Positions 1 through 64,000 of a stretch of 64,000 nucleotides of DNA are shown in pieces. Position numbers and translations under genes: made by a program. Below the pieces are notes generated by a model, which was given only the letters and a program-made list of their open reading frames with translations, searched no databases and was not told where the DNA came from. The stretch is from Snodgrassella alvi (lineage in GTDB: Bacteria; Pseudomonadota; Gammaproteobacteria; Burkholderiales; Neisseriaceae): the NCBI RefSeq assembly GCF_002777745.1, contig NZ_MEIO01000051.1:1-64000 (forward strand). The letters run 5' to 3'. Each line of letters begins with the position of its first letter. Positions within the stretch are counted from its first letter, which is position 1.

Positions 1-1957
1 TATTGGCATTGACGTTACTTAAATCACCGGCCTGATTCAATGTGGAGGACAAAGTACTGAGGCTGGCGGCAGTAGATGTTGAAACGCTGAAAAGCTGTCC
101 GGCGTTAATCGCATCGGTAGAGTTTTCGCCAATATGCCCCGCAGCTACATTAGTAATTCTCTGTGCATTAGCGGTACCATGACTGGCATCGTAAGCAGTG
201 CCGTTCCATTGCAGAGCGTCTTTCTGCAAGTTAGCTACATTGTTATTTAAGCCATTAATGTTGCTGTTAATGGTATTGATATTGGCATTGACGTTACTTA
301 AATCACCGGCCTGATTCAATGTGGAGGACAAAGTACTGAGGCTGGCGGCGGTAGATGTTGAAACGCTGAAAAGCTGTCCGGCGTTAATCGCATCGGTGGA
401 GTTTTCGCCAATCTGCCCAGCGGCAACATTGGTAATTCTCTGTGCATTAGCGGTACCATGGCTGGCATCGTAAGCAGAGCCATTCCATTGCAATGCGTCT
501 TTCTGCAAGTTGGCTACATTGTTATTTAAGCCATTAATGTTGCTGTTAATGGTACTGATATTGGCATTGACGTTACTTAAATCACCGGCCTGATTCAATG
601 TAGAAGATAAAGTACTGAGGCTGGCGGCGGTAGATGTTGAAACGCTGAAAAGCTGTCCGGCGTTAATCGCATCGGTGGAGTTTTCGCCAATCTGCCCAGC
701 GGCAACATTGGTAATTCTCTGTGCATTAGCGGTACCATGGCTGGCATCGTAAGCAGAGCCGTTCCATTGCAGAGCATCTTTCTGTAAGTTGGCTACATTG
801 TTATTTAAGCCATTAAGATTGCTGTTTATTGCCGTAGATAAATTGGATAAACCGGTTGAAGTGGAGCTGGCCAGATTTTTTAATTGTGCCACGTTAACGG
901 CATCAGTATCGGCGGTACCGGCGGCCAGACCAGTTATTTGGCGGGTAATCTGGGTATTTGCATTGCCAATGGACACTGCTGCGGCGGTACTTTTCCATGT
1001 TGCAGACTGATTTTCTGTAGCTGTATTGGTGCCTGCCGGGTCATAGCCTTGAATACCGGCACTGGTATTAGCCAGAGAATCGCTACCCAGTGCCACTGCC
1101 TTTTCTACTGTGGCAATGGCATTAGCTCCCAAAGCAGTGGTGTTATCTTGCTGGGCGGCACTATTGAAACCAACGGCCACACTCCCTGCACCATCGGAAG
1201 TAGCCACGGAACCAAGCGCTAAACTTGCAGTGTTGGTAGCCTGAGCACCTACTCCGATTGCAACGGCAGTTGCGCCGGAGGCCAGTGCTGCTACGCCGAA
1301 AGCCTGAGCACCGCCAGCGGTGGCAGTTGCATTATTACCGAAGGCTGTTGAATAGTTACCTGTGGCATATGAGCCGCAACCGGATGCAAAGGAATACACA
1401 CCATAGGCTACGGGAAGTTTGTTTATATCTCCGCCAGTTGGGGTGCCCATGTAGCCGGATGAACCACTGGTATTTCCGCCAGTAGTACCGTCTCCAGTCC
1501 ATACTTGCTGACCGTTGCTGGTGCCATATGGGTTGCGGCCATTAAACGAACGATTCTGAGCAAAACGCAGGTATTCTTCCATGGCACTGATACCACCTGT
1601 TGTGATATTTCTGCGTCCGTTAACTTTGTCTGCACCACAAAAGTCATCATCACCAGCCAGAGCAATACTGCCGTGGCTGCCGGAAGCATAGCTGACGCCT
1701 GTGCCATTGGTACTTATATTAGAAGTACCGGTGATAGCCAGATTGGCAGCATAGGCTGGGGAAACTGCCTGCAATTGCAGTGCTAGTGTCGTAAGTGTGA
1801 GGCTGACAATTTTTTTCAGCCCAAATATATTTAATACATGTTTGACAAGTGGCAGTTCACAAACAGTATTCGACTTAGTTTTACTGTTTGCTAATTCTGA
1901 TGCAGCTACCCACGTTTGTGTATTTTCATTCCAGACATTACGGTAAACCTTGTTCAT
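1..1957 (-). CDS. Trimeric autotransporter adhesin (YadA/Hia-like), 5' part only
   Basis: A minus-strand frame opens at ATG 1957 (upstream AGGAG) and stays open to the left window edge, so the C-terminal membrane anchor lies outside. The start reads MNKVYRNVWNENTQTWVAA, an extended signal-peptide region typical of large type V secreted proteins, then a hydrophobic signal ending near PAYAAN. About residues 220-330 carry YadA-head-type repeats (FGNNATATAG, AIGVGAQATNTASLALG, AVGFNSAA, ALGANAIA, ALGSDSLA). A neck motif follows (QITGLAAGTADTDAVNVAQL), then coiled-coil stalk repeats. Members of the family form surface trimers that mediate host attachment and biofilm. Very low-GC DNA precedes the gene. 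The class is confident; the ligand cannot be told. Confidence 0.9.
   Translation of the reverse strand, partial: MNKVYRNVWNENTQTWVAASELANSKTKSNTVCELPLVKHVLNIFGLKKIVSLTLTTLALQLQAVSPAYAANLAITGTSNISTNGTGVSYASGSHGSIALAGDDDFCGADKVNGRRNITTGGISAMEEYLRFAQNRSFNGRNPYGTSNGQQVWTGDGTTGGNTSGSSGYMGTPTGGDINKLPVAYGVYSFASGCGSYATGNYSTAFGNNATATAGGAQAFGVAALASGATAVAIGVGAQATNTASLALGSVATSDGAGSVAVGFNSAAQQDNTTALGANAIATVEKAVALGSDSLANTSAGIQGYDPAGTNTATENQSATWKSTAAAVSIGNANTQITRQITGLAAGTADTDAVNVAQLKNLASSTSTGLSNLSTAINSNLNGLNNNVANLQKDALQWNGSAYDASHGTANAQRITNVAAGQIGENSTDAINAGQLFSVSTSTAASLSTLSSTLNQAGDLSNVNANISTINSNINGLNNNVANLQKDALQWNGSAYDASHGTANAQRITNVAAGQIGENSTDAINAGQLFSVSTSTAASLSTLSSTLNQAGDLSNVNANINTINSNINGLNNNVANLQKDALQWNGTAYDASHGTANAQRITNVAAGHIGENSTDAINAGQLFSVSTSTAASLSTLSSTLNQAGDLSNVNAN
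2..838 (-). repeat. Three tandem 279-bp in-frame repeats of the adhesin stalk
   Basis: The block beginning ATTGGCATTGACGTTACT recurs at positions 2, 281 and 560, an exact 279-bp period (93 codons). The first copies differ only by scattered single bases; the third diverges after about 820. Each unit encodes a coiled-coil segment (LNNNVANLQKDALQWNGSAY) plus a neck motif (AQRITNVAAGQI...DAINAGQL). Such near-identical repeats favour unequal recombination and hence stalk-length variation. The array continues past the window edge. Confidence 0.95.
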
Positions 1958-3067
1958 TGGTTTCTCCTGATTAAAGTTACATAACTAACAAACTCAACCT
2001 CTTTTACAAATAACTGTGTGTATTCATTACATCTGCTGGTTGTTTGAGCAAACTGGCAGATACATAAACAGATACTTAATAAGGATTAAAACTATCTGTA
2101 TATATTTTCAAACCATTTACACATCATTAAACGCAGTTACTTTTAAAGATTACGCTTGAAAAATAAAATCTTATAAAATATTAATTATTAATTATTAATA
2201 TTTTCATATTGGCGAAATAATTAACCTTTTGTTGTAACCTTTTGATGTAAACGTATATTTTTAAATTAAATCTTAATATTAAAATTAAAATTTTAACGAA
2301 TGAAAATATATTTATATTTGTAATATATTTAAGTAAACTTAATAATAATTAATATAAATATTAATAAAGAAAAGGGAATTAACTAATGACAAAAGTATCT
2401 TACAGAATAAAAAATGACTGAATGCAAAAAAGTATAATCATTGTGTTTGTTGGGTTACTTATCGGTTTGACTAACCATGAATTTATATTTTTGAATTAAA
2501 TCATGATGCTAATTGAAGTTAAAGGTACGTGATTAATTTTTTATTTATACCGGTAGCTATGCAGGCTGAAGTTAAAATAATATTAGACTGGTATTAAAAA
2601 GACATAGGATGACATAGGTATTTATTGGTTGCTTTTATGGCTATTGTCTGGAAATGCATAGTTAATGAATTTTTTGTTCCTGATAAGGTGTTTAAATGTT
2701 TGGATTTTTTGAATAGTTTATTTTGTTTGAAAAATATATTCTATAAAATTAGTTGACGCTAAAATGTCGTGTTTGGATAGTTACTAATGTATATCGGAAA
2801 GTTGTTTATTAGTTTAATATTCCAAATGAATAATATATTAATCTGATAAATTTTTTTTGGCTTAAATAATTTTTTTAAACAATATCTGTATTCGGCGGTT
2901 ATTTATTTTGACTTGAGATAAGCTCAAATTAACCTGCACAGTAGAATTTTTGTGATTAGCTTGTTGATTTAAATATTTAAATAATGGTTAGAAGGAAGGT
3001 TTAATTGGTTTGCCAGGCAGTGATGGGATGGTAAAAGCATCGATGGATACTGCGCTCAGATTCATGA
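1958..3067. other. AT-rich intergenic region between adhesin start and siderophore operon end
   Basis: About 1.1 kb with no credible ORF. It contains the adhesin's ribosome-binding site and presumably its promoter, within runs such as the TAAT-rich block near 2175-2215. No clear terminator hairpin, IS end or RNA gene was seen. The low GC compared with both flanks suits an upstream regulatory region that binds silencing proteins, but that is inference. Confidence 0.6.
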
Positions 3068-3835
3068 TTAAACCCCCAGTGTGGCGCCGCCATCGACGAC
3101 GATTTCCTGCATGGTTATCTGGGCAGCCTGTTCGGAGAGCAGGAAGGAAACGGTATTGGCTATGTCTGCGGGCTGTGCCAGTTTTCTGAGGGGAATGCCG
3201 AGGCGGTACTGGTTTAGGTCGCCATTGATTATGCTGGCTGGTGGCTGGTTGTCTGGCCACAGTTGTTGCTGCATGGCGGTGTGTGTGGAGCCGGGGGAAA
3301 CGATGTTGACGCGTACGTATGGGGCTACTTCTAATGCCAGATTGCGGCAGAAGTGGCTGAGGGCGGCTTTGGTGGTGGCATACAGGCCTAGCTGGGTGCG
3401 GGGCATACGGGCGCTGTTGGAGCTGACGGTAACGATGCTGCCGTGTTGTTGCTGATGGAAATGTCGAGCTAAATGCTGGCTGATGAAGATGGGTGCTAGC
3501 AGGTTTACGTTCAGGCTGCTTTGCCATTGTGTTTCTGTGGCATTGAGCAGGGGGGTAAGTATGAGTATGCCGGCAACGTTGACTAAACCGGTAATGTGGT
3601 GTTGGGCGATAAGGGTATTGAGCAGGATTTGGGTTTCTTCGAAGTCGGTTATGTTCTGACTAACGCCAAGCCAGTGGTGCTGATATTGGGGCGCTATCAT
3701 TTGCTGTACTGGCCAGTTTGCCGGGGCTGGCTGTTTGTCGATGCCGATAACATGGTAGTTTTGTTGAAGTAGTTTGCTGACTACGGCGGCGCCGATGCCT
3801 TGTGCTGCGCCGGTAACGATGGTGGCGGATTGCAT
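3068..3835 (-). CDS. entA: 2,3-dihydro-2,3-dihydroxybenzoate dehydrogenase
   Basis: Short-chain dehydrogenase of 255 residues that oxidises 2,3-dihydro-DHB to 2,3-dihydroxybenzoate (DHB), the last step of catechol synthesis for siderophores. The N-terminal NAD-binding motif is TGAAQGIGAAV and the catalytic YxxxK is YATTK; the NVAGI and NIVSPGST motifs are also present. The start is placed at MQSATIV because an AGGA site lies just upstream and the longer frame would overlap the previous gene. It directly follows the isochorismate synthase (22-bp gap) and is the promoter-distal gene of the island. In Acinetobacter the entA function is encoded outside the acinetobactin cluster, so its presence here is a difference. 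Confidence 0.9.
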   Translation of the reverse strand: MQSATIVTGAAQGIGAAVVSKLLQQNYHVIGIDKQPAPANWPVQQMIAPQYQHHWLGVSQNITDFEETQILLNTLIAQHHITGLVNVAGILILTPLLNATETQWQSSLNVNLLAPIFISQHLARHFHQQQHGSIVTVSSNSARMPRTQLGLYATTKAALSHFCRNLALEVAPYVRVNIVSPGSTHTAMQQQLWPDNQPPASIINGDLNQYRLGIPLRKLAQPADIANTVSFLLSEQAAQITMQEIVVDGGATLGV

Positions 3836-3857
3836 TTTGGTTTTTCCTAAGTCGGGG

Positions 3858-5024
3858 TTATTGCTGCTGAAAGACGTTGAGCATGGTTTGCATTTTGGCT
3901 TCGGTTTCTTGCCATTCTGTTGCTGCCTCGGAGCCTTTAACGATGCCGGCACCGGCATACAGGCGGATTTTGTTGTGATTTAGCAGACCATTGCGGATGG
4001 TAACTACCCATTCGCCATTGCCGCTGGCGTCCATCCAGCCATTCAGGCCGCTGTAGTAGTGGCGGTTGTAGCCTTCATGGGTAAGGATAAACTGTCTGGC
4101 TGTTGCGGTGGGGGTACCGCATACGGCGGGGGTGGGGTGCAGATGTAAGGCCAGATTCAGGGCATTGGGGGCGTTGTTTTTCAACTGTCCTTGAAAGACG
4201 GAAGATAGGTGAAACATGGTGGAGGTGGTGAGGATGTCGGGTGTTTCCGATGTGCTGAACTGGCTGCAATAGCTGCTGAGCTTTTGCCGGATATTGTCTA
4301 TGACAAGCTGGTGTTCGTGCCGGTCTTTGGCAGACTGATAAAGATCGGTTTTGCTTTGGCTGTTTTGTTCAGTGCAGCCGGAACGTGGTCGCGAACCGGC
4401 CAGTGGGTTGCTGCGTATCTGTTGGTGCTGGCGTGATAGTAGTAATTCGGGGCTGGCGCCAAAAATATACTGGTTTTCTTCTATTGGAATGAGAAAATTA
4501 TAGGCCTCGGGATTTTGTTTCACCAGTGTGTTGAATAAGTGTTCTGGATTGTGCTGCTGGTTGAATTCAAATTCTGTTGCCTGCGACAGGACGATTTTCT
4601 GTATTTTATCGTTTTCTATGGCGTTTAAGGCTAGCTGTACGCTGTGCTCAAATGTCTGCCGTTCTACCAGTGCTTTTTTGTGTATGAGAGTGGTAGGTGT
4701 TGCGGGTATGTGGGAAGTGTGGTTATGGGGGATGGTTGGTGGGGTTTTGTCAAAATCGCTGTAAAAGTTCAATGTGCCTTTCTGGGTGGTGTCAAATGGA
4801 ATGGCGGCGATGAGAATGGGGTTGGGATGGCCTTGTGCTTTGATGTAGTTAAAGCAGTCGGCAATTTGCTGATTGCAAGCGCTATGGGGGGTGACGGGCA
4901 TGTGGATTTTGTGGATAAGATGTCGGGCGCTGATGTGGTGATGCCTGCTGGCAAAACAGGCAATCTGATTCTGATGGTTTGAGCGGAGATGTTGAGATGT
5001 GCTGCTGTATTCTTTGGTTGTCAT
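3858..5024 (-). CDS. entC: Isochorismate synthase (EntC/DhbC/BasJ-like)
   Basis: A 388-residue chorismate-utilising enzyme converting chorismate to isochorismate, the entry step to DHB. Family signatures are visible: IQKIVLSQATE in the first half, PEAYNFLI, FGASPELL, NPLAGSRPRSG, LTTSTMFHLSS, LHPTPAVCGTP and a C-terminal YYSGLNGW then RLYAGAGIVKGS. The start ATG has a good AGGAAA site. A Fur-box-like sequence lies 75-93 bp upstream in the gap after the PPTase gene, so entC-entA probably has its own iron-regulated promoter. Confidence 0.93.
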   Translation of the reverse strand: MTTKEYSSTSQHLRSNHQNQIACFASRHHHISARHLIHKIHMPVTPHSACNQQIADCFNYIKAQGHPNPILIAAIPFDTTQKGTLNFYSDFDKTPPTIPHNHTSHIPATPTTLIHKKALVERQTFEHSVQLALNAIENDKIQKIVLSQATEFEFNQQHNPEHLFNTLVKQNPEAYNFLIPIEENQYIFGASPELLLSRQHQQIRSNPLAGSRPRSGCTEQNSQSKTDLYQSAKDRHEHQLVIDNIRQKLSSYCSQFSTSETPDILTTSTMFHLSSVFQGQLKNNAPNALNLALHLHPTPAVCGTPTATARQFILTHEGYNRHYYSGLNGWMDASGNGEWVVTIRNGLLNHNKIRLYAGAGIVKGSEAATEWQETEAKMQTMLNVFQQQ

Positions 5025-5098
5025 TTTTGTTTCCTGTGGACATGGGTGCGGTCAATAAGATGTAGATGGGTCAGGCTATGTAGTTCTTTTATATTAAT

Positions 5099-5117
5099 GC
5101 AAATAGTTATCATTATC
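5099..5117 (-). promoter_or_regulatory. Fur box upstream of entC-entA
   Basis: On the minus strand the site reads GATAATGATAACTATTTGC, matching 15 of 19 positions of the consensus GATAATGATAATCATTATC. It sits in the 156-bp gap upstream of entC, where a promoter is expected. This implies iron-dependent repression of the DHB genes. Confidence 0.8.
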
Positions 5118-5180
5118 AATTATTATGTTGTGTATAAATATGTTTTGTCTGAATTGGGAAAAATTTGCTACAGGTCTGAC

Positions 5181-5969
5181 TTAAATATATGCAATTGTGA
5201 TTATTTGTTTTTTTGTGCTGTTGAAAAATACTTTTGCTGTTTGCGGTATTTTGTGCTGCTCGGATGTATGAATGTGAAAATGCAGGTACTGGCTGCTGCT
5301 GGGCTGGTAAGTGATGGCGGTGAAGTTAATCAGGGTTTGATGTTTATGAAAATAGGCTTTGATGATGCTTTCTTTGGCGGAAAAAAGCAGTAATGCTTGT
5401 TGTGGCAGGCTGATGTTGTGTGTTGTGAGGTGTTGTAATTCTTGTGGCTGAAGAAATAGTGCCAGTATGGTTTTATTGTTGTGGATGATGTGCTGATGCT
5501 GCTGATGTTCGATATCAATACCTAGATAGCGATGTGCTGGTTGTTTTTTGTGGGCGCAGGCGATGGCCAGACATTGGTGTTTGTTACTGCTGTGGCTGAG
5601 GCTGCCTTGCAGTGGTTCTGGGAAAAGCGGCTGCCCCTGTGCCCCTGATTCAAGGGTAAAGCTGCTGTAGCCATAAGGCTGCAAGGCATATTGTGCAGCC
5701 AGTCTGCCCGCTACAAATTCGAGCTGGCGCTTGTGCTTGCTGTGTTGTATGGTTTCTGGCAGATGTATGCTGAATGTCCGGCAAAGTTTATGCAGGGCTG
5801 AGATGCTAATAGGCTGCATGCGTATCTGATGTATGGTGCTGTAGCCGATGCTCAGTTTGTGATGGCTGAATAATGTTGGCTGTTGAATATCTGCTGTAAT
5901 TGTTTTAACTCTGCTGACAGGGTGGTCATGTGGATGCAGTGCTATGCTTGGCTTAGATATTAATGTCAT
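5181..5969 (-). CDS. 4'-phosphopantetheinyl transferase, siderophore type (EntD/BasI-like)
   Basis: About 262 residues. It should transfer 4'-phosphopantetheine from CoA to carrier-domain serines of the NRPS proteins in this island. The magnesium/CoA-binding motifs are GIDIE and FSAKESIIKAYF, with the basic motif AGRLAAQYAL upstream, as in Sfp/EntD proteins. The start is set at MTLISKP (5969) with AAGG upstream, 25 bp after the transporter stop; a longer frame would overlap the transporter gene. Its position matches basI of the acinetobactin cluster, except that no basH thioesterase gene follows. Likely targets here are the ArCP of EntB and the single intact PCP (Ser221) of the 22719 gene. 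Confidence 0.85.
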   Translation of the reverse strand: MTLISKPSIALHPHDHPVSRVKTITADIQQPTLFSHHKLSIGYSTIHQIRMQPISISALHKLCRTFSIHLPETIQHSKHKRQLEFVAGRLAAQYALQPYGYSSFTLESGAQGQPLFPEPLQGSLSHSSNKHQCLAIACAHKKQPAHRYLGIDIEHQQHQHIIHNNKTILALFLQPQELQHLTTHNISLPQQALLLFSAKESIIKAYFHKHQTLINFTAITYQPSSSQYLHFHIHTSEQHKIPQTAKVFFNSTKKQIITIAYI

Positions 5970-5994
5970 AAATAGCCTTGTTTTTATGCGGCCG

Positions 5995-7578
5995 TTATCT
6001 GGATAAATCCAGAGTATGGGTAGGCTGCCACGGGGCGGCGCTGCGATGGGATACAAAAATCAGGGTCTGGGATTGTGCAAGGATGGTTTGAATCAGTTGT
6101 TGCTCGGTGCTTTCATCCAATGCTGAGGTGGCTTCGTCCAGAATGAGTATGGGCGCATGTTTAATCAGGGCACGGGCAATGGCTACGCGCTGTTGTTCGC
6201 CACCGGAAAGGGCTGAACCTTGCTGGCCAACGCTTTGGTGAATGCCTTCGTCTGCGCGGTCAATAATTTGTCCCAGCGCGCATTGGCGGGCGATGGCTTC
6301 GATTTCGGCATCGCTGGCATCGAAACGGCCAATGCGGATATTGTCTGCCAGTGTGCCGGTAAAAATAATCGGATTCTGGGCTACATAGGCCATATTTGCT
6401 GTCAGTGTCTGTGGGGACAGTTGTGGCAGGGCGATGCCATCTAGCTGGATTGCTCCTTGTACTGGATCATCAAAACGCATGCACAGTTGCAGCAATGTGC
6501 TTTTGCCGCAGCCACTTTCTCCGGCCACATGTACGCGGGCACCAATAGGAATATCCAGAGTCACCGCTGTTGAATCGGGAATATATACTAGGTTATGCAA
6601 TGACAGGTGTGGTTGCTGTGGGATGCGTGTTCTGCCAGCTTGCGGCAAAACTGGCGGGTGAGTGAGCTGTTGGAAATGGCGCAGGGAGCTGATTAAGTCG
6701 TTAATGTTTAAGCCCGCTGTGGCCAATGCGCTTAATGGTGCGCCGGCACGTCCCATTAGTAGGAGTGCAGCCAATATCAGGCGGTTATTGTTCTGACCGG
6801 ACAGGATGCTGTACATCGCTATACCAGCCATGGGCAATATATTGGCTAGGGTTGCAATCAGGGTAGCCCATGCGGCACTGCGATTAATTTTGTTTAACAG
6901 GCTTTCTTGTTGTGTCCAGTTTTGCTGGATGGAATTGAGCGCACGTATGGGGCCGGCCGCTGTACGCAATAGGGAGAGGTGCTCTACCAGTTCGATTGTG
7001 GCGGTGGTGCTGTCCAGCTCGGCCTGATGGCGCTGGGCATCGGTTTTGTTTAGGGCATACTGTGCCCATAGCTGCATGATTAATGATAATAAAATTAGTG
7101 TTATTGCCACCAGCATCATGCTTGTGTCAGCGACAAAGGCCAGCCCGATGCAGATAAACAGAGGCAGGCAGGGGGCATGTAGAAAGGTTTGTAGCTGATG
7201 CGCCGGAATGCTCATGAAGTTGGGAATTTCCTGTCCGGCGGTTTTGCTGATGATGGCACGGCGTTGATCGTTAAACCAGGAAAGTTTGGCGCTGGACAGG
7301 GAGCGCCCTAGTGCAGCAAATAAATCACCGGCCAGCCGTACGCCGGTAAGAAAGCCGTTGCGGGTAACCAGTACGGTGATGAGGATGGTGATAAGTGCGA
7401 TGGTGAGTACCCATACGGGCTGCTGCTGATGCACTATGGCTAGAGCGAGTATGGTATAGGCACAGGCTTCCAGTGCGGCAACCAGTACCCAGCCAATGCT
7501 TACGCCAATCAGGCGTGGTCTGGCGGCTGTCGGTATGGCTTCAAATAGGGGGCGATTTGGGGGACTGGCTGCATTCAT
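5995..7578 (-). CDS. ABC half-transporter, siderophore exporter subunit (BarB/YbtQ-like)
   Basis: A 527-residue fusion of a six-helix membrane domain (about residues 1-320) and an ATPase domain. Walker A is GESGCGKST, the signature LSGGEQQR and Walker B LILDEATSALD. Its start overlaps the stop of the adjacent half-transporter by 4 bp (ATGA) with a GGAG site, so the two are translationally coupled and likely form a heterodimer. By position they equal BarA/BarB, assigned to acinetobactin export; the related YbtP/YbtQ and IrtAB pairs act in siderophore import. Direction is therefore inferred from synteny only. Confidence 0.85.
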   Translation of the reverse strand: MNAASPPNRPLFEAIPTAARPRLIGVSIGWVLVAALEACAYTILALAIVHQQQPVWVLTIALITILITVLVTRNGFLTGVRLAGDLFAALGRSLSSAKLSWFNDQRRAIISKTAGQEIPNFMSIPAHQLQTFLHAPCLPLFICIGLAFVADTSMMLVAITLILLSLIMQLWAQYALNKTDAQRHQAELDSTTATIELVEHLSLLRTAAGPIRALNSIQQNWTQQESLLNKINRSAAWATLIATLANILPMAGIAMYSILSGQNNNRLILAALLLMGRAGAPLSALATAGLNINDLISSLRHFQQLTHPPVLPQAGRTRIPQQPHLSLHNLVYIPDSTAVTLDIPIGARVHVAGESGCGKSTLLQLCMRFDDPVQGAIQLDGIALPQLSPQTLTANMAYVAQNPIIFTGTLADNIRIGRFDASDAEIEAIARQCALGQIIDRADEGIHQSVGQQGSALSGGEQQRVAIARALIKHAPILILDEATSALDESTEQQLIQTILAQSQTLIFVSHRSAAPWQPTHTLDLSR

Positions 7579-9176
7579 GCTTCGCTCCTTAAATTATGTA
7601 ATACCAGTTGTGTATCGGCCTTGTCGGCCAGTGCCTGCTGGTGGGTAACCACGATGATGGTTTTATGCGCAGTTCTGGCCAGTTCACTCAGTGTCTGAAA
7701 AATGGCCAGTGCATGCTGGTTATCAAGGGCACTGGTTGGTTCATCCAGTAAGATTATTCTGGCTTCGCTAAGAAAGGCACGGGCAATGTTGATACGCTGT
7801 TTTTCGCCACCGGACAGGGTTGTAGCCGGTGTGGATAAGTCTACGTTCAGTTGTGCTTTGGCCAGTGCCTGCTGCATGGTCTCATCGCTGGCTTCAGGGG
7901 CAGTAAGCGCCAGATTGCTGCGCACGCTGCTGTCGAGAACATCGTAGCCTTGTGGGATAAGTAGTATCAGCTGCTGGCGTGTGTCTTCATGTAGTGCAGC
8001 CACTTCAGTATGTCCTAGCTCGATATTGCCTGAGGTTGGGGATGTTAGTCCGGCTAGAGCATTTAATAAGGTGGTTTTGCCTGCGCCACTGGAACCGGTG
8101 ATGGCGGTAAGGGCATTGGCGGGAAAGGTGAAGCTGAGCTGATGCCAGACTGGTTTCTCTTCCTGAATCAGGCTGATATTGTGAATGGCAAGGGTCGGCG
8201 GCTGTTTGATTTGTCGGATGTTGCCAGAGGGCAGCAGGGGCTGCTGTAAAAATTCGGCCAGACGTTTGGCGGCAGCACGTCCGGCTCGGATGTAGTCAAT
8301 GCCATGACCCAGACGTAATGTTGGTGTGACAATGGCCAGACTGAATAACAGGGTAGCAGCCAGTGTGGTGGTGTCATGGGAATAGCTGACCCAGTAGGCA
8401 ATGGCGAAGGTGGCAACTGCCTGTAGCAGGGCAACGGCAATGGATGCAGGGGTGGCCACTTTGGCTACCCAGCCCACCATATCGCGGGTAAACCGCTCAG
8501 TAGCCTGTGTATAGGTGGTAAGTGCACTGGAATGCTGGCCATAGATGCGATATACAGGAATGCCACGTACATATTCATCGGCTTTGTTGATGATATCGAG
8601 CATTACTTGCATGCGTGCAGTGCCATCGCGCCGGGTCATATATGGGATGATAAGGAGGTAATACAGGGAGGCAATGAAGCCCGGCAGTAGAACCCATAGT
8701 GCTGCCAGTCCAATAAAATAAATCAGGATGCCGGTGGATAACAGCGGGATGACTGTGAAGACGGCTATTTCAGCGGGTAAGTGTGCCAGCATATGGTGCA
8801 GGCTGCCGATGTCATCGGTCATTAGCTGTTTGAGTGTCTGCTCATTTTGTCTGGCAAGTGTATTCATGGGCAGACGGATTAAATGCTGTGCCACGCTGCG
8901 GCGCAGTGTCGCTGCAAAGCGACTTTCTGCCTGATGTGCCAGCCAGGAAGACCATGCGGTAAACACGGCGGCTACAAGCCAGCAAAGCAGTGCATATGCT
9001 AGCCAGTGCCATGTGCTGTGACCGATAAACTTAACTATAAACCACAGTGCTGCCAGCATGGCAATGCCGGCAAACACCGCCGCCAGTGTGCCGCCTGTAA
9101 GTCCGGGTAAGGCCACACGCCATTGATGCTTCAGATTCGGCTGGGTGTTCTGGCTGGAGACGTTTAAATCATTCAT
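7575..9176 (-). CDS. ABC half-transporter, siderophore exporter subunit (BarA/YbtP-like)
   Basis: A 533-residue membrane domain plus ATPase, partner of the next gene. Several hydrophobic helices precede the nucleotide-binding domain with Walker A GSSGAGKTT, signature LSGGEKQR and Walker B ILLDEPTSALD. It starts 55 bp after the entB stop in the same operon. No periplasmic binding partner is linked to this pair; a separate FecCD-type importer lies at 18.6-22.3 kb, which supports an export role for this one. Confidence 0.85.
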   Translation of the reverse strand: MNDLNVSSQNTQPNLKHQWRVALPGLTGGTLAAVFAGIAMLAALWFIVKFIGHSTWHWLAYALLCWLVAAVFTAWSSWLAHQAESRFAATLRRSVAQHLIRLPMNTLARQNEQTLKQLMTDDIGSLHHMLAHLPAEIAVFTVIPLLSTGILIYFIGLAALWVLLPGFIASLYYLLIIPYMTRRDGTARMQVMLDIINKADEYVRGIPVYRIYGQHSSALTTYTQATERFTRDMVGWVAKVATPASIAVALLQAVATFAIAYWVSYSHDTTTLAATLLFSLAIVTPTLRLGHGIDYIRAGRAAAKRLAEFLQQPLLPSGNIRQIKQPPTLAIHNISLIQEEKPVWHQLSFTFPANALTAITGSSGAGKTTLLNALAGLTSPTSGNIELGHTEVAALHEDTRQQLILLIPQGYDVLDSSVRSNLALTAPEASDETMQQALAKAQLNVDLSTPATTLSGGEKQRINIARAFLSEARIILLDEPTSALDNQHALAIFQTLSELARTAHKTIIVVTHQQALADKADTQLVLHNLRSEA

Positions 9177-9231
9177 GTTTTGTTTCCCAAATGCTTGTTT
9201 ACAAGCTCTGGCTATCTATTGCTGATGATTA

Positions 9232-10107
9232 TCAGGCTACGCTGGCCGTTAGTTGCGCTTCAATCAGGCGCCACCAGTTATTTAGTGAAGGTTGCTGTCC
9301 TAGTGCCTCAAAGCCTAGGGTGATGTCACGCTGTTTCAGTTCTGCCGCAAACTGCATGATGCGCAGGGAATCCAGCCCATACAGAATCAGGTTTTCTTCG
9401 GGATCTATGGGTTGTGCCGGCATTTCCAGTAGTGTCTGAACTCTTTGTGTTAGCCATGAGCGGGTAAGGGTATTGGTTTCCGGCACTAATGCTGCTGTGG
9501 TGGTGACTTGTCCGCAGCAGCTGGCAACATAATTTAAAGCGTTCTGGTGTTGCTGTGCAGAAAAATCGGCCAGTGCATCGGCAATGAAAAATGTTTGTAT
9601 ATCCTGCATAAATGCCTCTGCTGCGGTGAGCATACAGCCGATGTGCGCATAGACGCCGCCGATTATTAGCTGATTGCGCTGCCAGTTGTGCATATATGTG
9701 TGTAAATCTGTACGCTGGAAGGCGCTATAACGCCATTTGGTCAGTACGATGTCTGCTGGACGCGGAGTCAATGCAGCTACGATTTTCTGTTCTTCCGCCG
9801 GTGCGGTAGTGATTCCGGAACCCCATACGTCATTTAGCAGTGCGCGTTGCTGAGGGTTCTGCTGATGTGGCTGTGCGGTATATACTACTGGAATCTGCTG
9901 CTGTGTTGCCCAGTTGCGCAAGGCTTGTAAATTCTGAATCAGGGTCTGGATTAATGGGCTGTTTGGCTGATAAAAGTTCAGAAAATAATTCTGCATGTCA
10001 TGGATTAGTAATACGGCGCGGGCAGTATCCAGCTTCCATGCGGTTTTATTTTGTGGCATCTGTGCCGGTGTGGGCATTGGGTAATCGGCAATCTGTTTGA
10101 TAGTCAT
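9232..10107 (-). CDS. entB: Isochorismatase with aryl carrier domain (EntB/BasF-like)
   Basis: A 291-residue bifunctional protein. Residues about 1-205 form the isochorismatase domain (VLLIHDMQNYFL, TKWRYSAFQ, GGVYAHIGCMLTAAEA), releasing pyruvate to make 2,3-dihydro-DHB. The C-terminal 75 residues form an aryl carrier protein with the phosphopantetheine serine in LYGLDSLRIMQFA. It receives DHB-AMP from EntE and presents DHB to the condensation/cyclization protein encoded divergently. Between this gene and barA the Acinetobacter cluster has basG (histidine decarboxylase); here only 55 bp separate them. Confidence 0.93.
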   Translation of the reverse strand: MTIKQIADYPMPTPAQMPQNKTAWKLDTARAVLLIHDMQNYFLNFYQPNSPLIQTLIQNLQALRNWATQQQIPVVYTAQPHQQNPQQRALLNDVWGSGITTAPAEEQKIVAALTPRPADIVLTKWRYSAFQRTDLHTYMHNWQRNQLIIGGVYAHIGCMLTAAEAFMQDIQTFFIADALADFSAQQHQNALNYVASCCGQVTTTAALVPETNTLTRSWLTQRVQTLLEMPAQPIDPEENLILYGLDSLRIMQFAAELKQRDITLGFEALGQQPSLNNWWRLIEAQLTASVA

Positions 10108-10140
10108 GCTGGTTCTCTTTTTCTCTCTGTGATGAATAAT

Positions 10141-11757
10141 TCAGGCAGGGGTTTGCTGTAATGTCTGGCGCAGGCGTTTTTTATCAGTTTTGCCCACGGC
10201 GGTGAGTGGCAGGCTTTCAACGATGTAAATCTGATCCGGCAGTTTGTAATGGGCAATTCCCAGATTGAGCAGGTGGCGCTTTAAGCTGAGGGCAGTTAGG
10301 TTCTGGTTTGGTGATACGATAAAGGCACAGCTTTTTTCGCCAAAACGCTCATCGCTGATGGCTACTAATGCTGCTGCGGTGACATCGGGATGGGTGATAA
10401 TCAGTTTTTCAATTTCTTCGGCAGCAATTTTTTCGCCGCCACGGTTAATCTGGTCTTTAATACGGCCAACTACTTTTAAGTAGCCGTTGCTGCTGCGCTG
10501 CACTAAATCACCTGAGTAATAAAATCCTTCTGCATCAAAACTCTGTGCATTATGTTCTGGGCTTTGATAATAGCCGCGAAAGGTGTAAGGCCCGCGTGTT
10601 TTTAGCATGCCTGTTTCTCCATCAGGTACATCGTTGCCGTTTTCATCCACTATTTTTACTTCATCATCTGGGCTGATGGGACGTCCTTGTGTAGTGACAA
10701 TCACTTCTTCGCTGTCATCTAGCCGTGTATAGTTCACCAGCCCTTCAGCCATGCCGAATACTTGCTGTAACTGGCAGCCGAAAACATTTAATACCTGCCG
10801 CGCCATGGATTCTGGAAAACTGGCACCGCCTACCTGAATCAGTTGTAACGACCGGATTTTTTCTAACTGTTCCGGTGGCTGCTGCATCCACATGGATACT
10901 GCACTGGGTACAAGTGAGGCCATGGTAAGCTGGTGTTGTTCAATCAGAGCAAAGCAGCTTGATGGTTCGGGACTGGCCGCCATGACCACACAGCCGCCGG
11001 CGTGAAATACGCCCAGTGCACCGGGCGAACTCAGCATATAGTTATGCGGCGCCGGCATGGCACACAATAAACGTGTATTCTGGTTCAGACCGCATATTTC
11101 GGCACTGGCACGCACGCTGTATTCATAATCATTATGGGTGCGCGGAATCAGCTTAGGTGTGCCGGTGCTACCGCCGGAAAGCTGGAAAAAAGCCACTTCA
11201 TCAGCCTGAGTGCAGGCATAATTGCTGCTGGTGGCGGGAGGGCTGGTGTACCAGTTTTTTAAGTTTCTATCACCGTCTGTGGCATGCAGCATCAGGGTGA
11301 GGGCTGGTGCCAGTTGCAGGCTGTCCAGCTGGTCGAGAAAATGATTGTGCATGAATACTTCATGGTTGCGCGATGCTATTAGCAACCGGGGTTTAATCTG
11401 GCTGAAGAAGCTCTTTAATTCATGTTGGCGATGGTTGTACAGGGCGTTCAGCGGCACGATACCAGCCTTGAGCAGGGCAAAAAATACAATATAAAACTCG
11501 GCAATATTCGGTAGTTGCACCAGTGCTGTATCACCAATGCCAAAGTTCTGCTCCGCCAGTCTGGCGGCCAGATTGTCGGAAAACTGGTTGAGTTCCTGAT
11601 AACTGATGCGCCGGTCACCGCAGATAATGGCGGTTGAGTGTGGTGACTGTTTGGCTGTGTCTGTCAGGACTCGGGTTAACGGCTGATCCAGCCAATAACC
11701 TTTTTGCCGGTATTTGCGGGCTAAATCTTCTGGCCAGTGTGTATAGGTAATCATTTC
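10141..11757 (-). CDS. entE: 2,3-dihydroxybenzoate-AMP ligase (EntE/DhbE/BasE-like)
   Basis: An adenylating enzyme of about 538 residues that activates DHB and loads it on the EntB carrier domain. Motifs: A3 loop QLSGGSTGTPKLIPRTHND, A5 QVFGMAEGLVNYTR, A7 YYSGDLV and A8 hinge VVGRIKDQINRGGEKI; the catalytic Lys is in LTAVGKTDKKRL. I choose ATG 11757 (MITYTHWPEDL) with AAAGG upstream over the TTG at 11793, because DhbE homologues start this way. It is the first gene of the minus-strand operon and is divergent from the NRPS gene; they share a 211-bp promoter region with a Fur-like site. Confidence 0.93.
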   Translation of the reverse strand, partial: EMITYTHWPEDLARKYRQKGYWLDQPLTRVLTDTAKQSPHSTAIICGDRRISYQELNQFSDNLAARLAEQNFGIGDTALVQLPNIAEFYIVFFALLKAGIVPLNALYNHRQHELKSFFSQIKPRLLIASRNHEVFMHNHFLDQLDSLQLAPALTLMLHATDGDRNLKNWYTSPPATSSNYACTQADEVAFFQLSGGSTGTPKLIPRTHNDYEYSVRASAEICGLNQNTRLLCAMPAPHNYMLSSPGALGVFHAGGCVVMAASPEPSSCFALIEQHQLTMASLVPSAVSMWMQQPPEQLEKIRSLQLIQVGGASFPESMARQVLNVFGCQLQQVFGMAEGLVNYTRLDDSEEVIVTTQGRPISPDDEVKIVDENGNDVPDGETGMLKTRGPYTFRGYYQSPEHNAQSFDAEGFYYSGDLVQRSSNGYLKVVGRIKDQINRGGEKIAAEEIEKLIITHPDVTAAALVAISDERFGEKSCAFIVSPNQNLTALSLKRHLLNLGIAHYKLPDQIYIVESLPLTAVGKTDKKRLRQTLQQTPA

Positions 11758-11898
11758 ATCAGCCTTTTCTGCTAAACCGGTTGAATCAGACAAATAATGT
11801 TGATTTATAAGTAATACTGAATTTGCAACATCGTTTTTGTGTCTGTCTGTTCAGTGGGGCTCATTAGTAGGTTAACTGTTGTTTCAAATTTATTAAAT

Positions 11899-11917
11899 GA
11901 AACTAGTAATCATTTTT
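11899..11917. promoter_or_regulatory. Fur-box-like site in the entE / NRPS divergent promoter
   Basis: The plus-strand sequence GAAACTAGTAATCATTTTT matches 13 of 19 Fur consensus positions and sits between the divergent starts of entE and the cyclization NRPS gene. One operator could control both directions. Confidence 0.6.
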
Positions 11918-11968
11918 ATTTAAAGGTATCATCGTCAAAAATAGTAAATTTGTCAACAGAGTAATGAA

Positions 11969-14839
11969 ATGATGCGTGAACTTACTTCAATGCAGTCGGC
12001 ATGCTGGTTTGGGCGTGCGCATGCAGCAATGCTCGGTGGTGTGGCCGCACATCTTTATACAGAATTTAATGGCAGCCATATTGATGTAACCAGACTCAGG
12101 CAGGCAATAGAATGTCTGTACCGGCGCCATGAGCTGTTACGCCTGCAACTTAGTGCAGCGGGGGAAGTCAGTATCAGGGATTCTCTGCCACAGAATACGC
12201 TGGAAATAGATGATTTTTTACATTTGAGTGAGGCGCAGCAGCAACAGAAGCTCGAAGAAAAACGCCAGCAATGGACGCATCAACAACTGAAGTTGGAGGA
12301 GGGGCAGACTATACGTGTTTCTATCAGTCTTCTGGATAATCAGGCATTTCGGTTGCATATTGATGCCGATATGATAGCTGTTGATCCTTCCAGCTTTCGT
12401 ATTTTGATGGAAGAGTTGGCGCAGTTTTATGCAGACAGCACTAAGTCTCTACCGCCGGCACCGTCTTTTTATGTATGGCGCAACACCCTACGGCAGGATA
12501 AGCATGAGCAGCAACAGCAGCAACGTGCACGCCAGTGGTGGCTGTCCCGTATAGCAGCGATTGCTCCGGCTCCTGCTTTGCCTTTAACCAACTGTGCCGT
12601 GGCGGGGGCACAAAGCACACGGCTGAGTACGACTTTCAGTCCTGAGCAGGCAAAGCAGTTACGCCAACTTGCCCGTCAGCATGAGTTGACTTTTTCTGCT
12701 CTGATACTGGGGTTATTTGCCTACAGTCTGGGTAAAGTGACCCATGATGCCGCTTACCGGCTGAACGTGCCGTTTTTCTGGCGCGAACCACTTGTACCCG
12801 ATATTGATAAGACCATTGGTGATTTTGCCGATATGGTGCTGTTAAATATTGATATGTCTGATGCGGCTACTCTAAATGCTTTTTGCCAGCGCGTGGCAGC
12901 CGAATGGCAGCGCTGTCTGAACCATCGGCAGTTTAGTGGCGTAAATGTGATGCGGTGTTTGTCACGCCATCATGCTATGGCGCAAATTGCGCCGGTTGTT
13001 TTTACTGCTGCGCTGGATTTAGCGGAGAAAAGTTTATTTTCGTCACAGGTGCAGCAGTATTTTGGCAGCATGGACTGGTGTATTTCTCAGGGGGCGCAGG
13101 TAGCACTGGATGCACAGTTTGTGCAGCTGGACAATCATTTGCTCGTTAATTGGGATATCCGTCTGGATGCATTGCCGGATACATGGGTAAATGCTCTGTT
13201 TGAACGTTGTCTTGCGCTGATGAATGTGTTGATTGTTCAGCCGGAGCGTTTTACGCAGCCGCTGGCGGTATTGAATCAGTACCTGAATATCACCGACCCT
13301 GATGTGGGAACTACACCGCTGAATGCGCTGCAAAAGGCCTATTTATCTGGTCGCAGCACTGCATTTGCTCTTGGTGGTGTGGCTATGCAGGAATTTCGCG
13401 AATATGCCGGCACGCTGGATTTACCTGTATTCCGGCAGCGTCTGGCCGATATGGTGCAGCACCATGCCAGTTTGAGGACTTATATTGATGCCAGACGTTG
13501 TGTGCAATGGGTAAACCCGCAGGCAATCATTAATTTAACCGAAATTAATTTGTGTGGTGAGGAACCATCAGTGGCCGCAGAAAAAATAAATACTCTGCGG
13601 CAGAATTATCAGCAGGCGCTATTTGATTTACAGGAATCTCCGTGGGACATCACCCTTTTTCAGTTAACGCCGCAACAGTTTATTGTGTTTGCTCGTTTTG
13701 ATGCGCTGATTTTGGATGGGCGTGCGATTGCCGCGCTGATGTGTGAATTATTCACCGATACGCCCCTTATGACCGCGTCACCTCAGCCTGAAAACAGACA
13801 GCAGCAGGATAGCCAGTGTTATAACTTGGCGGTTGTCTACTGGAAACAGCGGTTGCAGGAAGTTACTTCCATACCGCAGTTACCTTGGAAACAGCCGTTG
13901 GCAACACTGATGACTTCCGTTTATACCCGTCAAAGTGCGATGTTGCCCAAGCAAACGTTGCAAACATTATGTCAGTTCGGTTGTCGTCAGGGATTGTTCA
14001 AAAATTCTTTACTAATGGCGCTGATTCTGGCGGTATTGAATCGCTGGCAGCAGACACCAGCCTTATTGTCTGTGGCGGTGCCAGTGTTACCGCTGTATGA
14101 GGGTGAATTGTCCAATCAGTCTACTTTTATTGTCACTACTTGGGCGCCAACGGCAGCATTTATCGAACAGGCCAGAAAATTACAAACCGACACGCTGGAA
14201 GGATTACAGCATTTGGCCTTTTCTGGTGTTGATTTGGCGCGCTTGCTGTTTGAACAGCATGGCCATGCGCCGGTTTTACCAGTTGTTGTTACCAATGGGC
14301 TATCGTGGCCAGCTCTGCCGGCAGATAGCCCGGTTCGCTATGTGAGCGGGCTGACTCAGACACCACAGGTAGCAATGGATATCCGCTTTATGCTTGGGAA
14401 TGATAGTGCTTTGCTGTTTAACGTTGACTATGCTCAGGCTGCTGTTAGCGATGCCATCATCCACGATTTTTTAGCTGCACTGGTGAATGTGTGCCAGCAG
14501 GTGGCTGATAGCGGACTGGAAAATATTGATTCAGTGCTGCTACAGACACCATCCGGCAGTGCACCAAATCCTGATGAGCAGCAGCCCGTGGCAGCAGCAG
14601 ACTGGCAGCGCCAGCAATTAATGCTGATTTACTGCAAAGTGCTGAATATTAAGCCAGCAACAATTATCCAAACCTCGCAATCATTGAGTAATCTGGGTTT
14701 GCGTCCTGTGCACGTAAAAGAAGTTACCAGCCAGATTAACCAGATGTTCGGGCTGGCTCTGAAGCCACGGCAGTTGATTGGCTGTCGCAATATTGAGGAA
14801 GTTGAACACCTGATTCAATCAATGATGTCTATGGCATAA
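11969..14839 (+). CDS. NRPS with tandem cyclization domains and degenerate carrier (BasD/AngN-like)
   Basis: A 956-residue protein without an adenylation domain. The first condensation-fold domain carries the heterocyclization motif DxxxxDxxS as D134-MIAV-D139-PS-S142. The second carries a variant, D578-ALIL-D583-GR-A586, with Ala in place of the usual Ser. The last ~85 residues resemble a carrier domain, but the active-site loop reads NLGLRPVHV, so the phosphopantetheine serine is missing. By architecture and synteny it equals BasD/AngN, which couples DHB to Thr, Ser or Cys and closes an oxazoline or thiazoline ring. The likely division of labour is condensation by one Cy and cyclization by the other, as in vibriobactin synthetase VibF. 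A 61-bp gap precedes the monooxygenase gene. Confidence 0.85.
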   Translation: MMRELTSMQSACWFGRAHAAMLGGVAAHLYTEFNGSHIDVTRLRQAIECLYRRHELLRLQLSAAGEVSIRDSLPQNTLEIDDFLHLSEAQQQQKLEEKRQQWTHQQLKLEEGQTIRVSISLLDNQAFRLHIDADMIAVDPSSFRILMEELAQFYADSTKSLPPAPSFYVWRNTLRQDKHEQQQQQRARQWWLSRIAAIAPAPALPLTNCAVAGAQSTRLSTTFSPEQAKQLRQLARQHELTFSALILGLFAYSLGKVTHDAAYRLNVPFFWREPLVPDIDKTIGDFADMVLLNIDMSDAATLNAFCQRVAAEWQRCLNHRQFSGVNVMRCLSRHHAMAQIAPVVFTAALDLAEKSLFSSQVQQYFGSMDWCISQGAQVALDAQFVQLDNHLLVNWDIRLDALPDTWVNALFERCLALMNVLIVQPERFTQPLAVLNQYLNITDPDVGTTPLNALQKAYLSGRSTAFALGGVAMQEFREYAGTLDLPVFRQRLADMVQHHASLRTYIDARRCVQWVNPQAIINLTEINLCGEEPSVAAEKINTLRQNYQQALFDLQESPWDITLFQLTPQQFIVFARFDALILDGRAIAALMCELFTDTPLMTASPQPENRQQQDSQCYNLAVVYWKQRLQEVTSIPQLPWKQPLATLMTSVYTRQSAMLPKQTLQTLCQFGCRQGLFKNSLLMALILAVLNRWQQTPALLSVAVPVLPLYEGELSNQSTFIVTTWAPTAAFIEQARKLQTDTLEGLQHLAFSGVDLARLLFEQHGHAPVLPVVVTNGLSWPALPADSPVRYVSGLTQTPQVAMDIRFMLGNDSALLFNVDYAQAAVSDAIIHDFLAALVNVCQQVADSGLENIDSVLLQTPSGSAPNPDEQQPVAAADWQRQQLMLIYCKVLNIKPATIIQTSQSLSNLGLRPVHVKEVTSQINQMFGLALKPRQLIGCRNIEEVEHLIQSMMSMA

Positions 14840-14900
14840 AGTTATCAGCTGCTGTAAACACTTAAATATTTAACTGCTTAGATATAGGGATGAAATAAAT

Positions 14901-16217
14901 ATGGATATGAAACAAACTGATTTGGCCGGTATAGGGCTTGGCCCTTTCAATCTGGGGCTGGCGGCATTGTTGTCGAGCCATCCGGAAGTTAATGCAGTGT
15001 TTCTGGATAAAACGCCCACTTTTCACTGGCACGCGGGTTTATTATTACCCGGCACCACTCTGCAAGTACCGTTTCTGGCCGATCTGGTTACCATGGCCAA
15101 TCCATGCCATCCTTTAAGCTATCTGAATTACCTGCATCAGCATCAGCGTCTGTACCAGTTTTGCTACTACGACCGTTTCCTGATACCGCGTCAGGAATAT
15201 GATGACTACTGTCGCTGGGCTGTGCGTCAGTTACCCTCCTGCCATTTTGATTCTTGTGTGCAGGCAGTAAGCTATGACCGCCAGCAGGAAAAATTTATTA
15301 TTGAAAGTGAATCTTCTGCCGGAAAAAAACAGGCTTATTGCAGTCAGGATATTGCGATTGGCATTGGCACCGTCCCCTACTATCCTGAATGGCTGAAAAA
15401 TACCAGCCATCCGCTCATTCTGCACTCTGCTCAGTTTACCCATATGCAGGAACAGCTACAGCAATGCAGGCAGGTTACTGTGGTTGGTGCAGGGCAGAGT
15501 GCTGCTGAATGTGTGCTGGCACTTTACCAAGCCTTGCAGCCGGAGCAAATCAGAGCCGGCGCCTCTATTCGCTGGATTACCCGTTCTGCCGGTTTTCATC
15601 CGATGGAATTTTCCAAATTGGGACAGGAGTGTTTTACGCCGGTTTATATGCGTTATTTCCAGACTTTGCCACCACAGAAAAGACGAGAAATCAGTGCCAG
15701 CCAAGGACAACTATACAAAGGCATCAGTTTTGCTACCATCGGCGATATTTATGATTTGCTGTACGAACGCACCATCGCCGGAGCACCGGCCGGACTGACG
15801 CTGTTTTCAAATTGTGATGTGCAGTCGATAGAAGTGCTGCCTTCAGGCGTTATCAATATGACCTGCCTGCATACTCAGCTTAATCAGCAACAAACTATTC
15901 AGAGCAATGCGATTGTTGCTGCTACCGGCTACCACCATCAGTGGCCGAGCTGGTTTGAAGAGCTGAAGGGCACTGTACTGCAAACCGATGATCAGCATGA
16001 CTATATGATTAATCAGGATTTTACTGCTGTGCGCTGTGATGGTGGCAAAGGGCGGATTTTTATCCAGAATGCCGAAATTGCCAAACAGGGCGTTGGTTCG
16101 CCGGATTTAGGTATGGGCGCAACCAGAAACGGGGTGATTATCAACCAGTTACTAGGTAAGCAGTATTATCAGGTACCGGAATACTCTGCATTTCAGCAGT
16201 ATGGATTACCCGAGTAA
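14901..16217 (+). CDS. Flavin-dependent amine/ornithine/lysine N-monooxygenase (BasC/AngU-like)
   Basis: A 438-residue class B flavoprotein monooxygenase. It shows the FAD-binding GIGLGPFNLGLAALL at the N terminus, the NADPH-binding VTVVGAGQSAAE near residue 200, and the C-terminal ATGYHHQ motif. Family members hydroxylate the terminal amine of ornithine, lysine, diamines or histamine, yielding a hydroxamate-forming nucleophile. In the acinetobactin and anguibactin clusters the syntenic enzyme works on histamine made by a cluster-borne histidine decarboxylase, which is absent here. The amine substrate is therefore open. It ends just before a strong bidirectional terminator. Confidence 0.88.
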   Translation: MDMKQTDLAGIGLGPFNLGLAALLSSHPEVNAVFLDKTPTFHWHAGLLLPGTTLQVPFLADLVTMANPCHPLSYLNYLHQHQRLYQFCYYDRFLIPRQEYDDYCRWAVRQLPSCHFDSCVQAVSYDRQQEKFIIESESSAGKKQAYCSQDIAIGIGTVPYYPEWLKNTSHPLILHSAQFTHMQEQLQQCRQVTVVGAGQSAAECVLALYQALQPEQIRAGASIRWITRSAGFHPMEFSKLGQECFTPVYMRYFQTLPPQKRREISASQGQLYKGISFATIGDIYDLLYERTIAGAPAGLTLFSNCDVQSIEVLPSGVINMTCLHTQLNQQQTIQSNAIVAATGYHHQWPSWFEELKGTVLQTDDQHDYMINQDFTAVRCDGGKGRIFIQNAEIAKQGVGSPDLGMGATRNGVIINQLLGKQYYQVPEYSAFQQYGLPE

Positions 16218-16224
16218 GCAGGCT

Positions 16225-16263
16225 GCCATTAAAAAATCGCCCGATGGGCGATTTTTTAATGGC
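16225..16263. terminator. Bidirectional terminator, 18-bp perfect inverted repeat
   Basis: Arms 16225-16242 and 16246-16263 are perfectly complementary around a 3-nt GAT loop, with A/T tracts inside the stem. It separates the convergent monooxygenase and TonB-receptor genes and can stop transcription from both sides. Confidence 0.92.
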
Positions 16264-16269
16264 TACACA

Positions 16270-18534
16270 TCAGAAATCATAGGAACCGGACAGCAGAAAA
16301 GTCCGTGGTGCGCCTAAAGACAGGTTAGACAAGCGTGGCATGCCCCAATAGCTTTTGTTGGTAACATTCTTAATCTCTGCCCGTAGTGTAAAGGGATGGC
16401 CAGATACTTTGGCATTATAACGAGCACCAATATCAAACACAGTATGGCCGGGTACAGATAAACTGTTTTCCTGATTGAGGTATTGTTTGGATACAGCTGT
16501 GGCATTGGCAGACAGGGTGACTATACCCACAGCAGCAGCAATATCCCATTCAGCACCCAGCTTGCCCTGTACTTTGGCCACACCCGTAGCAATATTACCC
16601 TCATTACCATGCTTGGCCAGTTTGGTTAGTTCCGGTTTAATGTAGCTGGCACCGCCCATCAGACGAACTGTTTCAAGCGGCGAGGCAATAAAACTCCACT
16701 CAATACCACGGTTACGCTGCTCACCGCCGGAAGTAAAGATATTGGTAGTCACATCAGTATAACTACTGGGTTTTTTAATATTAAACACACTTAATGAGTG
16801 AGACAGCGTGCCATAATCCCATTTTATGCCCAGCTCAGTTTGCTTGGTTTTATACGGCGCAAACACCTTGGGATAATTGGCCGCAGTAATAGGAGCTGAA
16901 TCGCCTTTGGTTAAGCCCTGAATATAATTGCCATAAAGTGATACATGTTCGGTGGCTTTAAACAAAATCGCTGCACCCGGCGTTAAGGCATGTTTTTTAT
17001 ATTCAGTTAGAACCGGTTTGCCCATCAGGCTCAGATTATCACTTTTCACTTCCTGATAGCGCAGGCCTAAAGTTAGTTGCAGCCTGTCCTGCATCAATGA
17101 CAACATATCCGCTATCCCATAGCTTTTAAGTTGCAGCGAGCTTTCAGAAATCGGCGGCACATCAAACGGTACCGATTTACCCCATACCGGATGATACATA
17201 TTGGTTATCCATGTGGCCGAGGGAATACTTCTCACCCCATAATCATGCTGGTTATGCTTGTAGTAGGTAGTATTGATTACCCATTGATGATTAACCAAAC
17301 CGGTATCAAACTGCCCCCTTAATCCCACATCAGCCGATTTTTTATCCACATCAAACGCCAGTTGTGCCATCACCGTCTGTATGGTGCCGTGATTATCCAG
17401 CAGAATTGCAGAAGTGGCACCATTGTATTTGTACTTGGTTTTACTGCGTCCGAAAGCAGCATAGGCAGTCATATTGTCGCTAATATCATATTCAGCACGC
17501 ATCATCGCGCCACGGTCTTTATTACTGACATAAGACCAGTCTGGATTGATTAAGGTTTTCGGGTTGGGCGGCGTAGGAACTTCCGTATTTTTACCCAGAT
17601 TGATACCGCGCACTACACCGTCTACCTTGTCATCAGCCATGTAAAAATCGGCGGAAATACGCGCCCGGTAGCCGCGCCAGTCCATGCCTGCCGAACCAAG
17701 CTGAGTTTTCAGATCCTGTTTTCTTACCGGGCCGGAACCATCCTGATAAACGCCATTAACCCGAATCCCGAATTGCTTATTTTGCCCGAAGCGGCGGCCG
17801 GCATCGATAGTACCGCCCCATTGTGAATCAGACATGTAGGTAGGTGTTACCCGTAGCAGTGGTGCATCACCTGCGCGCTTGGATACCAAATTAACCGTGC
17901 CTGCCACAGAACCGGCAGGCGGCATACCATTCAGCAGTGCTGAAGGTCCTTTCAGCACCTCAATGCGCGAAAACATCGCAGGTGCAGTCCTGTAGTAAGG
18001 AGCAATACCAAATAAACCATTCATCGACATATCATTGGTATTAGACTGAAAACCTCGAATATAGTAATTCTCACTCCAGCCACCAATAGTGCCATTAGTA
18101 AATACTGACGGGTCAGTAGCGGCAATCACATCAGTCACATTTCTGGCCTGAGTATCTTCAACAAATTTATCAGTATAACTAACGGTATTAAAAGGTGTTT
18201 CCATGGCATTTTTGTTGCCAAGAAAACCGATACGGCTGTTTCTGGACACAAAACCACCGGTGTAGGTAGTGTTTTGATTTGCCTCTACCACCACATCTGG
18301 TAAATTGGCCTTGCCAGCAGATTGCATAGTTTTATCTGCTGCCTTGTTAATCTCTGGCTTAGCCTCATCATCCGCTGCTTTAGCATACAGTACCGGTGCA
18401 TAAACCAGCATAGCACTGGCCAGACTCAATATCAGCGCTTTGGGGGAGGAGCTGACAGAGCTTACGACACTGTTACTCCGTTTTCTAATCCTGTGCAGAC
18501 CATCCTGCCTCAGATAATGTTCGTGTTTACCCAT
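16270..18534 (-). CDS. TonB-dependent ferric-siderophore receptor (BauA/FatA-like)
   Basis: About 754 residues. The outer-membrane importer has a long N-terminal leader with a hydrophobic signal (LILSLASAMLVYAPVLYA), a TonB/plug region (DVVVEANQN, NVTDVIAATDPSV, IEVLKGPSALLNGM, GTVNLVSKRA) and a beta-barrel ending with a terminal Phe (LSGSYDF). The start is MGKHEHY at 18534, 8 bp after a strong AAGGAG; the upstream in-frame ATG at 18555 lacks this. It follows the binding-protein gene by about 100 bp, matching bauA-bauB order. It should recognise the ferric form of the siderophore made by this island. Confidence 0.92.
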   Translation of the reverse strand: MGKHEHYLRQDGLHRIRKRSNSVVSSVSSSPKALILSLASAMLVYAPVLYAKAADDEAKPEINKAADKTMQSAGKANLPDVVVEANQNTTYTGGFVSRNSRIGFLGNKNAMETPFNTVSYTDKFVEDTQARNVTDVIAATDPSVFTNGTIGGWSENYYIRGFQSNTNDMSMNGLFGIAPYYRTAPAMFSRIEVLKGPSALLNGMPPAGSVAGTVNLVSKRAGDAPLLRVTPTYMSDSQWGGTIDAGRRFGQNKQFGIRVNGVYQDGSGPVRKQDLKTQLGSAGMDWRGYRARISADFYMADDKVDGVVRGINLGKNTEVPTPPNPKTLINPDWSYVSNKDRGAMMRAEYDISDNMTAYAAFGRSKTKYKYNGATSAILLDNHGTIQTVMAQLAFDVDKKSADVGLRGQFDTGLVNHQWVINTTYYKHNQHDYGVRSIPSATWITNMYHPVWGKSVPFDVPPISESSLQLKSYGIADMLSLMQDRLQLTLGLRYQEVKSDNLSLMGKPVLTEYKKHALTPGAAILFKATEHVSLYGNYIQGLTKGDSAPITAANYPKVFAPYKTKQTELGIKWDYGTLSHSLSVFNIKKPSSYTDVTTNIFTSGGEQRNRGIEWSFIASPLETVRLMGGASYIKPELTKLAKHGNEGNIATGVAKVQGKLGAEWDIAAAVGIVTLSANATAVSKQYLNQENSLSVPGHTVFDIGARYNAKVSGHPFTLRAEIKNVTNKSYWGMPRLSNLSLGAPRTFLLSGSYDF

Positions 18535-18638
18535 AGATATCTCCTTGTTAACCAAATTTATGCAACATATTTAAAAGCTTATTGGCAGGATTGAATTCAC
18601 TGATGTTACTTATTATTCTTTTATAATTAACAATACAA

Positions 18639-19625
18639 TTACTGATAGCCCTTCATCACATCCTGCATGAGCAAGTACATCGAAGTAGGGCTGGCACCGG
18701 TGGTGTACCAAGCATCTGCATCCACAAAAATTACCCGGTTATTTTTCCATGCTTTGGTGGCGCGCAATAAAGGATTAGTTACCTGAGCAGCAGTAATGAC
18801 AGGCTGATGTTGCATAACCGATGTGCGGTCGATAATGTACAGAATGTCTGGGTCTGCCCGTTTGATAAATTCACTGGAAATCGGCTGCCCATGCAAACTG
18901 GTACTTGCATCATTACTGGCTGACCTTACCCCCAGATCACTGAAAACAAAGCCATAACGAGAATCCACCCCGTAATTGCTGAAAGCACCATTGTTGTACA
19001 GCACCACCAATGCCTTTTCCGGCCGGTCTTTAGTGATGGCACGCACCTTATTCACTTGTGCATCCAGCTCAGCCACCTTAGTACGAGCCAAATCTTCACG
19101 GTTAAAAATTTTGCCCAGCGTCAGCAGGTGATTTTTAACAGTAGCCAGATGACCGTGTTCACTGTTATTAAAGTTGATTTCATAATAAAGCGTGGGCGCT
19201 ATCTGTGTCAGTTCCTGATAGTGGTCTTTCTGAATCGGCGTCATCAAAATCAGATCCGGCTTCAGAGTATGGACACGTTCCATATTCGGCTGGACAATGC
19301 CACCTAAATCAGCAATGTCATCATGACTCTGCTGGTATTTAGCCAGAAAATGCGGAATAAAATCTTTCGGCATACCGGCAATCGGCACATTTAACTGATC
19401 AAGAAAATCTGCTTCATTCATATCCAGCACCGCCACGCGTTGTGGCACCGCATCAATTCTGGTAGTGCCCAACTGATGTTGAATAATCAGTGGTTCCGCG
19501 CGCTTTTGCACAGTAGGACTGCTGTCTGGTGCCGATTTTTTATCGCAGCCAGACACAGAAACCATAGTCATCACCGCCATCAGCCCCAACAGACTGACAG
19601 CACATTTTTTGAGTTTTCCGTTCAT
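18639..19625 (-). CDS. Ferric-siderophore periplasmic binding lipoprotein (BauB/FatB-like)
   Basis: A 328-residue lipoprotein with signal peptide and lipobox SVSGC near residue 27. The mature part shows FatB/FhuD-type substrate-binding features: the start IIQHQLGTTRIDAVPQRVAVL, then DLGGIVQPNMERV and PDLILMTPIQ. It delivers the ferric siderophore from the receptor to the permease pair. The ATG overlaps the stop of the ATPase gene by 4 bp. Confidence 0.9.
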   Translation of the reverse strand: MNGKLKKCAVSLLGLMAVMTMVSVSGCDKKSAPDSSPTVQKRAEPLIIQHQLGTTRIDAVPQRVAVLDMNEADFLDQLNVPIAGMPKDFIPHFLAKYQQSHDDIADLGGIVQPNMERVHTLKPDLILMTPIQKDHYQELTQIAPTLYYEINFNNSEHGHLATVKNHLLTLGKIFNREDLARTKVAELDAQVNKVRAITKDRPEKALVVLYNNGAFSNYGVDSRYGFVFSDLGVRSASNDASTSLHGQPISSEFIKRADPDILYIIDRTSVMQHQPVITAAQVTNPLLRATKAWKNNRVIFVDADAWYTTGASPTSMYLLMQDVMKGYQ

Positions 19626-20398
19626 GTTTCACCTTTCAACGAATGAAAATACTGACAGACATAACCATGCTTAGTGTGGCTGATTTCAAAATTCAGCCCA
19701 TACAGCTCACTCAGACGCTCTTCAGTAATCACTTCCCGCGTAGCGCCACAAAAACTTAACTGTCCGTGTTTTAAAGCCACAATATAATCTGCATAATTGG
19801 CCGTGAAATTAATATCATGCACCACCATAATCACAGTTTTCCGCTGTTCCTCACACAAACGCCGGATAGCAGCCATAATTTGTACCGCATGATTCATATC
19901 CAGATTGTTTAAAGGTTCGTCCAGCAGAAGAACCCGTGTTTCCTGAGCAATAGTCATGGCCAGAAAAGCCATTTGCCGCAGCCCGCCACTTAATTCATCA
20001 ATATATGCATCACGCAGCGCACTTAAATCTACAAAATCTATTGCCTCGTCTATTACCTGATGATCTTTAGCAGACAACAATCCATGCCCGTACGGAAAAC
20101 GGCCGAAAGACACCAGCTCCTTTACAGTCAGACGCAGGCCGAAATAGGGTGATTGCCGCAGCGTGGCCACCAGACGGGCATAATCAGCAATGCGGATACT
20201 GGCAATATCCTGCTGCTCAAACAGAATACTGCCTGTAGTGGGTGCCAGTAACCGTGCCAGTATCATCAGCAAAGTAGATTTACCCGCGCCATTGGGTCCA
20301 ATCAGCGCCGTCACCTGATGCAGCGGCAGCGCCAGATTAATATTATTCAGTACCGGCTTATGACCATAAATTTTGCAAATATTCTGAATATGAATCAT
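19622..20398 (-). CDS. Ferric-siderophore ABC transporter ATPase (BauE/FepC-like)
   Basis: A 258-residue FecE/FhuC-type ATPase: Walker A GPNGAGKST, signature LSGGLRQM, Walker B VLLLDEPLNNLD, H-loop VHD. The start is placed at MIHIQNI (20398), giving the ATGA overlap with the permease stop; a longer in-frame start at 20446 would sit inside the permease gene. It powers uptake through the two FecCD-type permeases. Confidence 0.92.
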   Translation of the reverse strand: MIHIQNICKIYGHKPVLNNINLALPLHQVTALIGPNGAGKSTLLMILARLLAPTTGSILFEQQDIASIRIADYARLVATLRQSPYFGLRLTVKELVSFGRFPYGHGLLSAKDHQVIDEAIDFVDLSALRDAYIDELSGGLRQMAFLAMTIAQETRVLLLDEPLNNLDMNHAVQIMAAIRRLCEEQRKTVIMVVHDINFTANYADYIVALKHGQLSFCGATREVITEERLSELYGLNFEISHTKHGYVCQYFHSLKGET

Positions 20399-21339
20399 GT
20401 CATTCCTCGACGACAGACAATAAGCAGCAGAAAATACATCCCACAAATCAGATTGATTAAAATACTTACCGTAGTCCTGTAATTAAACACATGTTCCACC
20501 AGAATCTGCGCCACCAGAAACACCGCAACAGCCACAGCACTGGCAAATAACAGAATGCGTTTATGTTGAAAGTGGCCGGCAAAGGCGTAAGCCATATTGG
20601 CAATAAATACCCCCATAAATGCCGTGGGTCCAACCAGACTGGTGGATACCGCCACCAGCACCGCAATTAGACCAAACCCCCAGCGCACATAGCGGGCATA
20701 ATCCACGCCCAGCGAAATGGCCTGTTCTTCACCTAGAGCCATCACATCCAGCATAGGCAGATACGGGTAGGCCACCCAGCCCACTACCAGCATCGCTATA
20801 GCAGCATATACCAGCGTCAGCGTTTCTGAATGATTAAAAGAAGCATAATTAATGCCTTGAAATACCGAAAACTCCCCCGGACTGATTTTGAGCTGGATAA
20901 ACTGGGTTAAAGTAGTGATTACCATGGTCAGTACCAGACCAAATAACAACAACAGCCACAGATTATGGCGTGCACGCGGCAGTAAAAAATGATGAATCAT
21001 CCACGAATACAGCAGCATTAAGCCTACCGAGGCAAAGAAATTGCCATTAAGCCCCAGTAATCCCAGACCACTTTGCCCCAGAAAGAACAACAGCAGTACC
21101 TGCCAGAACAGATAAACCGCCTCGTAGCCCATAATTGCCGGCGTTAAAATCCGGTTAGTTACCAACGTTTGAAACACCACCGACGACACCGCAATACAGA
21201 TACCGGCCAGCAAAATAGTAGCCAGCCGTAACAGACGTTTGGGCAGCACATAATCAACATCAAAGCCAGAATCAAACAGCATAAAAAACACAGCCAGAGC
21301 AATGATGCAGCCACAAAACAGCCAGAATCTGCGATTCAT
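20395..21339 (-). CDS. Ferric-siderophore ABC permease (BauC/FatC-like)
   Basis: A 314-residue FecCD-family inner-membrane permease with about nine hydrophobic helices. Family landmarks are AVSSVVFQTLVTNRILTPAI near the N terminus, the coupling region MALGEEQAISLGVDY and the late motif VGPTAFMGVFIANMAY. Its start touches the stop of the upstream permease gene (TAATG), so the pair is co-translated. Confidence 0.9.
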   Translation of the reverse strand: MNRRFWLFCGCIIALAVFFMLFDSGFDVDYVLPKRLLRLATILLAGICIAVSSVVFQTLVTNRILTPAIMGYEAVYLFWQVLLLFFLGQSGLGLLGLNGNFFASVGLMLLYSWMIHHFLLPRARHNLWLLLLFGLVLTMVITTLTQFIQLKISPGEFSVFQGINYASFNHSETLTLVYAAIAMLVVGWVAYPYLPMLDVMALGEEQAISLGVDYARYVRWGFGLIAVLVAVSTSLVGPTAFMGVFIANMAYAFAGHFQHKRILLFASAVAVAVFLVAQILVEHVFNYRTTVSILINLICGMYFLLLIVCRRGMT

Positions 21340-22280
21340 TAGCGAAGCCCCCGCAAAATCAGCAGCAGAAAGACAATACCGCCAACAGCACCGGCAGTAA
21401 GACCAATAGGGACTTCAAAAGGATAAATGATTAAACGGCCGCTAATATCACATACGAGCAGCAGACATGCCCCGCCCAGAGCCACCATCGGTAAAGTTTT
21501 GGCTAAATGTTCACCATACTTAAGTGCCACCAGATTCGGAATCACCAGCCCGATAAAAGGAATGGAGCCCACCGTAATCACCGTTGCCGCAACAGTAACA
21601 GACACAAGCATTAGCCCCAGCACCACCGTGCTTTTATAGCCCACACCCAGACTGGTAGCCACTTCCTGCCCCATACCTGCCACCGTAAACCGCTGTGCAA
21701 ACACATAACTCAGCACAATCACCGGTATCAGAACATACAGCAACTCATAATGCCCCTGTACCACACGCGAAAAATCACCCAGCAGCCAGCCCTGAACATT
21801 TTGCAAAAGATTATTTTTATAAGCATAAAATTCAGCGCCGGCACTTAACACACCGCCATACATCAGCCCAATTACCGGAATCAGCACAATTTGCTGATAG
21901 CGGATTCTGGCAATAATCAGGATATAAATCAGCTCAGCCACAAAACAGAACGCCAGAGCCACCAGCATCTTACTTAATACCCCAACCGAAGGCAGCAGTA
22001 CCAGTGACACCAGAATCCCCAGCTTAGCTGCATCTAGCCCGCCGGCCGTTTCCGGCTCAACAAACTTATTGCGGACAATATGTTGTAGAATTACCCCGCT
22101 AATAGAAAGCCCCATACCAGTAAGAATAATCGCCAGCAGGCGCGGGAACCGGCTGGCTTTTAAAGTTAGCCAGTCAGCATCTGAACCGACCAGTAAACCT
22201 GTCCATGAAATCGGATCAGAACCTATCAGCAAAGAGAGTATGCATAAAACAATAAATGCACCTATCATACCTAGATACAT
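21339..22280 (-). CDS. Ferric-siderophore ABC permease (BauD/FatD-like)
   Basis: A 313-residue FecCD-family permease, first gene of the uptake operon. Motifs are RFPRLLAIILTGMGLSISG, QHIVRNKFVEPETAG, GMGQEVATSLGVGY and GSIPFIGLVIPNLVALKYG. The start is ambiguous: neither ATG 22280 nor ATG 22268 has a strong ribosome-binding site. The 438-bp gap to the divergent NRPS gene contains the Fur-like operator. Confidence 0.9.
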   Translation of the reverse strand: MYLGMIGAFIVLCILSLLIGSDPISWTGLLVGSDADWLTLKASRFPRLLAIILTGMGLSISGVILQHIVRNKFVEPETAGGLDAAKLGILVSLVLLPSVGVLSKMLVALAFCFVAELIYILIIARIRYQQIVLIPVIGLMYGGVLSAGAEFYAYKNNLLQNVQGWLLGDFSRVVQGHYELLYVLIPVIVLSYVFAQRFTVAGMGQEVATSLGVGYKSTVVLGLMLVSVTVAATVITVGSIPFIGLVIPNLVALKYGEHLAKTLPMVALGGACLLLVCDISGRLIIYPFEVPIGLTAGAVGGIVFLLLILRGLR

Positions 22281-22505
22281 CAGAGATACACCTTCACACC
22301 GGCACAGCAGCTTAATACCGGCAACATTGAATTTTCAGTAAGCAAACACCGGAGTATGCAAGAGGACTTCTGCCCCTGCATTTGCTCGTACATACCTCGC
22401 ATTGTTTCTCCTTATGCTCCGTATATTCTTACAACACAACGCTCATACCAGATCCATTAGCACAAACAAAAATATTAAATAAAATTAAGAACAATTATTA
22501 TTGAT

Positions 22506-22524
22506 GAAAATGAGAATCAATTGT
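22506..22524. promoter_or_regulatory. Fur-box-like site between uptake operon and PCP-C NRPS gene
   Basis: GAAAATGAGAATCAATTGT matches 13 of 19 Fur consensus positions, and a second overlapping imperfect half-site precedes it. It lies in the 438-bp divergent region (22281-22718), where nothing else was recognised apart from AT-rich promoter DNA. Confidence 0.7.
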
Positions 22525-22718
22525 ATTATATTTTTAAATAAAGTGTAAAGTAATATAAATAAAATAAAAAATACTCAGGAGCAGCTACCGCCGCAAAACA
22601 GCCCGAATCCAGCCGATTGTTAATAAAACTTCAGCATTCATCGTGTTTCATCAACATCCGGCCATTCATTAATTAGCTACTTACTCGTCTTCAACGGAAC
22701 AAGAGAGGATTAAAAAAC

Positions 22719-24836
22719 ATGTCAGATACAAATACAGCAACAGCACCATCTTTAGCCAATGAGCGTGAAGAATATATCTGGATGCAACAGTTACAAGAAC
22801 CAGAACAAGTGAAATATCAGCTTGCAGCATGGCTGCTGAATCCATATCCCGATTCAGCCATCCTGCATAAAAGTATCCACAGCCTGCTGGCAACGCATAC
22901 AGAATTGAATACCCGCTATGAATTCACCGAAGACGGTGATTTATACAAATACCCCGATACAGATTGGACAACCTGCGTACAGAATGAGCAAGCAGCGCAA
23001 GGGCAGGTTACTGCACTATTATCTACATTGGCACAGCAACACTGGCAGCCCGAAATCACCCCGCCTTTTCTGGCAACAGTAATCAGCACAGAAAACAGCG
23101 TAATTCTGGCACTTCGCTTGCATCCCATACTCGAGGAACAATTCACACTGGATGAATTAATCAAAGAAATCCACACCAGCTACATCAACTACAGCGGTTC
23201 AGAACATCAGCTCGAGCTCACGCCAGTAGACTTAAGCAGTTTAAATCCGGCACCAGCCAAGAAAACACAGCATACCAACGTAGCAGCACTGGCCAGCATC
23301 ATACTGGCAGAGTTCAGAAACACACTGGCTGAACCGAATATGACCCTTGACGATGACTTTTTTGATTTTGGCGGCCATTCACTGCTGGCCACCCGCGTTA
23401 TTGGCAACTTACAGAACAACCATGGCATTAAACTCAACTTCAATGATTTCTTTAAATCACCATCCGCCCGTGCACTGGCCAATATTGCGCAGCAAGAGCA
23501 GCCAGTTGCTTCCGTAACCCAGATACAGCCTGAACAACAGGCACCCTTAACACTGGCGCAGGATTTTTTATGGCAGGCTTACAGCGCTTTTGATTTCAGC
23601 CCCGTTTATAACCTACCGTTCGCTATAGAATTTCAGCAGCCGGTTAATGAAGAAGCCTTACATCAGGCATTTAATGATTTAATTATCCGCCACGTTGGAT
23701 TACGCACCCTGTTTAAAACCTCACACCAACAAACCTTGCAATATACCGTACCCATTACCGAGCTTAAACAGCATCAATGGTTCTGGCCGAGCAGCGACAG
23801 CAAAGATGCCACCTTAGCTACTGAAGCAGCCTATAAATTCGATCTCACACGCGAACTGCCGCTCCGAATCCGCCTGTTAAAAGCACACAATGGCAACACG
23901 ATTTTATCGTTTCTGGTGCATCACATGGTAATAGATGAGTGGTCTTTAAACACCATCATGGCCGATTTAAATATAGCCTATGCAGCGCGGCTGCAAGGCA
24001 AAGCACCCGTCTGGCCGAACAGCGTTCCCAGCATTCACGAATTTGCCCGCATGCAGCAGCAAAACGGCATTAACCAGCAACATCTCGATTACTGGTGCAA
24101 ACGTCTGCAAGGAGCTGTAAGAGGACTGACTTTAAATTCGACAGTCGCTACAGCATCGCAAAATACCGCTCCACAGATTGAATGGCTGGAAATCAAATTC
24201 GATTCAGCCTTCCATCGCAACATCTCAGCCTTTGCCAAAAAACACCATGCCTCTATATTCAGCGTGTTTTATACCGCCATTGCCACCGTACTGCAAAAAG
24301 AGGGTAATTTAACCGAAATCGTAATCGGTACCTCTGCTTCAGGCCGTACCGACCCCAACTATTTCGATACCGTTGGTTACTTTACCACCATGGTAGCGCA
24401 CCGTATCCGCTTTAATCCGCAGCAACCATTCACCTCACTACTGGTCGACACCAGCAAACAAATCAACGAGTCCATAGAGTATGCCGATATCCCGATTAAT
24501 CATATCCAGCAGGCTTTAGGCATCCCCGACAACCAGGGCTTAATGTTTGATGTTTACATTCATATCCACACAAACAACGCTTTAAATGGCCAGCTAAACA
24601 CCCCGCAAGGCGCCATCCCATACCGGCAAATACTGCCTGAACGTAACGAATCCATGTTCGGCCTGCACTTTGAAATCATGGAAAACCAGATTAACAACCA
24701 GCATAGCCTGAGCATGATAATTACCTATCAGGCACACCGCTATCCAACCGCAGTAGTCGAACGCATTGCCCGGGAGGTGAAGCAACTCTTGAGCAAACTG
24801 ACCGCACAGACTTCAGCACAGAGCGGCGGCCAGTAA
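22719..24836 (+). CDS. NRPS with carrier and condensation domains (BasB/AngM-like)
   Basis: A 705-residue protein. Residues 1-170 resemble the C-terminal part of a condensation domain with the active site eroded (LHPILEEQ where HHxxxDG would be). Residues 185-260 form a carrier domain with intact serine Ser221 in DFGGHSLLATRV. Residues 280-700 form a condensation domain with H401-H402-MVI-D406. By homology to BasB/AngM, the cyclised DHB-amino acid on Ser221 is released by attack of an N-hydroxyamine at this condensation domain. It is the only intact amino-acid carrier in the island. It has a GAGGA site and a divergent Fur-regulated promoter. Confidence 0.87.
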   Translation: MSDTNTATAPSLANEREEYIWMQQLQEPEQVKYQLAAWLLNPYPDSAILHKSIHSLLATHTELNTRYEFTEDGDLYKYPDTDWTTCVQNEQAAQGQVTALLSTLAQQHWQPEITPPFLATVISTENSVILALRLHPILEEQFTLDELIKEIHTSYINYSGSEHQLELTPVDLSSLNPAPAKKTQHTNVAALASIILAEFRNTLAEPNMTLDDDFFDFGGHSLLATRVIGNLQNNHGIKLNFNDFFKSPSARALANIAQQEQPVASVTQIQPEQQAPLTLAQDFLWQAYSAFDFSPVYNLPFAIEFQQPVNEEALHQAFNDLIIRHVGLRTLFKTSHQQTLQYTVPITELKQHQWFWPSSDSKDATLATEAAYKFDLTRELPLRIRLLKAHNGNTILSFLVHHMVIDEWSLNTIMADLNIAYAARLQGKAPVWPNSVPSIHEFARMQQQNGINQQHLDYWCKRLQGAVRGLTLNSTVATASQNTAPQIEWLEIKFDSAFHRNISAFAKKHHASIFSVFYTAIATVLQKEGNLTEIVIGTSASGRTDPNYFDTVGYFTTMVAHRIRFNPQQPFTSLLVDTSKQINESIEYADIPINHIQQALGIPDNQGLMFDVYIHIHTNNALNGQLNTPQGAIPYRQILPERNESMFGLHFEIMENQINNQHSLSMIITYQAHRYPTAVVERIAREVKQLLSKLTAQTSAQSGGQ

Positions 24837-24852
24837 AACTACCCGCATAAAA

Positions 24853-24892
24853 CAAATAAAGTACTTAAAATTCAAATTAAGTACTTTATTTG
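24853..24892. terminator. Bidirectional terminator between convergent NRPS genes
   Basis: A 16-bp perfect inverted repeat (arms 24853-24868 and 24877-24892, 8-nt loop) with A/T-rich flanks lies between the convergent ends of the PCP-C and adenylation genes. Confidence 0.85.
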
Positions 24893-24910
24893 CGCCAACA
24901 GCATCAAAAC

Positions 24911-26791
24911 CTAATTCAGCAGCTTCTGCTGCACCTGATACACCACATCCTGTACCGTTTTACAACGCACCAGAGCCGGCGCATCCAGTTGAATATTAAA
25001 CCGTTCAGTAATCCTGCTGGCCACCATCATTAATTGTTTCAGGCGCAAACCCATGACCAGAATTTCAGATTGCACAGAAATATCACCTGCATCGTCTGCC
25101 TGTTGCGGGCGGCAGTCACGAAAAATAGCCACAACACTATCTGCCACTGCCTGATTTTGCTCCGCTGCGGCCGCAGCCTGAGCTGGCACAGCCTGATACA
25201 GACGCTCCTGCGCCATCTGCTGTATACGTTTCCGGTCTACTTTCACATTATGCGTAAGCGGAATCTGGTCAATAGCCAGCCATCTGGTGGGAATATGCGA
25301 CTTAGGCAGGCTGGCTAATAAATATTGCTTTAACGCATTAATATCCACATTCTGCCTGCCCGCAGGCAGCGTATACACCGCCACCAATTCATGCATAGAC
25401 GTTACCGGATGAGTACAGCACACCACCACACCGTCCTGTAAACAGCCAGATTTAGCCAGCACAACTTCTACTTCTGCTGCCGAAATCCGCACCCCCTTGA
25501 TTTTCAGATAGCCTTCAGCCCGCCCTGCAAAAATAATATTGCCATCCGTACGCACATAGCCCAGATCACTCATGCGCAAAGCAGTTTTTCCCGCAGCGCA
25601 TTGCAGCGATACAAAATCGCCGGTGAGTAACTGCCCATCAAGCAAATAGCCATTGGATAAATTCACTCCCGCCATATACATCTGGCCAACTTCACCCACC
25701 GCACACGGCTGCAACTGTTCATTCAGAATATAATATTGATTGTGCGCCAAAGCCCGGCCATAAGGAATCACATCCACATCCTCAGCAGTAATTTCATGCC
25801 AGATACTCCAGATAGTGGTTTCCGTAGGGCCGCCCAGAGAAAACAAACGCGCGTGCGGCAGATGCTGGCGTAAATATTGAATCAACGCCGGCTTAACATA
25901 ATCGCCGCCCTGCGCAACCAGCCGCAGCGATTGCAATTGTTCTACCCGAGCCACACTGCACAACATATCCACAATCGCCGGCACACTCACCCAGATCGTA
26001 ACATTATGCGTCGCCACCAACTGCGCCCATGCACAGGCATCCTTCACCTGTGCCGGCGTTGGAATCACCAGAGAAGCACCAAGTGCCATTGCTGCAAAAA
26101 CATCGAATACAGACATATCATGATGAAAGGGCGTTACTGCCATCAGCACATCGTCACGATGCATATTCCATCGGCCAATCGTTTGCCCGAGTACATTGGC
26201 TGTAGCCAGATTATTCAGTACCACACACTTTGGAATCCCCGTACTGCCAGAAGTATACAAGTAATAGGCCGCACGCTTATTCAGTGCATAAGAACACTCA
26301 GGTCTTTCTGGTACTGGCGTAGCCAGAACGTCATCAATCAAAACACATTGCCAGCCGTCTGGCTGTGCCTTAGCGATAACCACATCAACTTTACTGTTAG
26401 ACAGCAAATAGTCGCGTCTGGCCTCAGGTGCATCCATATCAACCGGTAACCAGATAATACCCAGCAGCGCACAGGCTAAAACAGCATAAACATGTTCAGC
26501 ACTTTTGGGCAGACATACCGCCACCACTGCGCCAGCCTGTAAATCCTTTTGCTGCAAAGCAAACATTATTTTGGCCACATTCTGTCCAAGCAGTGGATAA
26601 CTAATGGCTTCACCAGCATAAAACAGCGCAGTTTTATCCGGCACCGCGTCAAATAGATTGTGCTGAATATATTCCAGAAAACGAAAAGCATCTGCTGCTG
26701 TCGCTTCACTTGTTGAACTCCGTGCAGACACATCATTCACACCAGATTGAAAATCCTGCTGTTGCTGTAACTTAGAAGTATCAGAGTGCAT
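24911..26791 (-). CDS. NRPS adenylation protein with degenerate carrier (BasA/AngR-like)
   Basis: A 626-residue amino-acid adenylation domain: A3 YLYTSGSTGIPKCVV, A4 FHHDMSVFDVF, A5 SLGGPTETTIWSIW, A7 MSDLGYVRTDG, A8 GRAEGYLKIKGVRIS, A10 NVKVDRKRI. The GGxTExxIWSIW form of A5 is characteristic of Cys/Ser/Thr-activating domains that feed cyclization domains; I cannot separate Thr from Cys by eye. After an Ala/Gln linker the C-terminal 80 residues look like a carrier domain, but the loop reads VMGLRLKQL with no serine. AngR of anguibactin synthesis also has a carrier lacking its serine, so loading in trans onto the BasB-like Ser221 is likely. It has its own Fur-type promoter. Confidence 0.86.
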   Translation of the reverse strand: MHSDTSKLQQQQDFQSGVNDVSARSSTSEATAADAFRFLEYIQHNLFDAVPDKTALFYAGEAISYPLLGQNVAKIMFALQQKDLQAGAVVAVCLPKSAEHVYAVLACALLGIIWLPVDMDAPEARRDYLLSNSKVDVVIAKAQPDGWQCVLIDDVLATPVPERPECSYALNKRAAYYLYTSGSTGIPKCVVLNNLATANVLGQTIGRWNMHRDDVLMAVTPFHHDMSVFDVFAAMALGASLVIPTPAQVKDACAWAQLVATHNVTIWVSVPAIVDMLCSVARVEQLQSLRLVAQGGDYVKPALIQYLRQHLPHARLFSLGGPTETTIWSIWHEITAEDVDVIPYGRALAHNQYYILNEQLQPCAVGEVGQMYMAGVNLSNGYLLDGQLLTGDFVSLQCAAGKTALRMSDLGYVRTDGNIIFAGRAEGYLKIKGVRISAAEVEVVLAKSGCLQDGVVVCCTHPVTSMHELVAVYTLPAGRQNVDINALKQYLLASLPKSHIPTRWLAIDQIPLTHNVKVDRKRIQQMAQERLYQAVPAQAAAAAEQNQAVADSVVAIFRDCRPQQADDAGDISVQSEILVMGLRLKQLMMVASRITERFNIQLDAPALVRCKTVQDVVYQVQQKLLN

Positions 26792-26877
26792 GTAAGCTTT
26801 CTCCCAAAAATATAGACTGAAACTGATTACTCCCCATCAGAAACAACATTCTATACATGCTTAACCATTTTTAAAAG

Positions 26878-26896
26878 ATAATAATAATTATTTTCA
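26878..26896 (-). promoter_or_regulatory. Fur box upstream of the adenylation NRPS gene
   Basis: GATAATAATAATTATTTTC matches 16 of 19 Fur consensus positions, about 90 bp upstream of the start. It is the best Fur match in the window. Confidence 0.82.
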
Positions 26897-27392
26897 TTTA
26901 TATGCAACAGTATGAACAGTATGATTAGAAGAAATTTTTATCACATCCATTGCAGCCAGCAGATGCTTACAATAGCAGGTATCTTTCTGGCTAGCCAATG
27001 ATCAGTCAAATAATAGAAAATATCAAAAAGGAATATATTAACTGTATCTTTAGTAGAACGAATCGACCAACAGTTTTTGCAGTTTCCGGTAAGGATAAAA
27101 AATTATTCAAAAAACACTATTAACTCTGTTACAGGATTAAAAATAATTCTGCTTCTTCCTCAGCGCCTGCATCAAACCAATCTGGCAAATTGAGAACTAA
27201 TATACAATATAGCTGATACAGCCAACCAGCAATCCCTGTCTGGATTTAATCCACAGCGCTGGCGAAAGTGTTTTAAGTGCAGAAGCCAGTCTTTAAACTG
27301 TTTACCAGATACAGTAGCAATAGAGAAAGCATAAAACACAAAATACGGCTTCCTCTATTGCTGTGTTCTTATTATTTTATTCAGAGTAGTAA
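26897..27392. other. Intergenic region with a long hairpin at 27316-27362
   Basis: About 500 bp without a credible gene. Near its right end, arms around 27316-27330 and 27348-27362 (AGCAATAGAG / CTCTATTGCT core, about 15 bp with one G-U) form a hairpin just past the end of the minus-strand HTH gene. It may be a terminator, although the T-run is weak. Confidence 0.5.
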
Positions 27393-27698
27393 TTAATCGT
27401 TGTGCTTGTGGGTATCAGTTAACAGCGTATACACAGCGATACTGTGTACCACACCGGCGGAATCATATTCATGCCGTCGCGTCGTTTCAATCACATAGCC
27501 CTGATTACGTAATTCATTAATACGTGGAGCCGGACTACAGATACCCAATGCGCGCAGTTCCAGAGTGCTGTGCGGATGTTCACGTAAGCGTTGCAGAATA
27601 AAGCTGCGCTGAGTGGCGTAGCTGGTACTTTGCAGTGGCTGAGCAGCTGCATCACTGTGTTTTTTGGCTGAAATATCAGCAGTAGGGATATTATTCAT
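27393..27698 (-). CDS. Small helix-turn-helix protein, phage-like
   Basis: 101 residues. The middle reads SFILQRLREHPHSTLELRAL then SPAPRINELRNQGYVIE, the winged-helix pattern found in small DNA-binding proteins of Neisseriaceae prophages and islands. A GGAGGG site precedes the ATG. The start overlaps the stop of a 51-codon ORF (TAATG), so the two are translationally coupled. Function unknown; it probably regulates or assists replication of a mobile element now decayed. Confidence 0.65.
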   Translation of the reverse strand: MNNIPTADISAKKHSDAAAQPLQSTSYATQRSFILQRLREHPHSTLELRALGICSPAPRINELRNQGYVIETTRRHEYDSAGVVHSIAVYTLLTDTHKHND

Positions 27699-27853
27699 TA
27701 TCTGCCCTCCGCATTTATTGACAGCTTATCTGCTAAAACCGGATGCTGATGCTGCAATGAAAAACTTTGACCGACCAAGCGTAAATTACCCGATTCAGGA
27801 AATTCAGAAATAACACTGAAAATTACTATTGGTTGTATAAGGTTATTGGTCAT
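27698..27853 (-). CDS. 51-residue hypothetical protein coupled to the HTH gene
   Basis: A short frame from ATG 27853 with a GAGG site 7 bp upstream to a TAA that overlaps the next ATG as TAATG. The product begins MTNNLIQPIVIFSVI and ends LSINAEGR. The good ribosome-binding site and exact start/stop coupling argue that it is translated. I recognise no family. Small ORFs of this kind are common upstream of phage HTH genes. Confidence 0.5.
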   Translation of the reverse strand: MTNNLIQPIVIFSVISEFPESGNLRLVGQSFSLQHQHPVLADKLSINAEGR

Positions 27854-27946
27854 ATTTTTTGCCTCGATTGGGAGCTGTTCAAAACAGGCAAAAGATTAAT
27901 TGCAGATAAGAATCTGTTAAATGAAGCAGCATGTTGATTTCCGGAA

Positions 27947-28768
27947 TTAGCTTGATGATTTCCCTATTTCATGCTCAAATTCTTTTATCCAGTTTCTAAT
28001 GGTTTTCTCTGAAAAATTACTATTATTCGGCATAGGTAAAATATTTGTCACCGCTTTTTCAAGCATATCGTTTATAAAATTCTGCTTTGCTCCTCGATTT
28101 GTAAATTCTTTTCTTGCCATTAACCAATATTCTTTTACTTTCTCTTTTGTACCAGCTTTTTCGTATGGACTTTTTTTGGCTTTGCCTGCTTTGCGCGCTC
28201 TTGCTGTGAGTGTATTAGCAACTTCTTTTTTTGCATTTTCTAATTCAATAGAAGCATTATTCAGCCACTTTAATTTTTTTTTAGTCCGAGCATTTTTTTC
28301 TACCACAATAGGTTTGTTTGCTTTTAATATCCTTAATTCTTGCTCTAAGTTTTGAATTTGTTGTACTAATTGTTTATTGTAACGTATTTGAGTATAAATG
28401 ATTGCAGCCTGTGCTGGATTATCTTTTTGTTTCTCCAACTCCTGAATTTTAATTTTTGCTGCATCTAATTCTTTTGTGAGTTGCTCGTTCTGCTCCATTA
28501 ATGGTTTAAGCCATAATCTCAATCTTTTTATTCTTTTATTTATTTTATGGCTATACTGAAATATTGAATTATAATTCTTAAGCAAAGTCGCTAATGATAC
28601 AAATTTTGGTGCCGATTTTATCTTCTTAGTTGTATCTTTGCAGAAACTAATAATTTTATTATTTTCATCTTCATTTGTTTTTAAATAATTTTCAAGTTTA
28701 AGAATTGAATAGAAATGACCATCTTCAGACAGAAAATCAAGCGGTTCCAATTGTTCTTTACGATTCAT
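27947..28768 (-). CDS. Coiled-coil hypothetical protein, AT-rich, phage/island-like
   Basis: 273 residues and lysine-rich. Residues about 90-150 form a coiled coil (EQNEQLTKELDAAKIKIQEL, QQIQNLEQELRILKA). A basic segment around 190-205 (RARKAGKAKKSPYEKAG) and a C-terminal part with NFSEKTIRNWIKEF resemble DNA-binding helices. AAGGA precedes the start. The gene is clearly more AT-rich than its neighbours and sits beside tRNA-Phe, a common integration target, so it probably arrived by transfer. No integrase is visible. Function not recognised. Confidence 0.6.
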   Translation of the reverse strand: MNRKEQLEPLDFLSEDGHFYSILKLENYLKTNEDENNKIISFCKDTTKKIKSAPKFVSLATLLKNYNSIFQYSHKINKRIKRLRLWLKPLMEQNEQLTKELDAAKIKIQELEKQKDNPAQAAIIYTQIRYNKQLVQQIQNLEQELRILKANKPIVVEKNARTKKKLKWLNNASIELENAKKEVANTLTARARKAGKAKKSPYEKAGTKEKVKEYWLMARKEFTNRGAKQNFINDMLEKAVTNILPMPNNSNFSEKTIRNWIKEFEHEIGKSSS

Positions 28769-28988
28769 TTTTTATTCCTTAATTAATTACATCAAACCGA
28801 TAGGTAATTAAAAAAATGATTTTAAATTTCACAATATTTACTTTGCAGATTTCAGAATAATTGTAGAGTAGCGTATTGTAGTTTGATTTTTGGAAGATAT
28901 TTAATAATTATTTTTTTTTGTATCAGCTGGTATTGGAAACCTTAGACATAATGAAATTGTCTGATTCATATTTATGCTTTCAACAGAC

Positions 28989-29016
28989 AAAAAAATAACC
29001 GCATTTAGCGGTTATT
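28989..29016 (-). terminator. Terminator of tRNA-Phe
   Basis: A 9-bp stem (28994-29002 with 29008-29016, 5-nt loop) followed on the minus strand by a run of seven T, immediately downstream of the tRNA. Confidence 0.88.
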
Positions 29017-29018
29017 AA

Positions 29019-29094
<76 letters not shown>

Positions 29095-29350
29095 AGCGGG
29101 GAAGAGTGCGCATTAAACCAGATATAATCTGGTTTGGCAAGTGTTTTATATGGATGATTGTATATGTGTCTGTTTATTTAACAGAAATAATCTGACTTTG
29201 CCTGCTTGTGCCCCAAGTGTTGTTTTGGCCTGGTCTGCTTATGGGCAGTAACTGGTCAATTTTCGGCTTTTTGCTTGATTATGTGCTAAAAGTAGACGCC
29301 TAATCAGAGCTGTATTAAGGTAAACATTTTTATTACAAGAGGCAAAGCGA

Positions 29351-29935
29351 ATGCCGGGCGAACAAAAGCCGCTATGGACAGATGGTTGGTTACAGCAGTG
29401 TATTCATGTGCCGTCACCAAACTTCAGCCAGCGACCACAGCACACTGAAATATCGCTGGTGGTTTTGCATAATATTTCTCTGCCGCCGTTTGAATATGGG
29501 CAGCAGGCAGTACAGCGCCTGTTTACCAATCAGATTAGAGCGGATGAACCGGATGATTTTATGCGCTCGCTTATCAATTTGCGGGTATCAAGCCATTTTC
29601 TGCTGGAGCGTAGCGGAGCATTAACTCAGTTTGTTTCCTGTGATGATGCGGCTTTTCAGGCAGGAGTGTCGCGTTTTGATGGGCGTGAGGGCTGCAATGC
29701 GTTTTCAATCGGGATTGAGCTGGAGGGCTGTGATTTTGAGCCGTTCACTGAATCGCAGTATGCGCAGTTAGGCGGATTGTTGCAGACACTGTGTGAGTGC
29801 TATCCAATTAAGGCTGTCACGGGGCATCAGCATGTGGCGCCGGGGCGAAAATCTGATCCGGGGCATTTTTTTCAGTGGGACAGACTGCGGGCACAGGGTT
29901 TGCCGGTAACAACAGAATATCAATGGCTACTATAG
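29351..29935 (+). CDS. ampD: 1,6-anhydro-N-acetylmuramyl-L-alanine amidase
   Basis: A 194-residue zinc amidase of peptidoglycan recycling that removes the stem peptide from anhydromuropeptides in the cytoplasm. It has no signal peptide. The core is LVVLHNISLPP (first zinc His), SSHFLLERSG, NAFSIGIELEG (catalytic Glu) and GHQHVAPGRKSDPG (His and Asp zinc ligands), equivalent to AmpD H34/H154/D164. GAGGC precedes the ATG. Confidence 0.93.
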   Translation: MPGEQKPLWTDGWLQQCIHVPSPNFSQRPQHTEISLVVLHNISLPPFEYGQQAVQRLFTNQIRADEPDDFMRSLINLRVSSHFLLERSGALTQFVSCDDAAFQAGVSRFDGREGCNAFSIGIELEGCDFEPFTESQYAQLGGLLQTLCECYPIKAVTGHQHVAPGRKSDPGHFFQWDRLRAQGLPVTTEYQWLL

Positions 29936-30026
29936 TTTAAGGCTGCCGGCAGGGTTATTTTTGGTTATAATTCTATTTAACAGTTAATTAAATTGCGGCT
30001 TCCGCAAATTGTCTAGTAGGAATGTA

Positions 30027-31301
30027 ATGAGTGATTCTGTATTGATTGTGTTGGTGGTGGGTGCTGTGTTCATTCTAGTAGTGCTGGCCTATAATATTTA
30101 TCAGGAAAGCCAATACCGCAAACAATTGCGTGAGCAGTTTGGTCATGCCAATAAGGATGCTTTACTGGACAGTCAGGTGAGCTCAGTGCGTGATGGCACT
30201 CAGACACAGTCTGTGCTGAATGAGAAAACTGTGCCACCAGAAAATGAGGCGGATAATGCTGCCGGTTCATCTGTAGAGCAGGCTGAATCTGTGGTTATTG
30301 GTGAGGAAGCCGTACCTGAAGCGAGTGATGTCCAAATACAGGAACCTGAGGAGAATAGTGCAGAGCCGCTGATGCCTGAGGCTGATGAAGATGCACTACC
30401 GGCAAGTTTGTCTGTACACAGTGATATGGAGCCATTATCACGTACAGTTCCGGTAAAAGGACGTAAAACTTTACTGGACGTGCGCGATATGTCCAGACAA
30501 ACGCTGCCGTGGTTTGATGTACGCTTTGATTATCTGGCTTATATTGCCTTGTATGAACCGAAAGAATTACACGCTATGCCACGCCTGAGTAGCCGTTCAC
30601 GTTTTCGGCTGGTGGGCTGTACCATGGATGGTCGTTATCAAATTGCTGAGCCGATTCCCAGTGTTTATTATCAGGGATTTGTGGTTGGCTTGCAGGCGAT
30701 TAGCCGCAGTGGTTTGCTTACATATGAAGAGCTGGTGCATTTTGGTGAACAGGCCAACCGGTTTGCCGAGCAAATGGATGGACAATTACTGTTAACGGAT
30801 ATTAATACTTTTCTGAATGTGGCGCGGCCATTGGATGAGCTGTGTGCACGGGTTGACCAGACAATTGCTATTCATCTGGTATCACGCACTAATGTCAGTG
30901 GTACGGAGTTGCGTGCTGCGATTGAGAAACAAGGTTTCGAACTGGGGCATGATGGTGCATTTTATTATGTCGATAGTAATGGTGAACCTTTGTTCAGTAT
31001 TGTAACGCTGGATAACACCCCGTTTACTTCTACATTGTTAGCAAATCAAAATTATCGTGGATTCAGTATGTTATTTGATATAGTACACATACCGGACGGC
31101 GAAAAATGTTTTGATCAGTTTATGGATATGGCAGTTAAACTGTCCAGCCAGCTAAGCTTGGATTTGGTCAATGACAAGGTGGAAGAATTATCCACAGAAT
31201 GGTTGCGAGAAGTACGCCGCTATGTGGTTGACCGGCAGAAGGAAATGAAACAGGTTGAGCTGAAGCCCGGAAGTGAGCTGACAAAAAGGCTGTTTTCCTG
31301 A
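30027..31301 (+). CDS. zipA: Cell division protein ZipA
   Basis: About 424 residues: an N-terminal membrane anchor (VLIVLVVGAVFILVVLAYNI), a charged acidic linker (about residues 40-150, rich in Glu, Pro and Ala) and a C-terminal FtsZ-binding domain with GFELGHDGAFYYVD and PLFSIVTLDN-type motifs. The start is set at MSDSVL (30027), since the upstream in-frame start only adds a short extension. It lies directly before ligA, the usual gene order in Neisseriaceae and gammaproteobacteria. It tethers FtsZ rings to the inner membrane. Confidence 0.9.
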   Translation: MSDSVLIVLVVGAVFILVVLAYNIYQESQYRKQLREQFGHANKDALLDSQVSSVRDGTQTQSVLNEKTVPPENEADNAAGSSVEQAESVVIGEEAVPEASDVQIQEPEENSAEPLMPEADEDALPASLSVHSDMEPLSRTVPVKGRKTLLDVRDMSRQTLPWFDVRFDYLAYIALYEPKELHAMPRLSSRSRFRLVGCTMDGRYQIAEPIPSVYYQGFVVGLQAISRSGLLTYEELVHFGEQANRFAEQMDGQLLLTDINTFLNVARPLDELCARVDQTIAIHLVSRTNVSGTELRAAIEKQGFELGHDGAFYYVDSNGEPLFSIVTLDNTPFTSTLLANQNYRGFSMLFDIVHIPDGEKCFDQFMDMAVKLSSQLSLDLVNDKVEELSTEWLREVRRYVVDRQKEMKQVELKPGSELTKRLFS

Positions 31302-33818
<2,517 letters not shown>

Positions 33819-33823
33819 AACAG

Positions 33824-34696
33824 ATGAAAGCAGAACCAATCCGTAAATGTGTGTTTCCGGTAGCAGGCATGGGAACACGGTTTTTACCGGCTACCAAAGC
33901 CAGTCCGAAAGAGATGCTGCCGATTGTGGATAAACCACTGATTCAGTATGCAGTGGAAGAGGCCGTGGCTGCCGGCTGTACTGAGCTGGTATTTATTACC
34001 GGCCGCAATAAACGCAGCATAGAGGATCATTTTGATAAAGCGTATGAGCTGGAAACCGAGCTGGCCTACCGCAACCAGAATAAACTGCTGGATTTTGTGC
34101 AGGATATATTGCCGCCTAATGTTACCTGTCTGTATATTCGCCAGCCGGCTGCGCTGGGATTGGGGCATGCCGTGCTGTGCAGCCGTGCAGCGGTGGGTAA
34201 AGATAACTTTGCTGTAGTGCTGGCAGATGATCTGATTGATGCTGGACAAGGAGCATTAAGCCAGATGATGGATGCTTATTATCGTACTGGTTGTAATGTA
34301 ATCGGGGTGGAGAATGTCGACCCACAACAGACCGGTGCTTACGGTATTGTGGAAATAACCAACGAAGATGGCTTTGACTATGTCAAAAGTATTGTGGAAA
34401 AACCGCATCCGGATGAAGCACCGTCACATCTGGGGGTAGTAGGGCGTTATATTTTATCTGCCCGCATTTTTGATTTTTTAACTAATTTACCACGTGGAGC
34501 AGGCGGAGAAATCCAGTTAACCGATGCTATTTCCCGCTTGCTTACCGAACAAAAAATGCTTGCTTATGCTTTTGCCGGCAGACGTTATGATTGTGGTGAT
34601 AAGCTTGGTTATCTGGAAGCAACAGTGGCGTATGGAATGAAACATCCTTTAGTGGGTGAAGACTTTAAAAAATTGTTGCAACGGATGGTGTGTTAA
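33824..34696 (+). CDS. galU: UTP-glucose-1-phosphate uridylyltransferase
   Basis: A 290-residue nucleotidyltransferase making UDP-glucose for LOS/LPS and capsule precursors. The N-terminal signature is [20 protein letters not shown] with [20 protein letters not shown] and [19 protein letters not shown] follow. It is probably co-transcribed with ligA (5-bp gap), and a hairpin follows downstream. Confidence 0.95.
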
Positions 34697-34753
34697 CAGC
34701 GTATTCAATGCAGATACCGTAATTCATTTATACACGTCTCCTCTGAATAGTAT

Positions 34754-34789
34754 TATTTACCTGTCTGCGGTCTTGCAGGCAGGTAAATA
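34754..34789 (+). terminator. Hairpin after galU
   Basis: A 14-bp stem with one G-U pair (arms 34755-34768 and 34775-34788, 6-nt loop). There is no long T-run, so it may be a weak terminator or an RNA-stabilising hairpin. The rest of the 318-bp gap to the rtcR stop shows nothing recognisable. Confidence 0.6.
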
Positions 34790-35014
34790 TTACCTAGGAG
34801 GATGATTTTTCTGTGTCGGTAACAGATAGAGCTTGGTTATAGATGATGAGCAGTCATCATGCGTTCAATTGCATACCAGACAATAGATAGTGAGTAATCC
34901 ATAACTGGTTTTCACCTTCCATCAAATGCTTTTTTTAATGCTTTTGGCTACCGAAAGCAGCGGAAGCTTATATCATCAGGTAACCATTGATAGATAAATC
35001 AATTGTACTGATTT

Positions 35015-36643
35015 TTAATCGCTGCTACAGGCACTATCTTTTATCTGCTCCCAGCTTAAATCAAACTTGGCCAGATATTTTTTCAGCCTGTCGGCATCAT
35101 TGGCACGCTGTTTCTGTGCCCGTGATACCGCAAACAGATAGCGGCCGGCCTCGGATAAAGTTCGGCTTTTGCGGCATACTTCAATCACCTTTTCTAGCTG
35201 ATAGCGGTCGAATTCATCAATTTCAACCGGAATCAGTGCATCGGCGGGTGTTGTCTGCTGCCAGTGTTGCTGTAAGCGCTGAATTTCGTCTTCAACCTGT
35301 GTCAAAGTAATATTACCTTGCGTGGCCAGCGTAGCCATACGGGTAATAGAAGCGGTGAGCTCACGGAAATTGCCCGCCCATCGTGCAGTAGCCGAAGTGG
35401 CAAAGTTTACATAGCGGGTTCTGGATTGCTGATTAAAGCGTGGCATAGTGCCATATTCCTTGGCATAGCGTGCCAGCTCAAAATCAATATTTGGTTCAAT
35501 ATCTTCTTTGCGTTCTGCCAGTCCGGGCAGTTGATAGCTCCATAAATTAATCCGTGCGTATAAATCTTCCCTGAAGGCGCCACAGGCAATTGCCTGTTTT
35601 AAGTCTTTATTGGTGCTGGCAATAAGCTGGAACTGGCTGGAAACCAGTTTATCCGAGCCCAACGGATAAAAATGTTTTTCTTCAATGGCTTTGAGCAGGA
35701 TAGCCTGTTCATCTAATCCCAGTTCGCCGATTTCATCCAGAAACAAAAGGCCGTTATCAGCTTGTTTGAGCAGGCCGCTTCTGGCCATGCTGGCGCCGGT
35801 ATAAGCTCCCTTAATATGACCAAATAAAGTGGACATGGCATTATCACCGGTAAGAGTAGCGCAGTTAATTTCCACAAACTGGCCGCTTATCTGATGCTGA
35901 TTCAGCTTAAGCTGGTAAATTTGCCGAGCAAGAAATGATTTGCCGGCGCCGGTAGGGCCGCATAGCAGGATAGGCGCATGCGAGCGGCTGGCTACCTTTT
36001 CTATTTCAGTAATCAGCTGATTGTAATGCGGGTTTCTGGTGGCAATGCCGGATTTGAGTAATTCAGTAGCTTGGCCGGCGTATTGCTGAAAGCGGGTCAG
36101 AATCTGGTCGTAGCGGTTCAGATTCAGGTCAATGATATTGATTTGTCCGCGGCTGCATAGCTGTTGATGCTCTGCCGGCTCAGTTAACGCCGTTTCTGGC
36201 TGTGCTACCCCTTTGGTCGGCGATAATTGCAGCAGTCTGGCCGGATAAAAGCGTGATTCTGCCAGCAAAAACCAGCAAATCTGCATAACGTGTGTGCCGG
36301 TAGTGATATTTAAATAATAATTTTCATTTTCATAATCAAATTGATAGCTGTTTGCTAAATCCAGTAAACAGGTATACACCTCCTCAAAATCCCATGGGTC
36401 ATGTATATGTACTGCAACCGGATTAACCCGTGTATCTGGGGCAATGGTTTTAATATCCTGAATAATTTCAGCCAGTAACTCGTTATCATTGACGTGATAA
36501 AGCAGTTCAAAGCGAGATACCGGCAATTCCGGATGATTACAGACATCAACTGTTGGCCGCCAGCGCCCCCAGCGTTTTCTGCCTTTACCGCGCTGGTCAA
36601 GCACATTGCCCAAAAAGCCGAATACAACATTTTTTCTGCTCAT
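35015..36643 (-). CDS. rtcR: RtcR, CARF-domain sigma-54 activator of RNA repair
   Basis: 542 residues. The N-terminal ~180 form the divergent CARF ligand-sensing domain (NVVFGFLGNVLDQRGKG, YYLNITTGTHVMQICWFL). Residues about 190-430 form the sigma-54-interacting AAA+ domain: Walker A GPTGAGKSF, the GAFTGA-loop variant GAYTGA, Walker B LLFLDEIGEL. The C terminus should hold a helix-turn-helix. In Salmonella the RtcR CARF domain binds 5' tRNA fragments ending in cyclic phosphate and then activates the repair operon. Here rtcR is divergent from a slipin-rtcB operon with a matching sigma-54 promoter. Confidence 0.95.
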   Translation of the reverse strand: MSRKNVVFGFLGNVLDQRGKGRKRWGRWRPTVDVCNHPELPVSRFELLYHVNDNELLAEIIQDIKTIAPDTRVNPVAVHIHDPWDFEEVYTCLLDLANSYQFDYENENYYLNITTGTHVMQICWFLLAESRFYPARLLQLSPTKGVAQPETALTEPAEHQQLCSRGQINIIDLNLNRYDQILTRFQQYAGQATELLKSGIATRNPHYNQLITEIEKVASRSHAPILLCGPTGAGKSFLARQIYQLKLNQHQISGQFVEINCATLTGDNAMSTLFGHIKGAYTGASMARSGLLKQADNGLLFLDEIGELGLDEQAILLKAIEEKHFYPLGSDKLVSSQFQLIASTNKDLKQAIACGAFREDLYARINLWSYQLPGLAERKEDIEPNIDFELARYAKEYGTMPRFNQQSRTRYVNFATSATARWAGNFRELTASITRMATLATQGNITLTQVEDEIQRLQQHWQQTTPADALIPVEIDEFDRYQLEKVIEVCRKSRTLSEAGRYLFAVSRAQKQRANDADRLKKYLAKFDLSWEQIKDSACSSD

Positions 36644-36803
36644 AAGATTGTTCTACTGGTTTATAAATATAAATAAAATTATATATAAATTTATAAAATA
36701 ATGTTGGATTTAAGCAATAAATAGCTGGCAAATAATTTTAAAATTTAATTATTTAATTAATAAAAATAATAGTTTATAAAAATTTCCTAAAGAAATTTAC
36801 CAG

Positions 36804-36820
36804 TTGGTACAGTAATTGCA
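36804..36820 (+). promoter_or_regulatory. Sigma-54 promoter of the RNA-repair operon
   Basis: TTGGTACAGTAATTGCA fits the sigma-54 pattern TGGCAC-N5-TTGCA, with GG at 36806-36807 and GC at 36818-36819 exactly 10 nt apart. Transcription would begin near 36830. It lies about 160 bp upstream of the divergent rtcR start. The AT-rich stretch 36650-36800 is the expected place for RtcR enhancer sites. Confidence 0.82.
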
Positions 36821-36830
36821 ATAAAGCCTA

Positions 36831-37315
36831 TGTCTGCAATACATACTGTCTGATATGGCAGTCAGGTGCATAGCGAATGCTGCCGGATTCGCCGCAAGGC
36901 CAATTCATTTGCATTATCAACATGTATTCCTGAGTATGAAAGACACCTCCCTTTCACGGAGTATTTTTGAAAAGCTCACTGGATAGAGCAATTGGCACCA
37001 AACCAATCTGTGACAGGTTCGATTCCTGTTTCAAAAATCACTTAGTAATACTTGTCGTATTAAGCAATACCAGTCAGTAAATGGGAATAAGCACAGTAGT
37101 AAAAGCTTAGACACAGGAAAAACCGGTTAACCGGGCAAACTCAGCCATGGCTGTTTTGTCTGGGTAAAAAAACCGGATAGCAGGCAAAATATTTATTAAC
37201 CATAAGCAGGCGATAATTAGGTTATGGTGATGAATCTTTCCCCTGTTATTCCGTTACTTAATCCGTTTGATTGTGTTCATCCTGTTTGCTGGCTGCAATA
37301 GACAGGAGAATTAAT
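36831..37315 (+). other. Structured 5' leader of the slipin-rtcB transcript
   Basis: About 485 nt of non-coding leader. Before the tRNA-like RNA there is a hairpin GGCA/TGCC with inner GCAT/ATGC (36857-36884), an alternative GCGAAT/ATTCGC pairing (36873-36892), and CTCC/GGAG (36947-36961). After it come TAATAC/GTATTA (37046-37062), the palindrome CCGGTTAACCGG (37123-37134), the palindrome AGCCATGGCT in the tract just after it, and ACCATAA/TTATGGT (37199-37228). Overlapping alternative stems suggest conformational switching or processing. No ORF with a good ribosome-binding site was found before 37316. Confidence 0.55.
36965..37037 (+). ncRNA. tRNA-like RNA (non-decoding cloverleaf) in the rtc operon leader
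   Basis: A 73-nt sequence folds as a complete cloverleaf. Acceptor 36965-36971/37030-37036 (7 of 7 pairs), D-stem GCTC/GAGC with loop ACTGGATA (A14, G18, G19, A21), anticodon stem ATTGG/CCAAT, variable loop 5 nt, T-arm ACAGG-TTCGATT-CCTGT. Deviations: A8 instead of T8, A33 instead of T33, no CCA (TCA follows). Two further A-T pairs extend the acceptor to 9 bp. The anticodon loop CACCAAA equals the usual tRNA-Trp loop CTCCAAA except at position 33. A U33-less, CCA-less tRNA is unlikely to decode. It lies about 135 nt after the predicted sigma-54 start, so it is co-induced with slipin-rtcB. YrlA RNAs of Salmonella RNA-repair operons also contain a tRNA-like module. Confidence 0.85.
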
Positions 37316-38890
37316 ATGCTGAAAATAATTGATGTAAAAAAGGGTGAACTGGCTGTTGTGGGTAAACGAGATGAAATTAGTACCATTGTTACCGCCGGCC
37401 GCCATACTTTCTGGGATCCCTTTTCTGCCATAACCTATTATCTGGTGGATCTGGCCGATACTGAAATCGAGCCGGCCATCGCCGAAAAACTGCTTAATTT
37501 TTATCCGCAGCTAGTAGAAAAATACTGTCTTTATGTCCATGTAGCGGATAATGAAATTGCCCTGCGTTATGAAGAAGACATGCTGGTAGAGATCATTATG
37601 CCGGCCACCAAAGCACTTTACTGGCAGAGTTATAAAGCGCAATCGATTAAAAAAGTGACTTTGCAGCAGGGCTACCGTTTACCGGATGATGTAGCACTGG
37701 AACTGATACAGGCCAAAAATACCGCCAGACTGATTACCGGTATCGACAATATCAAACTGCATTATTTTATAGATGAACAGATTGGTACACTGTTTGTGGA
37801 TAACCAGTTTGTACAGATTATTCCGCCTAAATCCGTAATTGGTTTGTGTGAGTTCAAACATAAACTTGTACTGGGTAAATACAAATTACAGGATAACCGT
37901 ATCGATGACGTACTTGCTGCTACGATTGAGCAGAATGCACCAGAACAGATGCAGCAATACTGTGTACAGATGCAGGTAGGCGCCAATCAGGCCGGTTTAC
38001 GCTTCGAGGATGATTTACTGGTGGAAATCCTGCCGCCGGGAACAAAACGATTATATTGGCAGAATAACAGCAAGCAGCACATGCAGATCATAGAACTGGC
38101 TGATGGCTATCAGCTATCTGAACAAATGGTGCAGCAGTTATTGCAGCCTAAATTACGTAAGAAAGAAGTGATTGGAGACAGCAGCATACTGATTGCGCAG
38201 GTGCCGGCTTATCATGTTGGTGTATTAAAAGTAAATGGCAAAGTGCAACAGCTACTGGATGCCGGCATCACCGCTTACTGGCGCTTTAACCGCGAAATCA
38301 GTGTTGAAATCGTCGATACACGCTTGCAGACAGTAGAAATATCCGGGCAGGAAATACTAACCCGCGACAAAGTCAATCTGCGTATCAACCTAGTAGCCAA
38401 CTGGTGCTATACCGATGTGTTAACTGCTTTCGCCAAAGCTGCCCAGCCTGTGGAACTGTTGTACCGGCAATTGCAATTTGCCTTACGCGAAGCAATTGGT
38501 ACCCGCACGCTGGATGAATTGCTGGAAAACAAGGATGTGATTGATGAAGTTATCAATGCGCATATGCAGGCAAATATGACTGGTTACGGAATAGAAACCG
38601 TTAGCGTAGGTGTGAAAGATATTATTCTGCCGGGCGACATGAAAACCATACTGGCGCAGGTAGTGGAGGCTGAAAAAGCGGCACAGGCCAATGTAATCCG
38701 CCGCCGCGAAGAAACTTCCGCCACCCGCTCCCTGCTGAATACCGCCAGAGTAATGGAAAATAACCCAGTGGCTTTACGCTTGAAAGAAATGGAAACACTG
38801 GAACGCATTGCTGAACGCATCGACAAAATTTCAGTTGTGGGCGGTCTGGATCAGTTATTACATGGTTTGATTAACATTCAGGCGAAATAG
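37316..38890 (+). CDS. Slipin (Band 7/SPFH) protein with duplicated N-terminal modules
   Basis: 524 residues from ATG 37316 (strong CAGGAG site; the upstream in-frame start at 37271 has none). The C-terminal half is a slipin Band-7 domain (EISVEIVDTRLQTVEISGQE, LTRDKVNLRINLVANW, LRE...GTRTLDELL, GIETVSVGVKDIILP) followed by a helical tail. The N-terminal 290 residues hold tandem copies of a short beta module: residues 70-104 (YCLYVHV to LYWQ) align with 215-249 (YCVQMQV to LYWQ), and shorter versions occur near 155-172 and 300-323. No N-terminal membrane helix is visible. Slipins recur in rtcR-rtcB operons, but their role in RNA repair is not established. Confidence 0.88.
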   Translation: MLKIIDVKKGELAVVGKRDEISTIVTAGRHTFWDPFSAITYYLVDLADTEIEPAIAEKLLNFYPQLVEKYCLYVHVADNEIALRYEEDMLVEIIMPATKALYWQSYKAQSIKKVTLQQGYRLPDDVALELIQAKNTARLITGIDNIKLHYFIDEQIGTLFVDNQFVQIIPPKSVIGLCEFKHKLVLGKYKLQDNRIDDVLAATIEQNAPEQMQQYCVQMQVGANQAGLRFEDDLLVEILPPGTKRLYWQNNSKQHMQIIELADGYQLSEQMVQQLLQPKLRKKEVIGDSSILIAQVPAYHVGVLKVNGKVQQLLDAGITAYWRFNREISVEIVDTRLQTVEISGQEILTRDKVNLRINLVANWCYTDVLTAFAKAAQPVELLYRQLQFALREAIGTRTLDELLENKDVIDEVINAHMQANMTGYGIETVSVGVKDIILPGDMKTILAQVVEAEKAAQANVIRRREETSATRSLLNTARVMENNPVALRLKEMETLERIAERIDKISVVGGLDQLLHGLINIQAK

Positions 38891-38940
38891 CAGCCTAACC
38901 TAGGCTGATTGATTAAACAGAAAAATAATGAAAGACAAAA

Positions 38941-40167
38941 ATGCAAAAATATGAAGTATTAAAAGAAGATAAAACCCGTCCGGTAAAAATGTGGACTAAA
39001 GGTGTACCAGTAGAAGATATCGCCAAAACACAATTGCTGCAAACCGCAGAACTGCCCTTTATTTTTAAGCATATTGCCGTAATGCCCGATGTGCATCTGG
39101 GGCGAGGCTCTACCATAGGTAGCGTGATTCCTACTACTGGTGCAGTTATACCTGCTGCGGTTGGCGTGGATATCGGCTGTGGCATGATGGCGGTACAGTT
39201 ATCACTTACCGCGCAGGATTTGCCGGAAGACCTGATGCCATTGCGGCTGGCGATTGAAAAGGCAGTACCGCACGGTTCTACTCCGGGTAACAAAAAGTAT
39301 GATAAAGGTAGCTGGCATAATCCGCCGCCGATTGTACAAGCGTACTGGCAGCAGCTATTGCCAGGGTTTGAAAAACTCACCAGCAAATATCCGCGCTTTT
39401 TAAAAGCCAATAGCTTGCATCATCTGGGAACACTGGGCAGCGGTAATCATTTTATTGAAGTTTGTCTGGATGAAACCGATCAGGTATGGATTATGCTGCA
39501 TAGTGGTTCCCGTGGCATTGGTCATGCCATTGGTCAATATTTCAGTGAGCTCGCTCAAAAAGAAATGAAAAAGTATTTTATTGATACCTATCTGCCCAAT
39601 AACGATTTAGCGTATTTTGCTGAAGGAACCGAATACTGTCGTGATTATCTGGAGGCTGTGCATTGGGCACAAGAATTTGCCCGCCTGAACCGTGAAATAA
39701 TGATGCACAACACCATTGCTGCACTACGCCAAGTAATTGATGTGCCGTTTACCACACATCTGCAAACCATAAACTGCCATCATAACTACGTGCAGAAAGA
39801 ACAGCACTTTGGTAAGAATGTATTTGTTACCCGTAAGGGTGCTGTTTCTGCGCGCGAGGGCGAACTGGGGATTATACCGGGCTCAATGGGGGCAAAAAGT
39901 TATATCGTGCGCGGTTTAGGCAATGCAGAAAGCTTTCATTCCTGCTCACATGGGGCAGGGCGGGTAATGAGCCGTGCCGAAGCCAAAAGGAGATTCACCG
40001 TTGCCGACCAGATGCAAGCCACTGCCCATGTAGAATGCCGTAAAGATGCAGAAGTCATTGACGAAATTCCACTGGCGTACAAGGATATTGATGCAGTAAT
40101 GCAGGCACAGCAGGAACTGGTAGAAATCAGGCATCAGTTACGTCAGATTATCTGTGTTAAAGGCTGA
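38941..40167 (+). CDS. rtcB: RNA-splicing ligase RtcB
   Basis: A 408-residue Mn/GTP-dependent RNA ligase joining 2',3'-cyclic-phosphate or 3'-phosphate ends to 5'-OH ends. Motifs: DVHLGRGSTIG, GVDIGCGMMA (metal Cys), GSGNHFIEV, HSGSRGIGH, GIIPGSMGAKSYIVRG and the guanylated-His motif CSHGAGR. It lies 50 bp after the slipin gene in the same operon. The ribosome-binding site is weak, so coupling to slipin is possible. No RtcA cyclase gene follows, unlike the E. coli and Salmonella operons. Confidence 0.96.
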   Translation: MQKYEVLKEDKTRPVKMWTKGVPVEDIAKTQLLQTAELPFIFKHIAVMPDVHLGRGSTIGSVIPTTGAVIPAAVGVDIGCGMMAVQLSLTAQDLPEDLMPLRLAIEKAVPHGSTPGNKKYDKGSWHNPPPIVQAYWQQLLPGFEKLTSKYPRFLKANSLHHLGTLGSGNHFIEVCLDETDQVWIMLHSGSRGIGHAIGQYFSELAQKEMKKYFIDTYLPNNDLAYFAEGTEYCRDYLEAVHWAQEFARLNREIMMHNTIAALRQVIDVPFTTHLQTINCHHNYVQKEQHFGKNVFVTRKGAVSAREGELGIIPGSMGAKSYIVRGLGNAESFHSCSHGAGRVMSRAEAKRRFTVADQMQATAHVECRKDAEVIDEIPLAYKDIDAVMQAQQELVEIRHQLRQIICVKG

Positions 40168-40239
40168 TTATGCAGTAATTTTTGCTGTATCAGATAGTTA
40201 ACCTGTTTAGACTGGCTACTGGATATAATCATTGTAATA

Positions 40240-40270
40240 AAAAAGGATGGTATCGCGTTCCATCCTTTTT
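40240..40270. terminator. Terminator after rtcB (copy of the gyrB terminator)
   Basis: An 11-bp perfect stem (AAAAAGGATGG at 40240-40250 with CCATCCTTTTT at 40260-40270), loop 9 nt, T-run on both strands. It is the diverged duplicate of the terminator at 48797-48819. Confidence 0.9.
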
Positions 40271-40286
40271 AGTGTAATAAGGATAT

Positions 40287-40400
40287 TTAAATATCAACCC
40301 GCGCATTCAAGACATTATTTTCGATAAATGCACGCCGTGGTTCAGCTTCATTACCCATCAGGGTAACAAAAACATCATTCGCAGCCATCGCGTCTTCGAT
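40287..40400 (-). pseudogene. gyrB 3'-end fragment, foreign allele
   Basis: Minus-strand frame encoding [37 protein letters not shown] and stop. It is the C terminus of GyrB, with five residue changes from the intact gene at 48838-51228 and mostly synonymous nucleotide differences. Homology stops abruptly at about 40400. The pattern fits a tail from a related species or an older allele left behind when the neighbouring island was inserted. Confidence 0.9.
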
Positions 40401-40835
40401 TTTCTCTCCCTCAGTCGGTTAAATACCAAGTTAAATGCCAATCATTACTGCTAAAATCGCGCTATGGTAGAAAATAAATACTTGCAATGGCACTCCCTTT
40501 TTAAATAATGCTGTCATTAAATAATTAATTGACTGAGCAATACAGCAAACACCAGAAAATAAATCATGCTCAATCGGCACAGGCAAAATGCAATGTGCCG
40601 ACCTGTTACAGAATCTGCGGCCAGAATAAATCGCCACTTGTAAAAGCAATATACACAGAATTCAGGCTAAAACCTTGAGATCGAAGAACTCATAACGCAA
40701 TTATTGCCTTGTGGCGGATATTATTTTGTACACTGATGAACCAATAAGCAGCCATACTGATAAAATACACAATTACCGCTTAGATATCTCAATAAGCCTA
40801 ATATTTAACACACAGATTTTTATTGGAATTTAATC
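40401..40835. other. Island left margin, no clear gene
   Basis: 435 bp. A minus-strand 72-codon frame (40431-40649) ends in a hydrophobic stretch (ALFKKGVPLQVFIFYHSAIL) and may be a remnant of a membrane protein, but it lacks a convincing start and I recognise no family. The hsdM promoter should lie in the AT-rich final 100 bp. Confidence 0.4.
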
Positions 40836-42380
40836 ATGGCCATCAGTATCCAGCAACGAGACCAATTACAACGCCAAATATGGAAAATTGCCGACGAGGT
40901 AAGAGGCGCTGTCGATGGCTGGGATTTCAAACAATATGTACTTGGCACCTTATTTTATCGCTTTATTAGTGAAAACTTTGCTGAGTATATGCAAGCTGGC
41001 GATGATGAAATTGATTATAAATCAATTCCCGAAGATGCCATCACAGATGAAATCAAACAGGATGCCATTAAATCCAAAGGTTATTTTATCTATCCGAGTC
41101 AACTATTCTGCAATATAATCGTTAACGCCAATACAAATGAAAACTTAAATACAGACTTAGCCAATATTTTTAATGCAATTGAAAGTTCAGCTATCGGCTA
41201 TCCTTCTGAAAGTGATATTAAAGGATTATTTGCCGATTTTGACACCACCAGCAACCGCTTAGGTAATACTGTTGAAGATAAAAACAAACGCTTAGCCGCC
41301 GTACTTAATGGCATCGCCGAGCTGGATTTTGGGCAATTTGAAGATAGCCATATTGATGTGTTTGGTGATGCTTATGAATATTTAATCTCTAATTATGCTT
41401 CTAAAGCGGGTAAATCTGGGGGAGAATTTTTCACTCCGCCGAATGTGTCCAAATTAATCTCACAATTAGCCTTACATAATCAAACAAAGATCAATAAAAT
41501 CTATGACCCAGCGGCAGGCTCGGGCTCTTTATTATTACAGGCAAAAAAACAGTTTGATAAGCATATCATTGAGGACGGATTCTATGGTCAGGAAATTAAC
41601 CATACCACCTATAATCTTGCCCGTATGAATATGTTTTTACACAACATCAACTACGATAAATTTGAAATTGTCTTGGGGGATACACTACTTAATCCTAAGT
41701 TTGGTGATGAAAAGCCGTTTGATGCCATTGTTTCCAATCCCCCTTATTCAATTAAATGGATTGGCAGTGATAACCCAACCTTAATCAATGATGAACGATA
41801 TGCCCCCGCTGGCATACTTGCGCCAAAATCAAAAGCCGATTTTGCCTTTATTCTGCATTCATTAAGTTACTTGTCTGAGCGAGGGCGGGCGGCGATTGTT
41901 ACCTTTCCGGGTATTTTTTATCGAGGTGGTGCTGAGCAGAAAATCCGTAAATATTTAATCGATAATAATTTTGTCGAAACCGTGATATCACTGGCACCAA
42001 ACTTATTTTATGGCACATCGATTGCGGTCAATATTCTGGTGCTGGCGAAAAACAAAACCGTCAGAACCACACAATTTATGGATGCCAGCAAACTGTTTAA
42101 AAAAGAAACCAATAATAATGTCCTAACTGATAAGCATATTGAAGAAATTGTGCAAGTATTTGCCAGCAAGCAAGACGTCGAATATTTTGCCAAATCGGTT
42201 GCTAATCAAACCATTGCCGACAATGACTATAATTTATCGGTGAGCTCATATGTGGAAGCCGAAGATACCCGCGAAATTATTGATATCACCCAGCTTAATG
42301 CTGAATTAAAAGACACTGTAGCTAAAATTGATAGCTTACGCGCCCAAATTGATGCAATTGTGGCGGAGATTGAAGCATGA
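40836..42380 (+). CDS. hsdM: Type I restriction-modification methyltransferase subunit
   Basis: A 514-residue N6-adenine methyltransferase. The N-terminal HsdM domain ([33 protein letters not shown]) is followed by the SAM-binding [13 protein letters not shown] and the catalytic [11 protein letters not shown]. The sequence type, together with HsdS TAEL repeats, points to the EcoR124I (type IC) family. It works with HsdS as the modification enzyme. The stop overlaps the next ATG by 4 bp. Confidence 0.95.
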
Positions 42381-42580
42381 GCAATAATCACATTCAAATT
42401 TATCATGTTAATAATCAAAAAGTTCGTGTTGATGCTTACTTTAAAAAAGCAACTGTTCGGAAAATCCGAACAGTTCAACAACATAGTTCACGAAATATTT
42501 CTAGTGGGGTAGAAATATCTTATCTGGAAACCATCAATGCATTAGCGAACAAAGCGAAACAGGAAAGTCGCAAGAAATGA
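42377..42580 (+). CDS. 67-residue protein between hsdM and hsdS, possible RhuM-like remnant
   Basis: A small basic protein with 4-bp overlaps to both hsdM and hsdS, so it is a real operon member. The start [17 protein letters not shown] and the segment [11 protein letters not shown] with SGVEISYL resemble the beginning and the middle of RhuM-family proteins, which often occupy this position in type I operons. If so, a central deletion removed most of the gene but kept the frame. The similarity is by eye and weak. Confidence 0.55.
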
Positions 42581-43785
42581 GTAACAATTTAAATATGCAC
42601 AATAGTATCGCTAAATTACTTGATGGGGTAGCGGTTGAGTGGAAACCATTAGGGGAAGTAATAAAATCTTTGAAAACGGGGCTAAATCCACGAAATAACT
42701 TTAAGTTGAATACATCCGATGCTATGAATTTCTATATAACTGTTCGAGAAATTCAGAATGGAAAGATAGTATTCCTTGATAAGACTGATAAAATTAATAA
42801 CCAAGCTTTAGAGCTTATAAACAACCGCTCGAATTTAGAGGCTGGCGACATCTTATTTTCGGGGACAGGGACGGTAGGAAAAACAGCTGTTATTGATGAA
42901 AAACCTAAAAATTGGAATATCAAAGAAGGAGTCTATGTAATAAAACCTGTTCAAGAAATAGTTGTTTCAAAATACTTATCTCATTTATTTAATTCAAAAT
43001 ATATAGTAAATGAATATAGTAAAAAAATTGTTGGTTCGCCAGTTATTAGTTTACCAATGAGTGAATTAAAAAAAATTCAAATCCCTATTCCTCCGCTACA
43101 CATACAGACTGAAATTACCCGTATCTTAGACATATTTACAGAGCTTACAGCAGAGCTTACAGCAGAGCTTACAGCACGGAAAAAACAATACGATTATTAT
43201 CGTGATAAATTATTGACCTTTAAAGAGGATGAAGTTGAGTGGAAGACCTTAGGAGAAATAGCAGAAAATCTTGATTATATGAGGAAACCTGTAACAAGTG
43301 GTTTAAGAAAGTCAGGTAGCATACCGTATTATGGAGCATCTGGTATTGTTGATTATGTAGAAGACTATCTTTTCGAAGAAGATTTATTGCTTGTGTCAGA
43401 AGATGGCGCAAATTTATTAGCAAGAAATACTCCTATAGCATTTAGTATTACAGGCAAGACTTGGGTAAATAATCACGCTCACGTATTGAGATTTAAGACT
43501 TATGGTGAACGTAAGTTCATTGAGTATTTTTTAAATAATATAGATTTAACACCTTATATTTCAGGTGCTGCACAACCTAAATTAAATCAAAAGAATTTAA
43601 ATAGCATCAAAATCCCTATTCTTTCATTGACAAAGTTAACTCAAATTGTCGAAATATTAGATAAATTTGATGCGTTAACAAATTCCATTACCGAGGGTTT
43701 ACCGCGTGAGATTGAATTACGCCAAAAACAGTACGAGTACTATCGTAATTTATTATTGAACTTTCCTAAGTTGGAAGATAAATAA
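42577..43785 (+). CDS. hsdS: Type I restriction-modification specificity subunit
   Basis: 402 residues with two target-recognition domains (about 1-170 and 215-370), each followed by a conserved helical spacer. The first spacer reads PLHIQTEITRILDIFTELTA, continues with ELTA repeats and ends ARKKQYDYYRDKLLTF. The second reads IVEILDKFDALTNSITEGLP then RQKQYEYYRNLLL. It determines the bipartite DNA target of the HsdM/HsdR complex. The recognition sequence cannot be derived by eye. Confidence 0.94.
   Translation: MSNNLNMHNSIAKLLDGVAVEWKPLGEVIKSLKTGLNPRNNFKLNTSDAMNFYITVREIQNGKIVFLDKTDKINNQALELINNRSNLEAGDILFSGTGTVGKTAVIDEKPKNWNIKEGVYVIKPVQEIVVSKYLSHLFNSKYIVNEYSKKIVGSPVISLPMSELKKIQIPIPPLHIQTEITRILDIFTELTAELTAELTARKKQYDYYRDKLLTFKEDEVEWKTLGEIAENLDYMRKPVTSGLRKSGSIPYYGASGIVDYVEDYLFEEDLLLVSEDGANLLARNTPIAFSITGKTWVNNHAHVLRFKTYGERKFIEYFLNNIDLTPYISGAAQPKLNQKNLNSIKIPILSLTKLTQIVEILDKFDALTNSITEGLPREIELRQKQYEYYRNLLLNFPKLEDK
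43141..43176 (+). repeat. Three 12-bp repeats in the hsdS spacer (ELTA x3)
   Basis: GAGCTTACAGCA is repeated exactly three times, coding for residues 189-200. In EcoR124I the same TAEL repeat occurs two or three times, and the count changes the non-specific gap of the DNA target by one base. Slippage here would therefore switch specificity in frame. Confidence 0.95.
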
Positions 43786-43802
43786 CACAAGACAATCAGA
43801 AT

Positions 43803-44945
43803 ATGAATAATACACTGATAAATATTGTTGAGCAGCTTGATAGAAACGCCCAAAGCACCCAAAAAGGGAAAAAGGGAAACAAAGCCCAATTGATTTATGC
43901 TTTTAATGGCACCGGTAAAACACGTTTATCGCAAGCGTTTAAAGAGTTTATTGTATCGCAGGATAAAGCGGATAAAGAAAACAGTGGCGCCTTAACACGG
44001 CATAAGATTCTTTACTATAACGCATTTACCGAGGATTTATTTGTCTGGGATAACGATCAATATCAGCAAGGTGAGCATCAGCTAAGCATACAACCCAATT
44101 CATTTACGGACTGGATTCTGAAAGAGCAAGGGCAGGAGCAAAATATTGCTCGTTACTTCCAATCGTATACTCAGCAAAACCTGACGCCGCATTTCAATGA
44201 GGATTTTTCCGCTGTTACTTTTTCGCTCGCAGCGGGTAATGATCAGCGTATTGCTAATATTAAAATCTCCAAGGGGGAAGAAAATAACTTAATTTGGAGT
44301 ATTTTTTTCACCTTGATTAGTTTGGTGATTGCCGAGCGCAATATTGCGGAAAAAAGCGAGCGTTCCACTAATGAATTTGACCAATTACGCTATATTTTTA
44401 TTGATGATCCGGTTAGCTCATTAGATGAGAATCATTTGATTCAATTGGCAGTAGATATTGCCCAATTAATCAAATCCAATGAATCTGACATTAAATTTAT
44501 CATCACTACCCATAATCCACTGTTTTATAATGTACTTTATAATGAATTGAAGTTGTCAAACGGTTATATTCTAAGGCGATTAGCAGATGGCTATTTTGCA
44601 CTAGAAGACAAAAAAGGCGATTCAAACCACAGTTTTTCCTATCATCTGTATTTAAAAGAGTTGCTGCAACAAGCGATTAAGGAAAATAAAATTGAAAAAT
44701 ATCATTTTACTCTATTACGTAACCTGTATGAAAAAACCGCCTGTTTTTTAGGCTATCAGCGTTGGTCAGACTTGTTACCTGATGATAGAGAAGTATATTT
44801 AACCCGCATAATCAATTTTACCAGTCATTCAACCTTATCCAATGAAATGGTGCCCGAGCCTTCCGAACCTGAAAAAAAGATAGTTGCCTTTTTACTGAAT
44901 CATTTACTCGAAAATTACAATTTTTACGAGAAGGAGGAGGAATAG
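43803..44945 (+). CDS. prrC: PrrC-like anticodon nuclease embedded in the hsd operon
   Basis: 380 residues (E. coli PrrC 396). N-terminal ABC-type ATPase: LIYAFNGTGKTRLS (FNGTGKT at 34-40), signature-like ISKGEENNL and Walker B/D-loop FIDDPVSSLDENH. The C-terminal nuclease domain has Arg306-x3-Glu310 in LLRNLYEKT and His342 in FTSHSTLS. The spacing of +4 and +36 equals the PrrC catalytic triad R320/E324/H356. Gene order hsdM-hsdS-prrC-hsdR is that of the E. coli prr locus, where PrrC is kept silent by the R-M complex and cleaves tRNA-Lys when a phage inhibitor attacks it. The exact tRNA target here is unknown. Confidence 0.88.
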   Translation: MNNTLINIVEQLDRNAQSTQKGKKGNKAQLIYAFNGTGKTRLSQAFKEFIVSQDKADKENSGALTRHKILYYNAFTEDLFVWDNDQYQQGEHQLSIQPNSFTDWILKEQGQEQNIARYFQSYTQQNLTPHFNEDFSAVTFSLAAGNDQRIANIKISKGEENNLIWSIFFTLISLVIAERNIAEKSERSTNEFDQLRYIFIDDPVSSLDENHLIQLAVDIAQLIKSNESDIKFIITTHNPLFYNVLYNELKLSNGYILRRLADGYFALEDKKGDSNHSFSYHLYLKELLQQAIKENKIEKYHFTLLRNLYEKTACFLGYQRWSDLLPDDREVYLTRIINFTSHSTLSNEMVPEPSEPEKKIVAFLLNHLLENYNFYEKEEE

Positions 44946-44948
44946 ACG

Positions 44949-47900
44949 ATGGTCAATTACACAACCCCGATTGCCGAAACTGATCACTATATTATTTTAG
45001 ATAACTACACCAAGCTTGAAGAGCCGGCGGCAGCGTATCAAACGGAAAATGAATTAGAAAACGAATTGATTCAGGATTTATGCCGTCAAGGATATGAATA
45101 TCTGCCTGAGCTGAATAATCAGCAGAAATTGTTGGCCAATATTCGGGTGCAGTTGCAAACGCTCAATAATATGCAGTTTAGCGATGAGGAATGGCAGCGA
45201 TTTGTATTAGAGTATCTGGATAAACCGAATGAATCGATGGTCGATAAAAGCCGTAAAATTCACCATAATCATATCTACGATTTTGTGTTTGATGATGGGC
45301 ATATTCAGAATATTTATCTGCTCGATAAAAAAAACCTCAGCAACAATAAATTACAGGTGATTCGCCAGTTTCAGCAAACCGGTAATTATGCTAATCGCTA
45401 TGATATTACCATCTTAGTTAATGGCCTGCCTTTAGTACATGTGGAGCTTAAAAAACGTGGCCTTGCCATTCGTGAAGCGTTTGGCCAAGTTCATCGCTAC
45501 AGTAAAGAGAGTTTTAATCAGGACAATTCCCTATTTAAATATCTACAGTTATTTGTGATTTCAAACGGTACCGATACCCGGTATTTTGCCAATACCACCA
45601 AACGGGATAAGGCCAGTTTTGATTTCACCATAAACTGGGCGAATGTTGAAAACGAACCAATTAAAGACTTAAAAGATTTTACCGCCACTTTTTTTGCCAG
45701 CCGTGTGCTGTTAAGTGTTTTAATCACTTACTCCGTTCTGGATATCAATGATACTTTATTGATTATGCGCCCTTACCAGATTGCGGCAACCGAACGGATT
45801 TTATGGCAGATTATCAGTGCTTATCAGGCCAAAAACTGGAGTAGCTTACATAGTGGCGGCTTTATCTGGCACACCACCGGCTCAGGAAAAACTCTCACCA
45901 GCTTTAAAGCAGCGCGTCTGGCCACCGAGCTGGAATTTATTGATAAAGTGTTTTTTGTGGTGGATCGTAAGGATCTGGATTATCAAACCATGAAAGAATA
46001 TCAGAAATTCTCAAAAGACAGTGTCAATGGTTCCGATAGTACTGCCGGACTGGAGCGCAATATTGAAAAACAGGATAATAAGATTATTGTCACTACCATT
46101 CAAAAACTCAATAATCTGATAAAAGCTAAGGATGATTTAGCGATCTATAATAAACAGGTCGTGTTTATTTTTGATGAAGCACATCGCTCACAATTTGGCG
46201 AAGCACAAAAAAATATTAAGAAAAAGTTTAAAAAATACTATCAATTTGGTTTCACCGGCACGCCAATTCTGAACGCTAATGCGTTTGGCGAGCAAACTAC
46301 AGCCAAGGTATTCGGGCGTGAGTTGCATAGCTATTTAATTACCGACGCTATTCGCGATGAAAAAGTACTTAAATTTAAAGTCGACTACAATGATGTACGC
46401 CCGCATTTTAAAGCGATTGAATGTGAGCAAAATCTGGAGAAACTTAGTGCCGCTGAAAATAAGCAAGCATTACTGCATCCGAAACGAATTGAGCAAATCA
46501 GCCAATATATTCTGAACAAATTTAACCAGAAAACACACCGCTTAAATGGTAACGGTACAGGATTCAATGCTATGTTTGCCGTGAGCAGTGTGGACGCGGC
46601 AAAGCTGTATTATGAGTCGTTAAAAAAGCTGCAACAATCATCCAGTAAACCATTGAAAATTGCTACTATCTTTTCCTTTGCTGCTAATGAGCAACAAGAC
46701 CCTGCAGGCGGTATTGCTGATGAAAGCTTTGAAACCAATGCGTTGAATCAAAGTGCCAAAGAATTTTTAGCTTCTGTGATTGATGATTATAATCAAATGT
46801 TCAGATCCAACTATGATGTTAGCAGCGGGCAATTTCAGAATTATTACCGTGATTTATCTTTGCGCGTTAAAAAGCAGGAAATTGATTTATTAATCGTGGT
46901 GGGTATGTTTCTAACCGGCTTTGATGCGCCAACTCTCAATACGCTATTTGTCGATAAAAACTTACGTTTTCATGGCTTAATCCAAGCTTTTTCACGCACC
47001 AATCGCATCTACGATGACACTAAAGCGTTTGGTAATATTGTGGCATTTCGTGATTTAGAACCAGCTACTATTGCCGCCATCAAACTATTTGGCCAAAGAA
47101 ATACTCAGGACGTGGTATTAGAAAAAAGTTATGAGGAACATATGCAGGGCTACACCGATGAGATTTCCGGTGAAATCCATAGCGGATATTTAGCTATTGT
47201 GGCTGAGCTACAGCAATGTTTTCCCCATCCGGATCAGATTATTACTGAAAAAGATAAAAAAGCGTTTATTAAATTATTTGGCCAGTATTTACGTGCCGAT
47301 AATGCATTACAAAATTATGATGAATATATTGCTTTAAAGGCATTGCAACAGCTGGATACTACAGATAAACAAGCAGTCGAACAGTTTAAAGCGCAGTATT
47401 ATGTTTCAGATGAAGCTTTTGAACGGTTGCAAAAGATTAAGATACCAACAGAAAGAGCGATCCAGAATTACCGCTCAACTTACCATGATATTCGTGACTG
47501 GCTGTATAGACAAAAAGCCGCTGAAAATCAGGAGCAGCTAACCATTGATTGGGATGATGTGGTTTTTGAGGTGGATTTATTAAAATCGCAAGAAATCAAT
47601 TTGGATTATATTCTGGAATTAATTTTTGAGCAGAACAAGCAAGATAAGAATAAACAAGTCATTGTTGAAGATGCACAGCGCTTAATCCGCTCCAGTTTAG
47701 GCTATCGTGCCAAAGAGGAATTGGTTATTGAATTTATTCAACATACCGATTTAAATGCTATTGCTGATAAAGCCAGTATGATTGATGCCTTTTACCAGTA
47801 TGCCCAACAGCAGCAACAGGCTGAGGTTAAGACATTAATTGGTGATGAAAATTTAAATGAAGCTGCTGCTAAACGTTATATTGCATCCTCATTAAGGCGT

Positions 47901-48050
47901 GAATATGCTACTGACAACGGCACGGAGCTGAACGAAATCTTGCCCAAAATGAGCCCGCTTAATCCGCAATATTTACCCAAAAAACAAAAGGTATACCAGA
48001 AAATTGTTGAGCTAGTGGAGAAGTTTAAAGGCATAGGTGGCGAAATTTAA
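44949..48050 (+). CDS. hsdR: Type I restriction endonuclease subunit
   Basis: 1033 residues. The N-terminal nuclease core is [20 protein letters not shown] (the ExK end of the PD-ExK motif), then helicase motifs [16 protein letters not shown] (Walker A), [13 protein letters not shown] (DEAH), FGFTGTPI and a late helicase motif [10 protein letters not shown]. It translocates and cuts unmodified DNA with HsdM/HsdS. It starts 3 bp after the prrC stop and is followed by a hairpin. Confidence 0.96.
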
Positions 48051-48059
48051 TTGCGAACT

Positions 48060-48101
48060 ATCAGGAAGAGGAAATGGGAATTAACGTTTCCGCTTCCTGA
48101 T
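48060..48101 (+). terminator. Hairpin after hsdR
   Basis: A 15-bp stem with one mismatch (48060-48074 and 48087-48101, loop 12 nt) begins 10 bp after the hsdR stop. There is only a short T-poor tail, so it is a likely but weak intrinsic terminator. Confidence 0.65.
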
Positions 48102-48115
48102 TAAAACTGATTAAT

Positions 48116-48196
48116 TCAGGCGTGCTTAATATGCTTGCATGCAATCGGCAATTGAATGGTCAGTATTCCATCCTCAGTTAAAACGCCCGCAGAAAA
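48116..48196 (-). pseudogene. C-terminal fragment resembling a small heat-shock protein (Hsp20/IbpA)
   Basis: A minus-strand frame encodes SAGVLTEDGILTIQLPIACK and ends HIKHA. The segment EDGILTIQLPI resembles the last beta strands of the alpha-crystallin domain. Only the tail is present and a stop lies just upstream, so it is a remnant, presumably carried in with or truncated by the island. Confidence 0.45.
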
Positions 48197-48790
48197 TTAC
48201 GCTATCTGTTTCAATGTCTTATATTTGATTGGATTAATATTATTTAATGTATGATGGGCGGACAGTGTTATAAAGCATTAGTCATTCTTCGCTTATTTTT
48301 CTTGCCGGTACCAGATTATTAAAAAGATATCAATTCAGTAGTTTTGTTGGATAGAGACGATTATGCAATATACCGGTTTGGATATGCCATTGGATTGAAT
48401 ATGGTTTGTGGATATCCATATAATTTTTCCAGTTGATGACCGTTATTCCGGTAGGTTTTGATTCATTATTTATCTGTCTGTTGACTGGTAGCCAGCATAT
48501 TCAGCCAGCCAGTCCTGATAATGACGTTATTCTGTTTATAGGACATTCTGACCGTAATTCCAATGCCTAATGTGTTACGATTAAACTCATTTATTGCATT
48601 CAATGTTTCTAAGCGATGTGGATTTTAACTATTGTCATGCTTGATGAGATTAGCTAACAGCGACTTTACTTAATAAGTGTCGATAATTTTTCATAATCAC
48701 TTTATGAACATCAGTATTAATATTTTAATATAAGCATTGGTGACGCTTTTTAATGTAGCAATAATTGTGCAGTTGATTGCTTGTACCAGC
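48197..48790. other. Island right margin, no intact gene
   Basis: About 590 bp between the Hsp20-like fragment and the right direct repeat. A few short frames exist (for example minus-strand HYQDWLAEYAGYQ near 48500) but all are broken by stops, suggesting eroded coding DNA. No integrase, IS end or RNA gene was recognised. Confidence 0.45.
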
Positions 48791-51543
<2,753 letters not shown>

Positions 51544-52647
51544 TTAAATGCGCATTGGCATGACAATGTATTTGAAATTAGGGTTATTGGGGATGGTAAA
51601 CAGGGTAGAACGGTTTGCATCGCCAAATGCCAGTTGCAGGTCTTCTGCATGCACATTGCGCAACACATCCATCAGATAGTTGATGTTAAAACCTACTTCC
51701 AGTGTATCACCCTGATAGGTTATTTCCAGTTCTTCGCGTGCTTCTTCCTGTTCATTATTATTACAGGTCACGCTCAGCAGCCCCGGCTGGATTTGCAGAC
51801 GTGCGCCGCGGAATTTTTCATTGGCCAGAATAGCTGCCCGTTCCAGTGCTCCCAGCAGCTCGGTGCGGTTGGCCAAAAAGATTTTGTCATTATCCAGTGG
51901 AATGACTCTGTTGTAGTCTGGAAATTTACCATCTACTACTTTGGAAACGATAATGGTGTCGTTACAGCGGAAACGTACCTGATTAGTCAGCAGCTCAATG
52001 GTAATTGGCTGTTCGGGGAATGTAAGCAGCTTGAATAATTCCAGTACGGTTTTGCGTGGCAGAATCACTTCAGCTTTGGGTAAATCTGCTTCGATATTGC
52101 AGGCTGCATAGGCCAGACGATGTCCGTCTGTGGCCACCAGGCGTAGCTGATTGCCTTCGGTTTGCATCAGCAGACCGTTCAGATAGTAACGGATATCCTG
52201 AATAGCCATGCTGTACTGTACCTGTGACAGCATTTCGCGGAACATTTCCTGTGGCAGGGTAAAGGTAGCATCGACATTTTCGCCAACACTCATCAGCGGA
52301 AAGTCTTCGGCCGGCAGGGTTTGCAGATTAAACCGGCTTTTACCGGCTTTCAGAACCAGACGGTTATTATTCCAGTCTAGTGATACCATGGCACCGGCGG
52401 GCAGGGCACGCAGGATGTCTTGCAGTTTTTTGGCATTGGTAGTGATGCGAAAATCTTCTGCTTCACTTTTCGGCCCTACGGTATCAATCTGAATTTCCAG
52501 ATCGGTGGCCAGTATTTTGATTTGCCCCTGATGGTTTTCCAGTAATACATTAGACAGTATCGGTAAGGTGTGGCGACGCTCAACAATGCCGGTAACGGCT
52601 TGCAGCGGTTTGAGCAAACTGTCGCGTTCTGCTTGTAAAATCAGCAT
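51544..52647 (-). CDS. dnaN: DNA polymerase III beta sliding clamp
   Basis: 367 residues, standard length. It begins MLILQAERDSLLKPLQAVTG and shows the clamp motifs ERRHTLPILSNVLLE, ATDGHRLAYA and a C-terminal KYIVMPMRI, which contains the canonical hydrophobic C-terminal pocket strand. It forms the ring that tethers polymerase to DNA. It begins 15 bp after the dnaA stop, in the usual dnaA-dnaN order. Confidence 0.98.
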   Translation of the reverse strand: MLILQAERDSLLKPLQAVTGIVERRHTLPILSNVLLENHQGQIKILATDLEIQIDTVGPKSEAEDFRITTNAKKLQDILRALPAGAMVSLDWNNNRLVLKAGKSRFNLQTLPAEDFPLMSVGENVDATFTLPQEMFREMLSQVQYSMAIQDIRYYLNGLLMQTEGNQLRLVATDGHRLAYAACNIEADLPKAEVILPRKTVLELFKLLTFPEQPITIELLTNQVRFRCNDTIIVSKVVDGKFPDYNRVIPLDNDKIFLANRTELLGALERAAILANEKFRGARLQIQPGLLSVTCNNNEQEEAREELEITYQGDTLEVGFNINYLMDVLRNVHAEDLQLAFGDANRSTLFTIPNNPNFKYIVMPMRI

Positions 52648-52662
52648 ATTCTGTTCCTTGGT

Positions 52663-54282
52663 TTAATCTCGCAAAATCATCATTAAGGTTTCATACGCTT
52701 TGGTTGTTTCGGCATCATCTTTACGGAGTTTGGAGATGCTCTTTACCGCATGCATGACCGTTGTATGGTCGCGGCCACCAAATCCGCTACCAATAGCGGG
52801 TAAACTAAGTGGAGTAAGTTCTTTAGCTAATGTCATGGCCATCTGGCGCGGACGAGCCAGATTACGGGTGCGTTTTTTGCCCACCATGTCACTGATGGTA
52901 ATGCCATAAAACTTGGCTACTGTGTTCTGGATGTGTTCCAGCGTCATGGGCTTGTGATTTACTGCCAGAATATCCTGTAATGCTTCTGTAGCCAGGCCCA
53001 CATCAATCGGGCGGCTGGCAAAACGGCTCTGTGCGACTACTCGCTTGAATGCACCTTCCAGCTCGCGCACATTGCTACGGATATGCTTGGCAATAAAAAA
53101 TGCGGCTTCATCTTCCAGTTTTACCTGCGCCAGCTCAGCTTTTTTCTGTAGGATAGCTACACGCATTTCCAACTCTGGCGGTTCCAGTTCCAGACTCAGC
53201 CCCCAGGAAAAACGTGATTTCAGGCGGTCATCCATCCCATCAATATGGGTAGGCAGGGTATCACAGGTAAGGATAACCTGTTTTTTTTCGTCAATTAAAT
53301 GATTATAGACGTAAAAGAACTCTTCCATGGTGCGGTCTTTGCCGGCAATAAACTGCACATCGTCCATTATCAGTAAATCTACCTGCTGATACTGCTGGCG
53401 CATGGCATCAAAAGATTTGGCATGGAATGCGTTCATAATGCCACGGATAAATTCATCGGCATGAATATAACGTATTTTTACTTTAGCATCGGCTGCAAAG
53501 AGTTGATTGCCAATGGCCTGTACCAGATGGGTTTTACCCAGACCTGTGCTGCCGTAGACGAAAAACGGGTTGTACATGCTGTTGCCGGGATTTTCTGCAA
53601 TAGACAGGGCGGCAGCATGAGCCAGACGGTTACCTTTACCTTGTACCAGAGCGGCAAAAGTGTGCTCGGGATTCAGGTTGGTTTCGGTATAGCGGGATTT
53701 TTTACTTTTTTCATGTGCTGAGTCTGACGCGGCAGCTGGCACACTCGCTTCGCTTTTTTCTGCTTTAGCCGGTTTAATACTGCTGCTTTCGCCATTGTCA
53801 GCAGGGTTAGTGTCGCTTTTAGACTGACTGTGCCGCAGCCGTTTGGCGATGATGTCTTGAGCAGACTCAGTTCGTTTGGGTGTTGCCCGTGTTTTGGGTG
53901 CCGCCTCTGGAAGTGCTGCATCGGTTTCTGGTTTGGTTTCAGGCTGATTTGCAGTTTCAGCAGCAGCCGGTGCCGTGGTGGTGGCCACAGCAGCAGTGAT
54001 TGGCAGCACTGCTTGTGTGGCCGCCGGCAAGGATTGGCCTTGACCGATTTTTAAAATTAATGGTGTACTGCCATCTGGCAATATAGCCTGTCTGGCGCTT
54101 TCGACAGCTGGCCAGAAGCGTTCGCGGATATGGTTAAATGTAAATGTATTACGCGCAAAAATTACCCAATTGCCATTTTCCTCACCTACGGTTAACGGTG
54201 CAATCCACATCTGGTATTGCTGGGAGGGTAGGCTCTGTTTTAATTGCAATAGGCACTGTGGCCAAAATTCTGTCAGGGTCAT
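52663..54282 (-). CDS. dnaA: Chromosomal replication initiator DnaA
   Basis: 539 residues. Domain I is at the N terminus (LTEFWPQCLLQLKQSLPSQ). Domain II is long and Ala/Glu/Lys-rich (about residues 85-215), which makes the protein longer than E. coli DnaA (467). Domain III has Walker A GSTGLGKTHL and LLIMDDVQFIAGKDRT. Domain IV carries ARPRQMAMTLAKELT and GGRDHTTVMHAVKSI for DnaA-box binding. It is divergent from rpmH across 222 bp. Confidence 0.98.
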   Translation of the reverse strand: MTLTEFWPQCLLQLKQSLPSQQYQMWIAPLTVGEENGNWVIFARNTFTFNHIRERFWPAVESARQAILPDGSTPLILKIGQGQSLPAATQAVLPITAAVATTTAPAAAETANQPETKPETDAALPEAAPKTRATPKRTESAQDIIAKRLRHSQSKSDTNPADNGESSSIKPAKAEKSEASVPAAASDSAHEKSKKSRYTETNLNPEHTFAALVQGKGNRLAHAAALSIAENPGNSMYNPFFVYGSTGLGKTHLVQAIGNQLFAADAKVKIRYIHADEFIRGIMNAFHAKSFDAMRQQYQQVDLLIMDDVQFIAGKDRTMEEFFYVYNHLIDEKKQVILTCDTLPTHIDGMDDRLKSRFSWGLSLELEPPELEMRVAILQKKAELAQVKLEDEAAFFIAKHIRSNVRELEGAFKRVVAQSRFASRPIDVGLATEALQDILAVNHKPMTLEHIQNTVAKFYGITISDMVGKKRTRNLARPRQMAMTLAKELTPLSLPAIGSGFGGRDHTTVMHAVKSISKLRKDDAETTKAYETLMMILRD

Positions 54283-54439
54283 GCGTGAAGCTTAAAATTA
54301 TCTGTCAATCGGGACTGGCTAAAGGCTGAAAACAAAAAGTACCTATTATGCTAATTATACGCAATAAACGGATTCATGACCATGATTTGTACTTTATGTT
54401 AAAGCAGTTGCCATGAAGCTTTGCTATAGATTATATTGA

Positions 54440-54468
54440 TTGACAAAGTGCTGTTCTTGTTGTGTAAT
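54440..54468 (+). promoter_or_regulatory. rpmH promoter
   Basis: Perfect -35 TTGACA (54440-54445), 17-bp spacer, -10 TGTAAT (54463-54468), about 36 bp upstream of the rpmH ATG. The 222-bp dnaA-rpmH gap contains no obvious TTATCCACA cluster. Confidence 0.85.
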
Positions 54469-54504
54469 GCCACGTTTTATTTAAAGTTAATTCGGGAATA
54501 AATT

Positions 54505-54639
54505 ATGAAACGTACTTATCAACCATCCGTTACCCGTCGCAAACGCACTCATGGCTTTCTGGTTCGTAGCAAAACCCGTGGCGGACGCGCTGTATTGGCT
54601 GCTCGTCGTGCCAAGGGTCGTAAACGTTTGGCTGTGTAA
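54505..54639 (+). CDS. rpmH: 50S ribosomal protein L34
   Basis: 44 residues, highly basic, starting [18 protein letters not shown] and ending KGRKRLAV, the universal L34 pattern. It precedes rnpA by 8 bp as in nearly all bacteria. Confidence 0.98.
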
Positions 54640-54647
54640 GAACAAGA

Positions 54648-55007
54648 ATGGATTATCATTTTGGCAAAAAATATCGCCTATTAAAAACGGATGATTTTTC
54701 ATCCGTTTTTGCGTTACGTTGCCAAAAAAGCCGTGCCTGGATTCAGGTATTTCAGGCACGCAATGCCTTGGGTTTTCCACGTCTGGGACTGATAGTTGCC
54801 AAAAAAGTGGCCAGACGTGCCAACCGGCGCAATTACATGAAACGGGTGTTACGGGAATGGTTCCGCCTGCACCGGCATGAATTGCCACCGGTAGATATAA
54901 TCATTCGTATACGCCAGCCCTTCAGGCATCAGGAGTATGCTGGCGTAGTCAGAACTTTACAGCAGTTGCTTGTGGCAGCTGATGGGTGTAAAGCAACATC
55001 GCAATGA
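54648..55007 (+). CDS. rnpA: Ribonuclease P protein component
   Basis: 119 residues. The RNR signature is [20 protein letters not shown]; the N terminus [20 protein letters not shown] is typical. It binds RNase P RNA for 5' maturation of tRNAs. It overlaps yidD by 4 bp. Confidence 0.96.
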
Positions 55008-55213
55008 GATATTTGTTGCTAGGTCTGATTCGGTTTTACCAGTATGCCATCAGCCCGCTGCTGCCACCACGTTGCCGTTATAGCCCGACCTGTTCGCAAT
55101 ATGCAGTACTGGCGCTGCAAAAATACGGGGTATTCAGGGGTAGCTGGCTGGCGATTAAGCGCATTTGCCGCTGTCATCCATGGGGTGGTTGCGGTCATGA
55201 CCCACTTCCTTAG
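55004..55213 (+). CDS. yidD: Membrane protein insertion efficiency factor YidD
   Basis: 69 residues with the family core [35 protein letters not shown] and [13 protein letters not shown], including conserved cysteines. The ATG overlaps the rnpA stop; yidC follows. Confidence 0.95.
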
Positions 55214-55234
55214 CGAACACACACGGAATACACT

Positions 55235-56887
55235 ATGGATTTCAAAAGATTACTGATATTTTTTGTGCTGACTATGGCGATTTTGCTGGGTTGGGAAAAA
55301 TTATACCCTCAACCTGAAAATCAGCCTGCAACACAACAAACATCATCCACTAGCAATGCCACTTCTTCGGGGGCGGTTGCTGAAGGTACATTGAGTAAAA
55401 TTGAGCCGGTAACGGTTACCACGGATACCGTTAAGGCGATTATTGATGAAAAAAGCGGAGATTTACGCCAGCTTACACTCAATAAATATAAAGCCACCAG
55501 CGATGCCAGTAAGCCTTTTGTGTTGCTGGATAATGGAGCTAATGGCCATCAATATGTTGCTCAGTCGGTGTTATTAAACCGTCAGGGTGACTATCAGTTT
55601 AAAAACCTGACGTTTACTGCTGCACAAAAACAGTACACGCTTAACGGTGAAAAGCTGGATGTGCGCTTAACTGCTGCCGAACAAAATGGTGTGCAGGTTA
55701 GCAAAATCTACACTTTCACTAAAGGCAGCTACTTGATTGGGCTGCGTTATGAGATTACCAATCACAATGCCCAGCCTCTGCAAATGGATGTGGCATATCG
55801 TGTATTGCGTGATGATAAGGAACCGGAAGGCAGCGGTTATTTTGACCATACCTATACTGGTCCTGTGTTGTATACGCCAAATGGCAAATTTGAAAAAGTA
55901 GCCTTTAAAGATCTGGACAGTGATTATGCTTCCGGCCGAGATCAGGCAGATTATCAGCGTAAAACTAACACTGGCTGGATTGGCATGACCCAGCATTACT
56001 TCATGGCTACATGGATTCTGCAACCGAAAGATGGCAGCAGTGTTTGTGGCAGCAGTGACTGTCAGATTGATATCCGGAAACGCAGTGATGGTCTGTATTC
56101 GGCTGGTGTGCGTGTGCCTTTAAAAGATATTGGTGCTGATTCTACCGGCAGCTTTGGTATCTCTCTGTATGCCGGTCCGCAGATTTATTCAATGATTACC
56201 AAAGTTGCTGATCATCTGCAGATGATTAAAGACTACGGCAAAGTATCGTTGTTCTCTTCGCCTTTATTCTGGTTGCTGAACTGGTGGTATGGTTTGGTAC
56301 ATAACTGGGGCTGGGCAATTATTCTGCTGACGCTCACTGTAAAAGCGATTCTATTTCCACTTACCCATGCATCGTATAAATCCATGGCTAAAATGCGTGC
56401 CGTGGCGCCACGCCTTCAGGCACTGAAAGACCAGTACGGTGACGATCGCATGCGCATGCAGCAGGAAATGATGTCGTTGTACAAAAAGGAAAAAATTAAT
56501 CCGGTTGGCGGTTGTTTACCAATGTTGTTGCAGATTCCGGTATTTATCGGTTTATATTGGGCACTGTTTGCCTCAGTAGAATTGCGCGGTGCACCATGGA
56601 TTGGCTGGATTACCGATCTGGGACGTCAAGACCCTTATTTCATCCTGCCTGTACTGATGGCGCTAACCATGTATCTGCAAACATTCATGAATCCGCCACC
56701 AACAGACCCCGTTCAGGCAAAAATGATGAAAATTATGCCGGTAGCGTTTTCAGTGATGTTCTTCTTCTTCCCTGCCGGTCTGGTGCTGTATTGGTTGACG
56801 AATAATATTCTGACTCTGGCACAACAATGGTTTGTCAATAAACGCATTGAACAGCGGGCTAAGTTACATCGCTCACTGGATGTATAA
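55235..56887 (+). CDS. yidC: Membrane protein insertase YidC
   Basis: 550 residues of the Gram-negative type: N-terminal membrane helix (LLIFFVLTMAILLGWEKLYP), a large periplasmic beta domain (about 60-330) and the conserved insertase core of five helices (GWAIILLTLTVKAILFPLTH, KINPVGGCLPMLLQIPVFIG, FFFPAGLVLYWLTNNILTLA). It inserts proteins into the inner membrane alone or with Sec. It is the last gene of the rpmH operon. Confidence 0.97.
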   Translation: MDFKRLLIFFVLTMAILLGWEKLYPQPENQPATQQTSSTSNATSSGAVAEGTLSKIEPVTVTTDTVKAIIDEKSGDLRQLTLNKYKATSDASKPFVLLDNGANGHQYVAQSVLLNRQGDYQFKNLTFTAAQKQYTLNGEKLDVRLTAAEQNGVQVSKIYTFTKGSYLIGLRYEITNHNAQPLQMDVAYRVLRDDKEPEGSGYFDHTYTGPVLYTPNGKFEKVAFKDLDSDYASGRDQADYQRKTNTGWIGMTQHYFMATWILQPKDGSSVCGSSDCQIDIRKRSDGLYSAGVRVPLKDIGADSTGSFGISLYAGPQIYSMITKVADHLQMIKDYGKVSLFSSPLFWLLNWWYGLVHNWGWAIILLTLTVKAILFPLTHASYKSMAKMRAVAPRLQALKDQYGDDRMRMQQEMMSLYKKEKINPVGGCLPMLLQIPVFIGLYWALFASVELRGAPWIGWITDLGRQDPYFILPVLMALTMYLQTFMNPPPTDPVQAKMMKIMPVAFSVMFFFFPAGLVLYWLTNNILTLAQQWFVNKRIEQRAKLHRSLDV

Positions 56888-56900
56888 ATTAGCTGATAGT

Positions 56901-56933
56901 AAAAAGCACTTCATTTTGAAGTGCTTTTTTTTG
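56901..56933. terminator. Terminator after yidC, shared with the convergent small gene
   Basis: AAAAAGCACTTCA pairs perfectly with TGAAGTGCTTTTT around a 3-nt loop, with an eight-T run. Its core AAAGCACTT is repeated in the terminator at 57687-57717. Confidence 0.94.
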
Positions 56934-57007
56934 TAGATAAGCCTGATTAGTGCTTTGCAGATTATTGACTCACACCAGCATACAGATTTGGATATCATTA
57001 TGGTTTG

Positions 57008-57253
57008 CTAGTCATAGGCAATGACACACAACACACCTAGTCCCATGCAAACAGTGATGATTACCAGAGAAGCTTTACAAAAATTGGAGCGGTTAGGATT
57101 ATCATTTTCACCAAACGCCCATATTAGCATCATAATTAGATTGATTATAGGAATAGACAGGATAACCAGGCTGATTAGCCAGTCGACTGTTGACATAACC
57201 GGAGCTATTTGTGCTGAAGACTCTCTATCGTATTTGTATGAATTTGTAGCCAT
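57008..57253 (-). CDS. Small two-helix membrane protein, paralog 1
   Basis: 81 residues with two hydrophobic segments (WLISLVILSIPIINLIMMLI and ASLVIITVCMGLGVLCVIAY) separated by FGENDNPNRSNFCK. It is a clear paralog of the 57826-58101 product: both share APVMS, INLIMML/VNLIMML, WAFG and NPNR-NFCKA. AAGG precedes the start. The NPNR-x-N-(W/F) motif occurs in small uncharacterised membrane proteins of many bacteria; function unknown. Confidence 0.75.
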   Translation of the reverse strand: MATNSYKYDRESSAQIAPVMSTVDWLISLVILSIPIINLIMMLIWAFGENDNPNRSNFCKASLVIITVCMGLGVLCVIAYD

Positions 57254-57825
57254 ATTATTAACCTTGATTATATTTTTGAAGTTTCATGAAATTATAATAT
57301 AAATGCAGGTATTTATATTATAAATAACAAAAACGGACGGTTTAATTGAAGATGCTTTGGTAATTAATGATGCCGATTTCTGCGATGGCTGAAACAGGAG
57401 TGGTTTGGAATATTGATATGTGGCCATTTGATTGCATTGGGGGACTCAGATTTTTATACTGCATCCGTAGTAAGACATCTGCAAATTTTGAAACTCGACC
57501 AGTTCTCGGCCAGTTTATGAGGAGAAGTCTCTGCCTAATCAGTCCTTATTGGTAACTTTATCAACATTCAAGGTAATAGCCATTTAAAAATAATTTGGTA
57601 TTAAATGTAAATATTGCTGAGTGCTATACTAAATCATTAATTAAATTAATGTTATTGCGTGACTAATGATTCAGAAGATTTAAAATAAAAAAGCACTTCA
57701 GTTAAAAGTGCTTTTTTATATACCTTGTATTTTTGATGTCTTAAAACTGATTCAGTTATTAATATTAGGTACGCTAAATCATATATAACAAATCAGAATT
57801 TCTGATTTGTTATCAAGAATATGAA
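57254..57825. other. Gap between the two paralogs
   Basis: About 570 bp. A plus-strand stretch at 57371-57532 translates without stops as LKQEWFGILICGHLIALGDS then DFYTASVVRHLQIL, which looks protein-like but lacks a start; it could be the tail of a lost gene. The rest is AT-rich and contains the terminator at 57687-57717. Confidence 0.4.
57687..57717. terminator. Terminator downstream of paralog 2
   Basis: AAAAAAGCACTT pairs with AAGTGCTTTTTT around a short loop, with T-runs on both strands. It lies 109 bp after the 57826 gene stop and shares its core with the terminator after yidC. Confidence 0.88.
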
Positions 57826-58101
57826 TTAATTAGTAGGTATAGAGCTGGCCAGAATACTTCCAAATACTGCCATGAGTGCAAAGCATAATATTATTCCAAT
57901 TACCCCTAGTATTAAATAGGCTTTGCAGAAGTTGGCGCGATTAGGATTGCTATTGCCACCAAAAGCCCATACTAGCATCATAATTAGATTGACAAGGGGG
58001 ATGCAGAAAATAAGAAGCGTGACTATCCAGTCTCCTATAGACATCACCGGAGCATAATTGCCAGAGGAAGTATTAATATTAGTATTTACTTGGTTTGACA
58101 T
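57826..58101 (-). CDS. Small two-helix membrane protein, paralog 2
   Basis: 91 residues: a polar N terminus, helix 1 (WIVTLLIFCIPLVNLIMMLV), the motif WAFGGNSNPNRANFCKAY, and helix 2 (LGVIGIILCFALMAVFGSIL). Paralog of the 57008 product in tandem with it. The ribosome-binding site is weak. Function unknown. Confidence 0.75.
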   Translation of the reverse strand: MSNQVNTNINTSSGNYAPVMSIGDWIVTLLIFCIPLVNLIMMLVWAFGGNSNPNRANFCKAYLILGVIGIILCFALMAVFGSILASSIPTN

Positions 58102-58248
58102 ATATATTCAACTCATCGTTAACAAAAGTAATTAAATATTAACATAATTGTTAACGTAAATATATATACGTTATGAAGAATTTTATTTATTGTTTTACAG
58201 GCCTGACTGATTAAATTGTCATATAGTCAATCAGGCCAGATTCAGCAA

Positions 58249-58944
58249 TTACTGCGCGTAAGTTGTAGTTTGCTGCGTGGTTGTGGTCTGAGCCTGCGGT
58301 ATCGGATTTACCCGAATTTCCACACGACGGTTTTTCGCACGACCTTCAACAGTGGCATTGCTGGCAATCGGGCTTGCCGAACCATAGCCCATAGCACTGA
58401 TACGGTTATAGGCTACGCCACGGGAGGTGAGGAAGGTGGATACTGATTGGGCGCGACGCTGTGACAGTGGAATATTAATGCTATCATTGCCAGTGCTATC
58501 AGTATAGCCAGCGACTGTAATGGTGGTATCCACATATTTGGCCAGCACTTCAGCTACTGAAGACAGAGAAGAAGTAGCGCTGCCGCTTAATTCTGAGCTA
58601 TTGGTAGCAAAAGTAATGTTTTCAGGCATAGTCAGTTTAATCTGATCGCCTTCGCGCTGAACTTCTACATTGGTATTGGCCAGTTTCTGACGTAACAGTT
58701 TTTCTTGATAATCCATATAGGCACCAATACCGGCGCCAATAGCACCGCAGCCCAGTGCTGCATTACGTGCACCGCGGCTGTTATGGGTAATTGCACCTAC
58801 AATACCGCACACGGCTGCACCACTTAAACCATATACGGCAGTTTTACTGGCATGCGATTGACCAGTAGTCGGATCGGTAACACAGCCGGTTAAAGCCAGA
58901 GTTGTTGCAGCGGCCAGTGCAGCCAGTGGTTTCATAATAGTCAT
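58249..58944 (-). CDS. OmpA-family outer-membrane lipoprotein (YiaD-like)
   Basis: 231 residues with signal peptide and lipobox ALTGC (Cys near residue 21), then a glycine-rich membrane-like segment (AALGCGAIGAGIGAYMDY), and a C-terminal OmpA peptidoglycan-binding domain (ITFATNSSEL, VAGYTDSTGNDSINIPLSQR, RAQSV, NRRVEIRV). It likely anchors the outer membrane to peptidoglycan. AAGGAG lies 5 bp before ATG 58944. The C-terminal tail is Thr/Gln-rich. Confidence 0.9.
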   Translation of the reverse strand: MTIMKPLAALAAATTLALTGCVTDPTTGQSHASKTAVYGLSGAAVCGIVGAITHNSRGARNAALGCGAIGAGIGAYMDYQEKLLRQKLANTNVEVQREGDQIKLTMPENITFATNSSELSGSATSSLSSVAEVLAKYVDTTITVAGYTDSTGNDSINIPLSQRRAQSVSTFLTSRGVAYNRISAMGYGSASPIASNATVEGRAKNRRVEIRVNPIPQAQTTTTQQTTTYAQ

Positions 58945-59260
58945 ACTTGCTCCTTCTCTTTTAAAGCTTGTTTTTGGTTCTCACGATTGATGTTTTATGT
59001 CATCTTTGGCAGAAAAGCAAGTGAGATACTCAGTTTGACGTGACATGCATTTAAACAGAATAAGCAGTGCTATCTGTATGCATAAGGTATATGTTTTTGT
59101 TTAAAACTGCTTTAGACGACAACTTTACTGCGCTATATTACAATTTAGCCTACTATATTCGTGCTTTTAAACTAGCAGGCTCTTGAAAACGGCTAGTTTA
59201 ACCTCATACAAACAAATTACCCGGGTACCGTGCTACCACTCAGCCAATTTGGAAACAGAC
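58945..59260. other. Divergent promoter region of ompA-like gene and cysS
   Basis: 316 bp. An in-frame upward extension of cysS to 59183 exists but lacks homology to CysS proteins. No hairpin, T-box or other riboswitch-like structure was noticed. Confidence 0.4.
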
Positions 59261-60664
59261 ATGCTTAGCTTGTATAACACCTTAACCAGAACCAAACAGG
59301 AATTTACACCGATTAATCCACAACAGGTGCGCATGTATGTGTGTGGCATGACAGTTTATGATTATTGTCACCTTGGCCATGCACGGGTGATGATAGTATT
59401 TGATATAGTGGCACGCTGGTTGCGTGAACTGGGTTATCAGCTTGATTATGTACGTAATATCACGGATATCGACGATAAAATTATTGCCCGTGCCAATGAG
59501 CGTGGAATCAGTATTACTGAGCTTACAGACTTCTATATTCAGGCTATGCATGAAGATGCAGCAGCTTTGGGCGTACTTCCGCCAGATCATGAACCACGTG
59601 CCACACAGTATATTGCACAAATGATTGTCATGATTGAAGATATTATTACAAATGGCAAAGCATATGTGGCTGATAATGGTGATGTTTTTTATGCAGTGCG
59701 TGAATATCCATCATATGGCAGGTTGAGTGGGAAAAGTCTGGATGACTTACGAGCCGGTGAGCGGGTTGATGTTGACGGGCATAAGCGTGATCCGCTGGAT
59801 TTTGTATTGTGGAAAGCCGCCAAGCCGCATGAACCTGCCTGGGATAGTCCGTGGGGACGCGGTCGTCCGGGATGGCATATTGAATGCTCTGCCATGAGCA
59901 AAGCCTTGCTGGGCAAATACTTCGATATACATGGTGGTGGTGCCGATTTGCAGTTTCCGCATCACGAAAACGAAATTGCACAGAGTTGTGGCGCTGAAAG
60001 TCTGGGCTGCTGTGAGAAACAGAATCATTTTGCCAGCCATGTTAAGTATTGGTTACATAATGGCTTTATTCGTGTGGATAATGAAAAAATGTCCAAATCT
60101 CTTGGAAATTTCTTCACTATCCGCGAAGTGTTGCAAAAATACGATGCTGAAGTCGTGCGTTTTTTCATTTTGCGTGCCCATTACCGTAGCCCGTTAAACT
60201 ATTCTGATGCTCATCTTGATGATGCTAAAGGGGCTTTAACCCGTTTGTATACTGCCCTGAAAAATACGCCGGCAGCAGATGTAGCGGTGCATGCAGAATT
60301 AAATGACTATACGCGTCGCTTTTATGCAGCCATGAATGATGATTTTGCTACTGTAGAAGCAGTTGCCGTTTTGTTTGAACTAGCCAATGAAGTCAATAAA
60401 ACTCATGATGCAGAACTGGCCGGCTGCCTAAAAGGGCTAGCTGGTTTGCTGGGGCTGTTGCAGCGTGATCCTGCTGTTTTCTTGCAGGGTGAAGTAGGTC
60501 AGCAGGGATTGGATACCGCTGCTATTGAAGCACTGATCACAGCACGGCAACAGGCACGTGCAGAAAGGAACTGGGCAGAATCAGATCGGATTCGTGATGA
60601 GCTTACAGCGGCTGGTATTGTGCTGGAAGATGGTGCCAGTGGCACCACTTGGCGCCGCGCCTGA
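59261..60664 (+). CDS. cysS: Cysteinyl-tRNA synthetase
   Basis: 467 residues from [15 protein letters not shown] (59261), matching the family length of about 460; the extended start at 59183 would add 26 unrelated residues. Class I motifs: HLGH in [20 protein letters not shown] and zinc ligands in [11 protein letters not shown] and WHIECSAM plus HHENEIAQ. It charges tRNA-Cys. Confidence 0.97.
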
Positions 60665-60830
60665 ATATTTCTATATAAATGACGTTTTCAGATCGGCTGC
60701 GCTAGTAAGGCATGGATGATTTGACAGCAGTGTTATACTTGAAAAATAAGATGTGATGAAGCCGGGCAGCTTCTGCTATTTTGTACGTTGCAGCATCATT
60801 TGATGTTGAAGCTGCTATGTGCTGATTCAC

Positions 60831-60858
60831 TTGAAAATATTACTCACGCGAGTATAAT
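60831..60858 (+). promoter_or_regulatory. rpmE promoter
   Basis: -35 TTGAAA (60831-60836), 16-bp spacer, perfect -10 TATAAT (60853-60858), about 72 bp before the rpmE ATG. Confidence 0.75.
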
Positions 60859-60929
60859 TATCTAATTCTAAACATCCGTTTCAAGAGGTACAGGCACAAC
60901 CCCTGTGCCCGCCAACCAAGGACGATACT

Positions 60930-61145
60930 ATGAATAACAGCATTCAACCAAACTACCACGACATAACAGTGACCTGCTCTTGCGGTAACACTTTTGTAAC
61001 TAAATCCGCAATGGAAAAAGATACTTTCAATATTGAAGTATGTTCTGCATGTCATCCGTTCTATACCGGTAAACAGAAGATTGTTGACTCTACCGGTCGT
61101 GTGGATAAATTCAATCAGAAATACGGTAATATGTTCAAACGTTAA
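60930..61145 (+). CDS. rpmE: 50S ribosomal protein L31
   Basis: 71 residues of the zinc-binding (C+) L31 type: VTCSCGNTF and [15 protein letters not shown] provide the cysteines, followed by [19 protein letters not shown] precedes the start; a strong terminator follows. Confidence 0.96.
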
Positions 61146-61170
61146 TCATTGGTTGCAACATGTTGCACTA

Positions 61171-61201
61171 AAAAAGACTGCCCCCGAATGGCAGTCTTTT
61201 T
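61171..61201 (+). terminator. rpmE terminator
   Basis: A 12-bp perfect stem (61171-61182 with 61190-61201, loop 7 nt) with a T-run. Confidence 0.94.
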
Positions 61202-61305
61202 ATTATGTAATATGGTTTTGTAATTTGTGATTATGAAGTCTGTTTGCTTATCTTTTAATCAGCAAAAATATTTTCTGACCGATGAACACATGATATCAGT
61301 AGCAT

Positions 61306-62268
61306 CTAGCGCTGGTTCAGAGTCTGATTTATCAATAGCCATAACCAGCTTACCAGTATAAATGGCATAGTCAGCACCGGAATAGAAAATGGTTTGAGCA
61401 GGGTAGTTAGAGCAGCCTGAGTAAATACAGTCAGTATAATTCCCAACACAATATAAAAATTAGTTTTAACATTCTGGTTAGCGTTGAAAGTAGCCAGAGT
61501 AATCGCGGTCAGAATCGCGTTGAACGAGTATAGTCCCAGAGATATGGTATCTAACTGACCGCCGTACAACAATGCAATACCGATTGCCAGTACAGAACCA
61601 AGCAATGCATAAACAGTTGTTCTGAGTGAGTTGACCAACAGTCCGACAAAAAAAATGATTCCGGCCAGCGTACTGTTAAATAAAAATACCTCAGCTATGC
61701 CGAGAATACTGTCGGGTACAAGGTGCAGCAGATTAAAACTGGAAACCTGTGTCAGCGATGGAGTAGACTGGCGCAGTGCGAGTGCAGATAATGATGGTGT
61801 AGCTAACAGAAATAACCAGGTAGTGAGAACAAACGGCATGGTCAGGCAGGGTAAATACCATTGCTGTAATATTGTACTGAAAGCCTGTGTGATGAATACC
61901 GATAATATGGCGGCCAGCACAATACTGCACCATAAATATAGTGAATTTTCGCAGAAAGTTGTTAAAGCAATGCCAATCAGGCAGGCATTAAAACCATAAA
62001 TTCCCTGTTGCCATGCTTTACGATTTAGCTGATACAGATAAGCCGTTACATTGGCACAAACAGCAGCCAGTAAACAGGCCAGACCAGCCTGCGGTTTGTT
62101 GACAGAGTAGCCGCCTACCAGTACCCCCACCAGAAAAATCAGCCCGGAAAGAGCGTTATTCTGCAACATAATCTGCCCATAGCTGCGCAGAATAACATCA
62201 ATAAACTGGTAGCGCTGGCTAGTACTGGTAAACTTATGCCAGTGCTGGCGTACAGACTTTATTTTCAT
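61306..62268 (-). CDS. Urea transporter (Yut/UT family)
   Basis: 320 residues with about ten hydrophobic helices arranged as two homologous halves: QNNALSGLIFLVGVLVGGY / NSTLAGIIFFVGLLVNS, GIYGFNACLIGIAL / GLYSFNAILTAITL, and LPCLTMPFVLTTW / IPVLTMPFILVSW. This internal duplication is diagnostic of UT-type urea channels. No urease genes are in the window. AAGGAG precedes the start. Related channels can pass other small amides, so the substrate is inferred. Confidence 0.85.
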   Translation of the reverse strand: MKIKSVRQHWHKFTSTSQRYQFIDVILRSYGQIMLQNNALSGLIFLVGVLVGGYSVNKPQAGLACLLAAVCANVTAYLYQLNRKAWQQGIYGFNACLIGIALTTFCENSLYLWCSIVLAAILSVFITQAFSTILQQWYLPCLTMPFVLTTWLFLLATPSLSALALRQSTPSLTQVSSFNLLHLVPDSILGIAEVFLFNSTLAGIIFFVGLLVNSLRTTVYALLGSVLAIGIALLYGGQLDTISLGLYSFNAILTAITLATFNANQNVKTNFYIVLGIILTVFTQAALTTLLKPFSIPVLTMPFILVSWLWLLINQTLNQR

Positions 62269-62586
62269 CCTGTTTGCTCCTTTTTTATTTCTCCGTTTTC
62301 ACTGAATACACAAATCGACATCATGGCCCAGACATCTTTATTGAATATTCCTATAGAATACGTATTTTGTTTACTCTGGCCGTTCCGTAAGGAAATCGGG
62401 GATACATCACCAGTATTCATAGCATAACCAGATTTTTTGTATCTGCACAACTGATACCAGCAAGGAGATTATCTATGTTATTGTTCGATTATTGGTCAGA
62501 ATATTGCCATTTTCAGAATAATTGAATCTAGTGGTTGTTATTATCGCCGGATTTTGTATGATGAAAAACTTTAGCAGGAAGAATAC
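62269..62586. other. Divergent region between urea transporter and terC
   Basis: 318 bp. I looked for a manganese (yybP-ykoY) riboswitch ahead of the TerC-type gene and saw no convincing conserved core. Only short non-coding frames are present. Confidence 0.4.
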
Positions 62587-63567
62587 ATGCAACCACAACT
62601 ACATTCAGTGGGCTCACCATTATTTTATGGCGTATTTATTGCCATTGTGATTGTTATGATTGCAATAGATATGCTCACGCTGAAAAAAACGGGTGTACAT
62701 CGCGTCAGTACCAAAGAAGCCTTGCTATGGACAACAGTATGGATTGCTGTTTCTCTGGGATTTGCAGGCTGGCTATATTTTGAACTGGCGCATAATCCTG
62801 CGATTGGCTCAGAAGTGGCTGCGGATTCCGTGATGGACTTTCTCACTGGCTATGTGCTGGAGAAATCACTATCAGTTGATAATATCTTCGTATTTGTACT
62901 GATATTCAGTTATTTCAAGGTGCCGGCTGAATATCAGCATCGGGTTTTACTTTTTGGCGTACTGGGAGCGATTGTTCTGCGTGCCATTATGGTGGCTTTG
63001 GGTGCAGTGCTGGTAAGCCGTTTTGAATGGGTACTGTATCTGTTTAGCGTATTTCTGCTTTATAGCGGTATTAAATTAATGCTGCCGGAAAAGGCTGAAA
63101 ATAAAGGCCTGGCTGATAATCCACTGGTGCACTGGCTGCACCAGCATATGCGCGTTAGTGAGCAGTTGAACCGGGAGAAATTCTTTACCATTGAAAATGG
63201 CCAGCGCATGGCTACTCCCTTGCTGCTTACTTTAGTGGTAATTGAATTAAGCGATGTGGTGTTTGCTGTAGACAGCATTCCGGCTGTATTTGCGGTAACC
63301 ACCGATCCGTTTATTGTTTTTACTTCCAATATTCTTGCGGTACTGGGTTTACGCGCAATGTATTTTTTGCTGGCTAATGTAGTAGAAAAATTTATCTACC
63401 TTAAATACGGGCTGGCAGTAGTATTAACCTTTATCGGTGGCAAAATGCTGGTAGCCAAGTGGTGGCATATTCCTTCTTTCGCTTCACTGGCAGTGGTTTT
63501 CAGTGCCTTACTGATTGCCATACTTGCTTCATGGTGGAAAACCAGACGGCAGCCGGATACTCATTGA
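62587..63567 (+). CDS. TerC/Alx-family integral membrane protein
   Basis: 326 residues with about nine helices. Signature motifs: EKSLSVDNIFVFVLIFSYF and ELSDVVFAVDSIPAVFAVT, with TDPFIVFTSNILAVLGLRAM. The acidic residues in these helices are thought to bind metals; Alx and related proteins take part in manganese export or loading of secreted enzymes. GGAAG precedes the start. The substrate is not defined by sequence. Confidence 0.9.
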   Translation: MQPQLHSVGSPLFYGVFIAIVIVMIAIDMLTLKKTGVHRVSTKEALLWTTVWIAVSLGFAGWLYFELAHNPAIGSEVAADSVMDFLTGYVLEKSLSVDNIFVFVLIFSYFKVPAEYQHRVLLFGVLGAIVLRAIMVALGAVLVSRFEWVLYLFSVFLLYSGIKLMLPEKAENKGLADNPLVHWLHQHMRVSEQLNREKFFTIENGQRMATPLLLTLVVIELSDVVFAVDSIPAVFAVTTDPFIVFTSNILAVLGLRAMYFLLANVVEKFIYLKYGLAVVLTFIGGKMLVAKWWHIPSFASLAVVFSALLIAILASWWKTRRQPDTH

Positions 63568-63589
63568 AAGGTATATAACTTATTCAAAT

Positions 63590-63643
63590 AGCCTAGTATG
63601 CAATCGCTTTGTTTTTTTATGATAAAGTAATTCATACTAGGCT
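63590..63643. repeat. 54-bp inverted repeat between convergent genes
   Basis: Arms AGCCTAGTATG (63590-63600) and CATACTAGGCT (63633-63643) are perfect. Inner AAT/ATT and CTTT/AAAG pairings extend the stem around a T-rich loop. It lies between the terC stop and the minus-strand flavoprotein stop and may serve as a terminator for both, or be a small palindromic element. Confidence 0.65.
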
Positions 63644-63671
63644 GATATCCGAGATTGAACTGAATATCCTC

Positions 63672-64000
63672 TCAACCTAACTTGTTAACAACTTCACTTA
63701 TCCGCGCTACATAAATTTTGACAGTTTCAATATCGCCGCGCGGAATTTCATCTACACTGGCATCAGCTGGTGTCTGTACCAGAGCGCCAACAGAACCGCC
63801 AAGTGTATTGACATCATTGCGATCTGCTTTCTTAGTATTTGCCGGCAACAGCCCCAAACTCACCCAGATACCACCATGCTGTGCCGCCAGAGTCTGCATC
63901 CAAATTAGCGTTACCTGTTTATCACCATTAAAGCTGGCACTATTGGTAAACCCACCAAATACCTTATCCTGCCAGGCGCGATCCGCCCACAATGCCGAAG
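63672..64000 (-). CDS. WrbA-like flavodoxin-family NAD(P)H:quinone oxidoreductase, C-terminal part
   Basis: The minus-strand frame is open to the right edge, so the N terminus with the FMN loop is missing. The visible part includes SALWADRAWQDKVFGGFTNS then ASFNGDKQ, LQTLAAQHGGIWVSLGLLPA (read with minor differences) and the C-terminal DIETVKIYVARISEVVNKL. These match the late strands of WrbA-type and related flavodoxin-fold reductases. The exact subfamily cannot be set from a fragment. Confidence 0.75.
   Translation of the reverse strand, partial: SALWADRAWQDKVFGGFTNSASFNGDKQVTLIWMQTLAAQHGGIWVSLGLLPANTKKADRNDVNTLGGSVGALVQTPADASVDEIPRGDIETVKIYVARISEVVNKLG

Follow-up and report, generated by a model that had tools for sequence, protein, structure and literature searches.

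A conserved, apparently non-decoding tRNA cloverleaf in the leader of an RtcR-type slipin-rtcB RNA-repair operon of Snodgrassella alvi

Organization of the locus

The window, a stretch of 64,000 nt from a Snodgrassella alvi contig, contains an RNA-repair operon with a divergent regulatory gene upstream of its leader. This gene, rtcR (35015–36643, minus strand), encodes a sigma-54 activator with an RtcR (CARF-type) domain (Pfam PF06956, 1.1e-69, and PF00158). Downstream of the leader, on the plus strand, lie the gene of a slipin (Band_7/SPFH protein; 37316–38890; PF01145, 2.2e-30), whose ATG start after AGGAG is likely from the alignment, and rtcB, encoding an RNA ligase (38941–40167; PF01139, 6.4e-128). 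A sigma-54-type promoter, TGGTAC-N5-TTGCAA, was recognized from the sequence at 36805–36821 (plus strand), with a predicted start at about 36831, and alignment showed its box in all eight same-genus leaders that accompany a full-length RtcR match. An earlier sequence-only reading of the window had placed a tRNA cloverleaf about 135 nt after the sigma-54 start and upstream of slipin-rtcB; the distance measured from approximately 36831 was 134 nt, and RtcR, the Band_7 slipin and RtcB were all confirmed by Pfam.

A PrrC-type anticodon nuclease gene (43803–44945; PADLOC PrrC, E=1.4e-141) was found 3.6 kb after rtcB, behind hsdS and ahead of a large helicase-like frame (44949–48050; hsdR by eye) in a type I restriction locus. 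In the window, a tRNA-cutting defence adjoins a tRNA-repair operon.

Structure of the cloverleaf and its leader

The cloverleaf (36965–37037, plus strand) was delimited from the sequence and with ARAGORN, Rfam and a covariance model. Its stems of 7/4/5/5 bp, described as perfect in the sequence-only reading, do form every pair: the acceptor is TTTTGAA/TTCAAAA, the D stem GCTC/GAGC, the anticodon stem ATTGG/CCAAT and the T stem ACAGG/CCTGT. The anticodon stem encloses CACCAAA (36996–37002, plus strand; nominal anticodon CCA at 36998–37000), a hypervariable loop that differs among relatives. The T-loop TTCGATT and the GG in the D-loop ACTGGATA were present as read, positions 8 and 33 are both A in place of T, and the 7-bp acceptor is followed by ATC instead of CCA. 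A 9-bp acceptor can be formed in the window (T36964:A37037 and A36963:T37038) but not in all relatives.

ARAGORN called positions 36964–37039 a tRNA-Trp(cca), and the Rfam tRNA model scored 49.0 bits (E=4e-8) against a gathering score of 29; the one other Rfam match in positions 30000–44000 was antisense and far below its gathering score. The cloverleaf thus has the paired stems, the D-loop GG and the TTCRA T-loop of a functional elongator tRNA, which is not decisive for tRNA function because mimics share those features. It lacks the U33 and the constant anticodon among orthologues expected of such a tRNA (A33; loops vary), and it lacks the encoded CCA that ends 21 of the 24 own tRNAs sampled. 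Among 65 matches to the tRNA model in its own genome, which holds a normal tRNA-Trp(CCA), the cloverleaf ranked 62nd; its best identity to the 24 own tRNAs was 47/71. A plasmid search with the leader sequence gave no match.

The leader begins with a 5' domain (36831–36945, plus strand; nine same-genus leaders aligned) that contains GGTGCATAGCGAATG and GCATTATCAACATGTATTC, and in which, by eye, TGTCT (36831–36835) can pair with AGACA (36941–36945). By eye, this domain also resembles the GGTGCA...TGCATGCCG of other families. It is followed by a possible hairpin, CTCC-CTTTCAC-GGAG (36947–36961, plus strand; leaders L135–L145), with a variable 7-nt loop; a stem of 4–5 bp with such a loop could be formed 5' of the cloverleaf in 11/11 of these leaders. 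In the window a rival 6-bp pairing, TGAAAG/CTTTCA (36937–36956), overlaps the hairpin, which is tentative because the rival pairing is equal or better in L138, L139, L140 and L142. Further downstream, alignments revealed the conserved strings AGCAATACCAG (37063–37073) and ...CCGGATAGCAGGCAAAA (ending at 37189; together 37063–37189, plus strand). Since the leaders also contain conserved strings outside the tRNA modules (by eye, GGTGCA...TGCATGCCG, GCAGTACCCG and GCAGGCAAAA), the modules seem to be parts of a longer RNA that is itself conserved. Folding of the entire leader was only slightly better than that of its shuffles (z −1.79).

Conservation within the genus

When 83 genomes of the family were searched at the DNA level, the leader was recovered from nine of the 14 that belong to the same genus; two further matches, in other genera, were ordinary tRNA-Arg genes. 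All eight same-genus genomes with a full-length RtcR match carried the leader; three of those RtcR matches contain internal stops. Stems, D arm and T arm were nearly unchanged across the nine aligned leaders. The anticodon loop occurred in six 7-nt versions (CACCAAA, TACCAAA, CACCTAA, AACTGAT, ACCAGAT and TCAGGAA), and U33 was absent from all nine copies. Conservation in relatives, a check set beforehand, was therefore positive, in the genus and at the slipin loci described below.

One same-genus genome (G079, locus L138) retained cloverleaf, slipin and rtcB without a full-length RtcR match and without the sigma-54 box. The Gilliamella loci L143–L145 were more similar to the window in these genes than most others (rtcR 72–73% and slipin 69–71% identical, most others being roughly 50–60%), and a transfer between gut symbionts that included the cloverleaf is a possible source of this likeness.

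Distribution upstream of slipin genes

A wider set of 120 oriented loci was assembled from 32 order-level loci (a slipin search of 399 order-level genomes gave 33 matches), 8 same-genus loci and 80 named loci (the best 80 of 553 relatives), the window not being counted; two genomes occur twice in it (L108/L172 and L114/L216, with no fourfold-site difference). The window copy and 63 of the 79 unique cloverleafs supplied the sequences for a covariance model, R1, which was applied at E≤0.001. It matched upstream of slipin in 95 of the 120 loci listed (counted by hand), mostly in beta- and gammaproteobacteria, a count in which many of the loci had also supplied model sequences, and R1 also matches ordinary tRNAs elsewhere in the loci. 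In most listed loci the cloverleaf lay approximately 250–550 nt before the slipin match. Our own parser found cloverleafs in 85 of the 120 loci listed, and because the covariance model added ten (L115, L128, L129, L167, L190, L193, L194, L205, L207 and L218), parser counts are lower bounds.

Nothing was matched by R1 upstream of slipin at E≤0.001 in the other 25 of the 120 loci listed, a weak match in L146 (E=0.016) having been left out of the count; the module is therefore not required everywhere. Seventeen of these loci were enteric (L173, L175, L177, L179, L181, L183–L187, L189, L197, L206, L209, L210, L215 and L217), and 11 of the 17 had a perfect T-arm within 700 nt, that of L189 lying inside the slipin gene. 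The remainder comprised Pseudomonas donghuensis, P. soli and P. farsensis (L148, L196 and L213), two contig ends (L134 and L208), and L133, L146 and L170. In the three Pseudomonas loci no tRNA module was found despite the presence of slipin and rtcB; their leaders retain the 5' and 3' parts. These three leaders suggest a larger RNA into which tRNA modules may or may not be inserted. Two other Pseudomonas species, P. citronellolis (L162) and P. nitroreducens (L163), do have the element.

In the 700 nt before slipin, 118 loci together contained 175 perfect T-arms, some of them belonging to ordinary tRNAs, where shuffles predicted 0.75; a chance fold was rejected on this excess. A phylum-level slipin search gave 22 loci, 6 of them in genomes already present in the earlier sets, and in 21 of the 22 a perfect T-arm lay within the 1500 nt upstream. 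Outside the class of the window it was seen in 6 of 7 loci, the seventh beginning at a contig end.

A second module was found before the cloverleaf in at least 31 of the 120 loci listed (strict rule). It is made up of a 6–7 bp acceptor, a short loop with GG (31/31) and a T-arm, without an anticodon arm. At least two T-arms within 700 nt occurred in 66 of 118 loci, a few of these being ordinary tRNAs.

At 11 loci (L110, L111, L113, L121, L122, L123, L127, L200, L211, L221 and L222), at least four ordinary-looking tRNA genes preceded cloverleaf and slipin; none of these loci showed rtcR in the DNA retrieved. Besides its tandem cloverleafs, L127 holds an array of 18 tRNA genes interspersed with an rtcB-like gene. 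Such arrays resemble reserve sets of tRNAs with a link to repair. In another variation, slipin is followed by RlaP (PF10127) in L185 (6993–7778) and, by eye, in L179, L186 and L217; the DNA retrieved for these enterics contained no recognized rtcB.

Covariation and evolutionary rates

In an alignment of 64 sequences (A2; the window copy plus 63 of the 79 unique cloverleafs), 92.0% of pair cells held standard pairs, compared to 29.5–43.2% when the 3' partners were slid. Two-sided change was observed at 16 of 21 pairs, and the covariation score was 0.508 vs. 0.162 in shuffles; it was reached by 0/500 shuffles, a count that is no probability, given the kinship of the sequences and their common tRNA-like character; the slid control is safer. 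The anticodon stem was 96.9% paired with compensatory change at all five pairs, a positive outcome for a check named in the sequence-only reading. The D stem was 100% paired, with three of its four pairs invariant, and the three outermost acceptor pairs were weak (37.5, 51.6 and 70.3% paired). Conservation at one place and covariation together rejected decay of an ordinary tRNA, which the perfect stems had already been taken to argue against, and likewise an integrase-site remnant.

The loop closed by this well-conserved anticodon stem varied widely. Across 78 unique cloverleafs it had 61 distinct sequences and lengths of 4 (8), 5 (7), 6 (14), 7 (47) and 9 (2) nt; after trimming of pairs inside the loop, 11 were capped by GNRA and 4 by UUCG tetraloops. 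Conserved A8/A33, as predicted beforehand, did not hold: positions 8–9 were TA in 67, AA in 8 and TG in 3 of the 78, and position 33 varied. NCCA directly followed the 7-bp acceptor in 7 of the 78. Among the 7-nt loops, U33 was present in 27/47, divided into 9/26 where rtcR was seen and 18/21 at loci whose retrieved DNA showed no rtcR. Loss of decoding therefore accompanies RtcR-type operons, and some members without rtcR in view may still be true tRNAs.

Rates were compared in 18 disjoint close pairs with a fourfold divergence of 0.08–0.26, one of which (L121/L122) was parsed in two registers and has its count inflated by about two. The D stem differed at 0/144 sites and the T-arm at 16/306. 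The anticodon loop differed at 31/75 sites in the 11 pairs without GNRA loops, vs. 13–26% at fourfold sites of neighbouring genes, and at 6/37 sites in the seven GNRA pairs. Outside the GNRA lineages, the loop thus evolves at least as fast as synonymous sites. Complementarity of the loop to the rest of the leader in 85 loci summed to 385 vs. 378.9 in shuffled controls and was equalled or exceeded in 57 of 300 shuffles, so loop-leader pairing is unsupported.

Comparison with YrlA RNAs

The closest known parallel is YrlA, a bacterial Y RNA (RF02553) of rsr-yrlBA-rtcBA operons. Both RNAs belong to RNA-repair operons of the RtcR-controlled kind and have no apparent decoding role, and in both, compared by eye, a D-arm and a T-arm of much the same consensus form a tRNA elbow. 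They differ in order: that of YrlA, judged by eye, is a permutation in which the T arm comes first and the D arm last, with the acceptor hairpin between them, whereas the window RNA has the tRNA order, with the D arm before the T arm. They also differ in company, since YrlA accompanies the Ro60-like protein Rsr and the genome of the window has no TROVE protein (PF05731; one of 14 control genomes matched). RF02553 had no match in window positions 30000–44000 at E≤5, nor in L002, L185 and L206 at E≤1, with L011, L015, L018 and L021 as positive controls. The comparison with YrlA made from the sequence was apt in function and place: a tRNA elbow module does occur in an RtcR operon, although the Rfam YrlA model is unmatched and no TROVE (Rsr) protein is present.

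Sixteen RtcR loci of other family genera (L010–L025) had no slipin in the fetched DNA and no tRNA according to ARAGORN; T-arms occurred in the 800 nt after rtcR in 8 of the 16. All four slipin-less RtcR leaders tested contained YrlA matches, which were above the gathering score in L015 (114.8 bits) and L018 (98.2) and below it in L011 (66.6) and L021 (58); several such matches lay in these leaders of family relatives. YrlA at this place in slipin-less loci thus indicates that the same regulon position is filled by two architectures with a much similar D-arm/T-arm consensus. By eye, YrlA in L011 and L021 appeared to be followed by a Ro60-like frame, but the two fragments tested had no Pfam match and the identification was not confirmed.

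Proposed role and alternative explanations

Conservation and compensatory changes bear out the earlier reading of the cloverleaf as a dedicated RNA: it looks dedicated, conserved and non-decoding in an RtcR-type leader. We somewhat favour the explanation that it is a non-coding tRNA mimic made from the RtcR/sigma-54 promoter within the slipin-rtcB leader, a counterpart of YrlA that engages an elbow-binding protein. In published work, RtcR is activated by an oligoribonucleotide that bears a 2',3'-cyclic phosphate and is predicted to represent cleaved tRNA (PMC9879122; PMC7790460). Breakage of tRNA would then yield the RNA ends that activate RtcR, as published for Salmonella, and RtcR would switch on the leader together with slipin-rtcB. 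Selection would retain the tRNA elbow, that is, the D arm and T arm with a short helix resembling an acceptor and a third arm that is stable, while decoding capacity is lost. The elbow module or modules would occupy a protein that recognizes the tRNA elbow rather than the anticodon, RtcB meanwhile re-sealing broken tRNAs; slipin-type operons would thus possess an equivalent of the YrlA of Rsr-type operons. The proposal presumes that RtcR induces the RNA, that the RNA is set free on its own, that it has an elbow-binding partner and that the cell benefits, and the cloverleaf RNA may always stay part of the mRNA leader. Against the proposal speak the 25 loci in which R1 matched nothing upstream of slipin, the slight folding advantage of the leader, and the U33 of 18/21 seven-nt loops at loci without rtcR in view. 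Even for YrlA, the purpose of repair-operon non-coding RNAs is described as unsettled (PMC7790460).

On a broader scale, we consider it an even question whether these elements form a proteobacteria-wide, uncatalogued family of tRNA-elbow RNAs that supplies the RNA component of RtcR repair systems of the slipin type and is an independent, unpermuted counterpart of YrlA. Its members would carry one or two modules in a longer structured leader, with the anticodon arm missing, tetraloop-capped or fast-evolving. Such a second solution before slipin-rtcB, unpermuted and without Ro60, suggests that a decoding-free tRNA elbow is a general part of tRNA-damage responses. Two RNA architectures with the same operon type and trigger provide a clean comparison set, by which elbow function becomes testable.

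The main rival is a role in leader processing or regulation, in which the cloverleaf and mini-tRNA are tRNA-type signals for RNase P/RNase E that trim the leader or tune slipin-rtcB translation, and the excised RNA has no job; we regard it as the less likely reading, to be taken seriously nonetheless. RNase P reads the T arm and acceptor side of its substrates, not the anticodon, which fits conserved D and T arms with free loops, and in most loci the modules occupy comparable positions upstream of slipin, in a longer leader with conserved strings. An RNase P or RNase Z substrate, however, needs no conserved, covarying anticodon stem, and the acceptor helix is often short, as the weak outermost pairs show. 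The frequency of two modules (at least two T-arms in 66/118 loci, a few of them ordinary tRNAs) also speaks against a simple processing signal.

It is improbable that the RNA is a bait or sentinel for anticodon nucleases, with the loops of the cloverleaf and perhaps of the 7-nt hairpin being cleaved, the fragments feeding RtcR, and an arms race driving diversification. Loop divergence above the fourfold level beside a D stem without differences (0/144), the possible hairpin with its variable 7-nt loop in the genus and in Gilliamella, and the PrrC gene 3.6 kb downstream would suit such a role. The divergence is accounted for equally by drift of an unconstrained loop, and the seven GNRA pairs differ at only 6/37 sites. 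PrrC targets the loop of tRNA-Lys, which the loops in the window do not copy. A conserved, cleavable loop matching a nuclease target was not found, since loops vary and 15/78 cloverleafs carry tetraloop caps. A cleavable bait is disfavoured because these caps and armless modules occur. The suggestions that the RNA serves as a decoy or as a sentinel for a particular anticodon nuclease thus fared poorly, loops differing even between sister genomes. The tRNA-like domain of YrlA has been proposed as a competitive nuclease inhibitor, and in Salmonella the tRNA-cleaving nuclease leaves YrlA intact (PMC7790460).

That an ordinary or decaying tRNA was captured in the operon is very improbable: several loci that showed no rtcR (L113, L127 and L222 among them) do have tRNA arrays ahead of slipin, and some loops look decoding (CTGATAA, CTCATAA), but the stems are perfect and covary under changing anticodons, U33 is found in 0/9 same-genus copies, the window copy has no CCA, its genome has a normal tRNA-Trp(CCA), and none of the 24 own tRNAs sampled is closer than 47/71.

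Related systems

Partial tRNA folds without decoding are familiar from tmRNA and from the tRNA-like domains of viral RNAs. These differ in their unrelated context, and no such Rfam match was obtained in window positions 30000–44000 at E≤5. In the slipin leaders scanned with Rfam 15, only tRNA matches exceeded the threshold and no family of their own appeared. A description of the slipin-leader cloverleaf was not found in the literature searched, and an earlier one may exist. The trn operon of Anabaena is alike in that tRNA genes, rtcB and slipin respond together, under TrcR. It differs in having another regulator and in its layout, the tRNA operon being on a megaplasmid and rtcB and slipin elsewhere; the consulted part of that study mentioned no non-decoding cloverleaf (PMC10272220).

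In Pseudomonas aeruginosa, PA4582, rtcB (PA4583), PA4584 and rtcA form one operon with a divergent rtcR (PMC8619066), and the tRNA gene PA4581.1 is listed among the genes with the highest rise in expression in a late isolate (PMC8743555). By its number, PA4581.1 lies between rtcR and PA4582, as does the cloverleaf of strain PA7 (L149, 5612–5685), where the order is rtcR, cloverleaf, slipin, rtcB. It differs in being annotated as a plain tRNA gene. From the numbering and the PA7 locus, PA4581.1 would be the leader cloverleaf element, and its rise would then favour the proposed mimic; genes annotated as tRNAs beside rtcR, perhaps including PA4581.1, may accordingly not be tRNAs.
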